Positions 1 through 64,000 of a stretch of 64,000 bases of DNA are shown in pieces. The stretch is from contig AP025583.1 of the NCBI GenBank assembly GCA_022846095.1, positions 2,480,001 to 2,544,000 of the forward strand, written 5' to 3'. The position numbers and the translations under genes are program-made. The notes beneath the pieces are model-generated. The model made no database searches. It was not told where the DNA came from and was given only the letters and a program-made list of their open reading frames with translations. Source of the DNA: Oscillospiraceae bacterium. GTDB taxonomy: Bacteria > Bacillota > Clostridia > Oscillospirales > Oscillospiraceae. The stretch's first letter is position 1; each line of letters opens with the position of its first letter.

Positions 1-1
1 C

Positions 2-181
2 CCCCAGTTCTACTACTCCCTGGTCGTCCAGGCCCACCTCCAGGAGGATAAGCTGCGCCAGAATTCCCAGGCGCTCAACTGGGAGGGGGCGCAGGAGGTG
101 CTGGAAAAGTGCCGCGCCGCGGTGCGCGCCGCCCACCGCTTCCGGCCCGGCCAAACGGGCCCGCTCCTCCCGCAAGCCTGA
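2..181 (+). CDS. C-terminal fragment of an unrecognised protein
   Basis: The frame is open from the window edge and ends at a TGA at 179-181, giving the last 59 residues of a protein whose start lies outside the window. The fragment is helical and rich in Ala, Gln and Arg, and has codon use typical of the GC-rich neighbours. No motif identifies it. It is followed by about 95 bases and then a clearly lower-GC gene, so it is probably the end of a separate transcription unit. I see only the tail and cannot assign a function. Confidence 0.55.
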   Translation, partial: PQFYYSLVVQAHLQEDKLRQNSQALNWEGAQEVLEKCRAAVRAAHRFRPGQTGPLLPQA

Positions 182-277
182 CATATACCACCTGCATATT
201 CATTTTGGCGCTGCTGCGCCTTTGTGGTAAAGCCCGCCCTCGGCGGACAAGACGGCCAAACAGGCCGGGAAAGGAAC

Positions 278-1111
278 ATGATGATTCGACATGTAAGCGG
301 TTATCTTACAAAACCGCAGCTATATGCTCCAAGTACGGGAGAATTCTGGAATGATGGGCATATTTCCAAGGGGATGCTGGCGGCACATCTTAATCCAACC
401 GGGGATGGGGCAACCCGCAGACATGAATTTCTGGAGCAGTCCGTTCAATGGATTTCTAAAATCGCACCGCCATCTCAGTATAAATCCTTACTTGATTTAG
501 GTTGTGGCCCCGGCCTCTATGCGCAGCGGTTTCATGAGGCCGGATATTCCGTTACAGGCGTGGATTTCTCCAAACGTTCGATTGCGTACGCAAAAGGCCA
601 GGCGAGCCTTCACAACAGCGCTATTGAGTATCTGTACCAAAACTACCTGTCGATCGATTACACAAATCAGTTTGATGTCGTCACGTTGATCTACTGCGAC
701 TATGCCGTGCTGCCGGTCGCGGACAGGCTGCTTTTATTAAGCAGGGTTTATCAGGCGTTAAAACCGGGCGGTAAGTTTATCGTTGATGTTTTCACACCAA
801 GTATGAGGAAAAATGAAAGCCACACCTGGCAATACTGCGAAGAAGGCGGTTTTTGGTGCGAAAAGCCGCATATCTGTTTAGAATCAGTCTATCAGTATGA
901 TGATGAGGACGCCACGGAGCTTCGCCAATGCGTTGTTTTGAGCGACAAAGCTATCAATTGCTACAATATATGGGATCATTTCTTTACCAAACAGAAGCTG
1001 TCAGCGGAAATTCAAACTGCAGGTTTCAACAGTTCGGAGTTCTTTGACGACGTGGCAGGAAAGGAATTCTCAGAAAAAGGTCCTACAATTTGTGGCGTTT
1101 TTACAAAGTAG
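278..1111 (+). CDS. class I SAM-dependent methyltransferase
   Basis: A 277-residue methyltransferase with the SAM-binding motif I LLDLGCGPG at about residues 71-79, then VTGVDFS (motif II region) and LKPGGKFIVDVF near the expected motif IV-V positions. The substrate cannot be told from sequence. The start is the first ATG of the pair at 278/281, because GGGAAAGGA lies just upstream; an in-frame ATG at 224 has no such site and would add a GC-rich tail unlike the rest. The gene body is visibly AT-richer than the flanking genes, which suggests acquisition by transfer. It stands alone and is closed by a hairpin terminator at about 1180. Confidence 0.85.
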   Translation: MMIRHVSGYLTKPQLYAPSTGEFWNDGHISKGMLAAHLNPTGDGATRRHEFLEQSVQWISKIAPPSQYKSLLDLGCGPGLYAQRFHEAGYSVTGVDFSKRSIAYAKGQASLHNSAIEYLYQNYLSIDYTNQFDVVTLIYCDYAVLPVADRLLLLSRVYQALKPGGKFIVDVFTPSMRKNESHTWQYCEEGGFWCEKPHICLESVYQYDDEDATELRQCVVLSDKAINCYNIWDHFFTKQKLSAEIQTAGFNSSEFFDDVAGKEFSEKGPTICGVFTK

Positions 1112-1179
1112 GGTGTGCTTATGAGGCCATTTGCCGCCCCGTGACAACTGAAACAGCTGCTCCGGCAATAAAAACCGTG

Positions 1180-1216
1180 AAAAGCCGCCTGCCAATGCCG
1201 GCAGACGGCTTTTTTG
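1180..1216 (+). terminator. intrinsic terminator after the methyltransferase gene
   Basis: A stem starting AAAGCCGCCTGCC pairs across the loop AAT with GGCAGACGGCTTT and runs into a T tract. It closes the methyltransferase transcript before the esterase gene. Confidence 0.85.
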
Positions 1217-1303
1217 CACTTTTTGCGGCGAACCTGCCCAGGCCCGGAGGAATACACTGGAACGTCAACGCTCCGAATTCTGATGCAGAAGGGAACCGAG
1301 CCT

Positions 1304-2290
1304 ATGAGAAGATGCGTACCACTGGAACCGGCGGCGGAGCAGGTCTGTATCGACAACTCCAGGCCCCCGCTGATTTTCCAGCTCCCACCCGCCCAGGGCC
1401 GGGGCGTCCTGGACCGTGCCCAGGACGCCCCCGTGGCCATGTACCCCGCCGAACTCACAAGCCTTCAAGCGGATACCGGGCCCTGGGGCCGGATTCCCGT
1501 CTACGTGGTCATCCCCCAGGGCCTTTCGAGCCCCGCGGACGTGATCTTTTACACCCACGGGGCGGGCTGGGTGTTCGGCAACCTGCACACCCACGAGAAG
1601 CTGGTCCGGGAGCTGGCCGCCCGCACCCGCTCGGCGGTGGTCTTTCCGGAGTACAGCCTCTCCCCCGAGGCCCGCTACCCCACGGCCATCGAGCAGTGCT
1701 ACAGCGTGCTGTGCCGGCTCCCCGCCCTGCTGGAGGGGGCGGGAGTGTGCCTCAACCCGGCCACGCTCACCGTGGCGGGGGACAGCGTGGGGGGCAACAT
1801 GGCCACGGTTATGACCATCCTGGCCAAGCGGCGGGGAGGCCCCGCCATCCACAAGCAGCTGCTGTACTACCCCGTCACCGACGCCTGCTTCGACACCGGC
1901 TCCTACCGGGAATTCGCCTGCGGCTACTATCTGTACCGGGCGGGCATGGAGTGGTTCTGGAACCAGTACGCCCCCGACCGGGCCGACCGGCGGCAGATCA
2001 CCGCCTCCCCCCTGCGCGCCTGCCTGCATTGCCTGGAGGGCCTGCCCCCCGCCATGATCCTCAACGGCGAGGCCGACGTGCTGCGGGACGAGGGGGAGGC
2101 CTACGCCAAGCGCCTGCGGCTGGCGGGCGTGGAGGCCACGGCCCTGCGCTTCCAAGGCACCATCCACGACTTCGTCATGCTCAACGCCCTGGACCGGACC
2201 CAGGCCTGCCGCGCCGCCATGGACGCCTCCACCGCCTGGATCAACCGTAAAAATTGGGAGGCGCGGGGCCGCCAGGTAACCGCGCTTTAA
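1304..2290 (+). CDS. alpha/beta hydrolase of the hormone-sensitive-lipase type
   Basis: A 328-residue alpha/beta hydrolase. The oxyanion-hole motif HGAGW sits at residues 85-89, the nucleophile elbow GDSVGG puts the catalytic serine at 161, the acid is probably D258 in GEADVLRDEG and the histidine H288 in QGTIHDF. This order and the HGGGW-like motif are typical of the HSL / acetyl-hydrolase family, which cleaves short-chain esters; the natural substrate is unknown. The ATG at 1304 is chosen because GAAGGG lies about 10 bases upstream. Its TAA overlaps by four bases the stop codon of the convergent FetB-like gene on the other strand, so the two transcripts collide tail to tail with no terminator between them. 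Confidence 0.85.
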   Translation: MRRCVPLEPAAEQVCIDNSRPPLIFQLPPAQGRGVLDRAQDAPVAMYPAELTSLQADTGPWGRIPVYVVIPQGLSSPADVIFYTHGAGWVFGNLHTHEKLVRELAARTRSAVVFPEYSLSPEARYPTAIEQCYSVLCRLPALLEGAGVCLNPATLTVAGDSVGGNMATVMTILAKRRGGPAIHKQLLYYPVTDACFDTGSYREFACGYYLYRAGMEWFWNQYAPDRADRRQITASPLRACLHCLEGLPPAMILNGEADVLRDEGEAYAKRLRLAGVEATALRFQGTIHDFVMLNALDRTQACRAAMDASTAWINRKNWEARGRQVTAL

Positions 2291-3108
2291 TCCGTGGCTC
2301 CCCAGTCCCCCTCCCCGCCGTGTTCGCCGTCCCGCAGGGCGGCGTAGCTTGTGAAGAAGGTCTTGTACCCCAGGGTGACGAAGAGCACCGCCGTCAGGGC
2401 CGTGCAGCCCAGAATCGCCAGCATGATGCCGATCTGGTACTTGATGGCGGTGATGGGAAAGGTGCCCGAAAGGATCTGCCCGGTCATCATGCCGGGCAGG
2501 GAGACGATGCCCATGGTGAGCATATTGTTCATGGTGGGCAGGATGGCGCTGTCGAAGGCGTCGTTGACCACCTCCCGGGCAGCGGCGGCGGGGGTGGCCC
2601 CCAGCATGAGGGCATTTTCAATGTTATCCCGCCGGTCCCGCATCCCGCTGCACAGCTTGTTGGCCCCCAGGGCCAGGCCGGTCATGGCGTTGCCCACGAT
2701 CATGCCCGAGATGGGGATGCAGTACTGGGGATTGAACCAGGGCTCCACCCGCAGCACCGCGAAGAGGAAGACCCCCGCCGTGGCCAGGTAGCCCACCCCC
2801 AGCGACAGGGCCATCAGGCGGCGCAGGGGGCGGGACAGCGCCAGCTTGACCCGCTTGCGGGCGTTGTAGACGGCGAAGGCCAGCATACCCGCCAGCAGCA
2901 GCAGGGTGAGCCACCACCGGGCGTTGCCGAATACGAACATGAGCACGTAGCCCATCACCGTGAGCTGCACCGTCATACGCACGGTGGCGATTAAGATCTG
3001 TTTTTCCCGCCGGATGCCCCTGGCCTTGGAGATCACCAGCAGCACCAGCACGAATACATACGCCACGGCCAGGTTGAGCACCGGCAGGTCCATCACGCTC
3101 CCGGTCAT
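2287..3108 (-). CDS. fetB: FetB/YbbM-type ABC exporter permease
   Basis: A 273-residue membrane protein with about six to seven hydrophobic segments, matching the FetB (YbbM) permease family, which pairs with FetA and is linked in E. coli to iron efflux and oxidative-stress resistance. The motif ARGIRREKQI near the start and the conserved segments YCIPISGMIVGN and SLPGMMTGQILSG are characteristic. The ATG overlaps the TGA of the ATPase gene (ATGA), so translation is coupled and the two proteins probably form one complex. It is the last gene of a four-gene minus-strand operon. Whether the substrate is iron here is inferred from the family only. Confidence 0.85.
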   Translation of the reverse strand: MTGSVMDLPVLNLAVAYVFVLVLLVISKARGIRREKQILIATVRMTVQLTVMGYVLMFVFGNARWWLTLLLLAGMLAFAVYNARKRVKLALSRPLRRLMALSLGVGYLATAGVFLFAVLRVEPWFNPQYCIPISGMIVGNAMTGLALGANKLCSGMRDRRDNIENALMLGATPAAAAREVVNDAFDSAILPTMNNMLTMGIVSLPGMMTGQILSGTFPITAIKYQIGIMLAILGCTALTAVLFVTLGYKTFFTSYAALRDGEHGGEGDWGATD

Positions 3109-3737
3109 GCCGCGTACCCCCCGGCGCGCCCACGGGTCATGCGCACCACCGAGCCGGGGAACCGGCCCGAAACCTGCTCGGAGTGGGTGACGATGACCAG
3201 GCTCCTCCCCCGCTCCCGGACGAAGGCGGTGAGGCAGTCCAGGAGGAAGCCCTCGGTCTCCCGGTCCAGGGCGGCGGAGGGCTCGTCCAGCAGGTAGGTC
3301 TCCGCGTCCAGCAGCAGCACCCGCCCCAGGCAGAGCCGCTGCCGTTCCCCGCCGGAGAGCTTGTCGCACCAGTCCTCCGGGCGCTTGGGCAGGCCCACCT
3401 GCTCCAGCACCCGCTCCAGGGACTGCCGGGAGGCGGGCAGGCGCTGGGAGCAGCGCAGGCCCAGCTGGAGCTCGTCCCCCACCGTGCCGCCGCCCAGCAC
3501 CGGGGTCTGCCCCAGCATCACCACCCGGCGGCGCAGCTCCACCGGGTTCAGCGCGGAGAGGGCCTGCCCGTCGTACCAGATCTCCCCCTCGTCGGGCACG
3601 CACAGGCGGTTCAGGTGCCGCAGCAGCGTGGTCTTGCCGCTGCCCGAGGCCCCCACGATGCAGCTCACCGGGTGGTCCAGCACCAGATGATCGATGTCCA
3701 GGATATGGCGGTACTTCAGTGCCTTGATTTCAAACAT
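3105..3737 (-). CDS. fetA: FetA/YbbL-type ABC exporter ATP-binding protein
   Basis: A compact 210-residue ABC ATPase. Walker A GASGSGKT is at residues 29-36, the signature is LSGGERQRLC, Walker B and the catalytic glutamate are in TYLLDEPSAALD, and a switch histidine follows in VTHSEQ. Length and partner match FetA (YbbL). An AAGGAG site lies about eight bases upstream of the ATG. It follows the histidine-phosphatase gene by 12 bases and overlaps fetB by four, so all sit on one transcript. It energises export through the FetB subunit. Confidence 0.85.
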   Translation of the reverse strand: MFEIKALKYRHILDIDHLVLDHPVSCIVGASGSGKTTLLRHLNRLCVPDEGEIWYDGQALSALNPVELRRRVVMLGQTPVLGGGTVGDELQLGLRCSQRLPASRQSLERVLEQVGLPKRPEDWCDKLSGGERQRLCLGRVLLLDAETYLLDEPSAALDRETEGFLLDCLTAFVRERGRSLVIVTHSEQVSGRFPGSVVRMTRGRAGGYAA

Positions 3738-3749
3738 GGGCAGGGCTCC

Positions 3750-4352
3750 TTACTGCTGGTCTGTTCCCCTATTGTATGTAGACAGGGCGGATAAATCCAC
3801 GGTCTCGATGGCGGCGCACATCTCTCCCTCAAAGGACAGATGGGCGCACCAGGGCATCCGCTCCGACATGTCCCAAAATTCATCGAAGCCGAAGGACGGG
3901 TCGTAGTAATGCAGCACCGTGGACAGCGCCGTGCCGTGGAAGCCCACGGCGATGTGCGCGCCGGGGTGCTCCCGCAGCAGGGCCCCGATGGCGGCGAGGC
4001 AGCGCGCCTGCACCGCGCCCAGGCACTCCCCGCCCTCCGTCTGGTAGGAGAAGTCCGCCCACTGGCGGCGGGAGAAGCCCTCGAAGTCGTCCACCCAGGC
4101 GTTGGTGAGCTTCCGCTCCCGCAGATCGTCCACCAGCAGGATCTCCATGCCCCGCCCGGCCGCGAACTGGCCCACCGTGTCCACCGCCCGGCGGAAGGGG
4201 CTGGAGACCACCAGGTCGATGTCCTTGTCCGCCAGGTACTCCGTCACCACCCGGCGGTCGGCCAGGCCCTTTTCGGTGAGGGCGCGCTGCGCGTCGTCCC
4301 GGTTTTCATAGTCCGGCTCACAGTGCCGGATGAAATAGATCTCCGTACGCAT
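3750..4352 (-). CDS. histidine phosphatase family protein
   Basis: A 200-residue protein of the phosphoglycerate-mutase-like superfamily. The phosphohistidine motif is RHCEPD with H10, the usual RHGE having Cys in place of Gly, and the second catalytic histidine is in VGFHGTALS. SSPFRRAVDT supplies the conserved phosphate-binding arginine. Such proteins dephosphorylate small metabolites or sugar phosphates; the substrate is not predictable. The ATG at 4352 lies two bases after the stop of the racemase gene, so the two are cotranscribed and probably coupled. Confidence 0.8.
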   Translation of the reverse strand: MRTEIYFIRHCEPDYENRDDAQRALTEKGLADRRVVTEYLADKDIDLVVSSPFRRAVDTVGQFAAGRGMEILLVDDLRERKLTNAWVDDFEGFSRRQWADFSYQTEGGECLGAVQARCLAAIGALLREHPGAHIAVGFHGTALSTVLHYYDPSFGFDEFWDMSERMPWCAHLSFEGEMCAAIETVDLSALSTYNRGTDQQ

Positions 4353-4354
4353 CC

Positions 4355-5050
4355 CTACTCCCCCTCCAGCGCGTCCAGCGCGGCCCGTTTGGCGTGGAGC
4401 AGGGTGGTGTCGAAGAGGGGCACCGGGGTGTCCTCCTGCCGCACCAGAAGGCCGATCTCGGTGCAGCCCAGGATAACCCCCTGGGCCCCCCGCCCGGCCA
4501 GCTCCGCGATGATGTCCAGGAAGGCGCGCCGGGAGTCCTGCGAGATTACCCCCCGGCACAGCTCGTCGAAGATGACGGCGTTCACCCGCGCCCGGGCCTC
4601 CTCCCCGGGGATCAGCACCTCGATCCCGCTGTCCGAGAGGACCGACTGATAGAAATCCTGCTCCATGGTGTAGCGCGTGCCCAGCAGGGCCACCCGCTCC
4701 ACCCCCTGCCGCCGGAGCTCCTCCGCCGTGACCTGGGCGATGTGCAGCAGGGGGACGGACACCGCCGCGCGCACCTGCCCGGCCACCTTGTGCATGGTGT
4801 TGGTGCAGATGACGATAAAATCCGCCCCCGCCCGCTCCAGGCCCGCCGCGGCCTCCGCCAGGATCGCCCCGGCCCGCTCCCAGTCCCCGGAGGACTGGCA
4901 GCGCTCAATCTCGTCGAACTCCACGCTGTACAGGATGCACCGGGCCGAGTGGAGGCCGCCCAGGCGCTCCTTGACCACGGTGTTGATGATCTGATAGTAG
5001 GTGACGGTGCTCTCCCAGCTCATGCCCCCGATGAGGCCGATGGTTTTCAC
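4355..5050 (-). CDS. aspartate/glutamate racemase family protein
   Basis: A 231-residue cofactor-independent racemase of the Asp/Glu/hydantoin superfamily. The two catalytic cysteines are seen in ICTNTMH and LGCTEIGLL, and the N-terminal IGLIGGMSWES is typical of the YgeA / aspartate racemase branch. It interconverts L- and D-amino acids, Asp or Glu being likely. The start is a GTG at 5050 preceded by GGGGGAG. As the first gene of the operon running to fetB it may supply D-amino acids for the cell wall, but its link to the exporter is unclear. Confidence 0.8.
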   Translation of the reverse strand: MKTIGLIGGMSWESTVTYYQIINTVVKERLGGLHSARCILYSVEFDEIERCQSSGDWERAGAILAEAAAGLERAGADFIVICTNTMHKVAGQVRAAVSVPLLHIAQVTAEELRRQGVERVALLGTRYTMEQDFYQSVLSDSGIEVLIPGEEARARVNAVIFDELCRGVISQDSRRAFLDIIAELAGRGAQGVILGCTEIGLLVRQEDTPVPLFDTTLLHAKRAALDALEGE

Positions 5051-5090
5051 AACAAAACTCCCCCTATGAATCCGATACCTCCTTTATACC

Positions 5091-5131
5091 ATAAAAGGAC
5101 GGCGGGAGCAATTGCTCCCGCCGCCCTTTTT
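5091..5131 (-). terminator. bidirectional hairpin terminator after galM
   Basis: A perfect palindrome of 22 bases (5101-5122, centre GCAATTGC) is extended on both sides by AAAAGG and CCTTTTT with one mismatch. It can stop the galM transcript on the minus strand and would also work on the plus strand. It separates the sugar operon from the racemase operon. Confidence 0.85.
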
Positions 5132-5132
5132 G

Positions 5133-6182
5133 TCAGCGCTCCTTGATGCCGAAGCGGAACACGGTGGTGTGGTCGTAGGCCTCCCCCGCCCGCAGCACGG
5201 GCTGGGCGAAGCCGGGGCAGTTCAGCGCATTGGGGAAGAACTGGGTCTCCAGGCAGAAGGCGTGGCGGTTGGCGTATACCGCGCCCCCCTTGCCCGGAGG
5301 GCAGGGCTCCAGGAAATTGGCGGTGTAGAGCTGGATGCCGGGCAGGGTGGTGTTCACCTGCATCAGGATCCCGGTCCTGGGGCACCAGGCCCCGGCCGCC
5401 GGGCGCAGCACGCCCGTGGGGCCGTTCACGGCCCAGTTGTGGTCGTACCCCCCGGCCAGGCGCAGCTGCTCAAAATCCTCCCCGATATGGGCTCCGATGG
5501 GGGTGAGGGCGCGCAGATCCATGGGGGTGCCCTCCACCGCCTCCAGCCGCCCCACGGGCAGGCTCTCGGCGTCCGCCGGGGTGAAGAAATCCGCGAACAG
5601 GCGCACCTGCTGCTCCAGCACGGGGCCGGAATCGTGCCCGCCCAGGTTGAAGTAGGTATGGTTGGTCAGATTGCACACCGTGTCCGCGTCGCTCCGGGCC
5701 ATATAGCGGACGGACAGGGCGTTTTCCTCCAGGGAGTAGGTCACCCGCACCGACAGCGCGCCGGGGAAGCCCTCCTCCCCGTCCGGGCTGTCCAGGCTCA
5801 GTGTGACCCCCCGTCCGGCGCTCGCGGCCCGCCAGACCCGCTTGTCGAAGCCCCGGAAGCCGCCGTGGAGCTGGTTTTTTCCCTCGTTGGCGCTCAGGAG
5901 GTATTCCCTGCCGTTCAGGGTGAAGCGGGCGCCGCCGATGCGGTTGGCGTGCCGCCCGATGAGGGCGCCGACGTACTTCTCCTGTTTTTCGTAGTCCGCC
6001 AGGGTGTCGAAGCCCAGCACCACGTCGGTCATGGCCCCGCGCCTGTCGGCGGCCCTCAGGTAGGCCAGCGCGCCGCCGTAGGTCAGTATCCCGGCCTCCA
6101 GGTATTCGTTTTTCAGCGCAATCAGGGAGACCGGCTCCCCCGCCGCCGTGGCCCCGAAGGGCTTCACCTCACAGGAGTACAT
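5133..6182 (-). CDS. galM: aldose 1-epimerase (mutarotase)
   Basis: A 349-residue galactose mutarotase, the usual length. The catalytic residues can be placed: H106 in NQLHGGFRGFDK, H175 in NLTNHTYFNL and the base E312 in FCLETQFFPN. It equilibrates alpha and beta anomers of aldoses in the cytoplasm. The ATG at 6182 is one base after the stop of the isomerase gene, so translation is probably coupled. As the last gene of the sugar operon it prepares the anomer used by the upstream isomerase or kinase. Confidence 0.92.
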   Translation of the reverse strand: MYSCEVKPFGATAAGEPVSLIALKNEYLEAGILTYGGALAYLRAADRRGAMTDVVLGFDTLADYEKQEKYVGALIGRHANRIGGARFTLNGREYLLSANEGKNQLHGGFRGFDKRVWRAASAGRGVTLSLDSPDGEEGFPGALSVRVTYSLEENALSVRYMARSDADTVCNLTNHTYFNLGGHDSGPVLEQQVRLFADFFTPADAESLPVGRLEAVEGTPMDLRALTPIGAHIGEDFEQLRLAGGYDHNWAVNGPTGVLRPAAGAWCPRTGILMQVNTTLPGIQLYTANFLEPCPPGKGGAVYANRHAFCLETQFFPNALNCPGFAQPVLRAGEAYDHTTVFRFGIKER

Positions 6183-6183
6183 G

Positions 6184-7656
6184 CTATGCGAAGGGGTTCT
6201 CGGTGGGATAGGGCAGCCCGGCGGGCCGGTTGTACGCGATGTCGGCCACGCCCAGGTACTTGAACACCTCGAACAGGGCCTTGCCGTGGTGCCCGAAGGC
6301 CACCGCGCCGTGGTGGGGGTAGTTCTTCTCCAGCAGCACGTGGCGGTAGAAGCGGTCCATCTCCCGGATGGCAAAGATGCCGATGGAGCCGAAGGACTGG
6401 GTGGGCACGTCCAGCACCTCGCCCTGGGCCACGTAGGCGCGCAGCTCGGTGCCCGCGGTGGACTGGAGGCGGAAGAAGGTAATCTCGCCCGCCTTGATGT
6501 CGCCCTCCATGGTGCCCCGGGTGATGTCGGGCTCGGGCAGGTCGGGCTCCAGGTCCCGCTTCATGATGAGCTGGTAGCCCATATGGGGGTTGCGCAGCAG
6601 GCAGGAGCAGGTGTTGCCGCAGTGGAAGCCCATAAAGGTCTCGTTGTGCCGGTAGGGCAGCTTGCCGCCGATGCTCTCCTGGTAGATGGAGGCGGGCACC
6701 GAGTTGTTGATGTCCAGCAGGGTGACCGGCGCGTCCGAGACGCACAGGCCGATGTACTCGGACAGGGCCCCGTAAATGTCCACCTCGCAGGACACGGGGA
6801 TGCCCCGGCCGGTGAGGCGGGAGTTGACGTAGCAGGGCACGAAGCCGAAGGCCGTCTCAAAGGCGGGCCAGCACTTGTTGGCAAAGGCGGCGTACCTGGA
6901 GTTGCCCAGGTGGTCGGCCATCCAGTCCTCCAGGGTCAGCTCGTACTGGGCCAGGCGGGGGAGGATGCCCGCGTAGGGGTTGCCGCTGCCCAGCTCGTCG
7001 GCCATGTCCTGGGCCTTGGCCGGGATGCGGGGGTCGTCCTGGTGGGCCTGGAAGGCCTGGAGGAGATCCAGCTCAGACCACTCCTCCACCGCCACCCCCA
7101 GGTCGTACAGGGCCTTAATGGGGGCGTTGCAGGCCAAAAAGTCGTTGGGCCGGGGGCCGAAGGCGAAGATCTTCAGGCCCTTCAGGCCCACCAGCGCGGT
7201 TGCCACGGGCACGAAGCCGCGGATCTGCTGCGCCACCTCCTGCGCGGTGCCGCAGGGGTAGTCGGGGATATAGACTTTTTTATGGCGCAGGGCCAGGTTG
7301 TAGGAGGCGTTGAGCATACCGCAGAAGGCGTCGCCCCGGCCGTCGTGGAGGTCGCCGTCCCCCTCGGCCGCGCAGGTGTACATGATGGGGCCGGGGAACA
7401 GGTCCGCGATCATGGTCTCGGGGGTCTCGGGGCCGAAGTTGCCCAGGTAGACGCAAAGGGCGTCCACCCCGGCGGCCAGCACGTCGTCCACGGCCCGGCG
7501 GGCGTCCTCCTCGGACACCACGCAGATGGGGCATTTGTAGAGCTCGGGGCCGTAGGCCGCGCACACCGCGTCCCGGCGGCGCTCGGACAGCGCGATGGGG
7601 AAGCAGCCGCGGCTGACCGCGATGACGCCCATTTTGATGACGGGGATGTTATTCAT
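6184..7656 (-). CDS. L-fucose/L-arabinose isomerase family protein
   Basis: A 490-residue protein that fits the fucose/arabinose isomerase family of COG2407: an N-terminal Rossmann-like half with VYLGNFGPE, then a C-terminal half with NSRLTGRGIPVSCEVDIYG and LLDINNS. These enzymes are Mn-dependent aldose-ketose isomerases. The combination with xylulokinase and GalM suggests conversion of a pentose or deoxyhexose to a ketose that is then phosphorylated. The real substrate could be arabinose, fucose or another sugar; the sequence does not decide. It starts 12 bases after the DUF4867-like gene and ends one base before galM. Confidence 0.85.
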   Translation of the reverse strand: MNNIPVIKMGVIAVSRGCFPIALSERRRDAVCAAYGPELYKCPICVVSEEDARRAVDDVLAAGVDALCVYLGNFGPETPETMIADLFPGPIMYTCAAEGDGDLHDGRGDAFCGMLNASYNLALRHKKVYIPDYPCGTAQEVAQQIRGFVPVATALVGLKGLKIFAFGPRPNDFLACNAPIKALYDLGVAVEEWSELDLLQAFQAHQDDPRIPAKAQDMADELGSGNPYAGILPRLAQYELTLEDWMADHLGNSRYAAFANKCWPAFETAFGFVPCYVNSRLTGRGIPVSCEVDIYGALSEYIGLCVSDAPVTLLDINNSVPASIYQESIGGKLPYRHNETFMGFHCGNTCSCLLRNPHMGYQLIMKRDLEPDLPEPDITRGTMEGDIKAGEITFFRLQSTAGTELRAYVAQGEVLDVPTQSFGSIGIFAIREMDRFYRHVLLEKNYPHHGAVAFGHHGKALFEVFKYLGVADIAYNRPAGLPYPTENPFA

Positions 7657-7668
7657 ACAGGTTCCTCC

Positions 7669-8310
7669 TCAAATCGAATCGGCGATGTCGGGATTTTCGC
7701 CCAAAATACCCACGAACGCGCCCTGCCGGGCCTCGTCGGTGTCCGCGTGGGCCACAAGCCACTTGTTGCGCGCCCACAGGAGCTTATCCTCCGGCGTGTG
7801 GGGCCCGCCCTCCGGACGCTGTGTGTTGGTGCCCCGGGGCAGGACCACGGCCACACGGAAGCCCGCGCCTTTGGCGGCGTCGCAGGGGGCGTAGTGCAGC
7901 GTGGTGGCGTAGAGCTCCACCACCGCCCCCGCCGGGGCGCGGAATGCCTCCACCCGCGCGGCGGGGATGCGCCCGCCCTCCAGCTCCTGCTGGCGGGCCA
8001 CCAGGAACACCATGTCGTCGGCGGGGATGTTGATCTCGCTGTCCCGGTGGTACTCCAGGCAGTTGAGCCTGGTGTTGGTGCCGTTGCAGTACCCGATCTG
8101 GATGGGCATGCCGCCGTACACGCCGTCCCGCAGGGCGGGAAAGGCGGCGGTCTCCTCCAGCGCGGGGCAGGAGGGCACGTAGGCCACCCCCGCCTCCGGC
8201 TTGTCGGTGGTCCGCAGCGCTTCCAGCAGGGGCGCCGCCTCCAGGCCGGAGATCAGCCGCCCGTAGGGGGCGAAGTTGGGGTCGGTCACGGATTGAATCC
8301 TCATAAGCAT
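7669..8310 (-). CDS. DUF4867-like protein of a sugar operon
   Basis: A 213-residue soluble protein that resembles the DUF4867 family, which I recall as a companion of sugar isomerase and kinase genes in Firmicutes. The middle part (NCLEYHRDSEINIP, then AVVELYATTLHYAPC) looks like a cupin / ureidoglycolate-lyase-type barrel with possible metal-binding His and Glu. An AAGGAGG site (8316-8322) overlaps the xylulokinase stop. The ATG at 8310 is five bases away and the one at 8304 is eleven, so either could be the start. A mutarotase-like or sugar-handling role is plausible but unproven. Confidence 0.7.
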   Translation of the reverse strand: MLMRIQSVTDPNFAPYGRLISGLEAAPLLEALRTTDKPEAGVAYVPSCPALEETAAFPALRDGVYGGMPIQIGYCNGTNTRLNCLEYHRDSEINIPADDMVFLVARQQELEGGRIPAARVEAFRAPAGAVVELYATTLHYAPCDAAKGAGFRVAVVLPRGTNTQRPEGGPHTPEDKLLWARNKWLVAHADTDEARQGAFVGILGENPDIADSI

Positions 8311-8320
8311 AGCATCCTCC

Positions 8321-9844
8321 TTACAGCCTTGCAAGGGCCTTGTAGGAATCCCTCAGCGCGGGGTACAGCCCCCGGTAGATCTGGTAGAAGCTCTCGTAGG
8401 CCGCGGAATTGCCGGGAACCGGCTCCTGGGCCGGGTTCTCCCGGATGAGGGCGGCGCAGCCCTCAGCCACGGTGGGCCAGATGCCCGCGCCCACGCCGGC
8501 CAGGATGGCCGCGCCCAGGGCCGGGCCCTCCTTGTTGCACACCGTCTTAACCGGGCAGCGGTACACGTCGGAGAGCATCTGCCGCCACAGAGGGCTGGTG
8601 CCCCCGCCGCCGCAGGCCAGCATCTCCCCCACCGGCACGCCCATCTCCCGGAACACGTCCAGGCACTGGCGCTGGGCGTACACCACGCCCTCCAGCACGG
8701 CGCGGATGAGGTCGGCCCTGGTGTGGATGGCGGACAGGCCCACGAAGGCCCCCCGGGCCTCCGGGTCCAGCAGCGGGGAGCGCTCCCCCATGAGGTAGGG
8801 CAGGTAGATCAGCTTGTTGGCCCCGATGGGGGAGGTCTCCGCCGCCCGGTCCATCAGGTAGTAGGGGTCCACCCCCTGGACCTTGGCGGCCTCCAGCTCG
8901 GCGGTGCACAGGTTGTTGCGCAGCCACTGGAGGGAGAGCCCCGCGGCCAGGGTGCAGCTCATGACGGTCCAGGCCCCGGGGGCGGCGGCGCAGAAGGTGT
9001 GCACGCGGCCCTGGGGGTCGATGGTCACGCTGTCGGAGTGGGCGAAGATGACCCCGGAGGTGCCCAGGGTGGTGAAGGCCTTGCCGGTGGCCACCACGCC
9101 GGTGCCCACGGCGGCGGCGGCGTTGTCGCCCGCGCCGCCCACCACGGGGGTGCCCGGGGCCAGCCCGGTCTCGGCGGACGCGGCGGCGGTGACCGTGCCC
9201 GTCACGTCGGGGGACTCGTACATCTTCCCCAGCAGGTCGGGGTCGATGTCCAGAGCGTTAAGGATTTCCCCGCTCCAGCAGCGCCCCGGCACGTCCAGCA
9301 GGTTCATGCCCGAGGCGTCGGACACCTCGGTGGCGAACACGCCGGTGAGCTTGTAGCGGATATAGTCCTTGGGCAGCAGGATGTGGCGGCACTGCCGGTA
9401 GATCTCCGGCTCGTGCTTTTTCACCCAGAGGATCTTCCCCGCCGTAAAGCCGGTGAGGGCGGGGTTGGCCGTGACGGCGATGAGGCGCTCCTTGCCCACC
9501 TTCTCCGTAATCTCGTCGCACTCGGCCCCCGTGCGGCCGTCACACCAGATGATGGAGCGGCGCAGCACGTTCCCGGCGGCGTCCAGCAGCACCAGGCCGT
9601 GCATCTGGCCGGAGAGCCCCACACCCCGGACGGCCCTGGGGTCCGCCCCGGACTTGGCGAGCACGCCCCGCACGCTCTCCCGCACGGCGTTCCACCAGTC
9701 CTCGGGGGCCTGCTCGGCCCAGCCGTTCTGGGGCTGGTAGAGGGGGTACTCCACGGTGCAGGCCGCCGCCGCGTTCCCCCCGGTGTCGAAGAGCACCGAC
9801 TTGGTGCCCGAGGTGCCGATGTCGATTCCCAGTAAATAGTCCAT
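8321..9844 (-). CDS. xylB: xylulokinase
   Basis: A 507-residue FGGY-family kinase. The phosphate loop LGIDIGTSGTKSVLFD is at the N-terminus, the substrate-contact motif GLSGQMHGLVLLD follows, and the C-terminal FGGY signature region includes CGGGGTSPLWRQMLSDV. Length and the GQMHGLV motif match XylB, which makes D-xylulose 5-phosphate for the pentose phosphate pathway. It lies 11 bases after mmsB and its stop overlaps the ribosome binding site of the next gene, so it belongs to the same operon. A related ketose is possible as substrate. Confidence 0.92.
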   Translation of the reverse strand: MDYLLGIDIGTSGTKSVLFDTGGNAAAACTVEYPLYQPQNGWAEQAPEDWWNAVRESVRGVLAKSGADPRAVRGVGLSGQMHGLVLLDAAGNVLRRSIIWCDGRTGAECDEITEKVGKERLIAVTANPALTGFTAGKILWVKKHEPEIYRQCRHILLPKDYIRYKLTGVFATEVSDASGMNLLDVPGRCWSGEILNALDIDPDLLGKMYESPDVTGTVTAAASAETGLAPGTPVVGGAGDNAAAAVGTGVVATGKAFTTLGTSGVIFAHSDSVTIDPQGRVHTFCAAAPGAWTVMSCTLAAGLSLQWLRNNLCTAELEAAKVQGVDPYYLMDRAAETSPIGANKLIYLPYLMGERSPLLDPEARGAFVGLSAIHTRADLIRAVLEGVVYAQRQCLDVFREMGVPVGEMLACGGGGTSPLWRQMLSDVYRCPVKTVCNKEGPALGAAILAGVGAGIWPTVAEGCAALIRENPAQEPVPGNSAAYESFYQIYRGLYPALRDSYKALARL

Positions 9845-9855
9845 ACGCGGCCGCC

Positions 9856-11073
9856 TTACTCAGCCTGGCTGCGGCGCTTGGAGACCACGTCGAAGATGAC
9901 GGCGGCCAGCAGCACCAGGCCCTTGACGGCCTTCTGCCAGTTGGAGTCCACGCCCAGGATGGACATGCCGTTGTTGATGACGCCCATGAACACGGCGCCG
10001 ATGACGGCCCCGCCCACGGTGCCGGTGCCGCCGTAGGCCGACGCGCCGCCGATGAAGCAGGCGCCGATGGCGTCCAGCTCGTAGCTGTTGCCGGCGGAGG
10101 GGGCAGCGGAGTTGAAGCGGGCGGTGACCACCAGGGCGGCCACGGCGGCCAGGAAGGCCATGTTGGTGTAGGCGAAGAACATGGTGCGGTTGGTGTTGAT
10201 GCCGGAGAGCTTGGCAGCCTTCTCGTTGCCGCCCATGGCGTACAGGTGGCGGCCGGGCACGGTGTTGGCGGTGTAGTAGCCGTACACCAGCACGATGACC
10301 GCCAGCAGGATCAGGATGGTGGGCAGGCCCTTGTGCAGGCCCAGGAAGATGGCCAGGGCCATGATGACGGCGCACAGGAAGATGATCTTCACGGCGAAGG
10401 CCATCATGCCCTGGGTCTCATAGTTCTTTTTCTTGCGCTTGATGCGGGTGATGACCTGGGAGGCCACGAACAGGGCGCACACCACCGCGCCCACCAGCAG
10501 GGTGACCGTGAGGATGACCCCGCCGCCGGCCTCCTTTCCGGGCAGGTAGCTGGTGAAGTAGTTAAGGTAGTTCTCAGGGAAGCCGGAGATGGTCAGGCCG
10601 TTCAGGATGACCTGGGCCAGGCCGCGCCAGAGCAGCATGCCGGCCAGGGTGACGATGAAGGGGGGTATGCGCATGTAGGCGATCCAGAAGGCCTGCCACA
10701 CGCCAATGGCCAGGCCCACCAGCAGGCAGACGACGATGGCCAGGTAGATGTTCATCTTCATATTGACGATAAGGGTGCCGGCCACCGCGCCCACCAGGGC
10801 CACCACGGAGCCCACCGACAGGTCGATGTTGCCGCCGGTGAGGATGCACATCAGCATGCCCACGGCCAGGATGACCACGTAGCTGTTCTGGCTGATGAGG
10901 TTTGTGATGTTGGCGGGGGTCAGCAGGGCCTGAGTGACAGGCTTGCCGCCCACAAAGACGATGAGCAGCTCAAAGAGCACCATCACCGCCACCAGGGCCA
11001 CCACCATGGTGTTCTTTTTCAGCACCCGCGTCACAGCTTGGAGCGGGGATTGCTTCTTCACTTCGGTCGTCAT
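9856..11073 (-). CDS. mmsB: multiple-monosaccharide ABC transporter permease
   Basis: A 405-residue inner-membrane permease with about ten hydrophobic segments, of the BPD_transp_2 family (XylH/GguB/MmsB). The conserved [14 protein letters not shown] segment and the C-terminal [18 protein letters not shown] are diagnostic of ribose/xylose-type permeases. The long form, with a central cytoplasmic loop rich in Lys and Arg (about residues 210-225), is typical of MmsB/XylH rather than RbsC. Its ATG overlaps the mmsA stop (ATGA), giving coupled translation. Confidence 0.9.
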
Positions 11074-12620
11074 ACCGCTACCTCTCCTTTACCCGCACTG
11101 GATTTGAGAATACAGGACATGATGGACTCCTGGCTGGCCTCCTCCCGGGTCAGCTCACCCACCACGGCCCCCTCGTTCATCACGTAGATCCGGTCGCACA
11201 TGCCCAGCAGCTCCGGCATCTCGGAGGAGATCATCAGCACGGCCTTGCCCTGGGCCACCAGCTCGTTCATAATGCAGTAGATCTCATATTTCGCACCCAC
11301 GTCGATGCCGCGGGTGGGTTCGTCCAGAATCAATACGTCGGGCTCGGCGAACATCCACTTGGCCAGCAGCACCTTCTGCTGGTTGCCGCCCGACAGGTTG
11401 CCCACGTCCTGCTCGATGCCCGAGCACTTGGTGTGCAGCATCTCCTTATACTCGTCCGCGTACTTGATCTCCATATCCTTGTCCAGCACGCCGTGGCGGC
11501 TGATGCGCTTCATGCGCGCCAGGGTGGTGTTCACCCGGATGGGGTTGGAGAGGATAAGGCCGTTGCCCTTGCGGTCCTCGGTGACGTAGGCCAGCTTGTG
11601 CTCGATGGCGTCGTTGACGCTGCGCAGGTGGACCTCCCTGCCCCCCAGCAGGAGCTTGCCCGTGATGTTCACGCCGTAGCTCTTGCCGAAGATGCTCATG
11701 GCAAGCTCGGTGCGCCCGGCGCCCATCAGGCCGCTGACCCCCACGATCTCGCCCCGGCGCACGTCCAGGTTCACGTTCCGGCACACCATCTGCCCGGCGT
11801 AGGTGGGGTGCTCCACGCTCCAGTCCCGCACCTGCATGGCCACCTCGCCGATGTGGCTCTCCCGCTTGGGGAAGCGGTCGGTGAGCTCGCGGCCCACCAT
11901 GCCCTTGATGATGCGCTCCTCGTGGAGGTCGTCCACGCCCTTGACCAGGGTCTCGATGGTGGCGCCGTCGCGGATGATGGTGATCTTATCCGCCACGTAG
12001 GAGACCTCGGAGAGCTTGTGGGAGATGATGATGCACGTCATACCCTGGGCCTTGAACTGGAGCAGCAGGTCCAGCAGCTTCTGGGAGTCCGTCTCGTTGA
12101 GGGAGGCTGTGGGCTCGTCCAGAATCAGCAGCCGCACGTTCTTGGCCAGGGCCTTGGCGATCTCCACAAGCTGCTGCTTGCCCACGCCGATGTCCTTGAT
12201 TTGGGTGCGGGCGCTCTCCTGCAGCCCCACCATCTTCAGGTACTTGTCCGCCTTGTCGTAGGTGGCGTCCCAGTCGATGCGGGCGGTCTTGCCCTGCTCG
12301 TTGCCCAAAAACATGTTCTCGCCGATGGTCAGGTAGGGCACCAGGGCCAGCTCCTGGTGGATGATGACGATGCCCTTCTCCTCGCTGTCCCTGATTTTAC
12401 CGAACTTGCAGGTCTGTCCGTCGTAGACGATGTCCCCCTCGTAGGTGCCAAAGGGGTAGATGCCGGACAGGACGTTCATCAGCGTGGACTTGCCGGCTCC
12501 GTTCTCCCCCACCAGGGCGTGGATCTCGCCCTCCTCCACCTCCAGGTTCACGTGGTCCAGGGCGCGCACACCGGGGAACTCTTTGATGATGTCGCGCATT
12601 TCCAGTAGCAGTTTCGCCAA
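11070..12620 (-). CDS. mmsA: multiple-monosaccharide ABC transporter ATPase (double domain)
   Basis: A 516-residue sugar ABC ATPase with two nucleotide-binding domains. The first has Walker A GENGAGKS (about residue 38 onward), [14 protein letters not shown] and [11 protein letters not shown]. The second has a degenerate GLMGAGRTE loop in place of a full Walker A, with the signature [14 protein letters not shown] and [11 protein letters not shown]. This asymmetry is normal for RbsA/XylG/MmsA. It energises uptake through MmsB of sugars captured by the ChvE-like lipoprotein. Confidence 0.93.
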
Positions 12621-12653
12621 TTTGATCCCTCCAATATTGGGGTGCCGGATTGA

Positions 12654-12686
12654 AAAAGCGGGCGGAGTTTCCTCCGCCCGCTTTTG
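12654..12686 (-). terminator. attenuating hairpin between chvE and mmsA
   Basis: A stem AAAAGCGGGCGGAG pairs with CTCCGCCCGCTTTT across a three- to four-base loop and is followed on the minus strand by a T-rich stretch. It lies in the 119-base gap between the binding-protein gene and mmsA. Its position suggests partial termination or 3'-end stabilisation, giving more binding protein than permease. Confidence 0.8.
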
Positions 12687-12739
12687 ATTCCGGTGCCGGC
12701 GGTTAACTGAATGTTAGATGCCAGCGGATAGCTATGTAC

Positions 12740-13885
12740 TTAGGCGAGGTCGGCCTCGGTGTAGTAGCCGGAGTCGATGAGCAGCTCCTTGTAGTTGTCC
12801 TTGGTGCAGGCCACGGGGTCGCACAGGAAGGAGGGGATGATGCCGGTGCCGTTGTCATAGGTCTTAGTGTCGTTCACGGGGACTTCCTTGCCCTGGAGGA
12901 TGCAGTCCACCATCTCCACCACCTGGGAGGCCAGGGTGCGGGTGTCCTTGAAGATGGACATGCTCTGGGTGCCCGCCAGCATGTTCTTGACGGAGGGCTT
13001 GTCGCAGTCCTGGCCGGTGATGATGGGCATGTTCTCGGCGGTGTAGCCCGCGCCCAGCAGGGCGTTGGTGACGCCGTTGGCGGTGGAGTCGTTGGAGCAG
13101 AGCACCGCGTCCAGCTTCACGCCGTCGGGGCCGTAGCCGTTGGAGGTAATGAGGTTCTCCATGCGCTTCTGGGACTCCTCGGTGGACCAGTTGGGGGTGG
13201 CGCACTGGGCCAGGGTGGTCTGCCCGGAGAGGATGACCAGCTTGCCGGCGTCGATGTAGGGCTGCAGCACGTCCATGGCGCCGCCGAAGAAGAAGTTGAC
13301 GTTGTTGTCGTCGGAGGAGCCGGTGGTCACCTCGATGTTGAAGGGGCCGGCCTGGTTATCCAGATCCAGCGCGTCCTTGATGAAGTTGCCCTGGAACTGG
13401 CCCACCTTGTAGTTGTCGAAGGTGGCGTAGTAGCTCACGGCGTCGGAGTTCATGATCAGGCGGTCGTAGGCGATGACGGGGATGCCCGCGTCCTTGGCGC
13501 CCTTGAGGACCTCGGTGAGCGCCGAGCCGTCGATGGAGGCCACCACCAGCACCTTGCAGCCGGTGTTGATCATGTTCTCAAGCTGGTTGACCTGGGTGGG
13601 GATGTCGTTGTCGCCCGCGTACTGCAGATCCACCTCGTAGCCGGCGGCCTCCAGCTGGGACTTCATGTTGGAGCCGTCCTGGTTCCAGCGCTGCAGGGAC
13701 TGGGTGGGCATGGACACGCCGACCTTGACGGCGCCGGCCTCGGGGGCGGGCGCGGGGGCGCTGCTGGCGGGGGTGCCGCCGTTATCGGGCGCGGGGGTGC
13801 TGGCGTTGCCGCCGCCGCCGCTGCACGCGGCCAGGGAGAGGATCATGAGCGCGGAAAGAACCAGTGCAAGCAGTCTTTTTTTCAT
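12740..13885 (-). CDS. chvE: ChvE-like sugar-binding lipoprotein
   Basis: A 381-residue extracellular solute-binding protein. The signal peptide MKKRLLALVLSALMILSL is followed by the lipobox LAAC and a Gly/Ser/Ala/Pro-rich linker to about residue 50. The body is a Peripla_BP_4 (ribose/ChvE) fold, with VGVSMPTQSLQRWNQDG at its start and ITGQDCDKPSVKNMLAG later, both typical of the ChvE / multiple-sugar-binding group. It is the first gene of the sugar operon, behind a good promoter. It captures monosaccharide outside the membrane for MmsAB. Confidence 0.92.
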   Translation of the reverse strand: MKKRLLALVLSALMILSLAACSGGGGNASTPAPDNGGTPASSAPAPAPEAGAVKVGVSMPTQSLQRWNQDGSNMKSQLEAAGYEVDLQYAGDNDIPTQVNQLENMINTGCKVLVVASIDGSALTEVLKGAKDAGIPVIAYDRLIMNSDAVSYYATFDNYKVGQFQGNFIKDALDLDNQAGPFNIEVTTGSSDDNNVNFFFGGAMDVLQPYIDAGKLVILSGQTTLAQCATPNWSTEESQKRMENLITSNGYGPDGVKLDAVLCSNDSTANGVTNALLGAGYTAENMPIITGQDCDKPSVKNMLAGTQSMSIFKDTRTLASQVVEMVDCILQGKEVPVNDTKTYDNGTGIIPSFLCDPVACTKDNYKELLIDSGYYTEADLA

Positions 13886-14032
13886 TGTGTTCGCTCCTTT
13901 TCCTTCATTGTTGACGGGTTTTTATTGGTACGCGCCACGCGCGTAAGCCACGGTGCAGACAACTGCGGGGGCTTTTGTTCAGCTCATTCACAAATTACTT
14001 TTGTAAAAATATCTTTCATAAGTTCTATACAT

Positions 14033-14061
14033 ATCCTACACAAAACCGCCCGGTATGTCAA
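14033..14061 (-). promoter_or_regulatory. sigma-70-type promoter of the sugar operon
   Basis: On the minus strand TTGACA (14061-14056) and TAGGAT (14038-14033) are separated by exactly 17 bases, about 150 bases upstream of chvE. The 364-base gap 13886-14249 otherwise holds a long untranslated leader, candidate operators and the terminator of the merR gene. Confidence 0.75.
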
Positions 14062-14068
14062 GCCGATT

Positions 14069-14099
14069 TTGTGCCCGCTGCACAATTTAGGGGTTGTGC
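14069..14099 (-). promoter_or_regulatory. candidate operator: overlapping TTGTGC / GCACAA dyads
   Basis: TTGTGC and GCACAA face each other across five bases (14069-14085), and the second half-site faces another TTGTGC (14094-14099). A further TTTTGCACAAAAT lies at about 14158. The cluster is immediately upstream of the -35 box of the sugar promoter, where an activator or repressor would bind. No regulator gene is next to it. Confidence 0.45.
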
Positions 14100-14203
14100 C
14101 CAAATTCCTTCCGTAAAATTTTGACGGTTTACCCAGTGAAACAGCCCTCTTTATCTGTTTTGCACAAAATAAGCCCTCCGGCTTTGACGGGCGTTCCGGC
14201 AGC

Positions 14204-14245
14204 AAAAAGGACCGCCGCAGGGAAATCCCTGCGGCGGCCCTTTTG
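14204..14245 (-). terminator. terminator of the MerR-family gene
   Basis: A long stem with CCGCCGCAGGGA facing TCCCTGCGGCGG, flanked by AAAAGG and CCTTTT with one internal mismatch. It ends five bases before the stop codon of the minus-strand merR gene and could also act on the plus strand. Confidence 0.85.
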
Positions 14246-14249
14246 CCTG

Positions 14250-15047
14250 TTACCCAATCCGTTCCACGGGGAAAAGCACGCCGGTCTCCAGCTCCTCCGG
14301 GCTGCGGGCCTCCCCCTCGTCCTTTAAATATCGCTCCACCGCGGGACCGCACACCCGGTACTCCGGATGCTCCGCCAGCCAGGCGCACAGCGCGTCGTAG
14401 GCGAATTTCACGCTTTCATAGGGGCCCGTGTGGGTGGTGGCGGCGTAGAGCCGGGCGGGGATGGTCTTGATCCCGGGGTCCTCCCCCGCCGCCTCCGCCT
14501 GGGCCTCCACGTCCATGCTTTCGTAGTTGAACTCATCGCCCAGAAAGAGCAGCTGGGCCACCCCGGCCCGCCGGAGCCCCCGCGCCTCCATGGCGGCGTA
14601 GAGCCGCTGAAAGAGCGCGTGGGTCTGTCCGATGGGGATGGTCTCCCGCAGGGCGAACACCCGCTGGGCCGGGGCTTCCAAAATAATTACGTGGTAGCTG
14701 TCGTTCAGCATATCGGTTCCCTCCATGACATGGATGTCCTCCTCCATGCGGCGCAGGGTCGCCCGCAGCGCGTCCAGCTCCCGGTAGGCCTCCACCCGCC
14801 TGCGCTGGACCCGCCGGGCCAGCTCCCCGGGCGCGAGCCGCAGCAGGCCGCCGATTTCCGCCAGGGGGAAGCCGTAGGCCTTGAGCCGCTCGATCTTCGC
14901 CAGGGTGGACAGCTGGGCCTCGTCGTAGTAGCGGTAGGCGGTCTCCGCGCTCCTGTGGGCGGGGCGCAACAGGCCCAGGGCGTCGTAGTGGCGCAGCATC
15001 CGGGCGGAGACCCGGCTGAGCTGTGAAAATGCGCCGATGGTGAGCAT
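14250..15047 (-). CDS. MerR-family regulator with GyrI-like effector domain
   Basis: A 265-residue BmrR-type regulator. Residues 1-70 are the winged MerR helix-turn-helix (LTIGAFSQLSRVSARMLRHYD, split here between LTIGAFSQLS and RVSARMLRHYD). A coiled coil follows to about 110, and residues 118-260 form a GyrI-like small-molecule-binding domain. Such proteins twist a promoter with an over-long spacer when they bind a hydrophobic or cationic drug. It has its own promoter with a 19-base spacer carrying a dyad, so it is probably autoregulated. No efflux pump is adjacent, so its other targets are unknown. Confidence 0.88.
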   Translation of the reverse strand: MLTIGAFSQLSRVSARMLRHYDALGLLRPAHRSAETAYRYYDEAQLSTLAKIERLKAYGFPLAEIGGLLRLAPGELARRVQRRRVEAYRELDALRATLRRMEEDIHVMEGTDMLNDSYHVIILEAPAQRVFALRETIPIGQTHALFQRLYAAMEARGLRRAGVAQLLFLGDEFNYESMDVEAQAEAAGEDPGIKTIPARLYAATTHTGPYESVKFAYDALCAWLAEHPEYRVCGPAVERYLKDEGEARSPEELETGVLFPVERIG

Positions 15048-15074
15048 AACATCATTCCTGTCTGATTTTGTACG

Positions 15075-15086
15075 GGGACCGGTCCC
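15075..15086. repeat. 12-bp perfect palindrome in the merR leader
   Basis: GGGACCGGTCCC lies between the -10 box and the start codon of the MerR gene, and is extended by ACG/CGT with a one-base bulge. It may be a leader hairpin or a second protein-binding site. Confidence 0.5.
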
Positions 15087-15094
15087 GTAACGCT

Positions 15095-15125
15095 ATGCTA
15101 CACCTTGCCACTGTGGTAAGGTCAA
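15095..15125 (-). promoter_or_regulatory. MerR-type promoter with 19-bp spacer and operator dyad
   Basis: On the minus strand TTGACC and TAGCAT are separated by 19 bases instead of 17. The spacer carries the dyad ACCTTGCCAC / GTGGTAAGGT around a central T (15102-15122, one mismatch). An over-long spacer with a centred dyad is the hallmark of MerR-activated promoters. It drives the adjacent MerR-family gene. Confidence 0.85.
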
Positions 15126-15132
15126 GCCCTTT

Positions 15133-15561
15133 TTACAGGAATTTTTTCAGCTGCTGGATATTGTCCTCCTCAAAGCGCTGCAGGCGCTCCATGAGTGCCT
15201 TGATGCGCTTCTCCGCGCCGCCGTACTTTTTCAGGTTCTTCACGGCGTTGATCACCCCCATGTTGCTGCCGATCATCAGCATCTCCGCCACGTGGGAGGC
15301 GCTCTTGTCGCCCAGGGTCTGCAGGTCGATCATGAGATAGGTGCGGATCTTCTCGAAGGCGGTCAGCCCCTTTTCGTCGCAGCCGTTCTCCTCCAGCAGC
15401 TTGCGGGCCTCCGCCTCCATGGCGCGGTAGCCCTCCTGCTGCGTGCGGATGTGGCGGGTGAGCTCGCCCTCCTCCACGATGTCCAGCAGCTGGGTCAGGG
15501 TGTTCACGCCCATCTGGGCGTTCTGATAGACGAAGTTTAAAAGCTCGGTGTTGCCGTTCAT
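15133..15561 (-). CDS. small helical protein of unknown function
   Basis: A 142-residue acidic protein predicted to be almost all helical, with no signal peptide and no membrane segment. Its layout (helix, EEGELTRHIRTQQEGY, long helices with regularly spaced acidic residues) resembles ferritin-like four-helix bundles of the DUF2383 sort, but I see no clear di-iron motif. The ATG at 15561 is preceded by GGAAAG. It is a single gene, 85 bases upstream of merR on the same strand and divergent from tRNA-Leu. The function is unknown. Confidence 0.65.
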   Translation of the reverse strand: MNGNTELLNFVYQNAQMGVNTLTQLLDIVEEGELTRHIRTQQEGYRAMEAEARKLLEENGCDEKGLTAFEKIRTYLMIDLQTLGDKSASHVAEMLMIGSNMGVINAVKNLKKYGGAEKRIKALMERLQRFEEDNIQQLKKFL

Positions 15562-15636
15562 AAAATCGCTTCCTTTCCTCCGTTAGTGTGCCCCGCGCAC
15601 ACGGCGATATTTTTTGAAAAAACCGCGAAAAAACAG

Positions 15637-15665
15637 TTGACAGCGGCAGGCGCCTATGGTAATAT
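15637..15665 (+). promoter_or_regulatory. tRNA-Leu promoter
   Basis: TTGACA and TAATAT are separated by 17 bases and end about 44 bases before the tRNA gene. Confidence 0.8.
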
Positions 15666-15708
15666 ATCACTTGCGCTGAGCGGCACGGCCGGGCGGCGAG
15701 AAAGAAAT

Positions 15709-15795
15709 GCGCGAGTGGTGGAATTGGTAGACTCGCTGGCTTCAGGTGCCAGTGTTCGCAAGGACGTGCGGGTTCGACTCCCGCCTCGCGCACCA
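15709..15795 (+). tRNA. tRNA-Leu (anticodon CAG)
   Basis: An 87-base class II tRNA. The acceptor arm GCGCGAG pairs with CTCGCGC followed by A and an encoded CCA. The anticodon stem CTGGC/GCCAG encloses the loop TTCAGGT with anticodon CAG. A long variable arm and GGTTCGACTCC (T loop) are present. It decodes CUG, the main Leu codon of this GC-rich genome. Its 3' side borders a low-GC islet. Confidence 0.95.
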
Positions 15796-15799
15796 ACAT

Positions 15800-15840
15800 A
15801 AGTTGACAAGTTTTCTAATGAGAACTTGCCAACTTTTTTT
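15800..15840 (+). terminator. terminator after tRNA-Leu
   Basis: A 16-base imperfect stem from AAGTTGACAAG to CTTGCCAACTT with loop TAAT runs into seven T residues. Confidence 0.85.
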
Positions 15841-15886
15841 ATCTACGCGGGTTCTGCGGAGCCTGTCCGAAAATATGAATAATTTG

Positions 15887-15922
15887 GGGCACGATGGCTA
15901 TACAAAGCTGTCGTGCCTTTTC
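15887..15922 (+). terminator. second hairpin with T tract
   Basis: GGCACGATGGCT faces AGCTGTCGTGCC (two mismatches) and is followed by TTTTCT. It may be the remains of a gene end within the AT-rich islet; there is no intact plus-strand gene before it. Confidence 0.5.
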
Positions 15923-15984
15923 TATACCGAATTAAACACGAAAGCGGTTATCAACCAATAAGCTATTTTTAAAAAACGAGCAAA

Positions 15985-16006
15985 TCACCGAAGGTCTTCG
16001 TAAGCC
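15985..16006 (+). repeat. 22-bp sequence shared with 39101-39122
   Basis: The 22 bases starting TCACCGAAGG are identical at 39101-39122. In both places one frame reads TEGLRKPF, and here it ends GK and a stop. This suggests the tail of the same vanished mobile-element gene. Confidence 0.6.
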
Positions 16007-16025
16007 GTTCGGCAAGTGATATTTG

Positions 16026-16658
16026 TCAGTCTAAAATATGCTTTGCTTTCTTTAAATCTCCACTGCACAAAGCGCTCATATTTCTGAAAATCTTATCAGC
16101 GTCCCAATTCCACCATTGAAGTCCAAGCAAATATTGAATCAGCTCTTCATCAAAACGTCTGCGGATCACGTTGCATGGATTCCCCGCAGCAATGCAATAT
16201 GGCGGAATGTCCTTTGCGACAACAGAATTTGCAGCAATGATTGCGCCATCGCCGATGTGTACACCCGGCAATACCGTTACATTCTGCCCAATCCAGACAT
16301 CATTTCCGACAACCGTATCGCCTTTAAAGGGCAGGTCGGTCATGGACGGGGCATACGCTTCCCAACCGCCGCCCATGATATTAAAGGGGTAAGACGTCAC
16401 GCTGTTCATTCTGTGATTTGCACCATTCATAATAAATTCAATCCCTTTTGCAAGCGCACAGAACTTTCCGATTATCAGTTTGTCACCGAGAAAATCATAA
16501 TGATGTGTAACGTGGCTTTCAAATTTTTCGGCACCGTCCACATCGTCATAATAGGTGTAATCTCCTACAATTATATTCGGCCTGGTAATAACATTTTTTA
16601 TATAGACAACCTGCTTGATACTCTCGTTGGGATATATGCTGTTTGGATTTGGTCCCAT
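16026..16658 (-). CDS. Vat-family streptogramin A O-acetyltransferase (probable)
   Basis: A 210-residue left-handed beta-helix (hexapeptide-repeat) acetyltransferase. The opening MGPNPNSIYP, the loop IMNGANHRMNSVTSYPFN with the catalytic histidine, and GNDVWIGQNVTVLPGVHIGDGAIIAANSVV closely follow the pattern of Vat(A-E) xenobiotic acetyltransferases (quoted in pieces: GNDVWIGQNVTVLPG, HIGDGAIIAANSVV). WWNWDADKI near the end matches the Vat C-terminus. Vat enzymes inactivate group A streptogramins with acetyl-CoA. An AAGGAG site lies 10 bases upstream. GC is well below the neighbours, and it sits beside tRNA-Leu. Actual resistance is not shown by sequence. Confidence 0.82.
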   Translation of the reverse strand: MGPNPNSIYPNESIKQVVYIKNVITRPNIIVGDYTYYDDVDGAEKFESHVTHHYDFLGDKLIIGKFCALAKGIEFIMNGANHRMNSVTSYPFNIMGGGWEAYAPSMTDLPFKGDTVVGNDVWIGQNVTVLPGVHIGDGAIIAANSVVAKDIPPYCIAAGNPCNVIRRRFDEELIQYLLGLQWWNWDADKIFRNMSALCSGDLKKAKHILD

Positions 16659-16710
16659 AACTTCCGTCTCCTTAACTTCAATTTACCTGGTGCGCACTTT
16701 ATAAAATGGG

Positions 16711-16728
16711 CGGACTGAAATCAGTCCG
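16711..16728 (-). terminator. hairpin at the end of the alpha/beta hydrolase gene
   Basis: CGGACTGA faces TCAGTCCG across AA, overlapping the stop codon region of the hydrolase gene. On the minus strand CCCATTTTAT follows, so it is at best a weak terminator. Confidence 0.4.
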
Positions 16729-17374
16729 GTAAGCGGGAATTTAGTAGTATGCCTTTCATAATTTCTGATAATTGCCTGGGATTTTCAACCATGGTCATGT
16801 GACAGGAGTCATGGATAAACACTAAATTCAGATGCTTTAAAACCTGTGTTGATAAATTTAAATCCTGAATTATAGCTGGATACTCAGGCATACCCCGGTC
16901 ACCGTAAATCGCATAAATATTCTGAGAGATTTCATTTACTAAATTGGTATAATCAAAATCAGCTTGAATTGAATTCAATAATTCAGCAGTATAGAATTCC
17001 CTTTCTTCATTTAGCATGTGGAGGATACTATTCCCATACTTTTTCATATTCTTTTGTGTCATTAAATTTCTATAAAATTCATGGGCAGGCTTTAAGTTTG
17101 TATCTAAATAAATTATTTTATCGACTCTCATTTTATGGTTTGCAACTAATTGCAGTGCAATGATACCGCCGAGACTATGGCCTATCATTGCATCATAACA
17201 ATGATGACCATAGTTTTTATAAACCCATTCAGTAATATCATCGACTTTATTTGCATGTAATGTTACCTCATGTGGGTACTCCACGTAATCAATTTCGAAG
17301 TTACTTAAATAAGGGCCTATATAATCCCATATGGCTTTTGTACAATTAACTCCGTAAAGTAGCATCAATCGCAT
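16721..17374 (-). CDS. alpha/beta hydrolase
   Basis: A 217-residue small alpha/beta hydrolase. LLYGVNCTKAIWDYIGPYL is the usual first strand and oxyanion region, the nucleophile elbow is GHSLGG, the acid is probably in AIYGDRGMPEYP, and the histidine is in IHDSCHMTMVENP. The substrate is unknown. GC is low, like the Vat-like gene 62 bases downstream, so both probably arrived together. No good ribosome binding site or promoter is seen, perhaps because a dispersed repeat end lies just upstream (about 17405-17430). Confidence 0.75.
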   Translation of the reverse strand: MRLMLLYGVNCTKAIWDYIGPYLSNFEIDYVEYPHEVTLHANKVDDITEWVYKNYGHHCYDAMIGHSLGGIIALQLVANHKMRVDKIIYLDTNLKPAHEFYRNLMTQKNMKKYGNSILHMLNEEREFYTAELLNSIQADFDYTNLVNEISQNIYAIYGDRGMPEYPAIIQDLNLSTQVLKHLNLVFIHDSCHMTMVENPRQLSEIMKGILLNSRLPD

Positions 17375-17596
17375 AATTCATTTCCATCCATAAATTAAAG
17401 TTTGTCGAGTGCGCCTTATCCGCCTGAGACGCACAAAGCAGCTTTTCGTTTGTCGCTCTTTAATACTTCATGCGCATTTTATCATGCAGACAAACGATTT
17501 GCAATGTGCCGTCAAACCGCCGCAGCGTTACAATCAGAACAGAAGGAGAAGCGGGGGCTTTTTGTGCGCAAAGCGGGGCGCTGCACCGCATTTCGT
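17375..17596. other. intergenic stretch with a partial dispersed-repeat end
   Basis: GTGCGCCTTATCCGCCTGAGACGCAC at 17408-17433 (quoted by its core CTTATCCGCCTGAG) matches the end motif of the dispersed repeats described below. Short overlapping open frames here have no ribosome binding site or recognisable product. Nothing else is seen before the promoter at 17597. Confidence 0.5.
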
Positions 17597-17625
17597 TTGA
17601 CTGGGCAGGCGGAAAAGCGTATACT
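17597..17625 (+). promoter_or_regulatory. promoter of the Hpt / c-di-GMP / SDR operon
   Basis: TTGACT and TATACT are separated by 17 bases, 72 bases upstream of the Hpt start codon. Confidence 0.8.
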
Positions 17626-17696
17626 CATACTGTATCAATTGTCCGCCCGGAGACGGTTGCGCCGTGGGCCCGGGCCGGTTAGGGAGTGATTGCGGC

Positions 17697-18059
17697 ATGA
17701 ATATCGAGACAGTCGTCGCGCTTAAGGCGGCGGGCGTGGACACCGAGGGGGCCCTCAACCGGTTCAGCGGGAACGCGGCGCTCTACGAGCGGTTTTTATT
17801 GCAGTTCCCCAAGGACGGGAATTTCGGCCTGATAGGGCCCGCCCTTGCGGCGGGGGATATGGACGCGGCCCTGCGCGCGGCCCACACGCTCAAGGGCGTG
17901 TCGGGCAACCTGGGGCTGAAGCGGCTCTACGACGCCTGCTCCGAGACGGTGCGCCTGATCCGCGCGGGGGAGGCGCGGCAGGCGGCGGCGTCCTACGGCG
18001 CGCTGGCCGCGGCCTACACGGAGGTGTGCGCGGCGCTCCCGCGGCCGGAGGGGGCGTAG
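17697..18059 (+). CDS. Hpt (histidine phosphotransfer) domain protein
   Basis: A 120-residue stand-alone Hpt protein. The phospho-accepting histidine is H63 in AAHTLKGVSGNLGL, the standard AHxLKG motif, inside a predicted four-helix bundle. It shuttles phosphoryl groups between a hybrid kinase and a receiver domain. AGGGAG lies seven to eight bases before the ATG. The next gene, two bases on, begins with a receiver domain and is its likely partner. No histidine kinase is present in the operon, so the phosphate donor must be encoded elsewhere. Confidence 0.85.
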   Translation: MNIETVVALKAAGVDTEGALNRFSGNAALYERFLLQFPKDGNFGLIGPALAAGDMDAALRAAHTLKGVSGNLGLKRLYDACSETVRLIRAGEARQAAASYGALAAAYTEVCAALPRPEGA

Positions 18060-18061
18060 GG

Positions 18062-21000
18062 ATGGACAAGCGGGACACGATCCTCATTGTGGACGATATG
18101 GAGATCAACCGCGCCATCCTCCGGGGCCTGTTCGAGCGGGACTACAACCTGCTGGAGGCGGAGAACGGCGAGCAGGCCCTCATGCTGCTGGAGCAGTGCC
18201 ACGAGAAAATCGCCTGTATGCTGCTGGACGTGGTGATGCCGGTGAAGGACGGCTACCAGGTGCTCACCGAGATGGGGGAGCGGGGCCGCCTGGCCGAGGT
18301 GCCTGTGGTGGTGATCACGGCGGAGGGATCGGCGGAGAACGAGGTGCGGGCCTTTGACCTGGGCGCCTCGGACATCGTGATGAAGCCCTTCGAGCCCTAC
18401 GTGGTCAAGCGCCGGGTGCAGAACATCGTGGAGCTCAACCGCCACCAGCTGCACCTGGAGGAGCTGGTGGACGAGCAGGCCGACAAGCTGCGCCAGTCCA
18501 ACGAGGTGATGATCGACGCGCTCTCCTCCGTCATCGAGTACCGCAGCCTGGAGTCGGGCCAGCATATCCTGCGTATCCGCATGTTCACCAAGATCCTGCT
18601 GGAGGACGTGGAGCGCAGCTACCGGGAGTACAACCTGGACGAGCGGAACATCGCCATCATCGCCAGCGCCGCGGCCATGCACGACATCGGCAAGATCGCC
18701 ATCCCGGACGCCATCCTCAACAAGCCCGGCCCCCTGACGAAAGAGGAGTTCGAGGTCATGAAGACCCACTCGGCCAAGGGCTGCGAGATCCTGGCCAGCC
18801 TGGACGGGATGGGGGACGAGGAGTATCTGCGCTACGCATACAACATCTGCCGCTACCACCACGAGCGCTGGGACGGCAGGGGGTACCCGGACGGGCTGAA
18901 GGGGGACAACATCCCGGTGTGCGCCCAGGTGGTGGGCATCGCCGACGCCTACGACGCGCTGACCACCGACCGGGTGTACAAAAAGGCCTTCCCCCACGAG
19001 CAGGCCTTCAACATGATTCTCAACGGCGAGTGCGGGGCCTTTTCCCCCCGGCTGCTGGAGTGCTTCAAAAACGTGCGCGCGCAGTTTGCCGAGCTCTCCC
19101 GCGCCTACGCGGACGGGCGCTCCCCCAAGGCCGACCGCTTCGGGGCCCAGGCCGCGCCCAAGCTGCGCTACGCCACCCAGGACACCCTGCAGCAGGGGCA
19201 GACCAAGTACTTCTCCCTGCTGCGCTACCTGAACTGCGCGGTGATGGAGGTGGATCTCAACACGGGGATCTACCACCTGGTCTACGTGCCCAGCACCGAT
19301 TTTGAACTGCTGCGCACCGGCGGCAGCTTTGAGGAGGCCATCTGCAACTTCGCCCAGGGCTCGGTCCACCCCGACGACCGGGCGCAGGTGGTGGAGGGGC
19401 TGGACGGCTACGTGCGCACCTTTTTTGAGGACGGCCTGATGAAGCGCGATCGCCGCTACCGGGTGTACAGCCACGCCGACGGGGGCTACCGCTGGTGCGA
19501 GGCCACCATGCTCCGCCTGGATACCGGCGACCCCAAGCAGCGCCGGGCCTTTATCGTCTGGCGCCCCATGGAGCCGGACGAGGCGGCGGGCCGCCGCCGG
19601 GAGGAGGAGCGGGCGAGCCGGGAGCTGCTGGACAGTGTGATGGGCGGCATCCTGCTGTGCCGGAACGACCAGTGGTTCACCCTCAAGCAGATCAGCGAGA
19701 GCTTCACCCGCCTGACCGGGTACGATCAGGCGCAGCTGGAGCGCCGCTTCCAAGGCCGCTACCTGAACCTCATCTACCCCGCCGACCGGGAGGAGACCCT
19801 GGAGCAGACCCGGGAGCAGCTGCGCGCGGGCAACGCCATCGAGGTGGAGTACCGCCTGGCCTGCGCGGACGGGCGGACCATCTGGGTGCTGGAGAAGAGC
19901 CGCCTCATGACCGACGGGGACGGGGAGGAGTACTTCTACTGCGCGCTGGTGGACGTGACCCAGTCCAAGAGCGCCCAGGAGGAGCTACGCCTCACCCTGG
20001 AGCGGCACAAGATCATCATGGACCAGACCAACGACATCATCTTCGAGTGGGACATCGCCAGGGATACCCTGATCTACTCAAGCAACTGGGAGACCAAGTT
20101 CGGCTACACCCCCATCCGGGACAACGTGAGGCGCAAAATGCTCACCGTCTCCCACATCTACCCGGAGGATCTGCCCGACTTTGCCCGCATCATGGACGAG
20201 ATGTCCACCGGCACGCCCTACGCCGAGGCCGAGTTCCGGGTGGCCAAGTCCGACGGGCGGTACATATGGTGCCGTATCCGGGCCAGCGCCCAGTTCGACG
20301 AGGCGGGCAGGCCCATCAAGGCGGTGGGGGTCATCGTGGACGTGGACGACGACCGGCGCACCGCCCAGGCCCTGCGGGACAAGGCGGAGCGGGACGGGCT
20401 GACCAAGCTGTACAACAAGCCCGCCGCCCGGCGGCAGGTGGAGGCCTACCTGGAGGAGCGCTCCGGCCGGGAGCGGGCGGCCCTGCTCATCATCGACGTG
20501 GACAACTTCAAGCAGGTCAACGACCGCTACGGCCATATGTTCGGGGACGCGGTGCTCACCGAGATCGCCGGGGAGATCCGCAAGCTCTTCCGGGGCGGGG
20601 ACATCATCTCCCGCATCGGCGGGGACGAGTTCCTGGTGTTCCTGCGCCGCATCCCGGACACGGGGCTGGCGGCCGACCGGGCCGCGCAGCTCATCGCCGC
20701 CTTCCAGAGCCTGTTCCGGGAGCACCTGGCGGACTGCCGCCTGTCGTGCAGCATCGGCGTATCCTTCTGCCCGGAGGACGGCACCAGCTTCCAGGAGCTG
20801 TTCCAGCGGGCCGACCGGGCCCTCTACCGGGCCAAAAACCAGGGCAAGGACCGCTACGTGCTCTACGACCGGCAGGCCATGGATCTGGCCCCCGGCGCGG
20901 GGGAGGGGGCGCAGAGCGCCGCCAGCACCCGCATCGACTCGGACGACAGCCGGGCCGGCGCGGCCACCGACCTGATCCGCCAGACCTTCCGCCAGCTCTA

Positions 21001-21847
21001 CGAGGCCAACGACCTGGACGGGGCGGTGCACTCCATCCTGGAGCTGGTGGGCCTGCAGTTCAACCTGAGCCGGGCCTACATCTTCGAGTGCCCGCCGGAG
21101 GAGGACTTCTGCCGGGACACCTTCGAGTGGCACGCCGCCGGGGTGCCCGCCGGGGTGGGCACGGTCCACCCGGTGCGGGACGAGGGGCTGGGCGGCTACT
21201 ACCCGGACCACTTCAACGAGGCGGGCATCTTCTACTGCCCGAACGTGGACGGCCTGCCCGGCCCCCAGCGGGACGTGCTGCGCCGGCAGGGCATCAAATC
21301 CATGCTCCAGTGCGCCATGCGGGAGGGGGGCGCCTTCCGGGGGTACGTGGGCTTCGACGACTGCAACATGCGCCGGCTGTGGACCCAGGAGCAGATTGAC
21401 GCCATCACCTTCGTCTCCGAGCTGCTGTCGGTGTTCCTGCTGAAAAAGCGGGCCCAGGAGCGCTCGGACCGGGCGGCGGAGGACATGCGCCTGGTGCTGG
21501 ACAACCAGGACGCGTGGATTTACGTCGTGGACCCGGACACCATGCAGCTGCTCTTCGTCAACGCCAAGACCCACGAGCTCACCCCCCACGCCGATGTGGG
21601 TATGCGGTGCCACCGGGAGTTCCTGAACCGGGACGGCGTGTGCCCGGGCTGCCCGGTCAGGGACATCCGCGCGGTAGGGCGGCGCTCCACCGAGTTTTAC
21701 AACGACGTGCTGGACATCTGGTCCGCGGTAGACGCGGCACTCATCCACTGGGGCGGGCGGGAGGCCTGCCTGGTGAGCTGCCACGATATTACCCCGTATA
21801 AAAAGCTGGAAGCGAACACAAAAACGGAACAGGAGGAAGTAAAATGA
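18062..21847 (+). CDS. multidomain c-di-GMP protein: REC, HD-GYP, PAS x3, GGDEF, GAF, PAS
   Basis: A 1261-residue cytoplasmic regulator. In order: receiver (residues 5-125, phospho-acceptor D56 in LLDVVMP, lysine K108), HD-GYP phosphodiesterase (HD at 207-208, HH at 266-267, GYP at 274-276), a PAS-like module (about 385-505), PAS (525-640), PAS (650-765), GGDEF (motif 853-857, inhibitory site R844-x-x-D847 exactly five residues before it), GAF (about 985-1130) and a last PAS (1140-1245) with CPGCPV. Both catalytic motifs for making and breaking c-di-GMP are intact. No transmembrane segment is seen. Its TGA overlaps the ATG of the SDR gene. Input probably comes by phosphorelay through the Hpt protein. 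Confidence 0.9.
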   Translation: MDKRDTILIVDDMEINRAILRGLFERDYNLLEAENGEQALMLLEQCHEKIACMLLDVVMPVKDGYQVLTEMGERGRLAEVPVVVITAEGSAENEVRAFDLGASDIVMKPFEPYVVKRRVQNIVELNRHQLHLEELVDEQADKLRQSNEVMIDALSSVIEYRSLESGQHILRIRMFTKILLEDVERSYREYNLDERNIAIIASAAAMHDIGKIAIPDAILNKPGPLTKEEFEVMKTHSAKGCEILASLDGMGDEEYLRYAYNICRYHHERWDGRGYPDGLKGDNIPVCAQVVGIADAYDALTTDRVYKKAFPHEQAFNMILNGECGAFSPRLLECFKNVRAQFAELSRAYADGRSPKADRFGAQAAPKLRYATQDTLQQGQTKYFSLLRYLNCAVMEVDLNTGIYHLVYVPSTDFELLRTGGSFEEAICNFAQGSVHPDDRAQVVEGLDGYVRTFFEDGLMKRDRRYRVYSHADGGYRWCEATMLRLDTGDPKQRRAFIVWRPMEPDEAAGRRREEERASRELLDSVMGGILLCRNDQWFTLKQISESFTRLTGYDQAQLERRFQGRYLNLIYPADREETLEQTREQLRAGNAIEVEYRLACADGRTIWVLEKSRLMTDGDGEEYFYCALVDVTQSKSAQEELRLTLERHKIIMDQTNDIIFEWDIARDTLIYSSNWETKFGYTPIRDNVRRKMLTVSHIYPEDLPDFARIMDEMSTGTPYAEAEFRVAKSDGRYIWCRIRASAQFDEAGRPIKAVGVIVDVDDDRRTAQALRDKAERDGLTKLYNKPAARRQVEAYLEERSGRERAALLIIDVDNFKQVNDRYGHMFGDAVLTEIAGEIRKLFRGGDIISRIGGDEFLVFLRRIPDTGLAADRAAQLIAAFQSLFREHLADCRLSCSIGVSFCPEDGTSFQELFQRADRALYRAKNQGKDRYVLYDRQAMDLAPGAGEGAQSAASTRIDSDDSRAGAATDLIRQTFRQLYEANDLDGAVHSILELVGLQFNLSRAYIFECPPEEDFCRDTFEWHAAGVPAGVGTVHPVRDEGLGGYYPDHFNEAGIFYCPNVDGLPGPQRDVLRRQGIKSMLQCAMREGGAFRGYVGFDDCNMRRLWTQEQIDAITFVSELLSVFLLKKRAQERSDRAAEDMRLVLDNQDAWIYVVDPDTMQLLFVNAKTHELTPHADVGMRCHREFLNRDGVCPGCPVRDIRAVGRRSTEFYNDVLDIWSAVDAALIHWGGREACLVSCHDITPYKKLEANTKTEQEEVK

Positions 21848-22671
21848 CCGTATTCAAGGACCGCTTTGCCGGGAAGACCATGCTGGTGACCGGGGGCACC
21901 TCGGGCATCGGCAAGGCCGCCTGCCTGCGGGCGGGGGCCGAGGGGGCCAACGTCGTCGTCGTGGGCCGCAACGCCCAGCGCGGGCAGGCCGTGGTGGACG
22001 AGATCGTCCAGGGCGGCGGCAAGGCCATCTTCATGGCGGCCGACATGACCTCGGAGGCGAGCATCATGGCCCTCTTCGAGCAGATCGACGCGCTGGTGGG
22101 GCCCGTGGACCTGGCGGTGAACAACGCAGGCGTGGTGGGCCACGGCGAGCGCATCGACGAGATGCCCACCGAGGAGTGGAACCGGGTCATCAATACCAAC
22201 CTGAGCGGCGTGTTCTTCTGCTGCCGGGAGGAGTCCAAGCGGATGATCGCCCGTGGCCAGGGCGGCGCCATCGTCAACGTGGCCTCGGTGGCCGGCCTGA
22301 CCGGCTTCTACCGCGCCACCGCCTACGTGGCCTCCAAGCACGCGGTGAACGGCCTGACCAAGGCCATGGCCAGCGACCTGGCCCCCTTCAACATCCGCGT
22401 CAACTCCATCAACCCCGCCAACACCACCACCCCGCTCACCGATGCCTCCGCCGCCGAGGTCAAGGCCAAGCTGGGCGCGGCCATGGCGTCCGGCAAGAGC
22501 CTGGACGAGGCCAAGGCCGACACCATGATCGGCGGTAAGACCATGGCCCTCATCAAGCGCAACTCCGAGCCGGAGGAGCAGGCGGCGGCTATCCTCTACC
22601 TGCTCAGCGACGACGCCTCCTTCATCACCGGCGCCGCGGTGGGCACCGACGGCGGTTTTACCTCCTACTAA
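21844..22671 (+). CDS. short-chain dehydrogenase/reductase
   Basis: A 275-residue classical SDR. The cofactor motif TGGTSGIGK is at residues 16-24, NNAG follows, the catalytic set is the Ser of VNVASVAG with YVASK (Tyr and Lys), and the C-terminal GAAVGTDGGFTSY is standard. It is an NAD(P)-dependent oxidoreductase of unknown substrate. An insertion of about 20 residues (AAMASGKSLDEAKAD) lies in the substrate loop. The ATG overlaps the stop of the signalling gene (ATGA), so expression is tied to it, which is unusual for a metabolic enzyme. Confidence 0.88.
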   Translation: MTVFKDRFAGKTMLVTGGTSGIGKAACLRAGAEGANVVVVGRNAQRGQAVVDEIVQGGGKAIFMAADMTSEASIMALFEQIDALVGPVDLAVNNAGVVGHGERIDEMPTEEWNRVINTNLSGVFFCCREESKRMIARGQGGAIVNVASVAGLTGFYRATAYVASKHAVNGLTKAMASDLAPFNIRVNSINPANTTTPLTDASAAEVKAKLGAAMASGKSLDEAKADTMIGGKTMALIKRNSEPEEQAAAILYLLSDDASFITGAAVGTDGGFTSY

Positions 22672-22696
22672 AGACCGAATCACCGGTTGGCACAAG

Positions 22697-22727
22697 TCTA
22701 TGTAGAGCGGCTAAGGCGGATAAGGCG
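22697..22727. repeat. partial dispersed-repeat end
   Basis: The stretch around GCGGCTAAGGCGGATAAGG is the reverse complement of the right end of the repeat at 25717-25732 and shares the neighbouring AGTCTAT. Only this end is present. Confidence 0.55.
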
Positions 22728-22763
22728 GCCGAGGAGCCCCAGGCCGAATAATACCCCTCATGC

Positions 22764-22803
22764 ACAGGGAGGCAGGTACCGAGGGTACCTGCCTCCCTGT
22801 TTT
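22764..22803 (+). terminator. terminator of the Hpt-SDR operon
   Basis: A 17-base perfect stem (ACAGGGAGGCAGGTACC facing its complement) with loop GAG runs into TTTT. Confidence 0.9.
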
Positions 22804-22811
22804 GCGACCGC

Positions 22812-24182
22812 CTAAAGGCCGTAGCGCCCTTTTTTCTGGTACAGCGTGGCCCGGCTCACCCCCAAAATGCGGGCGGCCTGGGCCACGTTGCCCGCCGTGT
22901 CGGCCAGCGCCCGCGCCACAGCCGCGCGCTCGGCCTGCTCCAGGGAGGGGCAGGCCCCCTCCCCGGCGGGGTCCTGCTCCTCCCCCAGGGCCTCGGCGTA
23001 GCCCTCCGCCCCGGCGGCGAGGGCCTGGCGCACCCGCTCCTCGGTGATCTGCTCCCCGCCCCACCACACGGCCAGGCGGCGCACCGCGTTCTTGAGCTGG
23101 CGCACGTTGCCCGGCCAGGGCCTGCGCCGGAGGTAGTCCATGGCCGCCGGGGACAGCCGCAGCCGCCCCTGGGAGAAGTGGTCCACCAGCAGCGGGATGT
23201 CCTGCGTCCGGCTGCGCAGCGGCGGCAGGAAAATCTCCAGCACCGAGAGCCGGTAGTACAGATCCGCCCGGAACTGGCCCGTGCGGCTCATGGCGGGCAG
23301 GTTGCGGTTGGTGGCCGAGATGACCCCCGCCCGGAAGGGGATTACCCGCCTGCCCCCCACCCGCTCAAACTCCCGGGACTCCAGCACCCGCAGCAGCTTG
23401 CCCTGGAGGGCGGGGGGCATGTCCCCGATCTCGTCCAGCAGGATGTCGCCCCCCGCCGCCAGCTCAAATTTCCCGGCCCGGGCCGCGTCCGCCCCGGTGA
23501 AGGCCCCCTTCTCGTGGCCGAAGAGCTCGCTCTCCAGCAGGTTTTCCGGGATGGCGGTGCAGTTGAGGGTGATATAGGGGGCGAAGGCGGCGCCGTGCCG
23601 GGCGCTGTGGATGGCCCCGGCCACGATCTCCTTGCCCGTGCCCGTCTCCCCGATGACCAGCACCGGCTCCCCGCTCCCCGCCGCCCGGCGGCACTGCTCC
23701 CGCAGCGCCTGGGCCGGTGGGCTCTCCCCCAAAAAGTCCTCGAAGGTATAGCCGCTGTCCGAGCGGGCGATGTTCTGGTAGATCTCCCCCACCTCGCCCT
23801 CCCCCGCCCCGGAGAAGATCTCCTTCACCGCGTTCAGGGAGCGGAAGAGCACCGTGCCCAGCACGCCGATGATCCGCCCCCCGTCCTCGATGGGGAAGAG
23901 GCTGGACACGCTCCTGCGGCCGTTGAGCTCCAGCAGCAGCCCGGTGGCGGGCCGCCCCGTCTCGATGACCCGGGTGAAGGGGGAGACGTTGTCCACCGCG
24001 GACACGTGTCTGCCCACCATGCTCTCCCGCTGCTCCAGCACCGGGTAGGCCCCCCGGCTGATGCGGATGATCCTGCACTGCGCGTCCACCAGGATGGATA
24101 CGTCGAACACCTTGTCCATCAGCTCGTCCAGCAGGCCGCCCCTGGTGTGGAGCGCCCGCTCGGAAAGGTGCAGCGCCTCCAT
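22812..24182 (-). CDS. sigma-54-dependent transcriptional activator
   Basis: A 456-residue enhancer-binding protein. Residues 1-130 are a PAS-like sensor, the AAA+ domain (about 150-375) has Walker A GETGTGKE, the sigma-54 contact loop GAFTGA within ELFGHEKGAFTGA, Walker B LLDEIGDM and the arginine finger region FRADLYYRLS. The C-terminal Fis-type helix-turn-helix is GNVAQAARILGVSRATLYQK. It needs RpoN, so the genome must encode sigma-54. It diverges from a gene with a near-perfect -24/-12 promoter, which is its obvious target. The PAS domain probably senses a small aromatic or redox signal. Confidence 0.92.
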   Translation of the reverse strand: MEALHLSERALHTRGGLLDELMDKVFDVSILVDAQCRIIRISRGAYPVLEQRESMVGRHVSAVDNVSPFTRVIETGRPATGLLLELNGRRSVSSLFPIEDGGRIIGVLGTVLFRSLNAVKEIFSGAGEGEVGEIYQNIARSDSGYTFEDFLGESPPAQALREQCRRAAGSGEPVLVIGETGTGKEIVAGAIHSARHGAAFAPYITLNCTAIPENLLESELFGHEKGAFTGADAARAGKFELAAGGDILLDEIGDMPPALQGKLLRVLESREFERVGGRRVIPFRAGVISATNRNLPAMSRTGQFRADLYYRLSVLEIFLPPLRSRTQDIPLLVDHFSQGRLRLSPAAMDYLRRRPWPGNVRQLKNAVRRLAVWWGGEQITEERVRQALAAGAEGYAEALGEEQDPAGEGACPSLEQAERAAVARALADTAGNVAQAARILGVSRATLYQKKGRYGL

Positions 24183-24207
24183 AGCCGTCCCCCCTTGTAT
24201 GATTTCT

Positions 24208-24256
24208 ATACACTACTATAACAGGTGTATGGTTTTTTGACAATAACCGTCCGGTA
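24208..24256 (+). promoter_or_regulatory. candidate enhancer sites for the sigma-54 activator
   Basis: ATACAC and GTGTAT face each other across 11 bases (24208-24230), and ACCG/CGGT face across two bases (24247-24256). They lie about 95-140 bases upstream of the -12 element, the usual distance for activator sites, between the two divergent genes. Confidence 0.45.
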
Positions 24257-24343
24257 ACCCATCCCCCCTGAAAAAACGGGTGCAAAACCGCCTCCGCCTG
24301 GGGCCCAGCGCCTTGGCGGTTTTCCACAAAAACGACCCGGAAT

Positions 24344-24359
24344 TGGCACGGTGCTTGCA
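24344..24359 (+). promoter_or_regulatory. sigma-54 (-24/-12) promoter
   Basis: TGGCAC, five bases, TTGCA matches the RpoN consensus at every defined position, with the GG and GC doublets 12 bases apart. Transcription should start near 24370, 25 bases before the hydrolase start codon. Confidence 0.9.
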
Positions 24360-24394
24360 TGCTTATGGTACAAATCAAGCGAGGAGTGACAGCC

Positions 24395-25198
24395 ATGAGC
24401 CAACGCCCTGTTTTGACCCCGGAGGAGCGGGCCCTCCCCTACGCCAAGTACTACGACCTGCCCGTCACCCCCATCCCGCCGGAGAAAATCGCCGTGCTGG
24501 AGGGGGGCCCCATGGACCCGGCGGACGCCCTGCCCATCCAGAACCGCAACGACCTCTTCCGCCCCGGGCGCCTGCCGGTGGAGGTGGGCTGGTGCGTGAT
24601 GCCCGACGGCACCGGCTACCTGTCCAACCGCACCGAGATGCCCGGCGTGACGGCGGAGATGTTCGAGTGGTGGTTCGCCTGGCACGGCCTGGAGGATCTG
24701 CGCTACCGCATCTGGGACCCGGAGGACCACTTCTACGCCCGCCAGCAGAACCGGGAAAAGGCCCTGGACGCCTCCCTGCCCATGCGGGAGCGCACCTGGG
24801 GCACCGTCCACCGGGTGCTGGAGGACATCGGCGGCGGCCCCGACGAGCTGATCCTGGAGTTCCGCTATCCCCATGAGCTGGGCTACCTGGAGGAGCAGGT
24901 GGGCACCCCGGCCTGCTCCGCGCTGATGTGCGCCAACGGCCACGGCCCCGTGCCCGGCCAGGGCGTGGCCGCGATTATGACCCACTTCGTCCGCGACATC
25001 CCCGGCGGCATCGAGCTGCGCAGCCGCTTCTGGATCGGCTGGGGGCTGGTGGACGGTAAGCTGGCCAAGCTCCTGCCCGACGGCGTGTCCGTTCCGCCCC
25101 AGGTGCCCATGGGCCTGTTCGCCCACAACCTGAAGGAGTTCGGCCACCTGGCCGCCATCCTGCCCCCCCTCTACGCAGAGCAGAAGGACAACTGGTAG
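24395..25198 (+). CDS. PhlG/phloretin-hydrolase family C-C hydrolase
   Basis: A 267-residue protein of the DAPG hydrolase (PhlG) family, which includes phloretin hydrolase of the gut bacterium Eubacterium ramulus. Family features seen are VGWCVMPDGTGYLSN, MFEWWFAWHGLE with H97, and HNLKEFG with H244 and E248, which by family would be zinc ligands. These enzymes split a C-C bond next to a phloroglucinol-type ring, releasing the acyl chain. GAGGAG lies eight bases before the ATG; an upstream in-frame ATG at 24359 overlaps the promoter and is rejected. Control by a sigma-54 activator points to induction by an aromatic substrate. The substrate itself is inferred only. Confidence 0.85.
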   Translation: MSQRPVLTPEERALPYAKYYDLPVTPIPPEKIAVLEGGPMDPADALPIQNRNDLFRPGRLPVEVGWCVMPDGTGYLSNRTEMPGVTAEMFEWWFAWHGLEDLRYRIWDPEDHFYARQQNREKALDASLPMRERTWGTVHRVLEDIGGGPDELILEFRYPHELGYLEEQVGTPACSALMCANGHGPVPGQGVAAIMTHFVRDIPGGIELRSRFWIGWGLVDGKLAKLLPDGVSVPPQVPMGLFAHNLKEFGHLAAILPPLYAEQKDNW

Positions 25199-25274
25199 CC
25201 CCCCGCGCAATCCGTTTCAATAGCTTGGAAGTCAGGTAATCTATGTACCGCTTATAGATGAAAGGATGTACACT

Positions 25275-25493
25275 ATGAAAAAGGAAGCCATCATGAATTT
25301 CGTCACCAGCGCCGTAGCCAGCGTGATCCTCACCGTGCTCATCGTGGGTCTGGTGGTGGGGGATAAGCTCATCCCCGCCAACGTGGCCCAGAACGTCATC
25401 GGCAATATCCCCACCGCCATCATCTGCGGCGGCATGTCCGCCCTGGTCACCACCGTGCTCACCTGGAAAAAGCACAAGCTCAGCGCAAAATAG
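25275..25493 (+). CDS. small two-helix membrane protein
   Basis: A 72-residue protein with two hydrophobic segments (about residues 8-30 and 42-60) and a short basic tail KKHKLSAK. AAAGGA lies nine bases before the ATG at 25275; an ATG at 25266 overlaps that site and is less likely. It follows the hydrolase gene by 76 bases and may share its transcript. The family is not recognised. Confidence 0.65.
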   Translation: MKKEAIMNFVTSAVASVILTVLIVGLVVGDKLIPANVAQNVIGNIPTAIICGGMSALVTTVLTWKKHKLSAK

Positions 25494-25539
25494 CAAAAAA
25501 CGAAACTTGGTGCGCGGTATGTAAGCCTTTTTGTTGTAA

Positions 25540-25732
25540 CTTAGGCAGATAAGGCAAGCAAGGGGCGGCGGGGGCAAGCCCCCGCCCTACGTCATTGCGA
25601 GGGCCGCAGGCCCGCGGCAATCCGCCCCATCCCCGTAGCGTAGGGGCCGATGCCCTCATCGGCCCGCTGCTTCAGGCCCGTAGGGGCGATTCACGAATCG
25701 CCCGCCCACTCGGTACGCCTTATCCGCCTTAG
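25540..25732. repeat. dispersed intergenic repeat, copy A (both ends present)
   Basis: The left end CTTAGGCAGATAAGGC (25540-25555) and right end GCCTTATCCGCCTTAG (25717-25732) are inverted copies with two mismatches. Inside are three palindromic modules: ATTGCGAGG...GCAATCC, GGGGCCGATG...CATCGGCCC and GGGGCGATTC...GAATCGCCC, plus a GGCGGGGGC/GCCCCCGCC hairpin. It fills most of the 302-base gap between convergent genes. Confidence 0.75.
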
Positions 25733-25754
25733 CCGCTTCCATTTTCGATAGACT

Positions 25755-25789
25755 GAAACGCCCGGCGGAATTCTCCGCCGGGCGTTTCG
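25755..25789 (-). terminator. terminator of the TrpXYZ-like operon
   Basis: GAAACGCCCGGCGGA pairs with its complement across a short AT loop just beyond the stop of the ATPase gene. T residues flank it on both sides. Confidence 0.8.
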
Positions 25790-25795
25790 TTGCTT

Positions 25796-26596
25796 TTATG
25801 AGAGCAGGATGCGGTCGTTGTCCAGGTCCTTGCCCGCCCCCTGGCGGAAGCGGAGGAGCAGGTCCTCCACCGTCATGTGTGCGCGCTCCTCCCCGCCCAC
25901 GTCCAGCACGATGCGCCCCGCGTCCATCATCAGGGTGCGGTTGCCCAGCTCCAGGGCGTTTTTCATATTGTGGGTGACCATGAGGCAGGTGATGCTCCGC
26001 TGCGCCACGATATTCCGGGTCAGGGCCAGCACCTTGTCCGCCGTGGCGGGGTCCAGGGCGGCGGTGTGCTCGTCCAGCAGCAGCAGCTTGGGGGTGACCA
26101 TGGTGGCCATCAGCAGGGTGAGGGCCTGGCGCTGCCCGCCGGACAGCAGGCCCACCGGCTGGCGCATCCGGTCCTCCAGCCCCATGTCCAGCAGGGCCAG
26201 CTGCTCGCGGAAGATCTCCTTGTCCTTCTTGTTCACCCGGCTGAAAAAGGCCCGCTGGCTCTTGGACGTGCGCAGGTAGGCCAGGGCCAGGTTCTCCTCG
26301 ATGGTCATGTGGGGCGCGGTGCCCCGCATGGGGTCCTGAAACAGGCGGCCGATCTCCCGGCTGCGGGCGTACTCGGGCCGGAAGGTGATGTCCTCGCCCC
26401 CCAGGGTAATGGTGCCCGTGTCGGCGAAAAAGTTCCCCGCCACCGCGTTGAAGAGGGTGGATTTGCCCGCGCCGTTGGAGCCCACGATGGTGGCGAAGTC
26501 GCCGGGCTCCAGATGCAGGCTCACCTGGCTGAGGGCGGTCTTTTCGTTCACGGTGCCGGGGTTAAAGGTCTTGGAGACGTTGACGAGATCCAGCAT
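25796..26596 (-). CDS. trpZ: ABC transporter ATPase, TrpZ type
   Basis: A 266-residue ABC ATPase with Walker A GSNGAGKS, signature LLSGGQRQALTL and Walker B LLLLDEHTAALDP, where His replaces the usual Pro after DE, a feature of this uncharacterised-transporter ATPase family (COG1101). The ATG at 26596 shares a base with the permease stop (TGATG), and an AAGGAGG site lies 11 bases upstream within the permease gene. It powers the importer whose operon is governed by a T-box. The name follows the family; transport of tryptophan is inferred from the leader. Confidence 0.85.
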   Translation of the reverse strand: MLDLVNVSKTFNPGTVNEKTALSQVSLHLEPGDFATIVGSNGAGKSTLFNAVAGNFFADTGTITLGGEDITFRPEYARSREIGRLFQDPMRGTAPHMTIEENLALAYLRTSKSQRAFFSRVNKKDKEIFREQLALLDMGLEDRMRQPVGLLSGGQRQALTLLMATMVTPKLLLLDEHTAALDPATADKVLALTRNIVAQRSITCLMVTHNMKNALELGNRTLMMDAGRIVLDVGGEERAHMTVEDLLLRFRQGAGKDLDNDRILLS

Positions 26597-27507
26597 CAGG
26601 AACGCCTCCTTTCGGCCGCCGCCGCGCCCCGGCGCCGCTGGAGGGCCAGCCAGCTCTTCAGCGCGGGCATGGAGATGGCCAGGGCCACGATAAAGGCGGT
26701 GAGCAGCTTGAGGTAGGTGGCCGGCACGTTGACCTTGAGGGCGGCGGCGTAGATGGCCCGGTAGATCAGGCTGCCCGCCAGCACGGCGGCCACGCCGCGC
26801 ATCATGCCCGGCTTGCCCCGGCTGACCACCGACTGGCCGATGATCAGGCTGGCCAGCCCCAGCACCACCATGCCGGTGCCCAGGTTCATATCGGCGCTCT
26901 TCTGGTACTGGGCGATGAGGGCGCCGGAGAGGGCGGTCATGGCGTTGGCCAGGCAAAGGCCCACGGTGATGGTGAACACGGGGTTGATGGAGGAGGCGCG
27001 CACCATGTCGGCGTTGTCCCCGGTGGCCCGGATGGACAGGCCCAGCCGGGTGCCCAAAAAGACCACCACCAGGGCGCAGACCACCAGCACGATCAGGGCG
27101 GCCACCGTCAGCTTGTACCAGTCCCCGCCGAGGCCGGAGGCCTTGGCCAGGGTAAACACCGTGTCGCTCTTGAAGAGGTTCACGTTGGCCGCGCCCATCA
27201 CCGACAGGTTCACGGTGTACAGGCCGAAGTTGGTGATGATGCCCGCCAGGATGGAGGGCACCCCCAGCCGGGTCTGGAGGAAGGCGGTGACGAAGCCCGC
27301 CGCCGCCCCGGCCAGCATGGCCAGGGGCAGGGCCAGCACGGGGTGGCCCATGAGGCAGACCGTGGCCGACACGGCGCAGCCCAGGGTGAAGGACCCGTCG
27401 GTGGTCAAATCCGCGATATTCAATATGGTATAGCTCAGAAAGAGGGCCAGGGCCACCAGGGCGTAGATAACCCCGGCCTCCAGGGCGGTCTGTATGACGG
27501 TCAGCAT
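26596..27507 (-). CDS. trpY: ABC transporter permease, TrpY type
   Basis: A 303-residue permease with eight to nine hydrophobic segments, of the COG4120 branch of the BPD_transp_2 family. ILNIADLTTDGSFTLG near the N-terminus and the loop LGTRLGLSIRATGDNADMVRA are typical (quoted as LGLSIRATGDNADMVRA). It forms the membrane channel with the ATPase, whose start codon it overlaps by one base. It follows the binding-protein gene by 66 bases. Confidence 0.87.
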   Translation of the reverse strand: MLTVIQTALEAGVIYALVALALFLSYTILNIADLTTDGSFTLGCAVSATVCLMGHPVLALPLAMLAGAAAGFVTAFLQTRLGVPSILAGIITNFGLYTVNLSVMGAANVNLFKSDTVFTLAKASGLGGDWYKLTVAALIVLVVCALVVVFLGTRLGLSIRATGDNADMVRASSINPVFTITVGLCLANAMTALSGALIAQYQKSADMNLGTGMVVLGLASLIIGQSVVSRGKPGMMRGVAAVLAGSLIYRAIYAAALKVNVPATYLKLLTAFIVALAISMPALKSWLALQRRRGAAAAERRRS

Positions 27508-27573
27508 GGGGGATACTCCTTTCGCGCGTTCATCCCCCCGCCGCGCCGGCAGGGGGATGAAGAAAACCGCGGA

Positions 27574-28626
27574 TTAATCTTCCGTCGTCACCACTTCGCT
27601 GACGGTGGAGGCCATGGTGCTGAATACGCTGTAGTCGATGCCCAGGGCGGCGGCGGTCTCGGTGTTGACGGTGATGATGCCGCCGTCCATCACGTGGAAC
27701 TCGGGCACGCTGCCGGTCTGGAGCACGTCCAGGGCCATGTCGGCGGTGTAGGCGCCCAGCTCGGTGTAGTTCACGCCGCAGGTGGTGAAGGCGCCGTTGC
27801 GCACGAAGGAGTCGGCCCCGGTGTAGTGGGGCACGCCCGCCTCGATGAAGGTCTCGGCCAGGGTGAGCTCCACCGCCATGACGCTGTTGTCGGTGGGGGT
27901 GAAGATGGCGTCCACCTCGCCGGACAGGCTGGCGGCGGCGGCGATAATCTCGTCGGCGGTGGTGCCGGTCTTCTCCACGTAGGGGATGCCCTTGCCGTCC
28001 AGGTAGGCCTTGGCCTCGGCGATGGGGGTGGTGGAGTTGGTCTCGGAGGGGGAGTAGAGCAGACCCACGCTCTTGAGCGCCGGGTTCTGAGCCAGCATCA
28101 TGTCCAGGATGAAGGGGGTGTTCAGCGCGTCGCTGGTGCCGGTGACCCGGTCGATGCCGGTGAGGCCGGCGATCTCGGGGTCGCTGACGGCGGCGTAGAT
28201 GATGGGGGTGCCCAGCTCCTCGGTGGCGTTGACCATGCACTGGGCCGCCAGGGAGGCGATGGGGATGACCGCGTCGTACCCGTCGGAGGCCACCTGGGCG
28301 CCGATCTGGTTCAGCAGGCTCTGGTCGTTCTGGCCGTTAAACTCGGTGTAGGTGATGGAGATGCCCAGCTCGGCGGCCTTGGCGTCCAGCTCGGCCTCCA
28401 CGGCCTTGCGGATCTCGTCCAGGGAGGCGTGGTCCAGCTGCTGGACGATGGCGATGCGGTAGCCGTCTCCCGCGCCCTGCGCGGAGGGGGCGGCGCTGCC
28501 GGGGGCCGGGGTGGCGGGGGTGGGGGTGGCGGCGTTGCCGCTGCCGCCGGAGCAGGCGGCCAGGGACAGGCAGATCGCCGCGGCGGCGGCCAGAGACAGG
28601 ACGTTCTTCAGGGTGAGCTTTTTCAT
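27574..28626 (-). CDS. trpX: ABC transporter substrate-binding lipoprotein, TrpX type
   Basis: A 350-residue lipoprotein. The signal peptide MKKLTLKNVLSLAAAAAICL leads to the lipobox LAAC, then a Pro/Ala/Thr linker to about residue 50 and an ABC_sub_bind domain (COG2984) beginning YRIAIVQQLDHASLDEIRKA. The start at 28626 is set by GGAGGAA eight bases upstream; frames open further upstream run into the T-box. It captures the substrate outside the membrane. The leader with a UGG specifier makes tryptophan, or a precursor such as indole-containing compounds, the likely ligand. Confidence 0.88.
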   Translation of the reverse strand: MKKLTLKNVLSLAAAAAICLSLAACSGGSGNAATPTPATPAPGSAAPSAQGAGDGYRIAIVQQLDHASLDEIRKAVEAELDAKAAELGISITYTEFNGQNDQSLLNQIGAQVASDGYDAVIPIASLAAQCMVNATEELGTPIIYAAVSDPEIAGLTGIDRVTGTSDALNTPFILDMMLAQNPALKSVGLLYSPSETNSTTPIAEAKAYLDGKGIPYVEKTGTTADEIIAAAASLSGEVDAIFTPTDNSVMAVELTLAETFIEAGVPHYTGADSFVRNGAFTTCGVNYTELGAYTADMALDVLQTGSVPEFHVMDGGIITVNTETAAALGIDYSVFSTMASTVSEVVTTED

Positions 28627-28671
28627 GTTGTGTTCCTCCAAATTTGAGTTTTGGGCGGCAGATGGGCCAGC

Positions 28672-28964
28672 AGAACGTAAAAAAACGCTTCTGCCCCATT
28701 GCTGGGACAAAAGCGTTAAATGCTTCTGCGATACCACCCAAATTGACGCTTGCGCGTCCACTCGCTTCACGCACCATCATGCGTGCCCGATGGATAACGG
28801 GTGGGGACCCGTCGGCATCTACTCAAAGCCTGCGCTTCTTTCAAGCCGCCCTCGGGAGGCCATTCTCCGGGTTCCAACCGCCCCGATTCCACCGTCCGGG
28901 GCTCTCTGAAGATTGGAGTACGCCGGGTACTTTTCTCCCTCACTGGTTTGTGCGTTTTAACTTG
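28672..28964 (-). ncRNA. T-box leader, UGG (Trp) specifier
   Basis: Read on the minus strand, stem I has the AGUA bulge (28931-28928), the distal AGAGAG...GGTGGAA pair and a specifier loop GAGAATGGCC whose TGG is at 28862-28860. GAGTAGA and GACGGG...CCCGTTA follow, then the T-box GGGTGGTATCGC (28739-28728) that pairs with the tRNA acceptor end, and a terminator hairpin AACGCTTTTG...CAGAAGCGTT with seven U residues (28717-28678). Uncharged tRNA-Trp should favour readthrough into the importer genes. The specifier assignment is the least certain part. Confidence 0.9.
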
Positions 28965-28970
28965 TGGGTT

Positions 28971-28999
28971 ATTATACGTGCCTCACGCCCGGTTGTCAA
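28971..28999 (-). promoter_or_regulatory. consensus promoter of the T-box operon
   Basis: TTGACA (28999-28994) and TATAAT (28976-28971), 17 bases apart, are both perfect. The -35 box lies inside the 3' end of the upstream DMT transporter gene. Confidence 0.93.
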
Positions 29000-29888
29000 C
29001 TGTTTTTTTCTGAAGGAAGGAAAACTTCGTCTCCGAACAGATGACCGCCACGAAGATCAGGGCGAAGCCGACCCCCATCAGGGGCGTGACCCGCTCGTCC
29101 GCCAGGAGGACGGAGAAGAGCACACCGAAGGGGGCCTCCAGGGACAAAAGCACCCCCGCGGTGGCGGGCGCGGTGTACTTCTGCCCGATGTTCTGGAACA
29201 GCAGCGCGCCGCAGGAGGCGAATATGACGAGATAGGCCATCTTCCACAGCATGTCCGGCCGGACCAGCGCCTCCACCGGCACCGGGCCGGCGGTGAGCAG
29301 GGCGCCGATCCAGGAAAAGACCGCAAAGGACGCAAATTGCAGCGTGGTCAGCAGGAAGATGTCCCGCCCCTCGGAGAATTTGGCCACCGCCACGATGTGG
29401 GCGGCGAAGAAGAAGCCCCCAATCAGAGTGAGCATGTCCCCCGCGTTCACACTCAGGTCCCCGTTGAGGGAGACCAGCCCGATGCCCGCGATACACAGCA
29501 GCGCCGCCGCCACATTGTAGCGGTCGGGCCGTTTTTTGGCGATAATCCAGTATAAAAAGGGCACGATAACGCAGTAGACCGCGGTCAGAAAGGCGTTTTT
29601 GCCCGAGGTGGTGCGCTCCAGGCCGAAGGTCTGGAAGGTGTAGGCGGTGAAGAGGCAGAAGCCCATCACCGTACCGCCCAGGAGGTACTGCCTGTCGCAC
29701 ACCCTCCACCGCTTCCAGAACACCAGGCCCAGCACCACCGCGGCCCCCGTAAAGCGGAAGGCCAGCAGGTAGAAGGTGGGCAGGGCGCTGAGGGTGTCCT
29801 TCATCACCACGAAGGAGCTGCCCCAGATCAGGGTGGCCAGGACGATGAGGGGCTTTGCCAGCTTTTGCAGGATGGGAGAGTCGTTCAT
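28983..29888 (-). CDS. EamA/DMT-family transporter
   Basis: A 301-residue membrane protein with ten hydrophobic segments and two EamA repeats. LATLIWGSSFVVMKDTL in the first and TAPATAGVLLSLEAPFGVLF (20 residues) in the second are family signatures. Such proteins export amino acids or related metabolites; the substrate is unknown. The gene diverges from the glycosylase gene with a 53-base gap. The promoter of the downstream T-box operon overlaps its last codons, so the two are close but separately controlled. Confidence 0.85.
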   Translation of the reverse strand: MNDSPILQKLAKPLIVLATLIWGSSFVVMKDTLSALPTFYLLAFRFTGAAVVLGLVFWKRWRVCDRQYLLGGTVMGFCLFTAYTFQTFGLERTTSGKNAFLTAVYCVIVPFLYWIIAKKRPDRYNVAAALLCIAGIGLVSLNGDLSVNAGDMLTLIGGFFFAAHIVAVAKFSEGRDIFLLTTLQFASFAVFSWIGALLTAGPVPVEALVRPDMLWKMAYLVIFASCGALLFQNIGQKYTAPATAGVLLSLEAPFGVLFSVLLADERVTPLMGVGFALIFVAVICSETKFSFLQKKTVDNRA

Positions 29889-29941
29889 AGTTGTACCGGC
29901 TCCTTTGTCATGGTAAGATACTCAACAGGAGTGATGGAAAT

Positions 29942-30526
29942 ATGGATAAACTTCCTCGGGAATTCTACGCCCGGGACACCCTGCAGGTGGCCCGGGATCT
30001 GCTGGGCAAGCGCCTGGTGCGCATGGTGGACGGCGTGCGGCTGGTCTGCCGCATCACCGAGACCGAGGCCTACGTGGGCCGCATCGACAAGGCCTGCCAC
30101 GCCTACGGCTACCGGCGCACCAAGCGCACCGAGACCCTCTACGCCCCGCCGGGCACGGCCTACATCTACCTCATTTACGGCATGTACTGCTGCCTCAACT
30201 TCGTCACCGAGGCCGAGGGGGAGCCCTGCGCCGTCCTGATCCGTGCCCTGGAGCCGTTGGAGGGCGGGGACTTTATGGCCCGCAGCCGCTTCGGGGTGTC
30301 CATGGCGGACATGACCGGCTACCAGCGCAAGAACTTCCTCAACGGGCCGGGCAAGCTGTGCAGGGGCCTCTCCCTCACCCGGGCCCAGAACGGCCTGGAT
30401 CTCACCGGGGACGCGCTCTGCGTCCTGGACGCGGGGGAGCGCCCCGGACACATCAACGTTGGCAAACGAATTGGAATTGATTACGCGGAAGAGGCGGTCG
30501 ATTTCCCCTGGAGGTTTTATCTGTGA
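29942..30526 (+). CDS. 3-methyladenine DNA glycosylase (AAG/MPG family)
   Basis: A 194-residue alkyladenine DNA glycosylase. ARDLLGKRLVRM, RITETEAYVG with the catalytic Glu, APPGTAYIYLIYGMYCCLN (19 residues) and NGPGKLCRGL follow the family in order. It removes alkylated and deaminated purines in base-excision repair. AGGAG lies about 12 bases before the ATG at 29942. Its TGA overlaps the GTG start of the HAD gene (GTGA), so the two are coupled. Confidence 0.92.
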   Translation: MDKLPREFYARDTLQVARDLLGKRLVRMVDGVRLVCRITETEAYVGRIDKACHAYGYRRTKRTETLYAPPGTAYIYLIYGMYCCLNFVTEAEGEPCAVLIRALEPLEGGDFMARSRFGVSMADMTGYQRKNFLNGPGKLCRGLSLTRAQNGLDLTGDALCVLDAGERPGHINVGKRIGIDYAEEAVDFPWRFYL

Positions 30527-31149
30527 AACTGTTTGATTTTGACGGAACCCTGGTGGATTCCAACGGGGTGTGGGAGCGCATCGACCTGGACTTTCTGGGC
30601 CGCCACGGCCTGGAGCCCACCGAGGAGTACGCCCACACGGTGGGCCACTCCATCTTCCCCCTGGCCGCCCGGTACACCAAGGACTACTACCGCCTGGACA
30701 TGAGCGCCCAGGCCATCATGGACGAGTGGCTCTCCCTGGCCTGGGACGAGTACGCCCACAGGGTGCCCTTCAAGCCGGGGGCGGAGGACTTTCTCCGCGC
30801 CTGCCGCGGGCGGGGGGAGCCCATGGCCCTGGTCACCGCCTGCGCGCCCAAGCTGTGCCGGGCCGCGCTGGCGCGGCTGGGCCTGGAGGGCTGGTTCCGG
30901 GATCTGATTTTCGTGGAGGAGCTGGGCCTGACCAAGCGGGAGCCGGAGGCCTTCCCCAAGATCCTGGCGCTGCTGGGGGCGGAGGCCGGCGCGTGCACCC
31001 TCTACGAGGACTCCCCCGGCGCCTGCGCCGCCGCCAAGGCGGCGGGGCTGACGGTGGTGGGGGTGTACGACCCCTTCTACGCCGCCTATGAGGACGAGCT
31101 GCGCCGCGTCTGCGACCGCTTCATCCTGGATTTCACCGAGCTGCTGTAG
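30523..31149 (+). CDS. HAD-superfamily phosphatase
   Basis: A 208-residue HAD subfamily IA hydrolase. Motif I is FDFDGTLVDSN, the Thr of motif II is in ALVTACAPK, the lysine is in LTKREPEAFPKIL and the acidic motif IV is LYEDSPGACAAAKAAGL. A helical cap lies between motifs I and II. It probably hydrolyses a sugar or nucleotide phosphate; a beta-phosphoglucomutase activity cannot be excluded. It starts with GTG inside the preceding stop codon, which indicates translational coupling with the glycosylase. Confidence 0.87.
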   Translation: MKLFDFDGTLVDSNGVWERIDLDFLGRHGLEPTEEYAHTVGHSIFPLAARYTKDYYRLDMSAQAIMDEWLSLAWDEYAHRVPFKPGAEDFLRACRGRGEPMALVTACAPKLCRAALARLGLEGWFRDLIFVEELGLTKREPEAFPKILALLGAEAGACTLYEDSPGACAAAKAAGLTVVGVYDPFYAAYEDELRRVCDRFILDFTELL

Positions 31150-31207
31150 ACCCGCCGGGAGCCCCCCTCACAGGGCGGCCGGGTCATGCGCCGTTCTCAA
31201 TTCTCAA
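31150..31207. other. AT-rich gap with short direct repeats
   Basis: Between convergent genes lies TTCTCAATTCTCAATTATCC followed by ATTATCCATT, a run of short near-repeats. No clear terminator hairpin is seen. Confidence 0.4.
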
Positions 31208-33715
31208 TTATCCATTATCCATTTTCTTCATGTACTGCGCGGCGGATTTGAGCATCAGCTTGCGGGTCTTGTCGCCGAAGACGATCTCCACCAGCGCGTC
31301 GCCGCCCATGGGCTTGAGGTCGGAGATCATACCCTGGCCGAAGGCGGAGTGGACCACCGCGTCCCCCTTCTTGAAGTCGGGCAGGGCGGCGGAGCCCTTC
31401 ACCACGCCCCCGGCGGCGGGCCGCGCCCCCACGGGGGAGGACGCCGGCGCGGACGCGGCGGCATAGCCGCCTCCTCCGGCGTAGCCGCCGCCCACCGAGA
31501 AGCCCCGGTCGGGCGCGGGGCGCACGTAGCGGGTATTGCGCCGGGTGGGGCGGGGGGCCTCCCCGGCGTCCTCCGCGCCCTCCTCCCCGCCCTGGGCGTG
31601 GGGCACCCGCCCGCTGCGCTCCAGGTATTCCGGGGGGATCTCCCCCACGAAGCGGGAGGGGCGGTTGGAGGTGGTGCGGCCGAAGAGCATACGCTGGCTG
31701 GCGCAGGTGAGGCAGAGCTTCTCCTTGGCCCGGGTCATGGCCACGTAGCACAGCCGGCGCTCCTCCTCCATCTCCTCGGCCTCGCCGATGGCGCGGATGC
31801 CGGGGAAGATCCCCTCCTCCACGCCCACCACAAAGACCACGGGGAACTCCAGGCCCTTGGCCGAGTGCATGGTCATCATCACCACGCAGTCCTCGTCCGG
31901 GTCGTGGTTGTCCAAATCGGTGTACAGGGCGATCTCGTCCAAAAAGCCCGCCAGGGAGGGCTCCTGCGCCCCGTCCAGGTAGGTCTGGATGGAGGAGAGC
32001 AGCTCGCGCACGTTCTCCAGCCGGGTACGGTCCTCCACGGTGTTCTTCTGCTCCAGCATCACGGCGTAGCCCGTGCGGGCCACCAGCTCCTCGTAGAAGT
32101 CGGTGAGGGGCATGTCAGCAGCCAGGGCGCGCAGATCCCGCATGAGCTCGGCGAACTGGCCCAGCTTGGGGGCGGCCTTTTGCAGCTCGTCGTAGTCCCG
32201 GGCGTTGTTCACCACCTCCCACAGGGGACGGCCCTCCCGGGCCGCGATGGCCTGGCAGCGCTCGATGGTGGTGGCCCCGATGCCCCGGGGCGGGTTGTTG
32301 ATGATCCGCCCCAGGCGCAGATCGTCGCCGGGGTTGTTGACGGCGCAGAGGTAGGCCAGCATGTCCTTGACCTCCGCCCGGTCGAAGAAGCGGATGCCCC
32401 CGATGATCCGGTAGGGCACGCCGTTGCGCTTGAAGGCCTGCTCCAGCTGGTTGGACTGGGCGTTCATGCGGTAGAGCACCGCGTGGTCCTTCCAGCCCTT
32501 CCCGGCGGAGAAGTCGGAGAGGATCTGGGCCGCCACGTACTGGGCCTCGTCGTGCTCATTCATGGCGGTGTAGAGGTGCACCGGATCCCCCTGGTCGTGC
32601 TCGGTCCACAGCTCCTTGCCCTTGCGTCCCTCGTTGTGCTTGATTACCGCGTTGGAGGCCTCCAGGATGTTCTTGGTGGAGCGGTAGTTCTGCTCCAGCC
32701 GGATGACCCTGGCCCCCTTGTACTGCTGCTCGAAGGAGAGGATGTTCTCGATGGTGGCGCCCCGGAAGCGGTAGATGGACTGGTCGTCGTCCCCCACCAC
32801 GCAGATGTTCTCGTACCCCCCCGCCAGGTTGGAGGCCAGCAGGTACTGCAGGTTGTTGGTGTCCTGGTACTCGTCGATGAGCACGTAGCGGAACTTGCGC
32901 TGGTAGTAGGTGCGCACCTCCTCAAAGCCCTGGAGCAGGCGCACCGTGTGCAGGATGATGTCGTCGAAATCCAGGGCGTTGGCGTCCCGCAGGCGCTTTT
33001 CGTACTCCACATACACGCGGGCGATTTTCACCAGCCGGAAGTCCCCCGCCTTTTCGCACTCCCCGAGGTAGTCCGCGCCCAGCTTCATGGCGTCCTTGGC
33101 CCGTGAGATGTAGCCCAGGATGGACTTGGGCGGGAAGGCCTTGTCGTCCAGGTTGAAGTCCTTGATGATGTCCTTGACCACCCGCTCGGAGTCGGCCGAG
33201 TCGTAGATGGTGAAGGAGCTGTTGAAGCCCAGGCGGTCGATGTCCCGGCGCAGCATCCGCACGCAGGCGGAGTGGAAGGTGCTGGCCCAGATGTCGTTTG
33301 CCTGGGGGCCAAGCATCCGCTCCAGCCGCTGCTTCAGCTCTCCGGCGGCCTTGTTGGTGAAGGTGATGGCGATGATGGACCAGGGCACCGCCGGGTCCAG
33401 GCGGCACAGCCGCTCCTGCCGCTCCTTCTGCGCGGGATCGGGATGGGCGGCGTAGTCTTCCAGGAAGGCCAGGTCCTCCTCCCCCACCCACTCGGGCGCC
33501 TCGTCGCAGTCGGAGCCCCTGCCGTACTTCATCAGGTTGGCAATGCGGTGGATCAGCACCGTGGTCTTGCCGCTGCCCGCCCCGGCCAGCAGCAGCAGCG
33601 GCCCCTCGGTGGCCAGTACGGCCCGGCGCTGCTCGGGATTCAGATTTAAGTAGTCCAGCTCTATGGCGGCCCTGCGCGCCTTACAGAAGCGCAGCGCCTT
33701 GTCGTTTTCCAGCAT
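31208..33715 (-). CDS. pcrA: PcrA/UvrD-type ATP-dependent DNA helicase
   Basis: An 835-residue superfamily 1A helicase. Motifs in order are LNPEQRRAVLA (Q motif), GAGSGKT (I), TFTNKAAGEL (Ia), IDEYQDTN (II), VVGDDDQSIYRFRGA (III), LEQNYRST (IV), HSAKGLEFPVVF (V) and VAMTRAKEKL (VI). A low-complexity linker precedes a C-terminal Tudor-like domain starting FKKGDAVVHSAFGQG, which in PcrA contacts RNA polymerase. It works in repair, replication restart and conflict resolution. AAGGAAA lies upstream of the ATG. It has its own promoter, back to back with that of the peptidase gene. Confidence 0.93.
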   Translation of the reverse strand: MLENDKALRFCKARRAAIELDYLNLNPEQRRAVLATEGPLLLLAGAGSGKTTVLIHRIANLMKYGRGSDCDEAPEWVGEEDLAFLEDYAAHPDPAQKERQERLCRLDPAVPWSIIAITFTNKAAGELKQRLERMLGPQANDIWASTFHSACVRMLRRDIDRLGFNSSFTIYDSADSERVVKDIIKDFNLDDKAFPPKSILGYISRAKDAMKLGADYLGECEKAGDFRLVKIARVYVEYEKRLRDANALDFDDIILHTVRLLQGFEEVRTYYQRKFRYVLIDEYQDTNNLQYLLASNLAGGYENICVVGDDDQSIYRFRGATIENILSFEQQYKGARVIRLEQNYRSTKNILEASNAVIKHNEGRKGKELWTEHDQGDPVHLYTAMNEHDEAQYVAAQILSDFSAGKGWKDHAVLYRMNAQSNQLEQAFKRNGVPYRIIGGIRFFDRAEVKDMLAYLCAVNNPGDDLRLGRIINNPPRGIGATTIERCQAIAAREGRPLWEVVNNARDYDELQKAAPKLGQFAELMRDLRALAADMPLTDFYEELVARTGYAVMLEQKNTVEDRTRLENVRELLSSIQTYLDGAQEPSLAGFLDEIALYTDLDNHDPDEDCVVMMTMHSAKGLEFPVVFVVGVEEGIFPGIRAIGEAEEMEEERRLCYVAMTRAKEKLCLTCASQRMLFGRTTSNRPSRFVGEIPPEYLERSGRVPHAQGGEEGAEDAGEAPRPTRRNTRYVRPAPDRGFSVGGGYAGGGGYAAASAPASSPVGARPAAGGVVKGSAALPDFKKGDAVVHSAFGQGMISDLKPMGGDALVEIVFGDKTRKLMLKSAAQYMKKMDNG

Positions 33716-33754
33716 TGGTTCACCATTTCCTTTTTTCTCTTTTGCAGTTCTAGT

Positions 33755-33784
33755 ATTGTATCACATGGAAGGAAAGGTTGACAA
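33755..33784 (-). promoter_or_regulatory. pcrA promoter
   Basis: On the minus strand TTGTCA (33784-33779) and TACAAT (33760-33755) are 18 bases apart, 40 bases before the helicase gene. The -35 box overlaps the plus-strand -35 box of the peptidase operon. Confidence 0.65.
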
Positions 33785-33806
33785 TGGACAAAATAGAAAG
33801 GATAAT
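33778..33806 (+). promoter_or_regulatory. promoter of the P1 peptidase / NSS operon
   Basis: TTGACA and GATAAT are separated by 17 bases. The -35 hexamer shares five bases with the pcrA -35 box on the other strand, so the two promoters should compete. Confidence 0.7.
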
Positions 33807-33838
33807 GGGAGACTGACTGGTTGATTGGAGTGATTTGC

Positions 33839-34903
33839 TTGCAGTACAAACGCGCCCGGGACTGGGGCCTCGCCCCCGGCGGCCTGCCCACGGGCCCCCT
33901 GAATAAAATCACCGACGTGCCCGGCGTGGCCGTGGGCCACTGCACCGTGGACACGCCGCAGCACAAGACCGGGGTGAGCGTGGTGCTCCCCTGCCCGGAA
34001 AATCCCTTCGTCCACAAGCTGCCCGCCGCCGCCTTCGTCCTAAACGGCTTCGGCAAGAGCGCCGGGCTGGTGCAGATCCGGGAGCTGGGCACGCTGGAGA
34101 GCCCCATCGCCCTGACCAACACCCTCAACGTGGGCCTGGTCCACGACGCGCTGGTGGAGTACCTGGCCCGCCGCTGCGCCGCGGACGGGGTGGATCTGCG
34201 CTCGGTGAACCCGGTGGTGTGCGAGTGCAACGACGCCGTCCTCAACGACATCGTCCACAGGGCCGTGGGCATGGACGAGGTGTTTTCCGCGATCTCCTCC
34301 GCCGGGCCCGATTTCGCGGAGGGGGACGTGGGGGGCGGCAAGGGCATGGTGTGCCACGGCCTCAAGGGTGGCATCGGCTCGGCCTCCCGGGTGCTGGAAG
34401 TGGGCGGGAAAACCTACACCCTGGGGGTGCTGGTGCAGGCCAACCACGGGGTGCTGGACGATTTGACCGTGTGCGGGGAGCGCATCGGCCCGGCGCTGGC
34501 CCGCCGGGTGGAGGCCGCCCAGGCCGACCAGGGCTCCTGCATCGCGGTGCTGGCCACCGACCTGCCCCTGGACGCCCGGCAGCTGGGCCGGGTGGCCCGG
34601 CGCCTGCCGGTGGGACTGGCCCGGCTGGGCTCCCACATCGGCCACGGCAGCGGGGAGGTCTTTTTGGCCTTCTCCACCGCCAACCCCTACGACCCCGGGC
34701 AGGCCGCGCCCGTGCGGCAGATTACGGCCTTCCGGGAGGACAGCCTGGACCTCCCCTTCCGGGCCGCCGCCGAGTGCGCGGAGGAGGCGGTTTTGAACTG
34801 CCTGCTCGCCGCCCGCACCGTCACAGGCTTCCGGGGGCGCACCGTGTACGCCCTCACCGACCTTTGGGCCCCCGCGGCGAAAGGAGGTCCCCATGCAGAA
34901 TAA
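33839..34903 (+). CDS. P1 (DmpA-type) self-processing peptidase
   Basis: A 354-residue N-terminal-nucleophile hydrolase of peptidase family S58. NKITDVPGVAVGHCTV at the start is diagnostic, and LKGGIGSASRVLEV holds the site where the chain cleaves itself before a Ser/Thr that then becomes the nucleophile. Family members are D- or beta-aminopeptidases and amidases. The start is probably the TTG at 33839, eight bases after GGAG; a TTG at 33821 would also be in frame. The 3' end overlaps the NSS transporter gene by 11 bases, suggesting that amino acids released by the enzyme, or its substrate, are moved by that transporter. Confidence 0.85.
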   Translation: MQYKRARDWGLAPGGLPTGPLNKITDVPGVAVGHCTVDTPQHKTGVSVVLPCPENPFVHKLPAAAFVLNGFGKSAGLVQIRELGTLESPIALTNTLNVGLVHDALVEYLARRCAADGVDLRSVNPVVCECNDAVLNDIVHRAVGMDEVFSAISSAGPDFAEGDVGGGKGMVCHGLKGGIGSASRVLEVGGKTYTLGVLVQANHGVLDDLTVCGERIGPALARRVEAAQADQGSCIAVLATDLPLDARQLGRVARRLPVGLARLGSHIGHGSGEVFLAFSTANPYDPGQAAPVRQITAFREDSLDLPFRAAAECAEEAVLNCLLAARTVTGFRGRTVYALTDLWAPAAKGGPHAE

Positions 34904-36215
34904 GAACCCCGGCCACGGCGGCAAATTCACCAGCTCCGTGGGCTTCGTCCTGGCGGCGGTGGGCTCCGCCGTGGGCATGGGCAACATCTGGCTCTTCCCC
35001 TACCGGGTGGGGCAGTACGGCGGTGGGGCCTTCCTGGTGCCCTACTTCCTCTTTGTGGCCCTGTTCAGCTACGCCGGGCTCTCCGGCGAATTCGCCCTGG
35101 GCCGCCTCACCGGCACCGGCACCATGGGCTCCTTCGACTACGCCCTGGGCACCCGTGGCAAAAAAGGCGGCAGGTATATCGGCGTGCTGCCCCTGCTGGG
35201 GGTGCTGGGCATCGCCATAGGCTACTCCGTGGTGGTGGGCTGGGTGCTGCGCTACGCCGCCGGGGCGGTCACCGGCTCGGCCCTCACCACCGACAGCCAG
35301 GCCTTCTTCGACGGCGTGGCAGTCTCCTTCGGCTCGGTGCCCTGGCACTTCCTGGCCATCGCCCTGACCGTGGGCATCGTCGTCTTTGGTGTGGCGGGGG
35401 GCATCGAGAAGATCAGCAAGTTCATGATGCCGGTCTTTTTCCTCCTCTTCCTCGTCATCGCCGTGCGGGTGGCCTTCCTGCCCGGCGCGGCGGCGGGATA
35501 CGCCTACCTGCTCAAGCCCGACTGGAGCTACCTGCTCCGCCCCGAGACCTGGGTCATGGCCATGGGGCAGGCCTTTTTCAGCCTGTCCATCAACGGCGCG
35601 GGCATGCTCATTTACGGCAGCTACATGAAGCGCTCGGAGGACATCGTGCGCCACTCGGCCATGACCGCCGTGCTGGACACCGCGGCCGCCCTGCTGGCGG
35701 GCTTCGCCATCATCCCGGCGGTCTTTGCCTTCGGCATCGAGCCCTCCTCCGGCCCCTCCCTCATGTTCGTCACCCTGCCCAAGGTATTCGCCCTCATGCC
35801 CGCCGGGCGGATTTTTGCGGTTTTGTTCTTCGTCTCGGTCTTCTTCGCGGGCATCACGTCCCTCATCAACATGCTGGAGGCGGTGGGCGAGGCCCTGGGC
35901 CGGGAGGCGAAGCTCTCCCGCCGGGCCTCCACCCTCATCGTGGGCGCGGTGGTCTTTGCCGTGTCCGTCTTTCTGGAGGCCCTGCCCCGCATGGGGGCCT
36001 GGATGGACCTCGTCACCATCTACATCGCCCCCTTCGGCGCGGTGCTGGGCGCGGTGTTCATCTACTTCGTGCTGGGCATGAAGGCCGCCAAGGCCGAGCT
36101 CAACCTGGGGCGAAGGCGCCCCCTGGGCCGCGCCTTCGCCCCCATCGCCTACTGCTATGTGGTGCTGGCCGCAGCGGTGGTGGTCCTGGGCATCTGGTAC
36201 GGGGGCATCGGATAG
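34893..36215 (+). CDS. NSS-family sodium-dependent amino acid transporter
   Basis: A 440-residue transporter with 11 to 12 hydrophobic segments. The first, FVLAAVGSAVGMGNIWLFPY (20 residues), holds the Na-binding, unwound-helix signature of the neurotransmitter:sodium symporter family, and GQAFFSLSINGAGMLIYGSY (20 residues) is TM6. Bacterial members take up amino acids such as Leu, Tyr or Trp with sodium. AAAGGAGG lies six bases before the ATG, within the end of the peptidase gene. Confidence 0.9.
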   Translation: MQNKNPGHGGKFTSSVGFVLAAVGSAVGMGNIWLFPYRVGQYGGGAFLVPYFLFVALFSYAGLSGEFALGRLTGTGTMGSFDYALGTRGKKGGRYIGVLPLLGVLGIAIGYSVVVGWVLRYAAGAVTGSALTTDSQAFFDGVAVSFGSVPWHFLAIALTVGIVVFGVAGGIEKISKFMMPVFFLLFLVIAVRVAFLPGAAAGYAYLLKPDWSYLLRPETWVMAMGQAFFSLSINGAGMLIYGSYMKRSEDIVRHSAMTAVLDTAAALLAGFAIIPAVFAFGIEPSSGPSLMFVTLPKVFALMPAGRIFAVLFFVSVFFAGITSLINMLEAVGEALGREAKLSRRASTLIVGAVVFAVSVFLEALPRMGAWMDLVTIYIAPFGAVLGAVFIYFVLGMKAAKAELNLGRRRPLGRAFAPIAYCYVVLAAAVVVLGIWYGGIG

Positions 36216-36239
36216 GTTTAACAGAGAAAGGAGCCAAAT

Positions 36240-36746
36240 ATGCCGTTGGTAATACGCAGGGCGGTCCGCGGTGATTACGCGGCGGTCCGCGCTTTGGAGG
36301 AGCTGGAATTCGGCGTTCACAGGCGGGCCAGGCCGGACTATTTTGAACCGCTGGAAAACAGCTACACAGAGGAAGAATTCGAGGAACTGCTGGCAGATCC
36401 CTGTCCGATCTGCTGGGTGGCGGTCCAAGACGAAACCGTCGTCGGGCTCTGCTTCGGGAAAATCGGGAAAACCGCCGGGAATCCGGTCTGTAAGTCCCGC
36501 CTGGTCGCGTTTATTCAGGATATTGTCACCTTGCCGGAATACCGGGGGCGGGGGATTGCAACCGCGCTTATGTCCAGAGCCCGGGAACAGGCGGTAAACG
36601 AGGGCGCGGCCAGCGTGGAGCTCTGTGTCTGGAGCTTCAACGCGGATGCCGTGCGGCTTTACGAAAAAATGGGTATGCGTGTCCAATACTACCGCATGGA
36701 GCAGGATTTATCGGCGGAAGACGCTGCGCACAGCTCCCATGTATAA
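36240..36746 (+). CDS. GNAT-family N-acetyltransferase
   Basis: A 168-residue GNAT. The acetyl-CoA loop is YRGRGIATALMSRA, preceded by QDIVTLPE, and the C-terminal part VRLYEKMGMRVQYYRME is the usual motif B. The acceptor is unknown. AAAGGAG lies eight bases before the ATG and the gene follows the NSS gene by 24 bases, so it is probably the third gene of that operon. A dispersed repeat begins immediately after its stop codon. Confidence 0.85.
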   Translation: MPLVIRRAVRGDYAAVRALEELEFGVHRRARPDYFEPLENSYTEEEFEELLADPCPICWVAVQDETVVGLCFGKIGKTAGNPVCKSRLVAFIQDIVTLPEYRGRGIATALMSRAREQAVNEGAASVELCVWSFNADAVRLYEKMGMRVQYYRMEQDLSAEDAAHSSHV

Positions 36747-36747
36747 C

Positions 36748-36850
36748 CGGCGGGCCGATTTGGGCATCGGCCCCTACGGTACGGGGATGGGACGGATTGC
36801 CGCGCTCCTGCGGCCCCACCGCCCCTTGTGCGTCTTATCCGCCTAAGCTG
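36748..36850. repeat. dispersed intergenic repeat, copy B
   Basis: GGGCCGATTTGGGCATCGGCCC-type hairpin (GGGCCGAT facing ATCGGCCC), the CGGTACGGGGATGGGACGG module and an ATTGCCGC half are the reverse complement of modules in copies C and D. It ends with GTCTTATCCGCCTAAGC (36832-36848), the shared end motif, followed by GTTGTTGC-type sequence that also recurs. Confidence 0.7.
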
Positions 36851-36908
36851 CAACAACGGCGCCTCATCCTGCGCATAAATTTTGTTATTTGTCCTTTTTA
36901 ACAAGTTG

Positions 36909-36942
36909 AGGGCGGGCGCGGCATTGCCGCGCCCGCCCTTTT
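36909..36942 (+). terminator. terminator before the 5'-nucleotidase gene
   Basis: GGGCGGGCGCGGCA pairs with its complement and runs into TTTT. It closes the NSS-GNAT transcript beyond repeat copy B. Confidence 0.85.
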
Positions 36943-37022
36943 GATGCTTTTTACCGATTTTCCCCTTCCATTTTTGACGGATTTGTGGCAGAATAGGGAG
37001 AGTATTGAGGAGGCGAATTACA

Positions 37023-39008
37023 GTGAAGCACGTTTGGAGGCGCCTCGGCGCGCTGCTTCTGTCCGTCCTGCTGCTGTGCGCGGCCCTAGGGAGCGCGGCG
37101 CTGGCCGACACGGCCGGGGACGGCGTCACGGCCACCATCCTGTTTACCCACGACATGCACTCCCACCTGCTGCCCGCGCCCAAGGAGGAGGGCGGGGAGT
37201 ACGGCGGCTTCGCCCGGCTCATGACCGCGCTGGAGGCCGAGCGGGCCATCTCCCGCCAGAACGGCGTGGCCTGCCTGACGGTGGACGGGGGCGACTTCGC
37301 CATGGGCACCCTGTTCCAGACCGTCTACACCTCCCAGGCCACCGAGCTGCGCTCCCTGGGGGCGCTGGGCTTTGACGCCACCACCTTCGGCAACCACGAG
37401 TACGAGTACCGGGCCGACGGCCTGGCCAAGATGCTGAACGCCGCCATGGCCAGCGGCGACCCCCTGCCCGCCATCGTCCAGAGCAACTATCTGCCCCCCA
37501 AGGAGGGCCAGGAGGGCTACGATGAGACCGCCCAGGCCGTCTGGGACGCGCTGGAGGCCTACGGTGTGACCGACTACACCATGGTGGAGAAGGAAGGGGT
37601 TCGCTTCGCGGTGTTCGGCGTGCTGGGCCAGGACGCGGACGACTGCGCCCCCATGTCCGGCATGGTCTTTGAGCCCATCGCCCAGGCCGCCCAGCGGGTG
37701 GTGGACGAGATCCGGGCCAACGAGGACTACGACTTCATCATCTGCCTGTCCCACAGCGGCACCAACCCCGACCCCAAGAAGTCGGAGGACGAGCAGCTGG
37801 CCAAGGCGGTGCAGGGCATCGACTTCATCGTCTCGGGCCACACCCACTCCACCCTGGCGGAGCCCAAGATCGTGGGCAACACGGTCATCGGCTGCGTGGG
37901 GGAGTACTGCAACAACCTGGGCAAGCTCACCCTGCACAAGAACGCGGACGGGACCAACACCGTGCTGGACTACCAGCTTATCCCCATCAACGAGCAGGTG
38001 AAGGACGACCCGGCCGCCGCCGCCAAGATCCAGTCCTACAAGGAGCTGGTGGAGCGGGACTACCTGGCCCAGTTCAACATGACCTACGACCAGGTGCTGG
38101 CCCGCACACCCTTTGCGTTCACCCCCATCTCCAAGTTCGCCGTGGAGCAGGAGGAGGACGGCCTGGGCAACCTGATCACCGACGCGTATATCTACGCCGT
38201 GGAGCAGGCCGAGGGGGGCAAGGGCGCGCCTATCACCGCCGCCTTCGTCAACTCCGGTGTCATCCGGGCCTCCTTCGCCCAGGGGGACATCACGGTGTCC
38301 GACGCGTTCAACGTCAGCTCCATCGGCTCCGGGGCCGACGGCTCGCCGGGCTACCCCCTCATCGACGTGTACCTCACCGGCGCGGAGCTGAAAAACGTCT
38401 TTGAGGTGGACCCCTCCGTGGGGCCCATCTTCGCCGGGGCCCAGCTCTACAGCTCGGGCGTGAGCTACAAGTTCAACATGCACCGGCTCATTTTCAACCG
38501 CACCTACGACCCCGCGCTGATGCTGCCCGACGGCACCCGCGCCCCGATTGAGGACGGCACCCTCTACCGGGTGGTGACCAACCTCTACTCCAGCCAGATG
38601 CTGGGGCTGGTCACCGACAAGTCCTTCGGCATCCTCAAGGTCACCCCCAAGGACGCCCAGGGACAGCCCATCACCGACTATGAGGCCCACATCATCCACC
38701 TGCCGGACGGCGGCGAGCTCAAGGAGTGGTACGCCGTGGCCACCTACCTGTCCTCCTTCGACAAGGAGGACGGCGTGTCCCAGGTGCCGCTGAAGTACGC
38801 CGCCCCCGAGGGGCGCAAGGAGCGCTCGGAGAGCCGCAATCCCATCGAGCTGCTCAAGCAGCCCCGGTGGACCACCGTCCTGGTCATCGCCCTGGTGGTG
38901 GTGCTCCTGGCGGTGGTGGTGCTGGTGGTGTGGCTCATCGCCACGCGCAAGCGCCGCCGTGGCCGCCGCAGGCGCAGTGCGGGCAGCTACCGCAGGTACA
39001 GAGGTTAA
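37023..39008 (+). CDS. surface-anchored 5'-nucleotidase family metallophosphoesterase
   Basis: A 661-residue exported protein. A signal peptide (about residues 1-30, ending SAALA) is followed by a calcineurin-like domain with the metal motifs FTHDMHSH, VDGGDFAMG, FGNHEYEY, LSHSGT and SGHTHS. A 5'-nucleotidase C-terminal domain (NLITDAYIYAVEQ, FVNSGVIRASF) follows, then one transmembrane helix (about 620-642) and an Arg-rich cytoplasmic tail. It probably hydrolyses extracellular nucleotides or phosphodiesters for salvage. The start is a GTG at 37023, nine bases after GAGGAGG. There is no LPXTG signal; the helix holds it in the membrane. Confidence 0.88.
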   Translation: MKHVWRRLGALLLSVLLLCAALGSAALADTAGDGVTATILFTHDMHSHLLPAPKEEGGEYGGFARLMTALEAERAISRQNGVACLTVDGGDFAMGTLFQTVYTSQATELRSLGALGFDATTFGNHEYEYRADGLAKMLNAAMASGDPLPAIVQSNYLPPKEGQEGYDETAQAVWDALEAYGVTDYTMVEKEGVRFAVFGVLGQDADDCAPMSGMVFEPIAQAAQRVVDEIRANEDYDFIICLSHSGTNPDPKKSEDEQLAKAVQGIDFIVSGHTHSTLAEPKIVGNTVIGCVGEYCNNLGKLTLHKNADGTNTVLDYQLIPINEQVKDDPAAAAKIQSYKELVERDYLAQFNMTYDQVLARTPFAFTPISKFAVEQEEDGLGNLITDAYIYAVEQAEGGKGAPITAAFVNSGVIRASFAQGDITVSDAFNVSSIGSGADGSPGYPLIDVYLTGAELKNVFEVDPSVGPIFAGAQLYSSGVSYKFNMHRLIFNRTYDPALMLPDGTRAPIEDGTLYRVVTNLYSSQMLGLVTDKSFGILKVTPKDAQGQPITDYEAHIIHLPDGGELKEWYAVATYLSSFDKEDGVSQVPLKYAAPEGRKERSESRNPIELLKQPRWTTVLVIALVVVLLAVVVLVVWLIATRKRRRGRRRRSAGSYRRYRG

Positions 39009-39016
39009 GCGATGCT

Positions 39017-39050
39017 GAGCGCCCCCGGACGGCCTGTCCGGGGGCGCTCA
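39017..39050 (+). terminator. hairpin after the 5'-nucleotidase gene
   Basis: GAGCGCCCCCGGAC faces its complement across GGCCT. The T tract is weak (AATCTGT), but the position fits a terminator. Confidence 0.7.
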
Positions 39051-39065
39051 ATCTGTCAAAAAAGT

Positions 39066-39098
39066 TTATCGGGTACCGGGATGGGACTGATTGCCACG
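39066..39098. repeat. fragment of the dispersed intergenic repeat
   Basis: GGTACCGGGATGGGACTGATTGCC-type sequence (core CGGGATGGGACTGATTGCC) matches the middle module of copies B to D. It is cut at 39099 by the 22-bp sequence shared with 15985-16006. Confidence 0.5.
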
Positions 39099-39351
39099 GG
39101 TCACCGAAGGTCTTCGTAAGCCCTTTCAGACTACCGAGCGTAAAATGGCCAATCGTGTCTGTTATGGCTACGATGTGCGACCCGAAGGTGACCTCACTGT
39201 CAACGAATCCGAAGCAAAAGCTGTATACACTGACTCGGTGCATCTGCAAAAGGCGATGGTTATCTACGGTACGCAGTTCCAAAACAGTGGCGAACTGGCA
39301 AAGGTACTCGTCAAGAATCACCATGACTCCATCATTTCTGCCGCAGTATAA
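39091..39351 (+). pseudogene. serine-recombinase remnant
   Basis: The conceptual product carries NRVCYGYDVRPEGDLTVNE followed by SEAKAV, which matches the start of the Recombinase domain of large serine recombinases (the xxYGYxxxxGxLxxNxxEA pattern). There is no resolvase catalytic domain before it and no zinc-ribbon or coiled coil after it. TEGLRKPF at its head is shared with the fragment near 16000. The 230 bases that follow (39352-39580) are AT-rich and show only broken frames. This is a scar of an integrated element. Confidence 0.6.
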
Positions 39352-39579
39352 TTGAATTAACAGAAAGTACAGTTTCATTTTGCGGGAAAGTTATTTCTCG
39401 GACTGTGAAGCATCTGTTTCGCACAACTATTTATTGAAAATTTGGCAACTCGGTTATGAGAAAAATACAGAAATGGCCTTGATTGAAATGGGCGGACGGT
39501 AGGGATAGTGCAAAAAATGATTTCAACTAATGAGCTTTGAACAAAAGATGCTGATTACTGAATCCGCGGAAGCTCACAA

Positions 39580-39615
39580 AAACCCGTGAAATCACATGAT
39601 TTCACGGGTTTTTTG
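39580..39615 (+). terminator. hairpin with T tract
   Basis: AAACCCGTGAAATCA faces TGATTTCACGGGTTT across two or three bases and is followed by TTTTT. Confidence 0.8.
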
Positions 39616-39619
39616 TAAC

Positions 39620-40336
39620 TTTCTCAAGGCCCGCCGGGCGAACTTCTGGCCCCAGAGCCGCGCGGTGCCGGCCACGGTCCGCCCCGGTCTTGCGCAACTG
39701 GACTGGCAGGGCTTGATCCATATTAACGCCCGCTGGACGGCGAAGGTTTCCGTGGATCCGGTGGCGCAGATACGGGAGACCGTCCAATATTTTCGAACCC
39801 GGCTGGCGGGTACTCACGATCTCCGGGAAAACGGCCCGCTCTTCTGGGATCTCATCCTGAAATGCGGCCTGCAGCGCTGGGACGACGACGATTGGGCGCT
39901 TTTGTTCCGGCGGCTGGCCATCTCCTTGCCATGGCCCCTGTCCACGCCGGTGGAATTTCATCTGGCGGCCCTGGACCGCCTGGACAACGAACTGATCCTC
40001 AACCTCTTTGGGGAGCAGATCCAATAGCTCCGCTTTCCCTACCCGGCTGCCGCCAAGCCGCAGGAGTTGCACCTCTATTTTTCGGACACCTTCTCCGCGC
40101 AGCGCGAGCGCGTTATCCTCCAGCTCTGGAGCGGTTTCGGGTTTTCCTGGAGCGCGAGGGCTCCGGCGTCCCTCTGCCGGAGGTCGGCAAAATCCCCTTC
40201 CGCCGATGGAACGTCTATCGCCAGAGGCCCCAGCTGTGCTACTCCCCGGTCTCTCAGAGCCTCCAGCAGAACGGCGGCGGCGCATTGGAGCCGGGCGATT
40301 TCCTGCAGTCCCTGCCGAATATGGCGGAGCAGTAGG
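39620..40336 (+). pseudogene. decayed gene for a conserved protein of unknown function
   Basis: An open frame to 40027 reads LIHINARWTAKVSVDPVAQI and later FWDLILKCGLQRWDDDDWAL (20 residues each), a fluent soluble protein. After an in-frame TAG at 40025 the same kind of sequence continues (LRFPYPAAAKPQELHLYFSD), then shifts frame near 40130 and resumes as PLPEVGKIPFRRWNVYRQ to a stop at 40336. No start codon with a ribosome binding site is seen. I read it as one gene with a stop codon and a frameshift. The family is not recognised. Confidence 0.55.
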
Positions 40337-40339
40337 GCG

Positions 40340-40720
40340 TCAGCGTCAGCACTATTCTGGTTGTGGAAGACAATCTGCTCAACCGGGAGATCATTGTGGA
40401 ACGCTTGGCTGCCGCCGACGCCGATGTAGATCCGGCGCAGGGCAGGAAAGCAGCTATGAAAAAGGTTTCCTCCTCGCCCGCATGATATAAGCAACTGGTC
40501 CTGATGGATGTTATAATACCCATCATGGCCTTTGTGCCGCGGTGTCGGCAATTCAGGCGCTGGAGCGGGGGAATGTCAAAACACTTCCCATCGTCGCCAT
40601 GTCGGCCACCGCCTTTGCAGACAACCGGCAAAAGGCTAAGTATGCCGGTATGAACGAGCATCTCGCCAAACCGATTGAAATTGGCCGGTTTTCTCGGTTG
40701 AATGAAACGGACTGGATAAC
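40340..40720 (+). pseudogene. decayed receiver domain (probably of a hybrid histidine kinase)
   Basis: ILVVEDNLLNREIIVERLAA opens a receiver domain. A TGA interrupts it at about 40481, LVLMDVIIPIM (phospho-acceptor Asp region) follows, a short deletion after the Met shifts the frame near 40530, and GLCAAVSAIQALERGNVKTL then PIVAMSATAFADNRQKAKYA and GMNEHLAKPIEI complete the domain. The kinase part is not found upstream. The two lesions make it non-functional. Confidence 0.75.
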
Positions 40721-40859
40721 ATACCTCCGCACGGGTAGTAGTTTCCTCTCTAGTTTCACATGTACGAGGGCTATCATTTTAAACAGAACACAAAACATAG
40801 CGCGCCGCCTGAGCGTACCCGCGTCGGTTTCGTATAAACACCCACGGCGCGCCGTCTCC

Positions 40860-42182
40860 CTACGTCATCTCCTCCGGGACGGTGGCGGTAGGCCCGGCCA
40901 CAATCATATTGGGCCAGCGGTCTTCCATGTACGCGTCCGTATACCGCCGGTCCAGGAACGCCTCAAAGGCGTTGGCGGGCTCCGGCTGGACGGCGCGGGT
41001 GTTGTAGCGCAGCATGGCGCCGCAGGTGAGGACGGCGTTGCAGGCCATGAACAGCACCACCACCCAGGTCAGGACCTTCCCGGCCACGGCGGGCAGCTTT
41101 TCAATGGCCCTCGACATGGGCGGATAGAGGATTTTAATCCAGACGACGGCCAGCACGCCCCAGAAGAAGCAGAACAGCACGTTGGTCCGGCCGCCGATAT
41201 TCAGCGGCATATGGCTGTAATCCCAAAAGACGGTGCCGAAGACCAGCTCGGTGAACACGCTGCACATGTACTCGTAGACGCCGCCGACGACGAACCCGGC
41301 CAGGAAGACGTAGCGGTCATTCTTTTCGGCCAGCCGTTGGAGCGTGACGGTGAGCACCACCGCCCCCAGCCCCCACACAAAGCTGAACGGCCCGTAGAGC
41401 ACGCTGGAGCGGCTCATCCAGGCCCCGCCCACCAAGCGGCAGTAAAGGGTCTCGATGATGTCGCCCAGCAGGGCGGAGGCCAGGAACACCCAAATGAGCT
41501 TGTCGAAGCACAGGCCCTTGGCAAAGGTGTACCCGCCCTGCTCGGCCCCATCCATCTCCCGGATGCCGGGATACGCCTTGTGCAGCCGCCTCCAGATGGC
41601 GTCGGAGAGCCGGGCGGCCATCTTGCTCTGCCGGCTCTTCTCCTGGCGGCGCCGGTACCCGGCGGCGTCGCCGGTGCGCACGGCATAGAGCACGGCGGTA
41701 AAGTCCACCGCGATCAGGGCCAGCGCCACCAGCACCGCAATCTGTTTCACAAGCGCTGGAACCAGCAGGAAAGCCCCCATCAGGAGGGGATGGACGACCA
41801 AGTAGATGAAGTAGTAGGCCCCGGCGATGACCGCGGAGGACAGGAGCCCTTTCCCGCTGCCGCTGAACAGGCGGGTTCGCTCCTCTCCCCACTGGAGCCT
41901 GGGGCTGAAGCGCTTCATGAGCTGATTGGACAGGCTCTCCGCCACCGAAACGACGATCAGGGTGACCAGGAACTGGAGGATATGGTTTCCGCCCAGCGGG
42001 GGCAGCACCAGGATCAGCAGGTCGAAGGTCACGCCGTAGCTCAGCAGCAGGGGCAGCGTGAGAAAGCCCCGGTTATAAAAGCGCCGCTTGGCGAGCGCAT
42101 AGTACCCCGCCTCTGCCGCCCAGCCCAGGACGGAATATAGGATCAGGTATACCCCCAAATCCACCCACGAGACATTTTCCAT
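40860..42182 (-). CDS. CmpB-family (ABC_trans_CmpB) multi-pass membrane protein
   Basis: A 440-residue membrane protein with about 11 hydrophobic segments. Two related halves are visible: LYSVLGWAAEAGYYALAKRR (20 residues) with RGFLTLPLLLSYGV, and LLGDIIETLYCRLVGGAWMS (20 residues) with SSVLYGPFSFVWGLGAV. This W-x-x-E...R-G-F-L/YGP pattern is that of the putative ABC transporter permease family ABC_trans_CmpB (PF06541), common in clostridia and without known function. No ATPase is adjacent. The C-terminal 60 residues are extracellular or soluble. AAGGAG lies about eight bases before the ATG. Confidence 0.75.
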   Translation of the reverse strand: MENVSWVDLGVYLILYSVLGWAAEAGYYALAKRRFYNRGFLTLPLLLSYGVTFDLLILVLPPLGGNHILQFLVTLIVVSVAESLSNQLMKRFSPRLQWGEERTRLFSGSGKGLLSSAVIAGAYYFIYLVVHPLLMGAFLLVPALVKQIAVLVALALIAVDFTAVLYAVRTGDAAGYRRRQEKSRQSKMAARLSDAIWRRLHKAYPGIREMDGAEQGGYTFAKGLCFDKLIWVFLASALLGDIIETLYCRLVGGAWMSRSSVLYGPFSFVWGLGAVVLTVTLQRLAEKNDRYVFLAGFVVGGVYEYMCSVFTELVFGTVFWDYSHMPLNIGGRTNVLFCFFWGVLAVVWIKILYPPMSRAIEKLPAVAGKVLTWVVVLFMACNAVLTCGAMLRYNTRAVQPEPANAFEAFLDRRYTDAYMEDRWPNMIVAGPTATVPEEMT

Positions 42183-42363
42183 ATGATTTACTTCTCCTTT
42201 TTACACTATCGTGTCCGCTCCGGGTGGCCCAATGCGTCCTGCGGCTCTTCGCGCCGCTGCAATGAGCGCATGTGGGGTCAAGGCATAACCGGGCCTCAGT
42301 GCAAATCCCCGGCCATGCAGAACGGCCGCCCGTTGGGCGGCCGTTCTAGCGTCGTCCGGTATC
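42183..42363. other. intergenic gap with a lysA-proximal hairpin
   Basis: AGAACGGCCGCCC faces its complement at 42319-42347, just beyond the lysA stop, with no clear U tract. It is likely the lysA transcript end. Nothing else is seen. Confidence 0.55.
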
Positions 42364-43668
42364 CTAGCCCCCCGTCAACGAATCGGGCAGCAGCTCGTTT
42401 TGAATGAGCTGCGCGTCGCTCTGCCGCCGGACGATCAGCGCGTCGCGGCCCTCACGCACCAGCACCACGGCCGGCACGTTCACCTTGTTGTAGTTGCTGG
42501 CCATGGCATACCCGTAGGCCCCCGTGGAGAAGGTGGCGAAAATGTCCCCCGGCTCCACGTTGGGAATCCGGGCGTCCCGGATAAGGATGTCGGTGGACTC
42601 GCAGCATTTCCCGGAGATGGTCACCGTCTGGCAGGGCTCCTCCCCCGCCCGGCTGGCCACCATGCCCTCGTACTCGGCCTGGTAGAGCCCCACCCGGATA
42701 TTGTCCGTCATGCCGCCGTCCACGCTGACGTACTTGCGCACGCCGGGGATCTCCTTGATGCTGCCCACCGTGTACAGGGTGAGCCCCGCCTCCCCCACCA
42801 GGCTGCGGCCGGGCTCGATGACCACGGCGGGCCGGGTGAGGCCGTGCTCCCTGCAGTAAGATATGGTCTGCTCCATCATGGGGTCGGTGAAGCAGCGGTA
42901 GGGCCTGCGCTCCTGCCCGGGCAGGTAGCGGATGCCGAAGCCGCCGCCGTAGTTTAGCTCCCGCACCTCGTAGCCGAAGCGCTCCTTGGTCTGGCGCGTG
43001 AGCTCCAGCGAGGTCTTCATGGCCTCCAGATGGGAGCGGTTGTCGAAGAGCTGGGAGCCCACGTGGAAGTGAAAGCCCATGAACTCCACCCACTCCGAGC
43101 CGATGGCGGCCCGGATGGCGGGGTAGATCACGTCCTCGTCCAGCGGGATGCCGAATTTGGAGTCCTTTTTGCCCGTGGAGATATAGGAGTGGGTGTCGTT
43201 CTCCACCTCCGGGGTGATGCGGTAGAGCACCCGCATCTTCCTGCCCTTCTCCCGGCAGATCTGTTCGATCAGCGCCAGCTCCTGGAGCCCGTCGATGACG
43301 ATCCGGCCGATGCCGTACTCCACGGCCAGCTCGATCTCCGCGCGCTGCTTGTTGTTGCCGTTGAACTCGATGCGCCCGGCGGGGAACCCGGCCTTGACGG
43401 CGGTGTACAGCTCTCCGCCCGACACCACGTCCAGGCACAGCCCCTCCCGCTCCACGATTTTGCACATGGCCAGGGTGCAGAAGGCCTTGCAGGCGTAGGC
43501 CGCCCGCACGTTTTCGTATTTCTGGAGAAAATCCCTGCGCAGCTCGGCGCACTTGTCCACGATGTCGCTCTCCGAGAACACGTAGAGGGGGGTGCCGTAG
43601 CGCCCGGCCAGCTCCACCGTGTCACAGCCGTCAAAAAACAGATGGTTTCCCCGCACTTCCCGAATCAT
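42364..43668 (-). CDS. lysA: diaminopimelate decarboxylase
   Basis: A 434-residue fold III PLP enzyme. The Schiff-base lysine is in AAYACKAFCT, the glycine loop is LNYGGGFGIRY, EPGRSLVGEAG contacts PLP phosphate, and the active-site Cys is in GKCCESTDIL. It makes L-lysine from meso-DAP, the last step of lysine synthesis. It lies 33 bases after the PatB-like gene on the same strand. The meso-DAP dehydrogenase gene at 57.7 kb supplies its substrate in one step, so this organism probably uses the dehydrogenase variant of the pathway. Confidence 0.93.
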   Translation of the reverse strand: MIREVRGNHLFFDGCDTVELAGRYGTPLYVFSESDIVDKCAELRRDFLQKYENVRAAYACKAFCTLAMCKIVEREGLCLDVVSGGELYTAVKAGFPAGRIEFNGNNKQRAEIELAVEYGIGRIVIDGLQELALIEQICREKGRKMRVLYRITPEVENDTHSYISTGKKDSKFGIPLDEDVIYPAIRAAIGSEWVEFMGFHFHVGSQLFDNRSHLEAMKTSLELTRQTKERFGYEVRELNYGGGFGIRYLPGQERRPYRCFTDPMMEQTISYCREHGLTRPAVVIEPGRSLVGEAGLTLYTVGSIKEIPGVRKYVSVDGGMTDNIRVGLYQAEYEGMVASRAGEEPCQTVTISGKCCESTDILIRDARIPNVEPGDIFATFSTGAYGYAMASNYNKVNVPAVVLVREGRDALIVRRQSDAQLIQNELLPDSLTGG

Positions 43669-43701
43669 AAGCTGTCCCCTTTCAAACGGCCGCCCGGCCG
43701 C

Positions 43702-44874
43702 TTACCGTGCGTCTGCCGCGGCCCTGAGCCGCCCCATGGCCCGCTCCAGCACGCTGCGGGGGCAGGCGGCGTTCAGGCGCATGAAGCCCTCTCCCCCGCT
43801 GCCGAAGCTGACGCCCGGATTCAGGCCCAGTCCGGCCCGACGCACCATAAATTCGGCCAGTTCCCCGTCGGGTAGCCCCAGTCCCCGGCAGTCCAGCCAC
43901 ATGAGATAGGTGGCCTCCGGCAGGTTGGGCCTTACCTGCGGGATGTACGCGGCGCAGTAGTCCCGCACGAACTGCATGTTCCCCTCCAGGTAGGGCAGCA
44001 GCTGGTCCAGCCACTCGTCCCCGCCGCGGAAGGCCGCCTCCATGGCCACCAGGCTGAAGCAGTTGTTGCGGGAGATGTCCAGCTTCCGCCAGAACTCGTT
44101 GAAGCGCTCCAGCTCCTCCCGGTTGGGGAACACGGTGGTGGAGGCCTGGAGCCCCGCCAGGTTGAAGGTCTTGGTGCCCGACAGGCAGGTGATGACCTGC
44201 CCGGCTGTCTCCGGGGACAGGGTGGCCGTGGGAATGTGCCGGTTCCCCCACAGCAGCAGGTCGGAGTGGATCTCGTCCGACACGATGCGCACGCCGTGGC
44301 CCGCGCACAGGCCGCACATGGCGCCGAGCTCCTCCCGCGTCCACACCCGGCCCACCGGGTTGTGGGGACTGCACAGGATAAACAGGGCCGGGCGCTGCGC
44401 CAGCGCCGCCTCGAAGGCCTCCAAATCCGCCGTGTAACGCCCGTCCTCCACCTTGAGGGGGGCCTCCAGGGGCCTGCGCCCCCACTTGGTGATGGCGCTG
44501 GCGAATTCGGGGTAGACCGGGGGCTGGATCAGGATGGGGTCCCCCGGCTTTGAGTAGAGCTCCACCAGCGCCGAAAGGGTGGGCACCACCCCGGGCGAGA
44601 AGGCCATCAGCCCGGCGTCCGGGCTCCAGCCGTGGCGCCGCTGCTGCCACTGGCTCACGGCCTCAAAATAGCTGTCCGGACGGGAAGTATACCCAAAGAT
44701 CCCCTGCGCCAGACGCGCCCCCATGGCGTCCATGATGGGCCGCGCCACGGCGAAGTCCATATCGGCCACCCAGAGCGGGATCACGTCGTCGGTGCCGAAC
44801 TTTTTGCGCCGCTCGTCGTACTTGGCGCTGAAATTGCCGCTGCGGTCTATCACCTGATCGAAATCATACTGCAT
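43702..44874 (-). CDS. MalY/PatB-type aminotransferase (cystathionine beta-lyase-like)
   Basis: A 390-residue class I/II aminotransferase-fold enzyme. VIPLWVADMDFAVARPI is the MalY/PatB signature, HNPVGRVWT and SDEIHSDLLL bind PLP, and the lysine is in LSGTKTFNLAGLQ. PatB enzymes cleave C-S bonds of cystathionine or cysteine conjugates; aminotransferase activity is also possible. I place the start at the ATG at 44874 rather than an in-frame TTG 12 bases upstream that lies on top of the GAGAGG site. It is cotranscribed with lysA. Confidence 0.88.
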   Translation of the reverse strand: MQYDFDQVIDRSGNFSAKYDERRKKFGTDDVIPLWVADMDFAVARPIMDAMGARLAQGIFGYTSRPDSYFEAVSQWQQRRHGWSPDAGLMAFSPGVVPTLSALVELYSKPGDPILIQPPVYPEFASAITKWGRRPLEAPLKVEDGRYTADLEAFEAALAQRPALFILCSPHNPVGRVWTREELGAMCGLCAGHGVRIVSDEIHSDLLLWGNRHIPTATLSPETAGQVITCLSGTKTFNLAGLQASTTVFPNREELERFNEFWRKLDISRNNCFSLVAMEAAFRGGDEWLDQLLPYLEGNMQFVRDYCAAYIPQVRPNLPEATYLMWLDCRGLGLPDGELAEFMVRRAGLGLNPGVSFGSGGEGFMRLNAACPRSVLERAMGRLRAAADAR

Positions 44875-44941
44875 ACCTGCATCCAACCTCTCCCGGGACT
44901 TTATTGCTCCCTTATTTTATATGTCTTCTTCCATTTTCCTG

Positions 44942-45496
44942 TTAAAGGCGTTCTTTCCCGCCGACCTCCCACACTCTGGGGATCGCGGCGCAAAAGCTGT
45001 ACAGCGCCATGAAAGCGGTGAATCCACGCTTACTGAATGGACCGTTTTTAATGAGTATTTCCTGTTCCTGACCCGCAAGCTTCATAAAATACCCGGTTTC
45101 TTTATACCCGTTGCGCAGATAAAACGCCTTGCGCCGCACCCTGTTTTCCAGGTCCTCCGCGTCCGCGCCGCAGGGCTCAATGGATACGATAATCTTGTTT
45201 TTGGGATGCAGCGCCTGGATCTGCTCCAAAATGCGGCCGCCGTACCCCTGGGAACGGATGTTTTCCTCCACCGCGAAAAACATGAGAAAGGTCTGCCTTC
45301 CCATTGCCGCCAGGTAGGCCAGCCCGCACAGGGTCTCCCCGTCGTAAAAGGACAGGAACTGGGTGTTCCACAGGCATGACATACCGAGCATCATGAAAAA
45401 CGGCATACGCTCCTCCTTGGGAAAGGAACGCTCATAGATCTCCCTTATTTCCACTTTCCGGCTACTGCTCAGGACCTTTTCCACACGCAAACTCAA
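44942..45496 (-). CDS. GNAT-family N-acetyltransferase
   Basis: A GNAT of about 184 residues. FFAVEENIRSQGYGGRILEQ (20 residues) holds the acetyl-CoA loop SQGYGGR, and VRRKAFYLRNGYKETGYFMK is motif B. The acceptor is unknown. No ATG with a ribosome binding site fits; the TTG at 45496 is eight bases after GGGAG and agrees with a promoter at 45537-45565, so it is the best start. A basic, hydrophobic C-terminus (GFTAFMALYSFCAAIP) is longer than usual and might touch the membrane. Confidence 0.72.
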   Translation of the reverse strand: MSLRVEKVLSSSRKVEIREIYERSFPKEERMPFFMMLGMSCLWNTQFLSFYDGETLCGLAYLAAMGRQTFLMFFAVEENIRSQGYGGRILEQIQALHPKNKIIVSIEPCGADAEDLENRVRRKAFYLRNGYKETGYFMKLAGQEQEILIKNGPFSKRGFTAFMALYSFCAAIPRVWEVGGKERL

Positions 45497-45536
45497 AAAT
45501 TCATCTCCCGTCGGCGCACCCGCATTATACCGTTTG

Positions 45537-45565
45537 ATTATAGCATAATCCAGGGGCACCGTAAA
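45537..45565 (-). promoter_or_regulatory. promoter of the GNAT gene
   Basis: On the minus strand TTTACG (45565-45560) and TATAAT (45542-45537) are separated by 17 bases. Confidence 0.7.
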
Positions 45566-45610
45566 CCGTCGAACCGTGGTCTTTTGACGCAGGATGCAGG
45601 TATCGTTGTT

Positions 45611-45724
45611 ACGGATAAGGCGCACCCTGTCATTGCGAGGAGGCCCCGCAGGGCCGACGCGGCAATCCGTCCCATCCCCGCACCGTAGGGGCGATTCACG
45701 AATCGCCCGCCTTCTCCGCCCTAG
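45611..45724. repeat. dispersed intergenic repeat, copy C
   Basis: It begins ACGGATAAGGCGCACC and ends CGCCTTCTCCGCCCTAG, inverted versions of the end motif. Inside are CATTGCGAGGAGGCCC...GGCAATCC and GGGGCGATTC...GAATCGCCC hairpins. It fills the gap between the HelD-like gene end and the GNAT gene promoter; GCAGGATGCAGGTATCGTTG precedes the left end, as near copy E. Confidence 0.75.
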
Positions 45725-45741
45725 TCGCATCAATCGTTGCA

Positions 45742-47781
45742 CTAAACATTGGGCAGCAGCGGTGAGGGATCGCCGGTATAGAGCAGGGTCAGGCGGTGCA
45801 TGGCACGGGTGCAGGCCACGTAGAGCAGGCTGCGGTCCCGGGGTCCGGCGTAGGCGGCGGCGCTCACGCCGGGCAGGATCACCTCGTCGAACTCCAGGCC
45901 CTTGGACATACCGATGGAGGCCACGGACACCCCGCCGGAAAAGCGCCGGCTCTCCTGTGTCAGCAGGTGTGCCCCGCAGATCCCGGAGATCGCCGCGTGG
46001 AGGGCGCGGGCCTCCCGCCCGGTCCTTGTGAGAATACCCAGCGTGGCGTGCTCCCCCGCCTCGAAGGCCCTGATCAGCGCGCTGATCCGCTCCAGCTCCT
46101 CCCGTTCGTCCCGGCAGGCCAGCACCGCCGGCGCCGCGCCGTGTCGCTCCACCGGCTCCAGCGTTGCCGCGGGCTGAATCCCCTGGGCGAAGCGCATGAT
46201 CTCCCAGGTGGAGCGGTAGCTCTTGTTCAGCTCCACGTACTCCGCCCCGGGGTAGAGCCCCCGGAGATCCTCCAGGGCGCCCGTGTGGTTGGGGTCCACC
46301 CGCTGGGCAAAGTCCCCCAGGATGGTCTTGGGGCAGGGGAAGAGCCTGTTGAGCACGGCGAACTGGACGGGCGTATAGTCCTGCATCTCGTCCACCACCA
46401 GGTGGCGGACCACCCCGCTTTGCTTCAGCCCCTCGAAGGCCCCGCGCAGGTAGAGGTAGGGGTACACGTCCTCCCACTCCAGGGTGTTCTTCGCGGGCGG
46501 GGCGAACAGCTCCGGCCTGCCCTGGGCCCGGTAGAACGCGCGGTAGAGCGCCAGGGTACTCTTGCAGCGCAGCATGGCCCGCAGGCGTCTTTCAATAACT
46601 CCCGCCGTGGGCAGGTCCTCTCCCACGTCCCCGAAGCGCGTGCGCAGCTCCCCCGCCATCTGCGCCAGGCGCGCCCGTATGGGGAGCCCGCCCAGGGCCT
46701 CGAACCGCGCCCGGATCCACTCCGCCGGGGCGGTGTGCTCCCCGACGGCGCAGTCGGCGGCCTCGAAGATCCCGGCCTGCGCCAGGAATCGATCCAGCCG
46801 CTCCACGAGGTCCGGGGCGGCCTTGAAGCGCGCGCGCTCCGCCCAGGCCCCGTCCCCCTCCTCCAGGGGATCCCGGGCGGGCAGGAAGGCCACGTCCCCC
46901 TCCAGCTGCACCTGCGCGATGTCCGCCAGGCCCAGCCCGCCCACGGGCGCCTCCCCCAGCTCGGGCAGTACGTTGGAGATGAAGTCCCCGAACACCCGGT
47001 TGGGCGAGAGGATGGTCACCCGCCCCGCCGACAGCCGGTCCTTGAACCGGTAGAGCAGATAGGCGATGCGGTGCAGGGCGATGGAGGTCTTGCCCGACCC
47101 CGCCGCCCCCTGGATGATCAGCACGTCCGCCCGCTCGTTGCGAATGACGCGGTTCTGCTCCTTCTGGATGGTGGAGATGATGGACTTCATCTTCTCGTCC
47201 GAGGTGCGGCTCAGCTCCCGCTGGAGCACGTCGTCCTGGATGTGGGCGCCGCTGTCCAGGGCGTATTCCAGCACGCCGCCCCGTATGCGGAACTGGCGCT
47301 TCCGGGTCAGCTCCCCTTCCACCCTGCCCGCCGGCGCGTCGTAGCCCGCCGGGCCCACCTCGCAGTCGTAGAACAGCCCGGCGATGGGGGAGCGCCAGTC
47401 GCAGATCAGCAGCTCGCCCCCGTGGCGGAAGGCGCTGGAGCCCAGATAGCACGGCTCCGCCGCCCCGCCACCCTCCTCCCGGAAATCGACCCGGGCGAAG
47501 TAGGGCGAGTCCTTCAGCCGGGCCAGCCGCTCCCGCACCTCCACGGCAAAGGCCCCCGAGCGGTCGATCCGCTTGAGCGCCAGCTCATTCTGGAACATCT
47601 CGTGGGGGTCGATCTCCCCCCGGTATTGGGACATGTAGCGCCGCTCGTCCCGGTACTCCCGGTCCATGCGCTCCACCCCGCGCTCGGCCTCCTCCAGCGC
47701 CTGCGCCAGCCTGCGGCTCACCAGGGCCAGGTGGGCCTCCTCCTCCGGGAAGAGGGCGGCGGACGGCGCCCCGCTACGCAT
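45742..47781 (-). CDS. HelD-like superfamily 1 ATPase (RNA polymerase recycling factor)
   Basis: A 679-residue protein. An N-terminal helical arm (about residues 8-65, LALVSRRLAQALEEAERGV) precedes a UvrD-like ATPase with Walker A GAAGSGKTSIALHRIAYLL, the late Walker B VDEMQDYTPVQ and VACTRAMHRLTLLY (motif VI). The split ATPase with the coiled-coil arm is the layout of HelD, which pries stalled RNA polymerase from DNA. The start at 47781 is set by AGGAGG seven bases upstream and overlaps the AraC-GNAT gene by eight bases. It could instead be a DNA helicase of the same family. Confidence 0.82.
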   Translation of the reverse strand: MRSGAPSAALFPEEEAHLALVSRRLAQALEEAERGVERMDREYRDERRYMSQYRGEIDPHEMFQNELALKRIDRSGAFAVEVRERLARLKDSPYFARVDFREEGGGAAEPCYLGSSAFRHGGELLICDWRSPIAGLFYDCEVGPAGYDAPAGRVEGELTRKRQFRIRGGVLEYALDSGAHIQDDVLQRELSRTSDEKMKSIISTIQKEQNRVIRNERADVLIIQGAAGSGKTSIALHRIAYLLYRFKDRLSAGRVTILSPNRVFGDFISNVLPELGEAPVGGLGLADIAQVQLEGDVAFLPARDPLEEGDGAWAERARFKAAPDLVERLDRFLAQAGIFEAADCAVGEHTAPAEWIRARFEALGGLPIRARLAQMAGELRTRFGDVGEDLPTAGVIERRLRAMLRCKSTLALYRAFYRAQGRPELFAPPAKNTLEWEDVYPYLYLRGAFEGLKQSGVVRHLVVDEMQDYTPVQFAVLNRLFPCPKTILGDFAQRVDPNHTGALEDLRGLYPGAEYVELNKSYRSTWEIMRFAQGIQPAATLEPVERHGAAPAVLACRDEREELERISALIRAFEAGEHATLGILTRTGREARALHAAISGICGAHLLTQESRRFSGGVSVASIGMSKGLEFDEVILPGVSAAAYAGPRDRSLLYVACTRAMHRLTLLYTGDPSPLLPNV

Positions 47782-48622
47782 ACCCGCCCTCCTGGGGCAG
47801 GACAAAGCGCTGGGTGGGGTAGCCGAACTCCACCAGCAGCTCGGCTTCCGCGAACCCCAGGCCCATAATCTCCCGGCGGTGCCCAGTGTCCGCCCGGTCC
47901 CCCGCCCGGTAGGTGGTGATGCTGATCTCCCTCCCCCGGGGCAGCCCGTCCATCACCTTCTCCAGGAAGGCCTGCGGGATCCCCCTGCCCCGGTAGAGGG
48001 GGTGGGTGCCCATAAAGTCGATGCATCCGTTTTCAGGCGAGAAGAGCAGGATGCCCGCCGCAATCTCCCCGTCCTTCAAAATCAGGGCCTGCCGGGCGGC
48101 GATCCGCGCCCGCAGCACCCGGAGGTACTCCTCCTCGTCCAGGCGGGGGAAGCCGTCCACCACCAGGCGCACCAGCTCCATCCAGCACGGGATGTCCTCC
48201 TCCCCGGCGGGCGCCGGCTCCCACCGGGGCTCCTCCCTGTCCTCCAGCATACGGTAGCGCTCCCTCAGCTCAAATTTCAGTTGCAGCGGGTAGAACGCCT
48301 CGTTATCCCGGAAGCGGCTGGGGGGCTGCTTGTACATGGCGGTAAACACGTCCGTGAATGCCTGCTGGCTCTCGTACCCCGCCATGAGCGCGATGTCCAG
48401 GATGGGCTGCGCGGAGAAGACCAGCAGCTTGGCGGCCTCGGTCAGCCGCCTGCGCTGGATATAGTCGTGGAGCGTCAGGCCCACCATCTGGGTAAACGTG
48501 CGGTGCAGGTAGTATTTGGAGTAGTGCACCGCGGCGGCCACCCGCTCCAAATCCAGCTCCCCGGCCAGGTGCTCCTCGATGTAGCCGATGGCCGCCGTTA
48601 TGATCTCTATACGATTGGGCAT
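47774..48622 (-). CDS. AraC-type HTH fused to a GNAT acetyltransferase
   Basis: A 282-residue fusion. Residues 1-105 are a double AraC helix-turn-helix (YIEEHLAGELDLERVAAAVH and MAGYESQQAFTDVFTAMYKQ, 20 residues each). Residues 150-282 are a GNAT domain with the acetyl-CoA loop HPLYRGRGIPQAFLEKVMDG. AraC proteins normally carry a ligand-binding domain in that place, so the GNAT may be a sensor for acetyl-CoA or an enzyme brought to DNA. AAGGAGGGAG lies about seven bases before the ATG. It is cotranscribed with the HelD-like gene. Confidence 0.85.
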   Translation of the reverse strand: MPNRIEIITAAIGYIEEHLAGELDLERVAAAVHYSKYYLHRTFTQMVGLTLHDYIQRRRLTEAAKLLVFSAQPILDIALMAGYESQQAFTDVFTAMYKQPPSRFRDNEAFYPLQLKFELRERYRMLEDREEPRWEPAPAGEEDIPCWMELVRLVVDGFPRLDEEEYLRVLRARIAARQALILKDGEIAAGILLFSPENGCIDFMGTHPLYRGRGIPQAFLEKVMDGLPRGREISITTYRAGDRADTGHRREIMGLGFAEAELLVEFGYPTQRFVLPQEGGYA

Positions 48623-48711
48623 ACGATCTCCCTCCTTCCATGGGCACAGATTATAGCAGATGAAGCGGCCCAGCTTTTCATCGTTCTTGCTGTTTTGTAA
48701 CCTGTGCCGCC

Positions 48712-48896
48712 ATGTCTGGTTCCCGCCATTGCGAGGGCGAACCCTGTCATTGCGAGGAGGCCCCGCGGGGCCGACGCGGCAATCCGTCCCATCCCCGTAC
48801 CGTAGGGGCCGATGCCCACATCGGCCCGCTGCTCCAGGCCCGTAGGGGCGATTCACGAATCGCCCGTCCACCATTACCCCCCTTATCCCCCTAAGC
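48712..48896. repeat. dispersed intergenic repeat, copy D (longest)
   Basis: Two CATTGCGAGG starts, then GGCCCCGCGGGGCC, GGCAATCC, the CCCATCCCCGTACCGTAGG module, GGGGCCGATG...CATCGGCCC and GGGGCGATTC...GAATCGCCC hairpins, ending CTTATCCCCCTAAGC (48882-48896). It has every module seen in copies A to C. Confidence 0.75.
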
Positions 48897-48923
48897 TACC
48901 ATTACGTTGCTTCTATCCCGCGC

Positions 48924-48967
48924 AAAGGCAAGGGGGCCCGGCTGGTCAGCCGGGCCCCCTTGCCTTT
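48924..48967. terminator. very stable 21-bp hairpin
   Basis: AAAGGCAAGGGGGCCCGGCTG (21 positions, 48924-48944, key ends AAAGGCAAG and GGCTG) pairs perfectly with 48947-48967 across a two-base loop. It separates repeat copy D from the tandem array and is likely a terminator for the minus-strand ATPase transcript. Confidence 0.75.
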
Positions 48968-48984
48968 CGTATCCCGCTATAGTT

Positions 48985-49433
48985 TAAACCCGCGATAAAC
49001 TGCTTGGCCGTGCGCGGCGTTCTCCCCGGATGGTGCATCCGCCCCAAGGAATCTGCGAATTCCTTGGGGGCCCCGTTTTATTTCATGTATCGCCAGGGCG
49101 GAATGAATCCGCCCTGGCTCCGCCGCATAAGCGGCGGCTCGCTGCGCTCGCATGGGAGATGCGGGCGGGCCTTCTACAGACTTAAACCCGCGATAAACTG
49201 CTTGGCAGTGCGCGGCGTCCGGCCGGGGTGGTGCATCCGCCCCAAGGAATCTGCAGATTCCTTGGGGGCCCCGTTTTATTTCATGTATCGCCAGGGCGGA
49301 ATGAATCCGCCCTGGCTCCGCCGCATAAGCGGCGGCTCGCTGCGCTCGCGTGGGAGATGCGGGCGGGCCTTCTACAGCCTTAAACCCGCGATAAACTGCT
49401 TGGCCGTGCGCGGCGTCCGGCCGGGGTGATGCA
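48985..49433. repeat. 198-bp tandem repeat containing the 3' end of the AAA+ gene
   Basis: Units start at 48985, 49183 and 49381, exactly 198 bases apart. The third is partial and is the real 3' end of the AAA+ gene. Each full unit repeats the last 16 or so codons and stop of that gene, then three hairpins: CCAAGGAATC/GATTCCTTGG, GCCAGGGCGGA/TCCGCCCTGGC and GCCGC/GCGGC. GTGGGAGATGC in the unit is also complementary to GCATCTCCCAC inside the gene. 198 is a multiple of three, so a long antisense-like open frame runs through but is not a gene. Confidence 0.9.
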
Positions 49434-50571
49434 TCTCCCACTTGACCGCCTCGGCGCGCAGCGTCTCCCGCTCCAGCTCCACGCCGTACAGCGCCGCCAT
49501 GCGCTCCACCATGTCCAGAAAATCCGCCTTGTTCAGCGTGAGGTAGGGGATGCGCAGGCCGAAGCGGTCGGACAGGGAGGTCTTCTCCTGGATGGTCTCG
49601 AAGGCGTCCACCTCGTCCCCCGCCCGGTCGGAGAAGGTCTGCCGCACCAGATGGCGGCGGTTGGAGGTGGCGTAGATGGCCACGTTGGCGGGCCGGGGCT
49701 CCAGCCCGCCCTCCAGGATGGTTTTCAGCACCGAGTACGTCCTGTCGTCCTGGTCAAAGGCCAGATCGTCGATGAACAGGATGAACTTCCGCCGCCGCCC
49801 GGCCAGCATGCGGATCAGCACGGGCAGGTCGGCCAGCCCCTCCTTCTGCACCTCGATGAGGCGCAGATCGTCAAAGCCCTCCAGGTGGAGCAGGGCCTTC
49901 ACCGTGGCCGACTTCCCGGTGCCGCTGTCGCCGTAGAGCAGCACGTTGTTGACCAGGTTGCCCTCCATCATGGCCCGGGTGTTGGCCACCACCTGGTCCC
50001 GCTGCAGCTCGTACCCCAGCATCTCCTCCGGGGCGGGGCTGTCCGGGCGCTCCACGGGCAGCAGCCGCCCGTCCTCCCACAAAAAGGCCCGGTACTTGGC
50101 GAACACGCCCGCGCCCCGGGCCCGGTAAAAGGCCATCAGGGCCTCAAAATCGAAGGGGGCCCCCGCCGTCCAGCGGGGCAGCTCCTCCAGCACCGGGTCC
50201 TCGGCGGCGGAGACCAGCTCCTTGAGGCGCGCCACCACCCGCTCGCAGTCCAGCCCGGCCAGCTGGGAGAAGGTCTCCACGTCCCGCCGGGCGGCGGCGG
50301 CCAGGGCCGGGTCCTCCCCACCCCGCTCCACCAGCCGGGCGTAGGGGGATTCCTCGTAGCGCAGCTTGTCGTGCAGCCACTCCCCCAGGCTCTTCCAGCC
50401 GCCGGTGCGCAGGGTGAAAAAGAGGCGGGTGTACCGCTCCACCGCCTCCTCCCCCCTGCCCGCCGACAGGGCGTCCAGCAGGGAGACCGCCAGCCCCATC
50501 AGCTCCTCGTCCATCAGGTGCTTGTAGGCCGCCACCCCCCGCAGGGCAAAGCGCAGTCCTTCCACAGTCAT
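49372..50571 (-). CDS. DUF815-type AAA+ ATPase
   Basis: A 399-residue protein with an N-terminal helical region (1-180) and a DUF815 AAA+ domain: Walker A LLYGDSGTGKSATVKALL, Walker B FILFIDDLAF, sensor 1 IYATSNRRH and sensor 2 region near HHPGRTPRTAKQFIAGL. DUF815 proteins resemble DnaA/DnaC-type AAA+ but their role is unknown. It follows the second ATPase gene by 12 bases, so the two are cotranscribed. The last codons are part of the 198-bp tandem repeat. Confidence 0.85.
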   Translation of the reverse strand: MTVEGLRFALRGVAAYKHLMDEELMGLAVSLLDALSAGRGEEAVERYTRLFFTLRTGGWKSLGEWLHDKLRYEESPYARLVERGGEDPALAAAARRDVETFSQLAGLDCERVVARLKELVSAAEDPVLEELPRWTAGAPFDFEALMAFYRARGAGVFAKYRAFLWEDGRLLPVERPDSPAPEEMLGYELQRDQVVANTRAMMEGNLVNNVLLYGDSGTGKSATVKALLHLEGFDDLRLIEVQKEGLADLPVLIRMLAGRRRKFILFIDDLAFDQDDRTYSVLKTILEGGLEPRPANVAIYATSNRRHLVRQTFSDRAGDEVDAFETIQEKTSLSDRFGLRIPYLTLNKADFLDMVERMAALYGVELERETLRAEAVKWEMHHPGRTPRTAKQFIAGLRL

Positions 50572-50583
50572 CGGGATTCCTCC

Positions 50584-51453
50584 TTAAAATTCGGCCCGGT
50601 GGGCCTCGAAAAAGTCATGGTAGGCCCGCACGCTGGGCAGCTGCGTCCACTTCCGGCGGCGCACCGGGGCCTCGTCCAGGTCGTACACCGCCGCCCCCTC
50701 CATGGCCAGCAGGAAGGGCGAGTGGGTGGAGATTACCAGCTGGCTGCCGAAAAAGCGGGCCGAGTCGCTGAGAAAGGCCGCCAGCTTCTCCTGGTTGGCG
50801 GCGGACAGGCTGTTTTCCGGCTCGTCCAGCAGGTACAGGCCGTTTTCCTCCACCGCGTGGATGAAGTACAAAAAGGCGCTCTCCCCGTTGGAGCGGCCGG
50901 GCAGGTTGCCCATAAGCCGCCGCTTCACGTACTGGGAGCCGGTGCGGCGGCGGGAATCCACCACCTTTTTCAGCTCCTCGTAGTCGTCCAGGGAGTGCAT
51001 CTGGAACTGGGAGTACTTGGCCTGGGTGTACTCGGACAAAAGCTCATCCCGCTTTTCGTCGATGCCCTCGTTCACCCCCCGGATCTCGAAAAGGTAGTCG
51101 AACACGTCGTCGCTGGTGATGATCCGGCTGCGGGCGCGGACCTCCGGGGTGAAGCGCCCGGAGGTGACGGCCCGGCAGGCGGCCGTGAACGCGTCGAAAA
51201 AGGCGCTCTTGTTGTAGCAGGTTCTCCCCCGGCCCAGCCCCAGCGCCCCGGCGATTAGGTTGAGCAGGGTGGTCTTGCCCGAGCCGTTGCCGCCGTACAG
51301 GATGGTCACCGGCTCGAAGTCCAGCGTGTCCAGCTCCTTTTCCGGGAAGATCTGGTAGGGGTAGAAGCTGTTGTAGCAGGTGCGCCGCTGACTTTCAAAG
51401 AACTGATACTCCCCGGCCTCCCCGGGCAGGAAAAACCGCTCCAGATAGCGCAT
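50584..51453 (-). CDS. SMC/ABC-like AAA ATPase
   Basis: A 289-residue ATPase with Walker A LYGGNGSGKTTLLNLIAG, a central insertion with long helices, the signature-like SNGESAFLYF, Walker B LYLLDEPENSLS and the switch region ISTHSPFLLAM. This is the AAA_21/AAA_23 type found in stand-alone and defence-linked ATPases. The ATG at 51453 has GGGGGG upstream; an ATG at 51474 without a site is rejected. It is the first gene of a two-ATPase operon. No nuclease or toxin gene follows, so a defence role is not supported. Confidence 0.8.
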   Translation of the reverse strand: MRYLERFFLPGEAGEYQFFESQRRTCYNSFYPYQIFPEKELDTLDFEPVTILYGGNGSGKTTLLNLIAGALGLGRGRTCYNKSAFFDAFTAACRAVTSGRFTPEVRARSRIITSDDVFDYLFEIRGVNEGIDEKRDELLSEYTQAKYSQFQMHSLDDYEELKKVVDSRRRTGSQYVKRRLMGNLPGRSNGESAFLYFIHAVEENGLYLLDEPENSLSAANQEKLAAFLSDSARFFGSQLVISTHSPFLLAMEGAAVYDLDEAPVRRRKWTQLPSVRAYHDFFEAHRAEF

Positions 51454-51520
51454 ACCGCCGCCCCCCTTCCCCATGTACGGTCAATTTTAAGCGTTTTGCG
51501 CCCCCGTGTCAATCGCGCGG

Positions 51521-51549
51521 TTGACTTATGCCCCCCGGTTGGGTATGAT
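51521..51549 (+). promoter_or_regulatory. promoter of the class II aldolase gene
   Basis: TTGACT and TATGAT are separated by 17 bases, 31 bases before the start codon. Confidence 0.82.
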
Positions 51550-51580
51550 CGGGTAAAGTCAATCGGCGGGAGGGGATTCG

Positions 51581-52222
51581 ATGCTGTTGCAGCGGGAACG
51601 GGAGCTGGTGGCGGAGTACGGGCGGCGGCTGGTGCGCGCCGGCCTGGCCTCGGGCACCTTCGGCAACCTGAGCGTGTTCGACCGGGCCCGGGGGCTGATG
51701 GCCATCAGCCCCTCGGGCATGGACTATTTCCAGATCGAGCCGGACGACGTGGCGGTGGTGGGGCTGGACGGGGCCCTGCTGACGGGGGCCAAGCCCTCCA
51801 GCGAGGCGGATCTCCACCTGGTCTTTTACCGCAGCCGCCCGGACGTCTGCGGCGTGGTGCACACCCACTCCCCCTACGCCACCACCCTGGCCTGCCTGGG
51901 CTGGGGCATCGAGCCGGTGCACTACCTGGCGGCCTATGGGGGCCGGGCGGTGCCCTGCATCCCCTACCACCCCTTCGGCACGCAGGAGCTGGCCCAGGCC
52001 GCCTGCGGGGCCATGGGGGCGGACTGCGACGCCTGCCTGCTGGGGGGCCACGGGCTGGTGGCCGTGGGGCGCGACCTGCCATTCGCCTTTGACGCGGCGC
52101 AGCAGCTGGAGTTTGTGGCTCAGATCACCTACCGCACCCGGCTGGCCGGGGGCGGCGCGGCCCTCACCCCGGAGCAGCTGGCCTACGCCGCCGAGAAGCT
52201 GCGGGGCTACCGTCGGCGCTGA
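51581..52222 (+). CDS. class II aldolase (L-fuculose-phosphate aldolase type)
   Basis: A 213-residue zinc aldolase. GTFGNLSVFD binds phosphate, SSEADLH provides the catalytic Glu, and the zinc ligands are in VHTHSPYATTL and GGHGLVAVG. It cleaves a ketose 1-phosphate to DHAP and an aldehyde; fuculose 1-phosphate, ribulose-phosphate or methylthioribulose-type substrates are all possible. The start at 51581 is 31 bases after its promoter, with GGGAGGGG upstream. It stands alone, just before the IS element. Confidence 0.87.
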   Translation: MLLQRERELVAEYGRRLVRAGLASGTFGNLSVFDRARGLMAISPSGMDYFQIEPDDVAVVGLDGALLTGAKPSSEADLHLVFYRSRPDVCGVVHTHSPYATTLACLGWGIEPVHYLAAYGGRAVPCIPYHPFGTQELAQAACGAMGADCDACLLGGHGLVAVGRDLPFAFDAAQQLEFVAQITYRTRLAGGGAALTPEQLAYAAEKLRGYRRR

Positions 52223-52301
52223 GCACGGTTCCCGGCAGACGATAGAAAACCACCCGCGGGGCACGTGAACAGGACCAGTAAAAACGGACAGTGACAAAAC
52301 A

Positions 52302-52336
52302 CCCCCTGATGTAGGAAAATAGACTACATCAGGGGG
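52302..52336 (+). promoter_or_regulatory. hairpin sequestering the transposase ribosome binding site
   Basis: CCCCCTGATGTA (52302-52313) pairs perfectly with TACATCAGGGGG (52325-52336). The 3' arm contains the AGGGGG ribosome binding site seven bases before the orfA ATG. Transcripts that enter from outside would fold this hairpin and block translation. Confidence 0.7.
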
Positions 52337-52343
52337 TATTGTC

Positions 52344-52658
52344 ATGAAGAAACGAGAATATACACATGTCGAAATGCTGGTGCCAGAGATAGAGGCAATG
52401 CTGTCGGCAGGGAAAACACAGCGGGAAGTGGCGGAACAATTCGGATTCAAGAACAAATATGTGGTAAAGAACCTGCTGAAACGGCAGCGGGAGAAGCGGC
52501 GCAAGCTGGCGGCGGGGATCGTCCCGCGTCCCAAGGGCAGAGCGCGCAAGGATAGCAAGCCCAGAGACATAACAGCAGAGCAGGCATATGAGATTCAACG
52601 GCTGCAGATGGAAAACAAATTACTGCGGGATTTTCTGCAATCCGCTGGGAGGAGGTGA
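52344..52658 (+). CDS. IS3-family transposase OrfA
   Basis: A 104-residue DNA-binding subunit. Residues 15-55 form a helix-turn-helix (MLSAGKTQREVAEQFGF), and residues 78-100 form a leucine-zipper-like helix (AYEIQRLQMENKLLRDFL) that mediates multimerisation with OrfB. Its TGA overlaps the GTG start of orfB by two bases in the -1 frame. No A6G-type slippery run is visible near the end, so OrfAB fusion may depend on coupling rather than classic frameshifting. Confidence 0.88.
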   Translation: MKKREYTHVEMLVPEIEAMLSAGKTQREVAEQFGFKNKYVVKNLLKRQREKRRKLAAGIVPRPKGRARKDSKPRDITAEQAYEIQRLQMENKLLRDFLQSAGRR

Positions 52659-53512
52659 AGGTAGGCGTAAAGTATCAAGTCATCTATCGCCATCGAACGG
52701 ACTACCCCATTTGCAGGATGTGCCGGTTCTTAGAGGTGTCCAGAAGCGGATACTACGACTTCGTCCGGCGGCTTGGCAAGCCGGAGAGAGACTTCGAGCT
52801 GGCAGGCATCATTGCCGCCCAGCGTGAGCGGAGCTTCCGCACCTACGGCTACCGCCGAATGTGGCTGTGGTTGGAGCGGCAGGGCATACACCGCAATCCC
52901 AAAACTGTGCTGAGGATCATGAAAAAGTACGGGTTGCTGTCTGAAATCCGGCGCAGGAGGAAGTGGACGCAGATGGGGCAGCAGGTACATAAGTATGAGA
53001 ACCTGCTCAACAGAGCGTTTCACGCAGACAGGCCCAACAGCAAATGGGTAACGGACATCTCTTACATCCATACGAAGCAAGGTGTGTTGTACCTGTCTAT
53101 GATCCGCGACCTCTACGACAACAGCATCGTGGCGTACAAAACCGGGACGCAGCAGACGGTAAATCTGGTGCTGGATACCATTCGTCTTGCCATGAAGCGG
53201 GAGAAAAAGAGGGTCGCTGCGGAGTTGCACCTCCACAGCGACCAGGGATTTCAGTACACCTCGCAAGCATACTTCAACCTGACTCAAGAATACGGCATAA
53301 CGCCGTCCATGTCAAGGCGAGGCAACTGTTATGATAACGCTATGGCGGAAAACTTCTTCTCCATTCTCAAGACGGAGTGCATCTACCGCCTCAAGCCCGC
53401 CTCCTTTGAGGAGGCCAACCACATCATCGATCGTTTCATCTACTTCTACAACCATGAGCGCATCCAGTTAAAAACCGGAGAGGCGCCGCTCACGCGCCGC
53501 CTCTCCGTCTAA
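52655..53512 (+). CDS. IS3-family transposase OrfB (DDE integrase)
   Basis: A 285-residue transposase. An HTH_21 region (RSFRTYGYRRMWLWLERQG) precedes an rve integrase core with the catalytic residues in WVTDISYIHT (first Asp), LHSDQGFQYTS (second Asp) and NAMAENFFSILKTE (Glu, 35 residues after the second Asp). The C-terminal YNHERIQLKTGEAP is typical. It looks intact, so the element may be active. The start is a GTG that overlaps the orfA stop. Confidence 0.92.
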   Translation: MKVGVKYQVIYRHRTDYPICRMCRFLEVSRSGYYDFVRRLGKPERDFELAGIIAAQRERSFRTYGYRRMWLWLERQGIHRNPKTVLRIMKKYGLLSEIRRRRKWTQMGQQVHKYENLLNRAFHADRPNSKWVTDISYIHTKQGVLYLSMIRDLYDNSIVAYKTGTQQTVNLVLDTIRLAMKREKKRVAAELHLHSDQGFQYTSQAYFNLTQEYGITPSMSRRGNCYDNAMAENFFSILKTECIYRLKPASFEEANHIIDRFIYFYNHERIQLKTGEAPLTRRLSV

Positions 53513-53599
53513 TACTTGCTTTTCCTACCAGGGGCCTTTTTTGTGCTGTCCGCACAATCTGGGGCTGTTCACACGCCCCGCGGGTGGTTTTTTCGTCCC

Positions 53600-54502
53600 T
53601 TACCGTGTCTGCTGTTTCTCCAAGGCCCGGAACGCGCTCACGTTGAGGTATTCATTTCCCGGCGGACAGGTCTTTTTGATTTTATCCCGCTCCATACGCG
53701 CTGTGAGATCCTTTAGACGCTTCTTCTCCAATTCAATTTCCTCATCCAAGATCCCGTTGTAAAACGCGACGTAACCGGGGAAAAATTGATGCAGGTAGGT
53801 TTCAAGCCCGGCCATAGAGCCGATATACCGCATCAGCCCCCTGTATCCCTCCAGGCAAATGAGTTCAAAGACAGCCGGAGCCGCTTTCTCCAGCTCCCAA
53901 AAAATCAGTCCCTTCTTGACGCCGGGAAGTTCGCGGCCAAGCTGCATAGGAATATCGTGCAGGCCGCTGCCGACAATGTGTGCGATGGCCAGAACCCACC
54001 GCCCGCCAACGTGCAGCAGCCAAATTCCATGCTCCACCTCAACGCATTGCTCGACGCGGCCCCATGGCGTCTCTTTGGGAAGCGGCCACGTACCGAAGTA
54101 TTCCGGGGCTATGTCTCTGCCCAATTCCGCACATTCGTCCCAGATTTCCTGAACGGCCTGTCGGCCGGCCGCAGCCCCTCCGTGTTTTATGAGTGAAAGC
54201 TCAAACTCCATGATGAATACTTGACCATCAGTTGCAAAGTAATAGACCCCGTCATGTTCCTCAGCGCATTGCAGCGCCTTGGCGGATACTGTGCACGCGC
54301 CCTCCCCCTTGGCAACGGCATAAAAGCATATATGCCCGGTGGCGCTGGGGCGGAACGCCATTGTCGTATGTATATCTAAAACGCCGGGAGCCACCTCCTC
54401 CCATCTGAGGACATCCCCCCACACCTCTCTATCAATTTTAAAAGGTAATGGTGGGACATTTGAAATTTGTTCGCGCAACCGCTTTATATAATCGTCATCC
54501 AC
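53600..54502 (-). CDS. protein of unknown function
   Basis: A 300-residue soluble protein, lower in GC than its neighbours. It is rich in Trp, Gly and acidic residues in the first 230 positions (FGTWPLPKETPWGRVEQCVE, 20 residues) and ends in a charged helix (EEIELEKKRLKDLTARMERD) that should form a coiled coil. No signal peptide, membrane segment or catalytic motif is recognised. It has a clear promoter (54576-54604) and diverges from an XRE regulator, which may control it. The gene ends nine bases from the IS element. Confidence 0.7.
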   Translation of the reverse strand: MDDDYIKRLREQISNVPPLPFKIDREVWGDVLRWEEVAPGVLDIHTTMAFRPSATGHICFYAVAKGEGACTVSAKALQCAEEHDGVYYFATDGQVFIMEFELSLIKHGGAAAGRQAVQEIWDECAELGRDIAPEYFGTWPLPKETPWGRVEQCVEVEHGIWLLHVGGRWVLAIAHIVGSGLHDIPMQLGRELPGVKKGLIFWELEKAAPAVFELICLEGYRGLMRYIGSMAGLETYLHQFFPGYVAFYNGILDEEIELEKKRLKDLTARMERDKIKKTCPPGNEYLNVSAFRALEKQQTR

Positions 54503-54575
54503 AGTATTCCTCCTTTCACGTTAAGTTTTGTTTCCGGCTGGGACGCAAATACTTTTTTTGTAAGTCTTACAGGGT

Positions 54576-54604
54576 ATCATACTATCGCCGCCCGTTTAAG
54601 TCAA
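54576..54604 (-). promoter_or_regulatory. promoter of the unknown gene
   Basis: On the minus strand TTGACT (54604-54599) and TATGAT (54581-54576) are separated by 17 bases. Confidence 0.8.
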
Positions 54605-54623
54605 TAGTTGTAATTTATTTTAT

Positions 54624-54658
54624 ACTAAAGACTGTTTTAGTGACATCGCGATAGCGAT
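54624..54658 (+). promoter_or_regulatory. two dyads in the divergent XRE control region
   Basis: ACTAAA/TTTAGT face across six bases (54624-54641) and ATCGC/GCGAT across four bases (54645-54658), between the two divergent promoters. They are candidate operators for the XRE protein. Confidence 0.45.
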
Positions 54659-54661
54659 ATA

Positions 54662-54690
54662 TTTAAATCGGACTTAAAAACGGTTATACT
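54662..54690 (+). promoter_or_regulatory. promoter of the XRE gene
   Basis: TTTAAA and TATACT are separated by 17 bases, 26 bases before the ATG. Confidence 0.65.
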
Positions 54691-54716
54691 ATAGGTTCGT
54701 TGGAAGGATATATCGT

Positions 54717-55064
54717 ATGAGTTTAAGTGAGGAAATTGGAGCCCGCGTGCGCAAAACGCGTGAACATTATAACCTAACCAGGGAAGAACTGGCGGAGACA
54801 GCTCATATTTCTCCGCAGTTTTTATTACACATTGAAAATGGGACTAAGAGTATGACTACGAATTCCCTTTATCATGTGGCCAGAGCACTTAATGTAACCT
54901 CCGATTATCTGCTGTTCGGATTAGAACATACCGATTATGATAAACTGTTGGCAAGCGAAGCACTTGCTTCACTTCTGCCAGAGGATAAGCGTCTTACAGA
55001 AAAAGTGATACAGATTATGTTTAAAATGATTAAAGATTCCTCCTCGAATTCCCCGTCGGAATGA
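54717..55064 (+). CDS. XRE-family transcriptional regulator
   Basis: A 115-residue regulator. Residues 7-65 are a Cro/CI helix-turn-helix (LTREELAETAHISPQFLLHI, 20 residues), followed by a short helical tail with SLLPEDKRLTEKVIQIMFKM. It is AT-richer than the surroundings. GGAAGGA lies 10 bases before the ATG. It probably represses itself and the divergent unknown gene through the dyads between them. It resembles small regulators on mobile elements. Confidence 0.85.
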   Translation: MSLSEEIGARVRKTREHYNLTREELAETAHISPQFLLHIENGTKSMTTNSLYHVARALNVTSDYLLFGLEHTDYDKLLASEALASLLPEDKRLTEKVIQIMFKMIKDSSSNSPSE

Positions 55065-55104
55065 GTTAAAAGCAAGCGGTTAGAGTGACCCTATAAATAA
55101 ATAC

Positions 55105-55137
55105 AAATGCCCCTATCCTGATGGATAGGGGCATTTT
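55105..55137 (+). terminator. terminator of the XRE gene
   Basis: AAATGCCCCTATCC faces GGATAGGGGCATTT across TGAT and runs into TTAGT. Confidence 0.88.
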
Positions 55138-55156
55138 AGTCTGTCGAAAAGGCGAA

Positions 55157-55315
55157 ACAAAAGTTGTGCGCAGGATGCAAGTGTCGTTTTTTTGCAACTA
55201 AGGCGAATAAGGCGCATTAAAGCCTTCCCTACGAGGGGAGGTGGCCGCGAAGCGGGCAGAGGGGTCAAGGGAGACCCCCCAGCCGCTGCGGCGGCAGCCC
55301 CCCTCATAGGGGGGC
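55157..55315. repeat. dispersed intergenic repeat, variant copy E
   Basis: GCGCAGGATGCAAGTGTCG and CAACTAAGGCGAATAAGGCG (55195-55214) match the left flank and end of copy C. The inside differs: CCTACGAGGGGAGGTGGC and a GGGGGGCTGCCGC-type hairpin replace the usual modules. It fills the 251-base gap between convergent genes. Confidence 0.6.
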
Positions 55316-55927
55316 CTATTGGGGTTGGACTGCGGCCAGTCCCGCGATCAGCTCCGCACACCGCGCCTCCCCCAGAACCCCGCTGTCCAGGCAGACGTGG
55401 TAATTTCGGCACCGCCCCCACTCCCGGCCCGTGAAGTGCTTGTAGTTCACGCCCCGCCTGCCGTCCTTGTCCTGCAGGCGGGCCTCCGGGGCCCTCTCGC
55501 TCTCGCCGTAGAGGCGCACGATCCGCTCGGCGCGGTACTCCGGGGCCGCGTGGATGAACACGTGCAGGCAGTCGGCCCGCTCCCGCAGGATATAGTCCGC
55601 GCAGCGCCCCACGATGACGCAGGGGCCCTTCTCCGCCAGATCCAGGATCACCCGGCGCTGCATGACCCAGAGGAAGTCTGCGGCGCTCAGGCCCCCCATG
55701 GCCTCCCGGGGGCCGAAGTAGGACAGCGCGTAGGACAGCGGCGACTTGTCCGGCGCGTACTCCCCCTGGTCCTCCACGTACTTGGGGTCGAAGCCGGTCT
55801 CCTCCGCCACCTGCTTGATAAGCTCCTTGTCGTAGTAGGGGATTTTCAGCCGCCCGGCCACCGCCCTGGCGATGCTCCGCCCGCCGCTGCCGAACTCCCG
55901 GCTGATGGTGATGATACTGCGTTCCAT
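55316..55927 (-). CDS. cytidylate-kinase-like family protein
   Basis: A 203-residue P-loop protein of the Cytidylate_kin_2 family. IITISREFGSGGRSIARAVA (20 residues) holds the modified P loop, YYDKELI and CVIVGRCADYIL follow, and HVFIHAAPEYRAERIV with RGVNYKHFTG completes the fold. Clostridia carry several such paralogues beside the true cytidylate kinase; their substrates are unknown. The ATG at 55927 is two bases after the MATE gene stop, so it depends on that gene for expression. Confidence 0.85.
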   Translation of the reverse strand: MERSIITISREFGSGGRSIARAVAGRLKIPYYDKELIKQVAEETGFDPKYVEDQGEYAPDKSPLSYALSYFGPREAMGGLSAADFLWVMQRRVILDLAEKGPCVIVGRCADYILRERADCLHVFIHAAPEYRAERIVRLYGESERAPEARLQDKDGRRGVNYKHFTGREWGRCRNYHVCLDSGVLGEARCAELIAGLAAVQPQ

Positions 55928-55929
55928 AT

Positions 55930-57330
55930 TTAAAGCTCCTCTCGTCCCAAGGTCCTGTAGGTATAGCGGATAACCGCCGCGGAGATCAGAAAGGTCAGGA
56001 TGTCCGACACCGGCATGGAGTAGAGCACCCCGTCCAGGCCGAAGAACACCGGCAGCAGCAGCGCGAAGCCCACGCCGAACACCACCTCGCGCACCATGGA
56101 CAGCAGCGTGGACACCAGCGCCTTCCCCAGCGACTGGAGGTAGATAAAGGTGGCCTTGTTCACGCAGGCCAGGATCATCATGCACAGGTAGATGCGGAAG
56201 GACCGCACCGCAAAGTCGGTGTAGTACACGCTCTCCCCGGCCGCGCCGAATACGGCGATGAGCTGCCGGGGGAAGCACTCCACAATCAGCAGCGCCGCGG
56301 CGCCCACCGCCGCCTCCGCGCACAGCAGGCGGGTGAAGAGCGCCCCGGCCCGGTCCCGGCGCCCCGCGCCGATGTTGTAGCCCACGATGGGGATGCACCC
56401 GGCCGCCATGCCCACGGCCGCGGAGATGACGATCTGGAAGAACTTCATGACGATGCCCACCACCGCCATGGGGATCTGGGCATACTGCGCCTGGGAGAAA
56501 ACCGGGTCCAGCGCGCCGTACTTGCGGATCATGTTGTTGATGGCGGCCATAGCGGCCACCAGGGAGATCTGGGACAGGAAGCTGCACACGCCCAGGGGCA
56601 GAAATTTGCCCATCAGCCTGCCCCGCAGGCGGAAGCTCCCCCGCTCCAGCCGGACCGTCCTCATACGGCACAGGTACCACACCGCCAGCCCCGCGGTCAG
56701 CAGCTGCCCCAGCACCGTCGCCACCGCGGCGCCCATCATGCCCCAGCGGAAGCCGAAAATGAACAGCGGGTCCAGGATGAGATTGACCACGGCCCCCGCC
56801 AGAGTGGAGAGCATGGCGAATTTGGGGCTGCCGCAGGAGCGGATGATGGGGTTCATGGCCTGCCCGAACATGTAAAAGGGTATGCCGATGGAGATATAGA
56901 AAAAGTACTCCCCGGCGTACTGAAAGGTCTCCCGGTTGACCCGCCCGCCGAACAGGGTCAGGAGCGGGTCCCGGAACAGCAGGTAGATCGCGGCCAGCAC
57001 CGCGCCGGCAATCACGCACAGCACCACCGCGCAGCCGATGCCCCGGTGGGCGTTCTCCCGCTCGCCCGCGCCCAGGCTGATGCTGACGAAGGCGCAGCAG
57101 CCGTCCCCTATCATGACCGCGATAGCCAGGGCCACCACGGTCAGGGGAAATACCACCGTGTTGGCGGCGTTGCCGTAGGAGCCCAGGTAGGCGGCGTTGG
57201 CGATGAAAATCTGATCCACGATGTTGTACAGCGCCGCCACCAGCAGGGAGATGATGCAGGGCACCGCGTACTTTTTCATGAGCCGGCCCACCGGCTCCGT
57301 CTCCAAAAATGCGTTGGACTTTGGGTTCAT
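55930..57330 (-). CDS. MATE-family efflux transporter
   Basis: A 466-residue exporter with 12 hydrophobic segments in two MatE repeats. The N-terminal VGRLMKKYAVPCIISLLVAA (20 residues) and YNIVDQIFI are typical of the DinF/MepA-like branch of clostridia. It expels cationic or other drugs with a Na or proton gradient. GGAGGTG lies eight bases before the ATG. It is the first gene of a two-gene operon with the cytidylate-kinase-like gene. Confidence 0.9.
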   Translation of the reverse strand: MNPKSNAFLETEPVGRLMKKYAVPCIISLLVAALYNIVDQIFIANAAYLGSYGNAANTVVFPLTVVALAIAVMIGDGCCAFVSISLGAGERENAHRGIGCAVVLCVIAGAVLAAIYLLFRDPLLTLFGGRVNRETFQYAGEYFFYISIGIPFYMFGQAMNPIIRSCGSPKFAMLSTLAGAVVNLILDPLFIFGFRWGMMGAAVATVLGQLLTAGLAVWYLCRMRTVRLERGSFRLRGRLMGKFLPLGVCSFLSQISLVAAMAAINNMIRKYGALDPVFSQAQYAQIPMAVVGIVMKFFQIVISAAVGMAAGCIPIVGYNIGAGRRDRAGALFTRLLCAEAAVGAAALLIVECFPRQLIAVFGAAGESVYYTDFAVRSFRIYLCMMILACVNKATFIYLQSLGKALVSTLLSMVREVVFGVGFALLLPVFFGLDGVLYSMPVSDILTFLISAAVIRYTYRTLGREEL

Positions 57331-57693
57331 AGGGCACCTCCACCGTAAAATAAAAGAGCGCGGGGCGGGCGCAAAATCCGCCCACAGCCACGCGCGCCCA
57401 TGATTACAGATGGAGACAGCGCGTGGCGGTCAACTGGATTTACGCAGTTACGCCACACGCTGTGTTCTTATTTTACCCCAGGCGCGCGCCGCACGCAAAG
57501 GTGGTTTTGCACAAAAGCGCCGTCTGATTTTCGGCGGAGTGCCAATGCGGGCCGGTGCTCCGGGGCGGAAAGTCGTGGAAACCCACATGTAAAACGGCGG
57601 CAATTCTATGCTATACTAAAGTGACTACCTTACATAGCGGGGAATATACTGGGCGGTACAGGGAATCCGCCGAACCGTGAAAGGAGCTTTATT
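57331..57693. other. divergent control region with a long hairpin in the MATE leader
   Basis: CAGCGCGTGGCGG faces CGCCACACGCTG at 57417-57462 (read on either strand, with small bulges), followed towards the MATE gene by a GGGCGG/CCGCCC hairpin. Neither has a U tract next to it, so they look like leader structure rather than a terminator. On the plus strand TGTAAA and TATACT, 18 bases apart and ending at about 57618, are a weak promoter for the DAP dehydrogenase gene. No coding sequence is seen. Confidence 0.5.
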
Positions 57694-58683
57694 ATGGACA
57701 AAATCAGAATTGGGATCGCCGGCTATGGGAACCTGGGGCGGGGCGTGGAGTGCGCGATCAGGCAGAACCCGGACATGGAGCTGGCGGGGATCTTCACCCG
57801 CCGCGACCCCGCCGGGCTGAAGCTCCGCAACGGCGGCGCGAGCGCCTACCCCATCTCGGCCCTGGAGGACATGGCCGAGGAAATCGACGTGCTCATCCTC
57901 TGCGGCGGCAGCGCCACCGACCTGCCCGTGCTGAGCCCGAAGTACGCAAGGCGCTTCAACCTCGTCGACAGCTTCGACACCCACCCGAAAATCCCCGGGC
58001 ACTTTGCCGACGTGGACGCCGCTGCCAGAGAGGGCGGCAAGGTCTCCATCATCTCGGTGGGCTGGGATCCGGGCCTGTTCTCCCTCGTGCGCGCCCTGGG
58101 GGCCTGCGTGCTGCCCGACGGGAACAACTACACCTTCTGGGGTAAGGGGGTCAGCCAGGGTCACTCCGACGCGGTGCGCCGCATCCCCGGCGTGGCGGAC
58201 GCCCGGCAGTACACCATCCCCGTGCCCGCCGCGCTGGAAGCGGTGCGCGCCGGCGCCAATCCTGAGCTGACCACCCGGCAGAAGCACACCCGGGAGTGCT
58301 TCGTGGTGGCCGAGGAGGGCGCGGACACCGGGCGCATTGCGCGGGAAATCGCCGCCATGCCCGATTACTTCGCCGACTACGACACCACCGTGCACTTTAT
58401 CACCGCGCAGGAGATGGCCCGCGACCATTCCGGCCTGCCCCACGGCGGCTTCGTGCTGCGCAGCGGGCACACCGGCTGGGACGGCGGGGACGGCGCCGTT
58501 ATGGAGTTCAGCCTCAAGCTGGATTCCAACCCCGGCTTCACCTCCTCCGTGCTGGCGGCCTACGCCAGGGCGGCCTACCGGCTCTCCCGCAGGGGCGAGC
58601 GCGGCTGCCGCACCGTGTTCGACGTCTCCGTCTCCGACCTGTCCCCCATGAGCCCTGAGGCGCTGCGCAGTACGCTTCTTTAG
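57694..58683 (+). CDS. ddh: meso-diaminopimelate dehydrogenase
   Basis: A 329-residue NADP-dependent enzyme. The Rossmann motif is IRIGIAGYGNLGRGVE, LILCGGSATDLP and NLVDSFDTH line the cofactor site, and the conserved blocks SVGWDPGLFSL and FWGKGVSQGHSDAVRRI bind substrate. It aminates L-tetrahydrodipicolinate directly to meso-DAP, bypassing the acylated intermediates. AAAGGAG lies eight bases before the ATG. With lysA at 42.4 kb it completes lysine synthesis and supplies cell-wall DAP. Confidence 0.94.
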   Translation: MDKIRIGIAGYGNLGRGVECAIRQNPDMELAGIFTRRDPAGLKLRNGGASAYPISALEDMAEEIDVLILCGGSATDLPVLSPKYARRFNLVDSFDTHPKIPGHFADVDAAAREGGKVSIISVGWDPGLFSLVRALGACVLPDGNNYTFWGKGVSQGHSDAVRRIPGVADARQYTIPVPAALEAVRAGANPELTTRQKHTRECFVVAEEGADTGRIAREIAAMPDYFADYDTTVHFITAQEMARDHSGLPHGGFVLRSGHTGWDGGDGAVMEFSLKLDSNPGFTSSVLAAYARAAYRLSRRGERGCRTVFDVSVSDLSPMSPEALRSTLL

Positions 58684-58800
58684 TCCCTCCACGGCAAGTT
58701 TAGATTCCAAATGAATCCAGTTTTCCACTTGCATAGGCAAAAGAATCCTGCGGATACTATGGATTGTTACCAATTGAACCGCAGGAGGAGTTTTTTAGAT

Positions 58801-58977
58801 ATGAAAGCAACTGGCATCGTGCGCCGCATCGACGATCTCGGGCGCGTGGTCATTCCCAAGGAGATCCGCAGAACCATGCGGATTCGCGAGGGCGACCCGT
58901 CACAGATGACGTTGACATGGTGGGAGCGGTTTTGCTTCGGCATGATGGAGCTGGAAAAGCGAAATGGGTGGAAGTGA
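58801..58977 (+). pseudogene. truncated AbrB/SpoVT-type regulator
   Basis: MKATGIVRRIDDLGRVVIPK and EIRRTMRIREGDP form a perfect SpoVT/AbrB swapped-hairpin DNA-binding domain behind a strong GGAGGAG site. After GDP the expected LEIF...GEVILKKY strand is replaced by an unrelated tail SQMTLTWWERFCFGMMELEK to a stop, giving 58 residues. The second half of the domain and any GAF-like sensor are missing. It is probably a 3'-truncated copy, but the short product might still be made. Confidence 0.7.
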
Positions 58978-58998
58978 TACATAGCGGCGGCTGTGGAA

Positions 58999-60621
58999 TC
59001 AGGAGCGCTTCACGATCTGACGTTCCACATAGTCTAATTCTTCCTGCATCGCGCGGCGGCGGGGATAGGCTTCACGCAGCTCAATGATGAGCCGCCGGGC
59101 CTCGGCGGCGCCGCCGAAATCAGCCAACTTGGATAGGAGCGCGCACAGCTTTTGATAGTCCCGCCGGTTCTGCGCTCGCTCCGCGGCGGTGCGGATCTGG
59201 GAAACACACAGCGTAAACACCTGCTCCGGGTATTGCTTGGCCAGCAGCTTTACGTAGGTAAAAACCGAATCCGGGGCCTCCCGCACCTGCTCCATCAGGA
59301 GCTCGACCTCCGCCTCCCGTGCCAGGATCCGCATGTATTCGTATCTGGGGCGGGATGCCGTTACTTCCCTTAAAAGCGGACGGTATTCCCGCTCCCAGCG
59401 GCCGGCCGCTTGTAGGCGCCTTTTTAGTTCGTCATAACAATCCAGCTTGCCCAGCAGAAGCATGGTGCGAAGCTGCGCCGTCAGCTTTTCCTCCTGGCCG
59501 GAGGCGCGGTAAATCGCGCACAGAAGCTCGTGCCACCGGCTGGGGCCATAATAGGGACTTTCGGAGACGGTCTCGGCCTTTTCCAGGCACAGCTTTTCCG
59601 CGCGAGCGTAGTCCCCGGCCTCCATGTCCAGCGAAACCGCCAGCTCCCGGAGGCGCGGGAGTTCCAGATGCTCCGAGAGGAAAGCGCGGGCCGCCTGGGG
59701 GCCGTCCATGGCGCTTATGAGGTGAAACCGGGTCTCGAAATTCGCCTCGACCATGTAATCCCTACCATATTCGGTTTGATCGGCGGCGGCAAGCAATTGC
59801 TCCAGCAGCGCGTTCAGCTTGGACGCGCTGTTTTTGTCGGCAAGTGAGGCCGCGCAGTTTAAAATGCTGTATCGCCATTCATCCCAGCCGTCAAAGGCCT
59901 TGTTTTTCGCGGCTTTTAGAATCCCGTCGAATACAGGCCGCTTTTCCGCGCTTTCGCTGTCTGCCAGACGGGCGGCGGCGTCTTCCAGAAGCTCTAAGGC
60001 GGCTGCCATGGTGTCATTCAGGCTCCCGGAGCTGGTGTCCGCCTCGCAGGCCAGCTTTGCGCCCATCATCAGCATTTCCTGTGCCAGCGCGATTGCCTCG
60101 GGGTACTGCCCGCGCTCCATGCGGCGGCGGGCCGTCTCCAATACATCGTCCATGTCGTAACAGACGGCGTCACAGCCCCGCATGTCGATATACCCCCGGT
60201 GGGTGTTGCGCCGAATGGAGGCGCGGATCGAATCCTTGGCGGCGGCCAGCTCCTGCCCGGATGCTCCGGGCATTTCCGGGGGTGCCTCCGCCTTTTTGCC
60301 GTCCGCCTTTGAGGCGGGCTTTTTCGCCTTTGTCTCTCCATTCTGAATTGCAATCAGCGCCGCCACAACGTGCTTGCACACATCCCCGCCGTCGTAAGGG
60401 CAGGTGCAGTACCAATCCTTGACCCGGTCATTCTCAGTAAGCAGAATGTCCACATCATAGGGTTCCCAATCACTACCGGACACCTTGGCCGAGCAGTGCG
60501 CACCGTCCCGGACGAGGCGCGCCACCATGCCGTCTTCGTAATAGCGTGCGCCCCGGTCATAAATGCGCGGCTCCACATGGGAGAGAAATTCCCTGATAGT
60601 GTCCAATCTTTCCATGTTCAT
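58999..60621 (-). CDS. SWIM zinc-finger protein with helical repeats
   Basis: A protein of about 540 residues. Residues 50-90 hold a SWIM zinc finger, with ligands in WYCTCPYDGGDVCKHVVAAL (20 residues; CxCx(n)CxH). A Lys/Ala-rich linker follows, and the remaining 400 residues are helical hairpins of TPR/HEAT type. SWIM domains bind DNA or proteins; in bacteria they often accompany SNF2 helicases, but none is nearby. The start is the ATG at 60621 or the one at 60615. It diverges from the integrase gene. Confidence 0.8.
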   Translation of the reverse strand: MNMERLDTIREFLSHVEPRIYDRGARYYEDGMVARLVRDGAHCSAKVSGSDWEPYDVDILLTENDRVKDWYCTCPYDGGDVCKHVVAALIAIQNGETKAKKPASKADGKKAEAPPEMPGASGQELAAAKDSIRASIRRNTHRGYIDMRGCDAVCYDMDDVLETARRRMERGQYPEAIALAQEMLMMGAKLACEADTSSGSLNDTMAAALELLEDAAARLADSESAEKRPVFDGILKAAKNKAFDGWDEWRYSILNCAASLADKNSASKLNALLEQLLAAADQTEYGRDYMVEANFETRFHLISAMDGPQAARAFLSEHLELPRLRELAVSLDMEAGDYARAEKLCLEKAETVSESPYYGPSRWHELLCAIYRASGQEEKLTAQLRTMLLLGKLDCYDELKRRLQAAGRWEREYRPLLREVTASRPRYEYMRILAREAEVELLMEQVREAPDSVFTYVKLLAKQYPEQVFTLCVSQIRTAAERAQNRRDYQKLCALLSKLADFGGAAEARRLIIELREAYPRRRAMQEELDYVERQIVKRS

Positions 60622-60759
60622 TTCCCGTGGGCCCCCTTTTCGTAACGGCCAAGTCTTGTATGCAATTGTAATGCACATAAAAAACTGCGTCAAGAAATTG
60701 CTGCGCCGCGGAATGCCTATTTTCTGTGCACTCACCCGGGCTGAGATTTTCGACAATTT

Positions 60760-60789
60760 TTGACACCAATTTCTTCACAGAGGTAAAAT
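60760..60789 (+). promoter_or_regulatory. promoter of the first tyrosine recombinase gene
   Basis: TTGACA and TAAAAT are separated by 18 bases, 30 bases before the ATG. Confidence 0.75.
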
Positions 60790-60819
60790 AGGGGCATCCT
60801 GAAAAGCGGAGGCTATACG

Positions 60820-61665
60820 ATGAGTGTGAGAAGGATCAACGATGCCCTGTTGGATGCGTTTGAAGAGTACCTTCGCGGCGAAGAGCGCAGTGACGGTACG
60901 GTGGAAAAGTATATGAGGGATATGAGAAGGTTTGCCGATTGGCTGGCCGGGCGGGAAGTGACGAAGGAAGCGGTTACTTCGTGGAAAGGGCACCTAGCGG
61001 GGAGCGGGCACAAGCCCGCGACTGTCAACTCCATGCTCTCCGCCCTCAACCAGTTTTTGATTTTCTCCGGGTGGGCGGAATGCCGGGTGAAGTACCTACG
61101 CATCCAGCGCCAATTGTTCCGCAGCGAACAGCGGGAACTGACCCGGGAGGAGTACGGTCATCTGCTGGCGGCGGCCCAGGGGCGGGGGCGGGAGCGTTTG
61201 GCGCTGCTTTTACAGACCATCTGCGCCACCGGCATCCGGGTCTCCGAGGTGCAGTATATCACTGTGGAGGCCGTCCGAGACCGGCGGGCCGAGATTTTTC
61301 TCAAGGGGAAGATCCGCACCATCCTCCTGCCCGGTAAGCTGTGCCGCAAGCTGGAGAAGTACGCCAGAAAACAAAAAACCGCTTCTGGCGAGATATTCCT
61401 CACCAGAAGCGGAAAGAGCATTTCCAGGCGGCAGATCTGGGCGGAGATGAAGGGACTGTGCGCTCTGGCCGGGGTGTCCCCGTCTAAAGTCTTCCCACAC
61501 AACCTGCGCCACCTCTTCGCCCGTACCTTCTACCGGGCCTGCCGGGACGTGGCCAAGCTGGCCGATGTGCTGGGCCATTCCAGCATGGAGACCACCCGCA
61601 TCTACCTTGTGTCCAGCGGCGCGGAGCACGCGCGGCAGATGGAGCGTCTGGGACTGATTTCCTAG
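60820..61665 (+). CDS. tyrosine recombinase/integrase (intact catalytic set)
   Basis: A 281-residue XerC/D-like recombinase. Residues 1-100 are a core-binding SAM-like domain (GTVEKYMRDMRRFADWLAGR, 20 residues). The catalytic domain has the first Arg in ATGIRVSEV, the Lys in LKGKIRTI, HNLRHLFA (His and Arg), LGHSSMETTRIY (His and the nucleophile Tyr). All six are present, so it should be active. It has its own promoter and lies upstream of a degenerate paralogue and the rfb genes. Such recombinases often stand at the head of clostridial surface-polysaccharide loci. Confidence 0.9.
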   Translation: MSVRRINDALLDAFEEYLRGEERSDGTVEKYMRDMRRFADWLAGREVTKEAVTSWKGHLAGSGHKPATVNSMLSALNQFLIFSGWAECRVKYLRIQRQLFRSEQRELTREEYGHLLAAAQGRGRERLALLLQTICATGIRVSEVQYITVEAVRDRRAEIFLKGKIRTILLPGKLCRKLEKYARKQKTASGEIFLTRSGKSISRRQIWAEMKGLCALAGVSPSKVFPHNLRHLFARTFYRACRDVAKLADVLGHSSMETTRIYLVSSGAEHARQMERLGLIS

Positions 61666-61945
61666 TGCCGCACTATTGACAAAATTACTATTTTGTTGAA
61701 ATTCTAACATAGTATCCCCCTAAAAGCAAGGGTACATGTCTCTACATATAGCAAATTTAGGCACAAAAACCATGCCGGATTGAATACCCTCAAGCCGGCT
61801 TGCGTTTTTGTGTCTATTTTTATGTCTTTGTTTGCCGCGAAAGGCAACCGAATTCTTAATAAACAGAATTTTAAATCAAAGTTTAAGGCACCTCCCGTCA
61901 AACTAGTAATTTTGTTGACAGTCGAGAACAGAATCGGAGTTTACG
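61666..61945. other. AT-rich gap between the recombinases with inverted repeats
   Basis: CAAAATTACTA (61680-61690) is repeated inverted as TAGTAATTTTG (61904-61914). ATTTTGTTGA occurs as a direct repeat beside both. Between them ACAAAAAC...GCCGG faces CCGGC...GTTTTTGT (61758-61812), which may be a terminator of the first gene. No coding sequence is seen. The layout would suit recombinase binding sites. Confidence 0.5.
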
Positions 61946-62821
61946 ATGAGAACGACAGGAGCGGTCAAGAAAATACAGGGAGGCGGACTGCGCGGACGTG
62001 TGCCACCGCAGGAGAAGGGGCCCCAGGTTCACCTGACCCCGTCTCTGATTGCGGAATTTCGCACAGCACTGCTGGACAAGGGGTACAACGAGGACACGGT
62101 GAGCCGGTACTGCACCAACCTGACCCGGCTGCTGAACGACCTCCCGGAAGATAAGTGCATCCGAAAGGGTACGCTGGCCCGGTGGCAGGAGGACTTGCTG
62201 GAAGCGGGGTATGCGGCCCGGACAGTGAACCTCTTCGTGTCGCCGGCCAACAGTCTGCTGGAATACCTCAACCTGCGGGAACTCCAATTGGCCACACAGC
62301 TAAAGCCCGAAGCGGAGCTTCAGCCGGAGCTCACCCGCACGGAATATCTGCGGCTCCTTCAGACCGCCCGGGCCACGGGAAAGGAGCGCGTGTATCTCCT
62401 CGTTAAGCTCTTCGCCACCACCGGCCTGCCCGTCCAGGAGCTCACAAAGGTGACGGTGGAAGCGGCGGAGACCGGAAAGATCACCACGGTGTCCAGCGGG
62501 ATCAAGCAGATCGTGCGCGTCCCGGAGTGCCTGCAGAAAGAATTGCTGTCCTACGCAAAGCGGAACGGACTGCGTTCCGGCCCGATCTTCCGTACCCGTG
62601 ACGGCGCGCCCATGAGTCGGACGAATGTGACCACCGGCATCCGCCAGCTCTGTGCGGCCGCCCAGGTGCCCGTAGAAAAGGGAAACCCCCGGTGCCTGAA
62701 ACGCCTCTACCAGGCCACCAAGGCCGGCATCGAGGCCAACGTGGCCCTGCTGGTGGAACAGGCCCAGGAGCGCATGATGGAGCAGGAGCAGCTGGCAATA
62801 GGGTGGACAGATGGGGAATAG
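61946..62821 (+). CDS. degenerate tyrosine-recombinase paralogue
   Basis: A 291-residue protein with the same two-domain layout: a core-binding domain (GYNEDTVSRYCTNLTRLLND, 20 residues) and an integrase fold. The catalytic residues are lost: the first Arg motif reads ATTGLPVQEL (Pro for Arg), the HxxR box reads NPRCLKRLYQ (Pro for His), and no Tyr follows where the nucleophile should be. The frame is intact and the codon use normal, so it is maintained. It may act as a DNA-binding partner or inhibitor of the intact recombinase. It ends 55 bases before rfbA. Confidence 0.8.
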   Translation: MRTTGAVKKIQGGGLRGRVPPQEKGPQVHLTPSLIAEFRTALLDKGYNEDTVSRYCTNLTRLLNDLPEDKCIRKGTLARWQEDLLEAGYAARTVNLFVSPANSLLEYLNLRELQLATQLKPEAELQPELTRTEYLRLLQTARATGKERVYLLVKLFATTGLPVQELTKVTVEAAETGKITTVSSGIKQIVRVPECLQKELLSYAKRNGLRSGPIFRTRDGAPMSRTNVTTGIRQLCAAAQVPVEKGNPRCLKRLYQATKAGIEANVALLVEQAQERMMEQEQLAIGWTDGE

Positions 62822-62876
62822 GCACTTTAGTTGTACGAAAGGTATCAACAAATAAATAACGTCGGAGGCAGAAGGA

Positions 62877-63749
62877 ATGAAAGGGATAATTTTAGCCGGT
62901 GGTAGTGGTACACGGTTGTATCCACTTACCATGGTTACGTCAAAACAACTTTTACCAATTTATGATAAGCCGATGATCTACTACCCCTTGTCTACCCTCA
63001 TGTTGGCGGGTATCCGGGATATTCTCATTATATCTACGCCCCATGATCTACCGAACTTTGAACGTCTCTTGGGAGATGGCAGCCAGTTTGGTATCCAGCT
63101 TTCATACATGGTACAGCCCTCACCAGATGGCCTGGCCCAGGCATTTATTTTGGGTCAGGAATTTATTGGGGATGACCGCTGTGCTATGATTTTAGGGGAC
63201 AACATTTTTTACGGCGCAGGACTGACTGCCCATCTTAAAAAGGCAGTGGAAACTGAGACCGGTGCGACGGTGTTTGGCTATTATGTGGACGACCCGGAGC
63301 GGTTCGGCGTGATAGAGTTTAACCAGGAAGGTCGTGCGGTGTCCATTGAGGAGAAACCTGCGAATCCCAAATCTAATTATGCAGTGACCGGACTGTATTT
63401 TTATGACAAACAGGTCTGCAAGCGTGCTAAAGCATTGAAACCCTCCCACCGTGGTGAACTGGAGATTACAGATTTGAACCGCATCTACTTGGAGGAAGGT
63501 TCGCTTAATGTGATTACTTTAGGCCGTGGATATGCCTGGCTGGATACTGGTACGGTGGATTCAATGAACGAAGCAACTGACTTTGTGCGGGTTATGGAAA
63601 AAAGTGCTGGCATTAAGATTGCGGCATTAGAGGAAATTGCGTATCGAAATCACTGGATCGATAGAGAAATGCTAGAAAAAGCAGCTCAAATTTATGGGAA
63701 ATCTACATATGGGAAACATTTGTGTCACGTTGCGGAAGGGAAAGTTTAA
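62877..63749 (+). CDS. rfbA: glucose-1-phosphate thymidylyltransferase
   Basis: A 290-residue nucleotidyltransferase. [20 protein letters not shown] (20 residues) is the pyrophosphorylase signature, with [20 protein letters not shown] (20 residues) as second block and [15 protein letters not shown] near the end. It makes dTDP-glucose from glucose 1-phosphate and dTTP, the first step to dTDP-L-rhamnose and related sugars. GAAGGA lies directly before the ATG. GC drops here, as is usual in polysaccharide loci. rfbB follows two bases later. Confidence 0.95.
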
Positions 63750-63751
63750 TA

Positions 63752-64000
63752 ATGAAAATGCTGATTACTGGCGGTGCTGGATTTATTGGAAGCAATTTTG
63801 TTTTCTATATGAGAAAAAAGCATCCCGATTATGAATTGTTGTGTATAGATGCACTGACCTACGCGGGGAATCTGGAGACATTAATGCCAGTTATGGACGA
63901 TCCCATGTTTAAGTTTGTCAAGGTTGATATTGTTACCCGTAAGGCAATTTATGAAATTTTTGAGTCGGAAAAGCCAAATGTAGTGGTTAATCTTGCAGCA
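63752..64000 (+). CDS. rfbB: dTDP-glucose 4,6-dehydratase (N-terminal part)
   Basis: The first 83 residues of an extended SDR, cut by the window end. LITGGAGFIGSNFVFYM is the NAD-binding motif, DALTYAGNLETL is specific to dTDP-glucose dehydratases, and VDIVTR and VVNLAA follow in the right order. It converts dTDP-glucose to the 4-keto-6-deoxy sugar. The rhamnose genes rfbC and rfbD and glycosyltransferases are expected beyond the window. Confidence 0.93.
   Translation, partial: MKMLITGGAGFIGSNFVFYMRKKHPDYELLCIDALTYAGNLETLMPVMDDPMFKFVKVDIVTRKAIYEIFESEKPNVVVNLAA

Follow-up and report, generated by a model that had tools for sequence, protein, structure and literature searches.

The window, a stretch of 64,000 nucleotides from contig AP025583.1 of the gut-type Clostridia genome of an Oscillospiraceae bacterium, carries three consecutive same-strand genes. 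The open reading frames and Pfam matches bore out the trio named by the sequence-only reading: an Hpt gene (17697-18059), a large gene (ATG at 18062, TGA ending at 21847) and an SDR gene (21844-22671). The features, all on the + strand, are as follows.

17597..17625, +, promoter-like site TTGACT-N17-TATACT, 10/12 consensus matches (consensus match only)
17697..18059, +, Hpt phosphotransfer protein, 120 aa, HTLKG at residue 63 (Pfam, motif)
18062..21847, +, REC/HD-GYP/PAS/PAS/PAS/GGDEF/GAF/PAS protein, 1261 aa, soluble (ORF, Pfam, models)
18080..18415, +, receiver domain, residues 7-118, with D11, D12, D56 and K108 (Pfam, alignment)
18494..19117, +, HD-GYP region, residues 145-352; Pfam HD 167-299, HD_5 179-319 (Pfam, alignment)
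19127..19606, +, divergent PAS, residues 356-515 (weak Pfam, AlphaFold2, Foldseek)
19691..20344, +, two PAS domains, PAS_3 544-625 and PAS 652-761 (Pfam)
20387..20854, +, GGDEF domain, residues 776-931, with R844-x-x-D847 I-site and D829 (Pfam, alignment)
21011..21433, +, GAF domain, residues 984-1124 (Pfam)
21443..21826, +, C-terminal PAS, residues 1128-1255 (AlphaFold2, Foldseek, alignment)
21844..21847, +, ATGA overlap of large-gene stop and SDR start (sequence)
21844..22671, +, classical SDR, 275 aa; TGGTSGIG, NNAG, YVASK (Pfam, motifs)
22765..22799, +, hairpin with a perfect 16-bp stem and a TTTT tail, located between converging genes (sequence, folding)

The three genes are likely one operon. 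Only 2 nt separate the Hpt stop codon from the ATG of the large gene, and the SDR start codon lies within the large-gene stop codon, as had been noted earlier; the SDR gene also has its own AGGAGG, 7 nt upstream of its ATG. A single transcript would be expected to cover all three genes. The functional tie that had been read into the overlap was not supported, because the SDR is not conserved at this place. Overlaps of 4 nt were found at 4/30 same-strand neighbour pairs within the window and are routine there. Between 17000 and 23000, promoter-like matches numbered 4, against 1.0 expected by shuffling. The segment originally singled out began at 17597, which is the −35 of the promoter-like site. 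The hairpin at 22765-22799 is the probable transcription end; the fold of 22755-22810 has an energy of −36.5 kcal/mol (z −6.8). This hairpin was absent from the output of the terminator scan because its T-run of only four fails the T-run rule, and the evidence for it is the fold.

The large protein had been described as one soluble chain, and this holds. No typical hydrophobic stretch for a membrane helix was found in it, with a highest 19-residue Kyte-Doolittle mean of 1.38, and a membrane-protein reading was rejected on this value. In Pfam, the GAF domain scored 20.8 bits in the whole protein, below the cut-off of 22.4, and 24.1 bits as a segment alone, above it. The PAS at about 356-515 was weak (E 6e-5, below cut-off) and that at about 1128-1255 was not significant (E 0.13). 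The AlphaFold2 models of these two regions had mean pLDDT values of 82.7 and 91.5, respectively, and their top Foldseek matches were PAS/LOV domains. The C-terminal PAS has four family-conserved cysteines (C1183, C1194, C1197, and C1240). The three PAS domains ahead of the GGDEF domain were missing from the first account of this protein, as was the Ser that takes the place of PmGH Asp183, discussed below.

The GGDEF domain scored 137.5 bits (Pfam cut-off 23.8). It has the residues of a diguanylate cyclase: GGDEF at 853-857, D812, N820, D829 and the I-site R844-x-x-D847, whose RGGD stands five residues ahead of GGDEF. The roles of D812, N820, D829 and the I-site positions are assigned after PleD. 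GGDEF, D812, N820 and D829 were intact in 20/20 assessable family rows (the rearranged L050 was left out of this assessment), and the product-inhibition I-site was kept in 18/20. The intact GGDEF and RxxD site reported earlier are thus present. In cGAMP-type (Hypr) GGDEF domains, a Ser replaces the Asp at the PleD D344 position; this type was rejected, with D829 being Asp in 20/20 assessable rows. The GGDEF domain is predicted to synthesize c-di-GMP.

The HD-GYP domain was compared with PmGH of Persephonella marina, in which a GAF domain stands in front of the HD-GYP domain. PmGH is a structurally solved HD-GYP phosphodiesterase (excerpts of PMC4159591), and all eight of its metal ligands (E185, H189, H221, D222, H250, H276, H277, and D305) are matched in the large protein, by E164, H168, H207, D208, H236, H266, H267 and D295, respectively. 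The ligands agree with the trinuclear (E/D-T-G) HD-GYP subgroup. The motifs HDIGK and HHERWDGRGYP, including the GYP motif, and the equivalents of PmGH Lys225 (K211) and Asp308 are also present, and the eight ligands were kept in 20/21 family rows. Unlike PmGH, the large protein has a receiver in front, a GGDEF domain in the same chain and Ser162 at the position of Asp183. This position is Ser in 14/15 full-length family rows and Asn in L048. Over 129 HD-GYP rows, in which five proteins were counted twice and L146-L151 were left out, it is Ser in 71, Asn in 34, Asp in 10 and another residue or a gap in 14. The PDB chain 5z7c, named 3'3'-cGAMP-specific phosphodiesterase 3, also has Ser there. 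In the excerpted PmGH report, the D183A mutant is inactive and D183/K225 are proposed as a putative catalytic pair in that one enzyme (PMC4159591). As this pair may not define the family, the domain assignment stands and the activity is in doubt; the domain could be a slow enzyme, cleave a different dinucleotide or serve in binding only. The claim of an intact HD-GYP was right for the metal ligands and the GYP motif and went too far for the Asp183 equivalent, which makes phosphodiesterase activity less certain than first claimed. We infer breakdown or binding of c-di-GMP for this domain.

The eight-domain layout marks a small recognisable clostridial family. It was found in full length in at least 4/149 relatives (at most the best four candidates per genome scored), at least 4/394 genomes of the order and at least 2/391 genomes of the class (best two candidates per genome in both), with its own genome included each time. 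Among the best 80 matches listed, homologs occurred in Hungatella, Soleaferrea and Murimonas. The order of domains had been called unusual. Although uncommon, it characterises a family of which this genome encodes a paralogous second member, and 10/30 loci from the search of the 149 relatives contained shorter proteins (REC-HD-GYP-GGDEF, 697-824 aa). In the titles and passages searched, where subscription journals were thinly covered, no account of this domain order was found.

In a tree of 20 family proteins, the protein falls into a 10-member clade (support 100/100), hereafter the focal clade. The homologs of Candidatus Soleaferrea massiliensis (L040), Hungatella effluvii (L041), Murimonas intestini (L044) and Clostridiales bacterium 1_7_47_FAA (L045) share the eight-domain order and an intact receiver at 51-57% identity, and L040, L041 and L045 also have an Hpt gene directly upstream. 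Their downstream gene encodes a hybrid kinase (L040) or something unrelated, never an SDR, and L044 differs further in having lost the I-site Arg. The paralog (L031, G000:C1:2097401-2101168) is 49% identical over its full length, has all the listed catalytic residues and, like the focal gene, shows a 4-nt overlap with the next gene. Unlike the focal gene, it has no Hpt next door and is followed by a SnoaL-PAS-GGDEF hybrid kinase. It lies between queA (~15 kb) and tgt-yajC (~8 kb), much as the Soleaferrea locus does; this synteny was read by eye, with only the Soleaferrea queA and tgt profile-tested. Stand-alone REC-HD-GYP regulators (most of L051-L119, many from Lachnospiraceae) are 42-53% identical to the focal protein in the best segment. 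Nearly all of them lack a PAS, GGDEF or GAF match, and an Hpt gene occurs somewhere in 34/69 of these loci.

Control by a phosphorelay, proposed from the start, is supported by the neighbourhoods. The receiver has D11, D12, D56 and K108, and the adjoining Hpt (Pfam 44.1 bits, cut-off 24.6) has the phospho-histidine motif HTLKG. In the focal clade, an Hpt is next door to 6/10 genes (focal, L040, L041, L042, L045, and L148) and a hybrid kinase to 4/10 (paralog L031, L040, L043, and L151). One or both adjoin 9/10 focal-clade genes, against 0/11 outside (L050 counted outside) within the sequence covered. The exception is L044, which lacks an adjacent relay partner, and no kinase adjoins the focal operon. 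The four receiver residues were intact in 10/10 clade proteins and eroded in 9/11 outside. A relay partner accompanied 9/12 genes with an intact receiver and 0/9 with an eroded one (Fisher p 0.001, only indicative because the rows are related and were counted as independent). Outside the clade, the opposite-strand neighbour of L049 encodes an ordinary histidine kinase, and counting any kinase gives 9/10 against 1/11. The kinase query further matched a distant kinase in the L041 locus and, upstream of the Hpt in L148, a 158-aa ORF with a short stretch resembling a kinase. That L146, L147 and L149 have no hybrid kinase nearby was judged by eye and with one kinase query, and one search for neighbouring Hpt genes used five Hpt queries other than the focal Hpt. 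Contig ends leave less than 1 kb downstream of L033, L047 and L147 and upstream of L050.

Genes for surface structures lie beside members outside the clade. Flagellar genes adjoin L035 (plus a PilZ protein) and L149, T2SSF/PilT genes adjoin L034, L049 and L147, and sortase and tip-pilin-like genes adjoin L034, L046, L047 and L048. At L149, FliG was above the NCBIfam cut-off, and FlgB (58.1 bits, cut-off 59.05) and FliF (111.8 bits, cut-off 129.75) were below; FlgB was matched by NCBIfam models and not by Pfam. L033 has DUF5979 only and was left out of the pilin count. Such neighbours occur in the outgroup, and none were noticed in the focal clade. As flagella, type IV pili or sortase pili are neighbours in different Clostridia, the family may be re-used for several surface structures. 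The protein's own genome has 27 GGDEF, 13 EAL, 3 HD_5 and 2 PilZ matches above cut-off, and two c-di-GMP-I riboswitches, one of them just upstream of a Cna_B/VWA pilin-like gene. The output probably acts on surface attachment or motility.

The SDR (adh_short 195.4 bits) has the classical TGX3GXG, NNAG and YX3K. No NCBIfam model was above its cut-off among 25 of 222 listed, and the best solved relatives were assorted alcohol, hydroxysteroid and acyl-carrier-protein reductases. A PruA/FolM-type pteridine reductase was rejected: TGX3RXG is absent, and TGGTSGIG at residue 16 is the general SDR form. The claimed coupling of this enzyme to the signalling protein was not borne out by the co-occurrence that had been proposed as a check. 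None of the 20 homologous genes directly adjoins an SDR (neighbourhoods partly cut by contig ends), and the SDR as a conserved partner was rejected or rated low. SDRs do lie 3-5 kb away at 3/20 homologs (L043, L044, and L048) against 1/69 other loci (Fisher p 0.03), a weak hint against a mere passenger. Their identity to the focal SDR is only 30-32%, and their placement varies, with one locus having the SDR upstream of the homolog and the other two having it downstream. The L043 and L044 enzymes share 58% identity; in L043, a hybrid kinase gene separates the homolog from the SDR, which is the second gene upstream. Across the 391 class genomes, the best SDR match found (44% identity) is two genes from a LytTR regulator, and no c-di-GMP gene was noticed in the 12 kb seen around it. 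In the paralog and Soleaferrea, a hybrid kinase holds the slot of the SDR. The sequence-only reading had named as grounds against it a common architecture with a known role, or a domain inactive in assays together with an SDR not conserved nearby; of these, the lack of a conserved SDR next door is what was found. The SDR is probably a chance neighbour or passenger of the large gene; the case for a link between them, which had stood out most in the original finding, is weak.

We believe, with a probability of roughly 0.58, that the locus encodes a phosphorelay-switched c-di-GMP enzyme, an orphan relay output that feeds a surface network and shares its operon with a passenger SDR. A hybrid histidine kinase encoded at another locus would pass phosphate to the Hpt and from there to the receiver of the large protein; a kinase at the locus itself may have been lost or exchanged. 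Phosphorylation of the receiver, together with inputs at the PAS and GAF domains (possibly the cysteine PAS), would set the balance of synthesis and breakdown. The GGDEF domain would make c-di-GMP within the limit set by the I-site, and the HD-GYP domain would break it down or bind it. The output would enter the c-di-GMP network for flagella, type IV pili and sortase-linked pilins, as the homolog neighbourhoods and the riboswitch suggest, and the SDR would share the transcript as a passenger.

Proteins with GGDEF-EAL or GGDEF-HD-GYP typically have one inactive domain, according to the passages available from PMC6205966 (and PMC5052742 on GGDEF-EAL). Only the GGDEF domain may be catalytic here, with the HD-GYP regulating, binding, or cleaving another dinucleotide such as 3'3'-cGAMP. 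Ser162 and the frequency of Ser at this position speak for such a one-way enzyme, as does 5z7c with its 3'3'-cGAMP-specific name. The eight metal ligands, the GYP motif and the counterparts of Lys225 and Asp308 would be odd in a dead enzyme, and 5z7c, which shares the Ser, is itself named a phosphodiesterase; we regard this account as unlikely, though a serious one. The converse, a protein that is in practice a phosphodiesterase whose GGDEF domain senses GTP or product, draws on the same general rule and is improbable given the family-wide GGDEF signature, substrate and metal positions and the I-site.

The SDR could also be a functional partner whose activity generates, depletes or reports a ligand or redox cue for the PAS and GAF domains, like PruA for DcpA. 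For the PruA-PruR-DcpA pathway of Agrobacterium, the excerpted report describes an SDR feeding a c-di-GMP protein with opposed synthesis and breakdown domains (PMC13259868). The ATGA overlap, the good ribosome-binding site, the likely shared transcript and the distant SDRs fit this account, and the four cysteines could suit redox sensing. However, no homolog directly adjoins an SDR, the three nearby ones are divergent and on differing sides, the closest relative is beside no noticed c-di-GMP gene, and 4-nt overlaps are common in the window. According to the same excerpts, DcpA sits in the membrane and has a periplasmic domain, and PruA has TGX3RXG in place of TGX3GXG (PMC13259868), whereas the focal protein is soluble and its SDR lacks that motif. 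We hold a partner role to be improbable. Its boldest form, in which the SDR replaced a hybrid kinase and feeds a redox-active ligand to the GAF and four-cysteine PAS as an independent clostridial counterpart of PruA-DcpA, is somewhat less probable still; if true, opposed c-di-GMP synthesis and breakdown would be tied in one chain to a phosphorelay as well as to a metabolite signal produced by an enzyme.

To return to the phosphorelay-switched enzyme, proteins with opposed c-di-GMP domains are common, and here both sets of active-site residues are kept family-wide. The receiver is kept mainly where a relay partner adjoins, so the family offers a natural series for receiver switching between synthesis and breakdown.

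Judged from sequence, the system is a phosphorelay-linked, potentially bifunctional c-di-GMP enzyme of a kind already known. The three genes were found at the positions proposed by the sequence-only reading:

17697-18059: Hpt gene
18062-21847 (+): large ORF, encoding the 1261-aa REC/HD-GYP/GGDEF protein
21844-22671: SDR gene, whose start overlaps the large-ORF stop as ATGA

The left border set by that reading, 17597, coincides with the -35 element of a promoter-like site. A perfect 16-bp hairpin (22765-22799; fold -36.5 kcal/mol, z -6.8) lies between the SDR gene and a convergent sigma-54 regulator gene. The Hpt, large and SDR genes are likely carried on a single transcript.

The facts read from the sequence are correct, and the proteins were judged real. 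The REC, HD/HD_5, two clear PAS and GGDEF domains of the focal protein were all above the Pfam cut-offs, and the GAF domain was borderline. Two extra PAS domains (residues ~356-515 and ~1128-1255) were weak or absent in Pfam and were modelled as PAS folds matching PAS/LOV structures, with query TM-scores among the matches listed of 0.35-0.54 and 0.56-0.67, respectively. The order is therefore REC, HD-GYP, PAS, PAS, PAS, GGDEF, GAF, PAS. Hydropathy revealed no membrane helix in the focal protein. The C-terminal PAS contains four cysteines (21608-21781, residues 1183-1240; C-x10-C-x2-C...C), which are kept in all 18 rows with the domain and are a possible metal or redox site.

This order had been called unusual; in the census its full-length form is uncommon but is the property of a family, with a paralog in the own genome. 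With the focal protein as query, full-length matches occurred in 4 of 149 relatives: the own genome (two copies), G005, G017 and G101. With a five-protein alignment as query, 394 genomes of the order yielded four with a full-length match (G000, which is the own genome, together with G101, G172 and G198), 391 genomes of the class yielded two (G000 and G638), and 390 relatives of G638 yielded G638 itself; these counts are lower bounds, because scoring was restricted to a few top candidates in each genome, and the sets share members. In the 80 top-ranking loci from a collection with one genome per species, ten proteins had REC, HD-GYP, GGDEF, GAF and the C-terminal PAS; L043 lacked the last PAS, and L052 had REC-HD-GYP-GGDEF only. 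One of the ten is a rearranged 1702-aa relative (L050:229-5337) in which GAF and PAS precede GGDEF and Gly replaces the first of the HD-GYP metal ligands. Shorter REC-HD-GYP-GGDEF proteins (697-824 aa) were present in 10 of the 30 loci of the 149-relative search, so the joining of these three domains in a single soluble protein is no rarity in this group.

In a tree of 20 proteins, which excludes L050, the focal protein fell in a ten-member clade (support 100/100) with its own-genome paralog, L040-L045, L148 and L151. The large gene adjoins an Hpt gene in six of the ten and a hybrid kinase gene in four, L040 having both; the L045 Hpt is slightly below the Pfam cut-off (23.9 vs 24.6 bits). A phosphorelay partner is thus next door in 9/10, the exception being Murimonas L044. 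In the neighbourhood sequence examined, neither partner was found at the 11 loci outside the clade; at one of them, L049, an ordinary histidine kinase adjoins on the opposite strand. All ten clade members, as well as L035 and L149, retain the four receiver residues, which are eroded in the other nine. GGDEF is kept in 20/20 assessable rows and the HD-GYP ligands in 20/21. Receiver decay accompanies partner absence, while GGDEF and the HD-GYP ligands persist; Fisher values for this association are only indicative, as the rows are related sequences. This pattern is the strongest evidence in the analysis that Hpt and the receiver function together. The hybrid histidine kinase beside the paralog (L031:590-4399 (-)) has a SnoaL-like N-terminus and a GGDEF embedded before HisKA, and overlaps the paralog by 4 nt.

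Chain numbering of PDB 4mcw, which we take to be PmGH, the solved HD-GYP phosphodiesterase of Persephonella marina, fits with a constant offset in the structure comparison. All eight ligands of the PmGH tri-iron site are present in the focal HD-GYP, as are equivalents of Lys225, Asp308, Arg314, Lys317, Ile294 and GYP (PmGH residues from PMC4159591). The sole departing residue among the positions compared is Ser162 (codon 18545-18547) in place of Asp183, and PmGH with alanine at 183 is reported to have lost hydrolysis. Among 129 HD-GYP rows of the fetched loci, a tally counting five proteins twice, 71 had Ser at this position, 34 had Asn and 10 had Asp, with another residue or a gap in 14; Ser or Asn is therefore the rule in this group. 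Ser also occupies the aligned position in a chain named 3'3'-cGAMP-specific phosphodiesterase 3 (5z7c). The whole group with Ser or Asn here may work differently from PmGH. Because of Ser162, a phosphodiesterase role of the focal HD-GYP is plausible but not safe, though the metal ligands are all present. In the focal protein, the GGDEF motif, the RxxD site and the GGDEF positions for metal and substrate are all preserved; the claim of an intact HD-GYP calls for a caveat at the Asp183 equivalent.

Outside the clade, a surface structure lies within ~6 kb in 8 of 11 loci (L034 counted once), a raw count. L035 sits in flagellar genes, followed by an overlapping PilZ protein gene and then flgB, flgC and fliF, and L149 lies between csrA and flgB-fliF-fliG (flgB and fliF matches below cut-offs). 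T2SSF/PilT-type pilus genes occur near L034, L049 and L147, and a sortase and/or tip-pilin-like protein near L034, L046, L047 and L048. By profile, L033, L050 and L146 had no surface-structure neighbour, and none was noticed around the focal-clade genes. The focal genome has two c-di-GMP-I riboswitches, one of which directly precedes a pilin-like Cna_B/VWA gene with no fewer than 1982 codons (L144:2-5947 (-)). In C. difficile and B. thuringiensis, c-di-GMP is reported to control surface proteins through riboswitches (PMC6447587 and PMC4933901). With 28 GGDEF (27 above cut-off), 13 EAL, 3 HD_5 and 2 PilZ matches in this genome, the focal protein is one of many inputs to a full c-di-GMP network.

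The SDR is of the classical type (TGGTSGIG, NNAG, YVASK). Its proposed tie to signalling is weak: none of 20 homologous large genes is directly flanked by an SDR gene, and because exact 4-nt overlaps are found at 4 of the 30 junctions between same-strand neighbours in the window (and at 1 of 25 across seven further loci of the genome), the ATGA does not indicate special coupling. At E <= 1e-60, the other 197 of 198 relatives had no relative of this SDR; at 1e-50, the other 390 of 391 class genomes yielded one, which is 44% identical, has flanks resembling, by eye, phosphorylase and proC, and lies two genes away from a LytTR regulator. In the paralog and Soleaferrea loci, the slot is occupied by a hybrid kinase with the same 4-nt overlap; the simplest history would be that the SDR replaced or displaced this kinase in the focal lineage.

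The main result against a pure passenger is that SDRs of 30-32% identity lie 3.0-5.2 kb (midpoint distances) from three homologs, L043, L044 and L048, that is, at 3/20 loci, whereas only 1/69 loci of other REC-HD-GYP genes had one (Fisher p 0.03, unadjusted). The difference hints weakly at a tendency of SDRs to occur near large-gene homologs. A precedent exists in PruA, an SDR that can feed the c-di-GMP enzyme DcpA (PMC13259868), but the diagnostic TGX3RXG of PruA is not in the focal SDR. The nearby SDRs differ from the focal one in position, strand and sequence: that of L043 (L043:1389-2156 (+)) is two genes upstream of the large gene with the hybrid kinase between, whereas those of L044 (L044:13375-14118 (+)) and L048 are farther off and downstream. 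The L043 and L044 SDRs share 58% identity and lie on different sides of sister homologs; their proximity could be chance or a loose association. Given these differences, we regard the passenger as likelier, and the metabolic link is probably incidental.

Near the operon, a low-GC gene pair (16026-17374 (-); GC3 0.45 and 0.32, window 63% GC) encodes a Vat-family streptogramin A acetyltransferase (NCBIfam 332.6 bits, cut-off 300) and a small alpha/beta hydrolase, and looks like a recent arrival. A DAPG-hydrolase-family protein gene (24359-25198 (+); PF18089, 261.4 bits) diverges from the sigma-54 activator gene (22812-24182 (-)). Since phloretin hydrolase is a member of this family, the pair may be an aromatic-ketone hydrolysis locus. 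A T-box leader (28700-28952 (-)) is the sole cis-regulatory RNA of the window above the Rfam cut-off.
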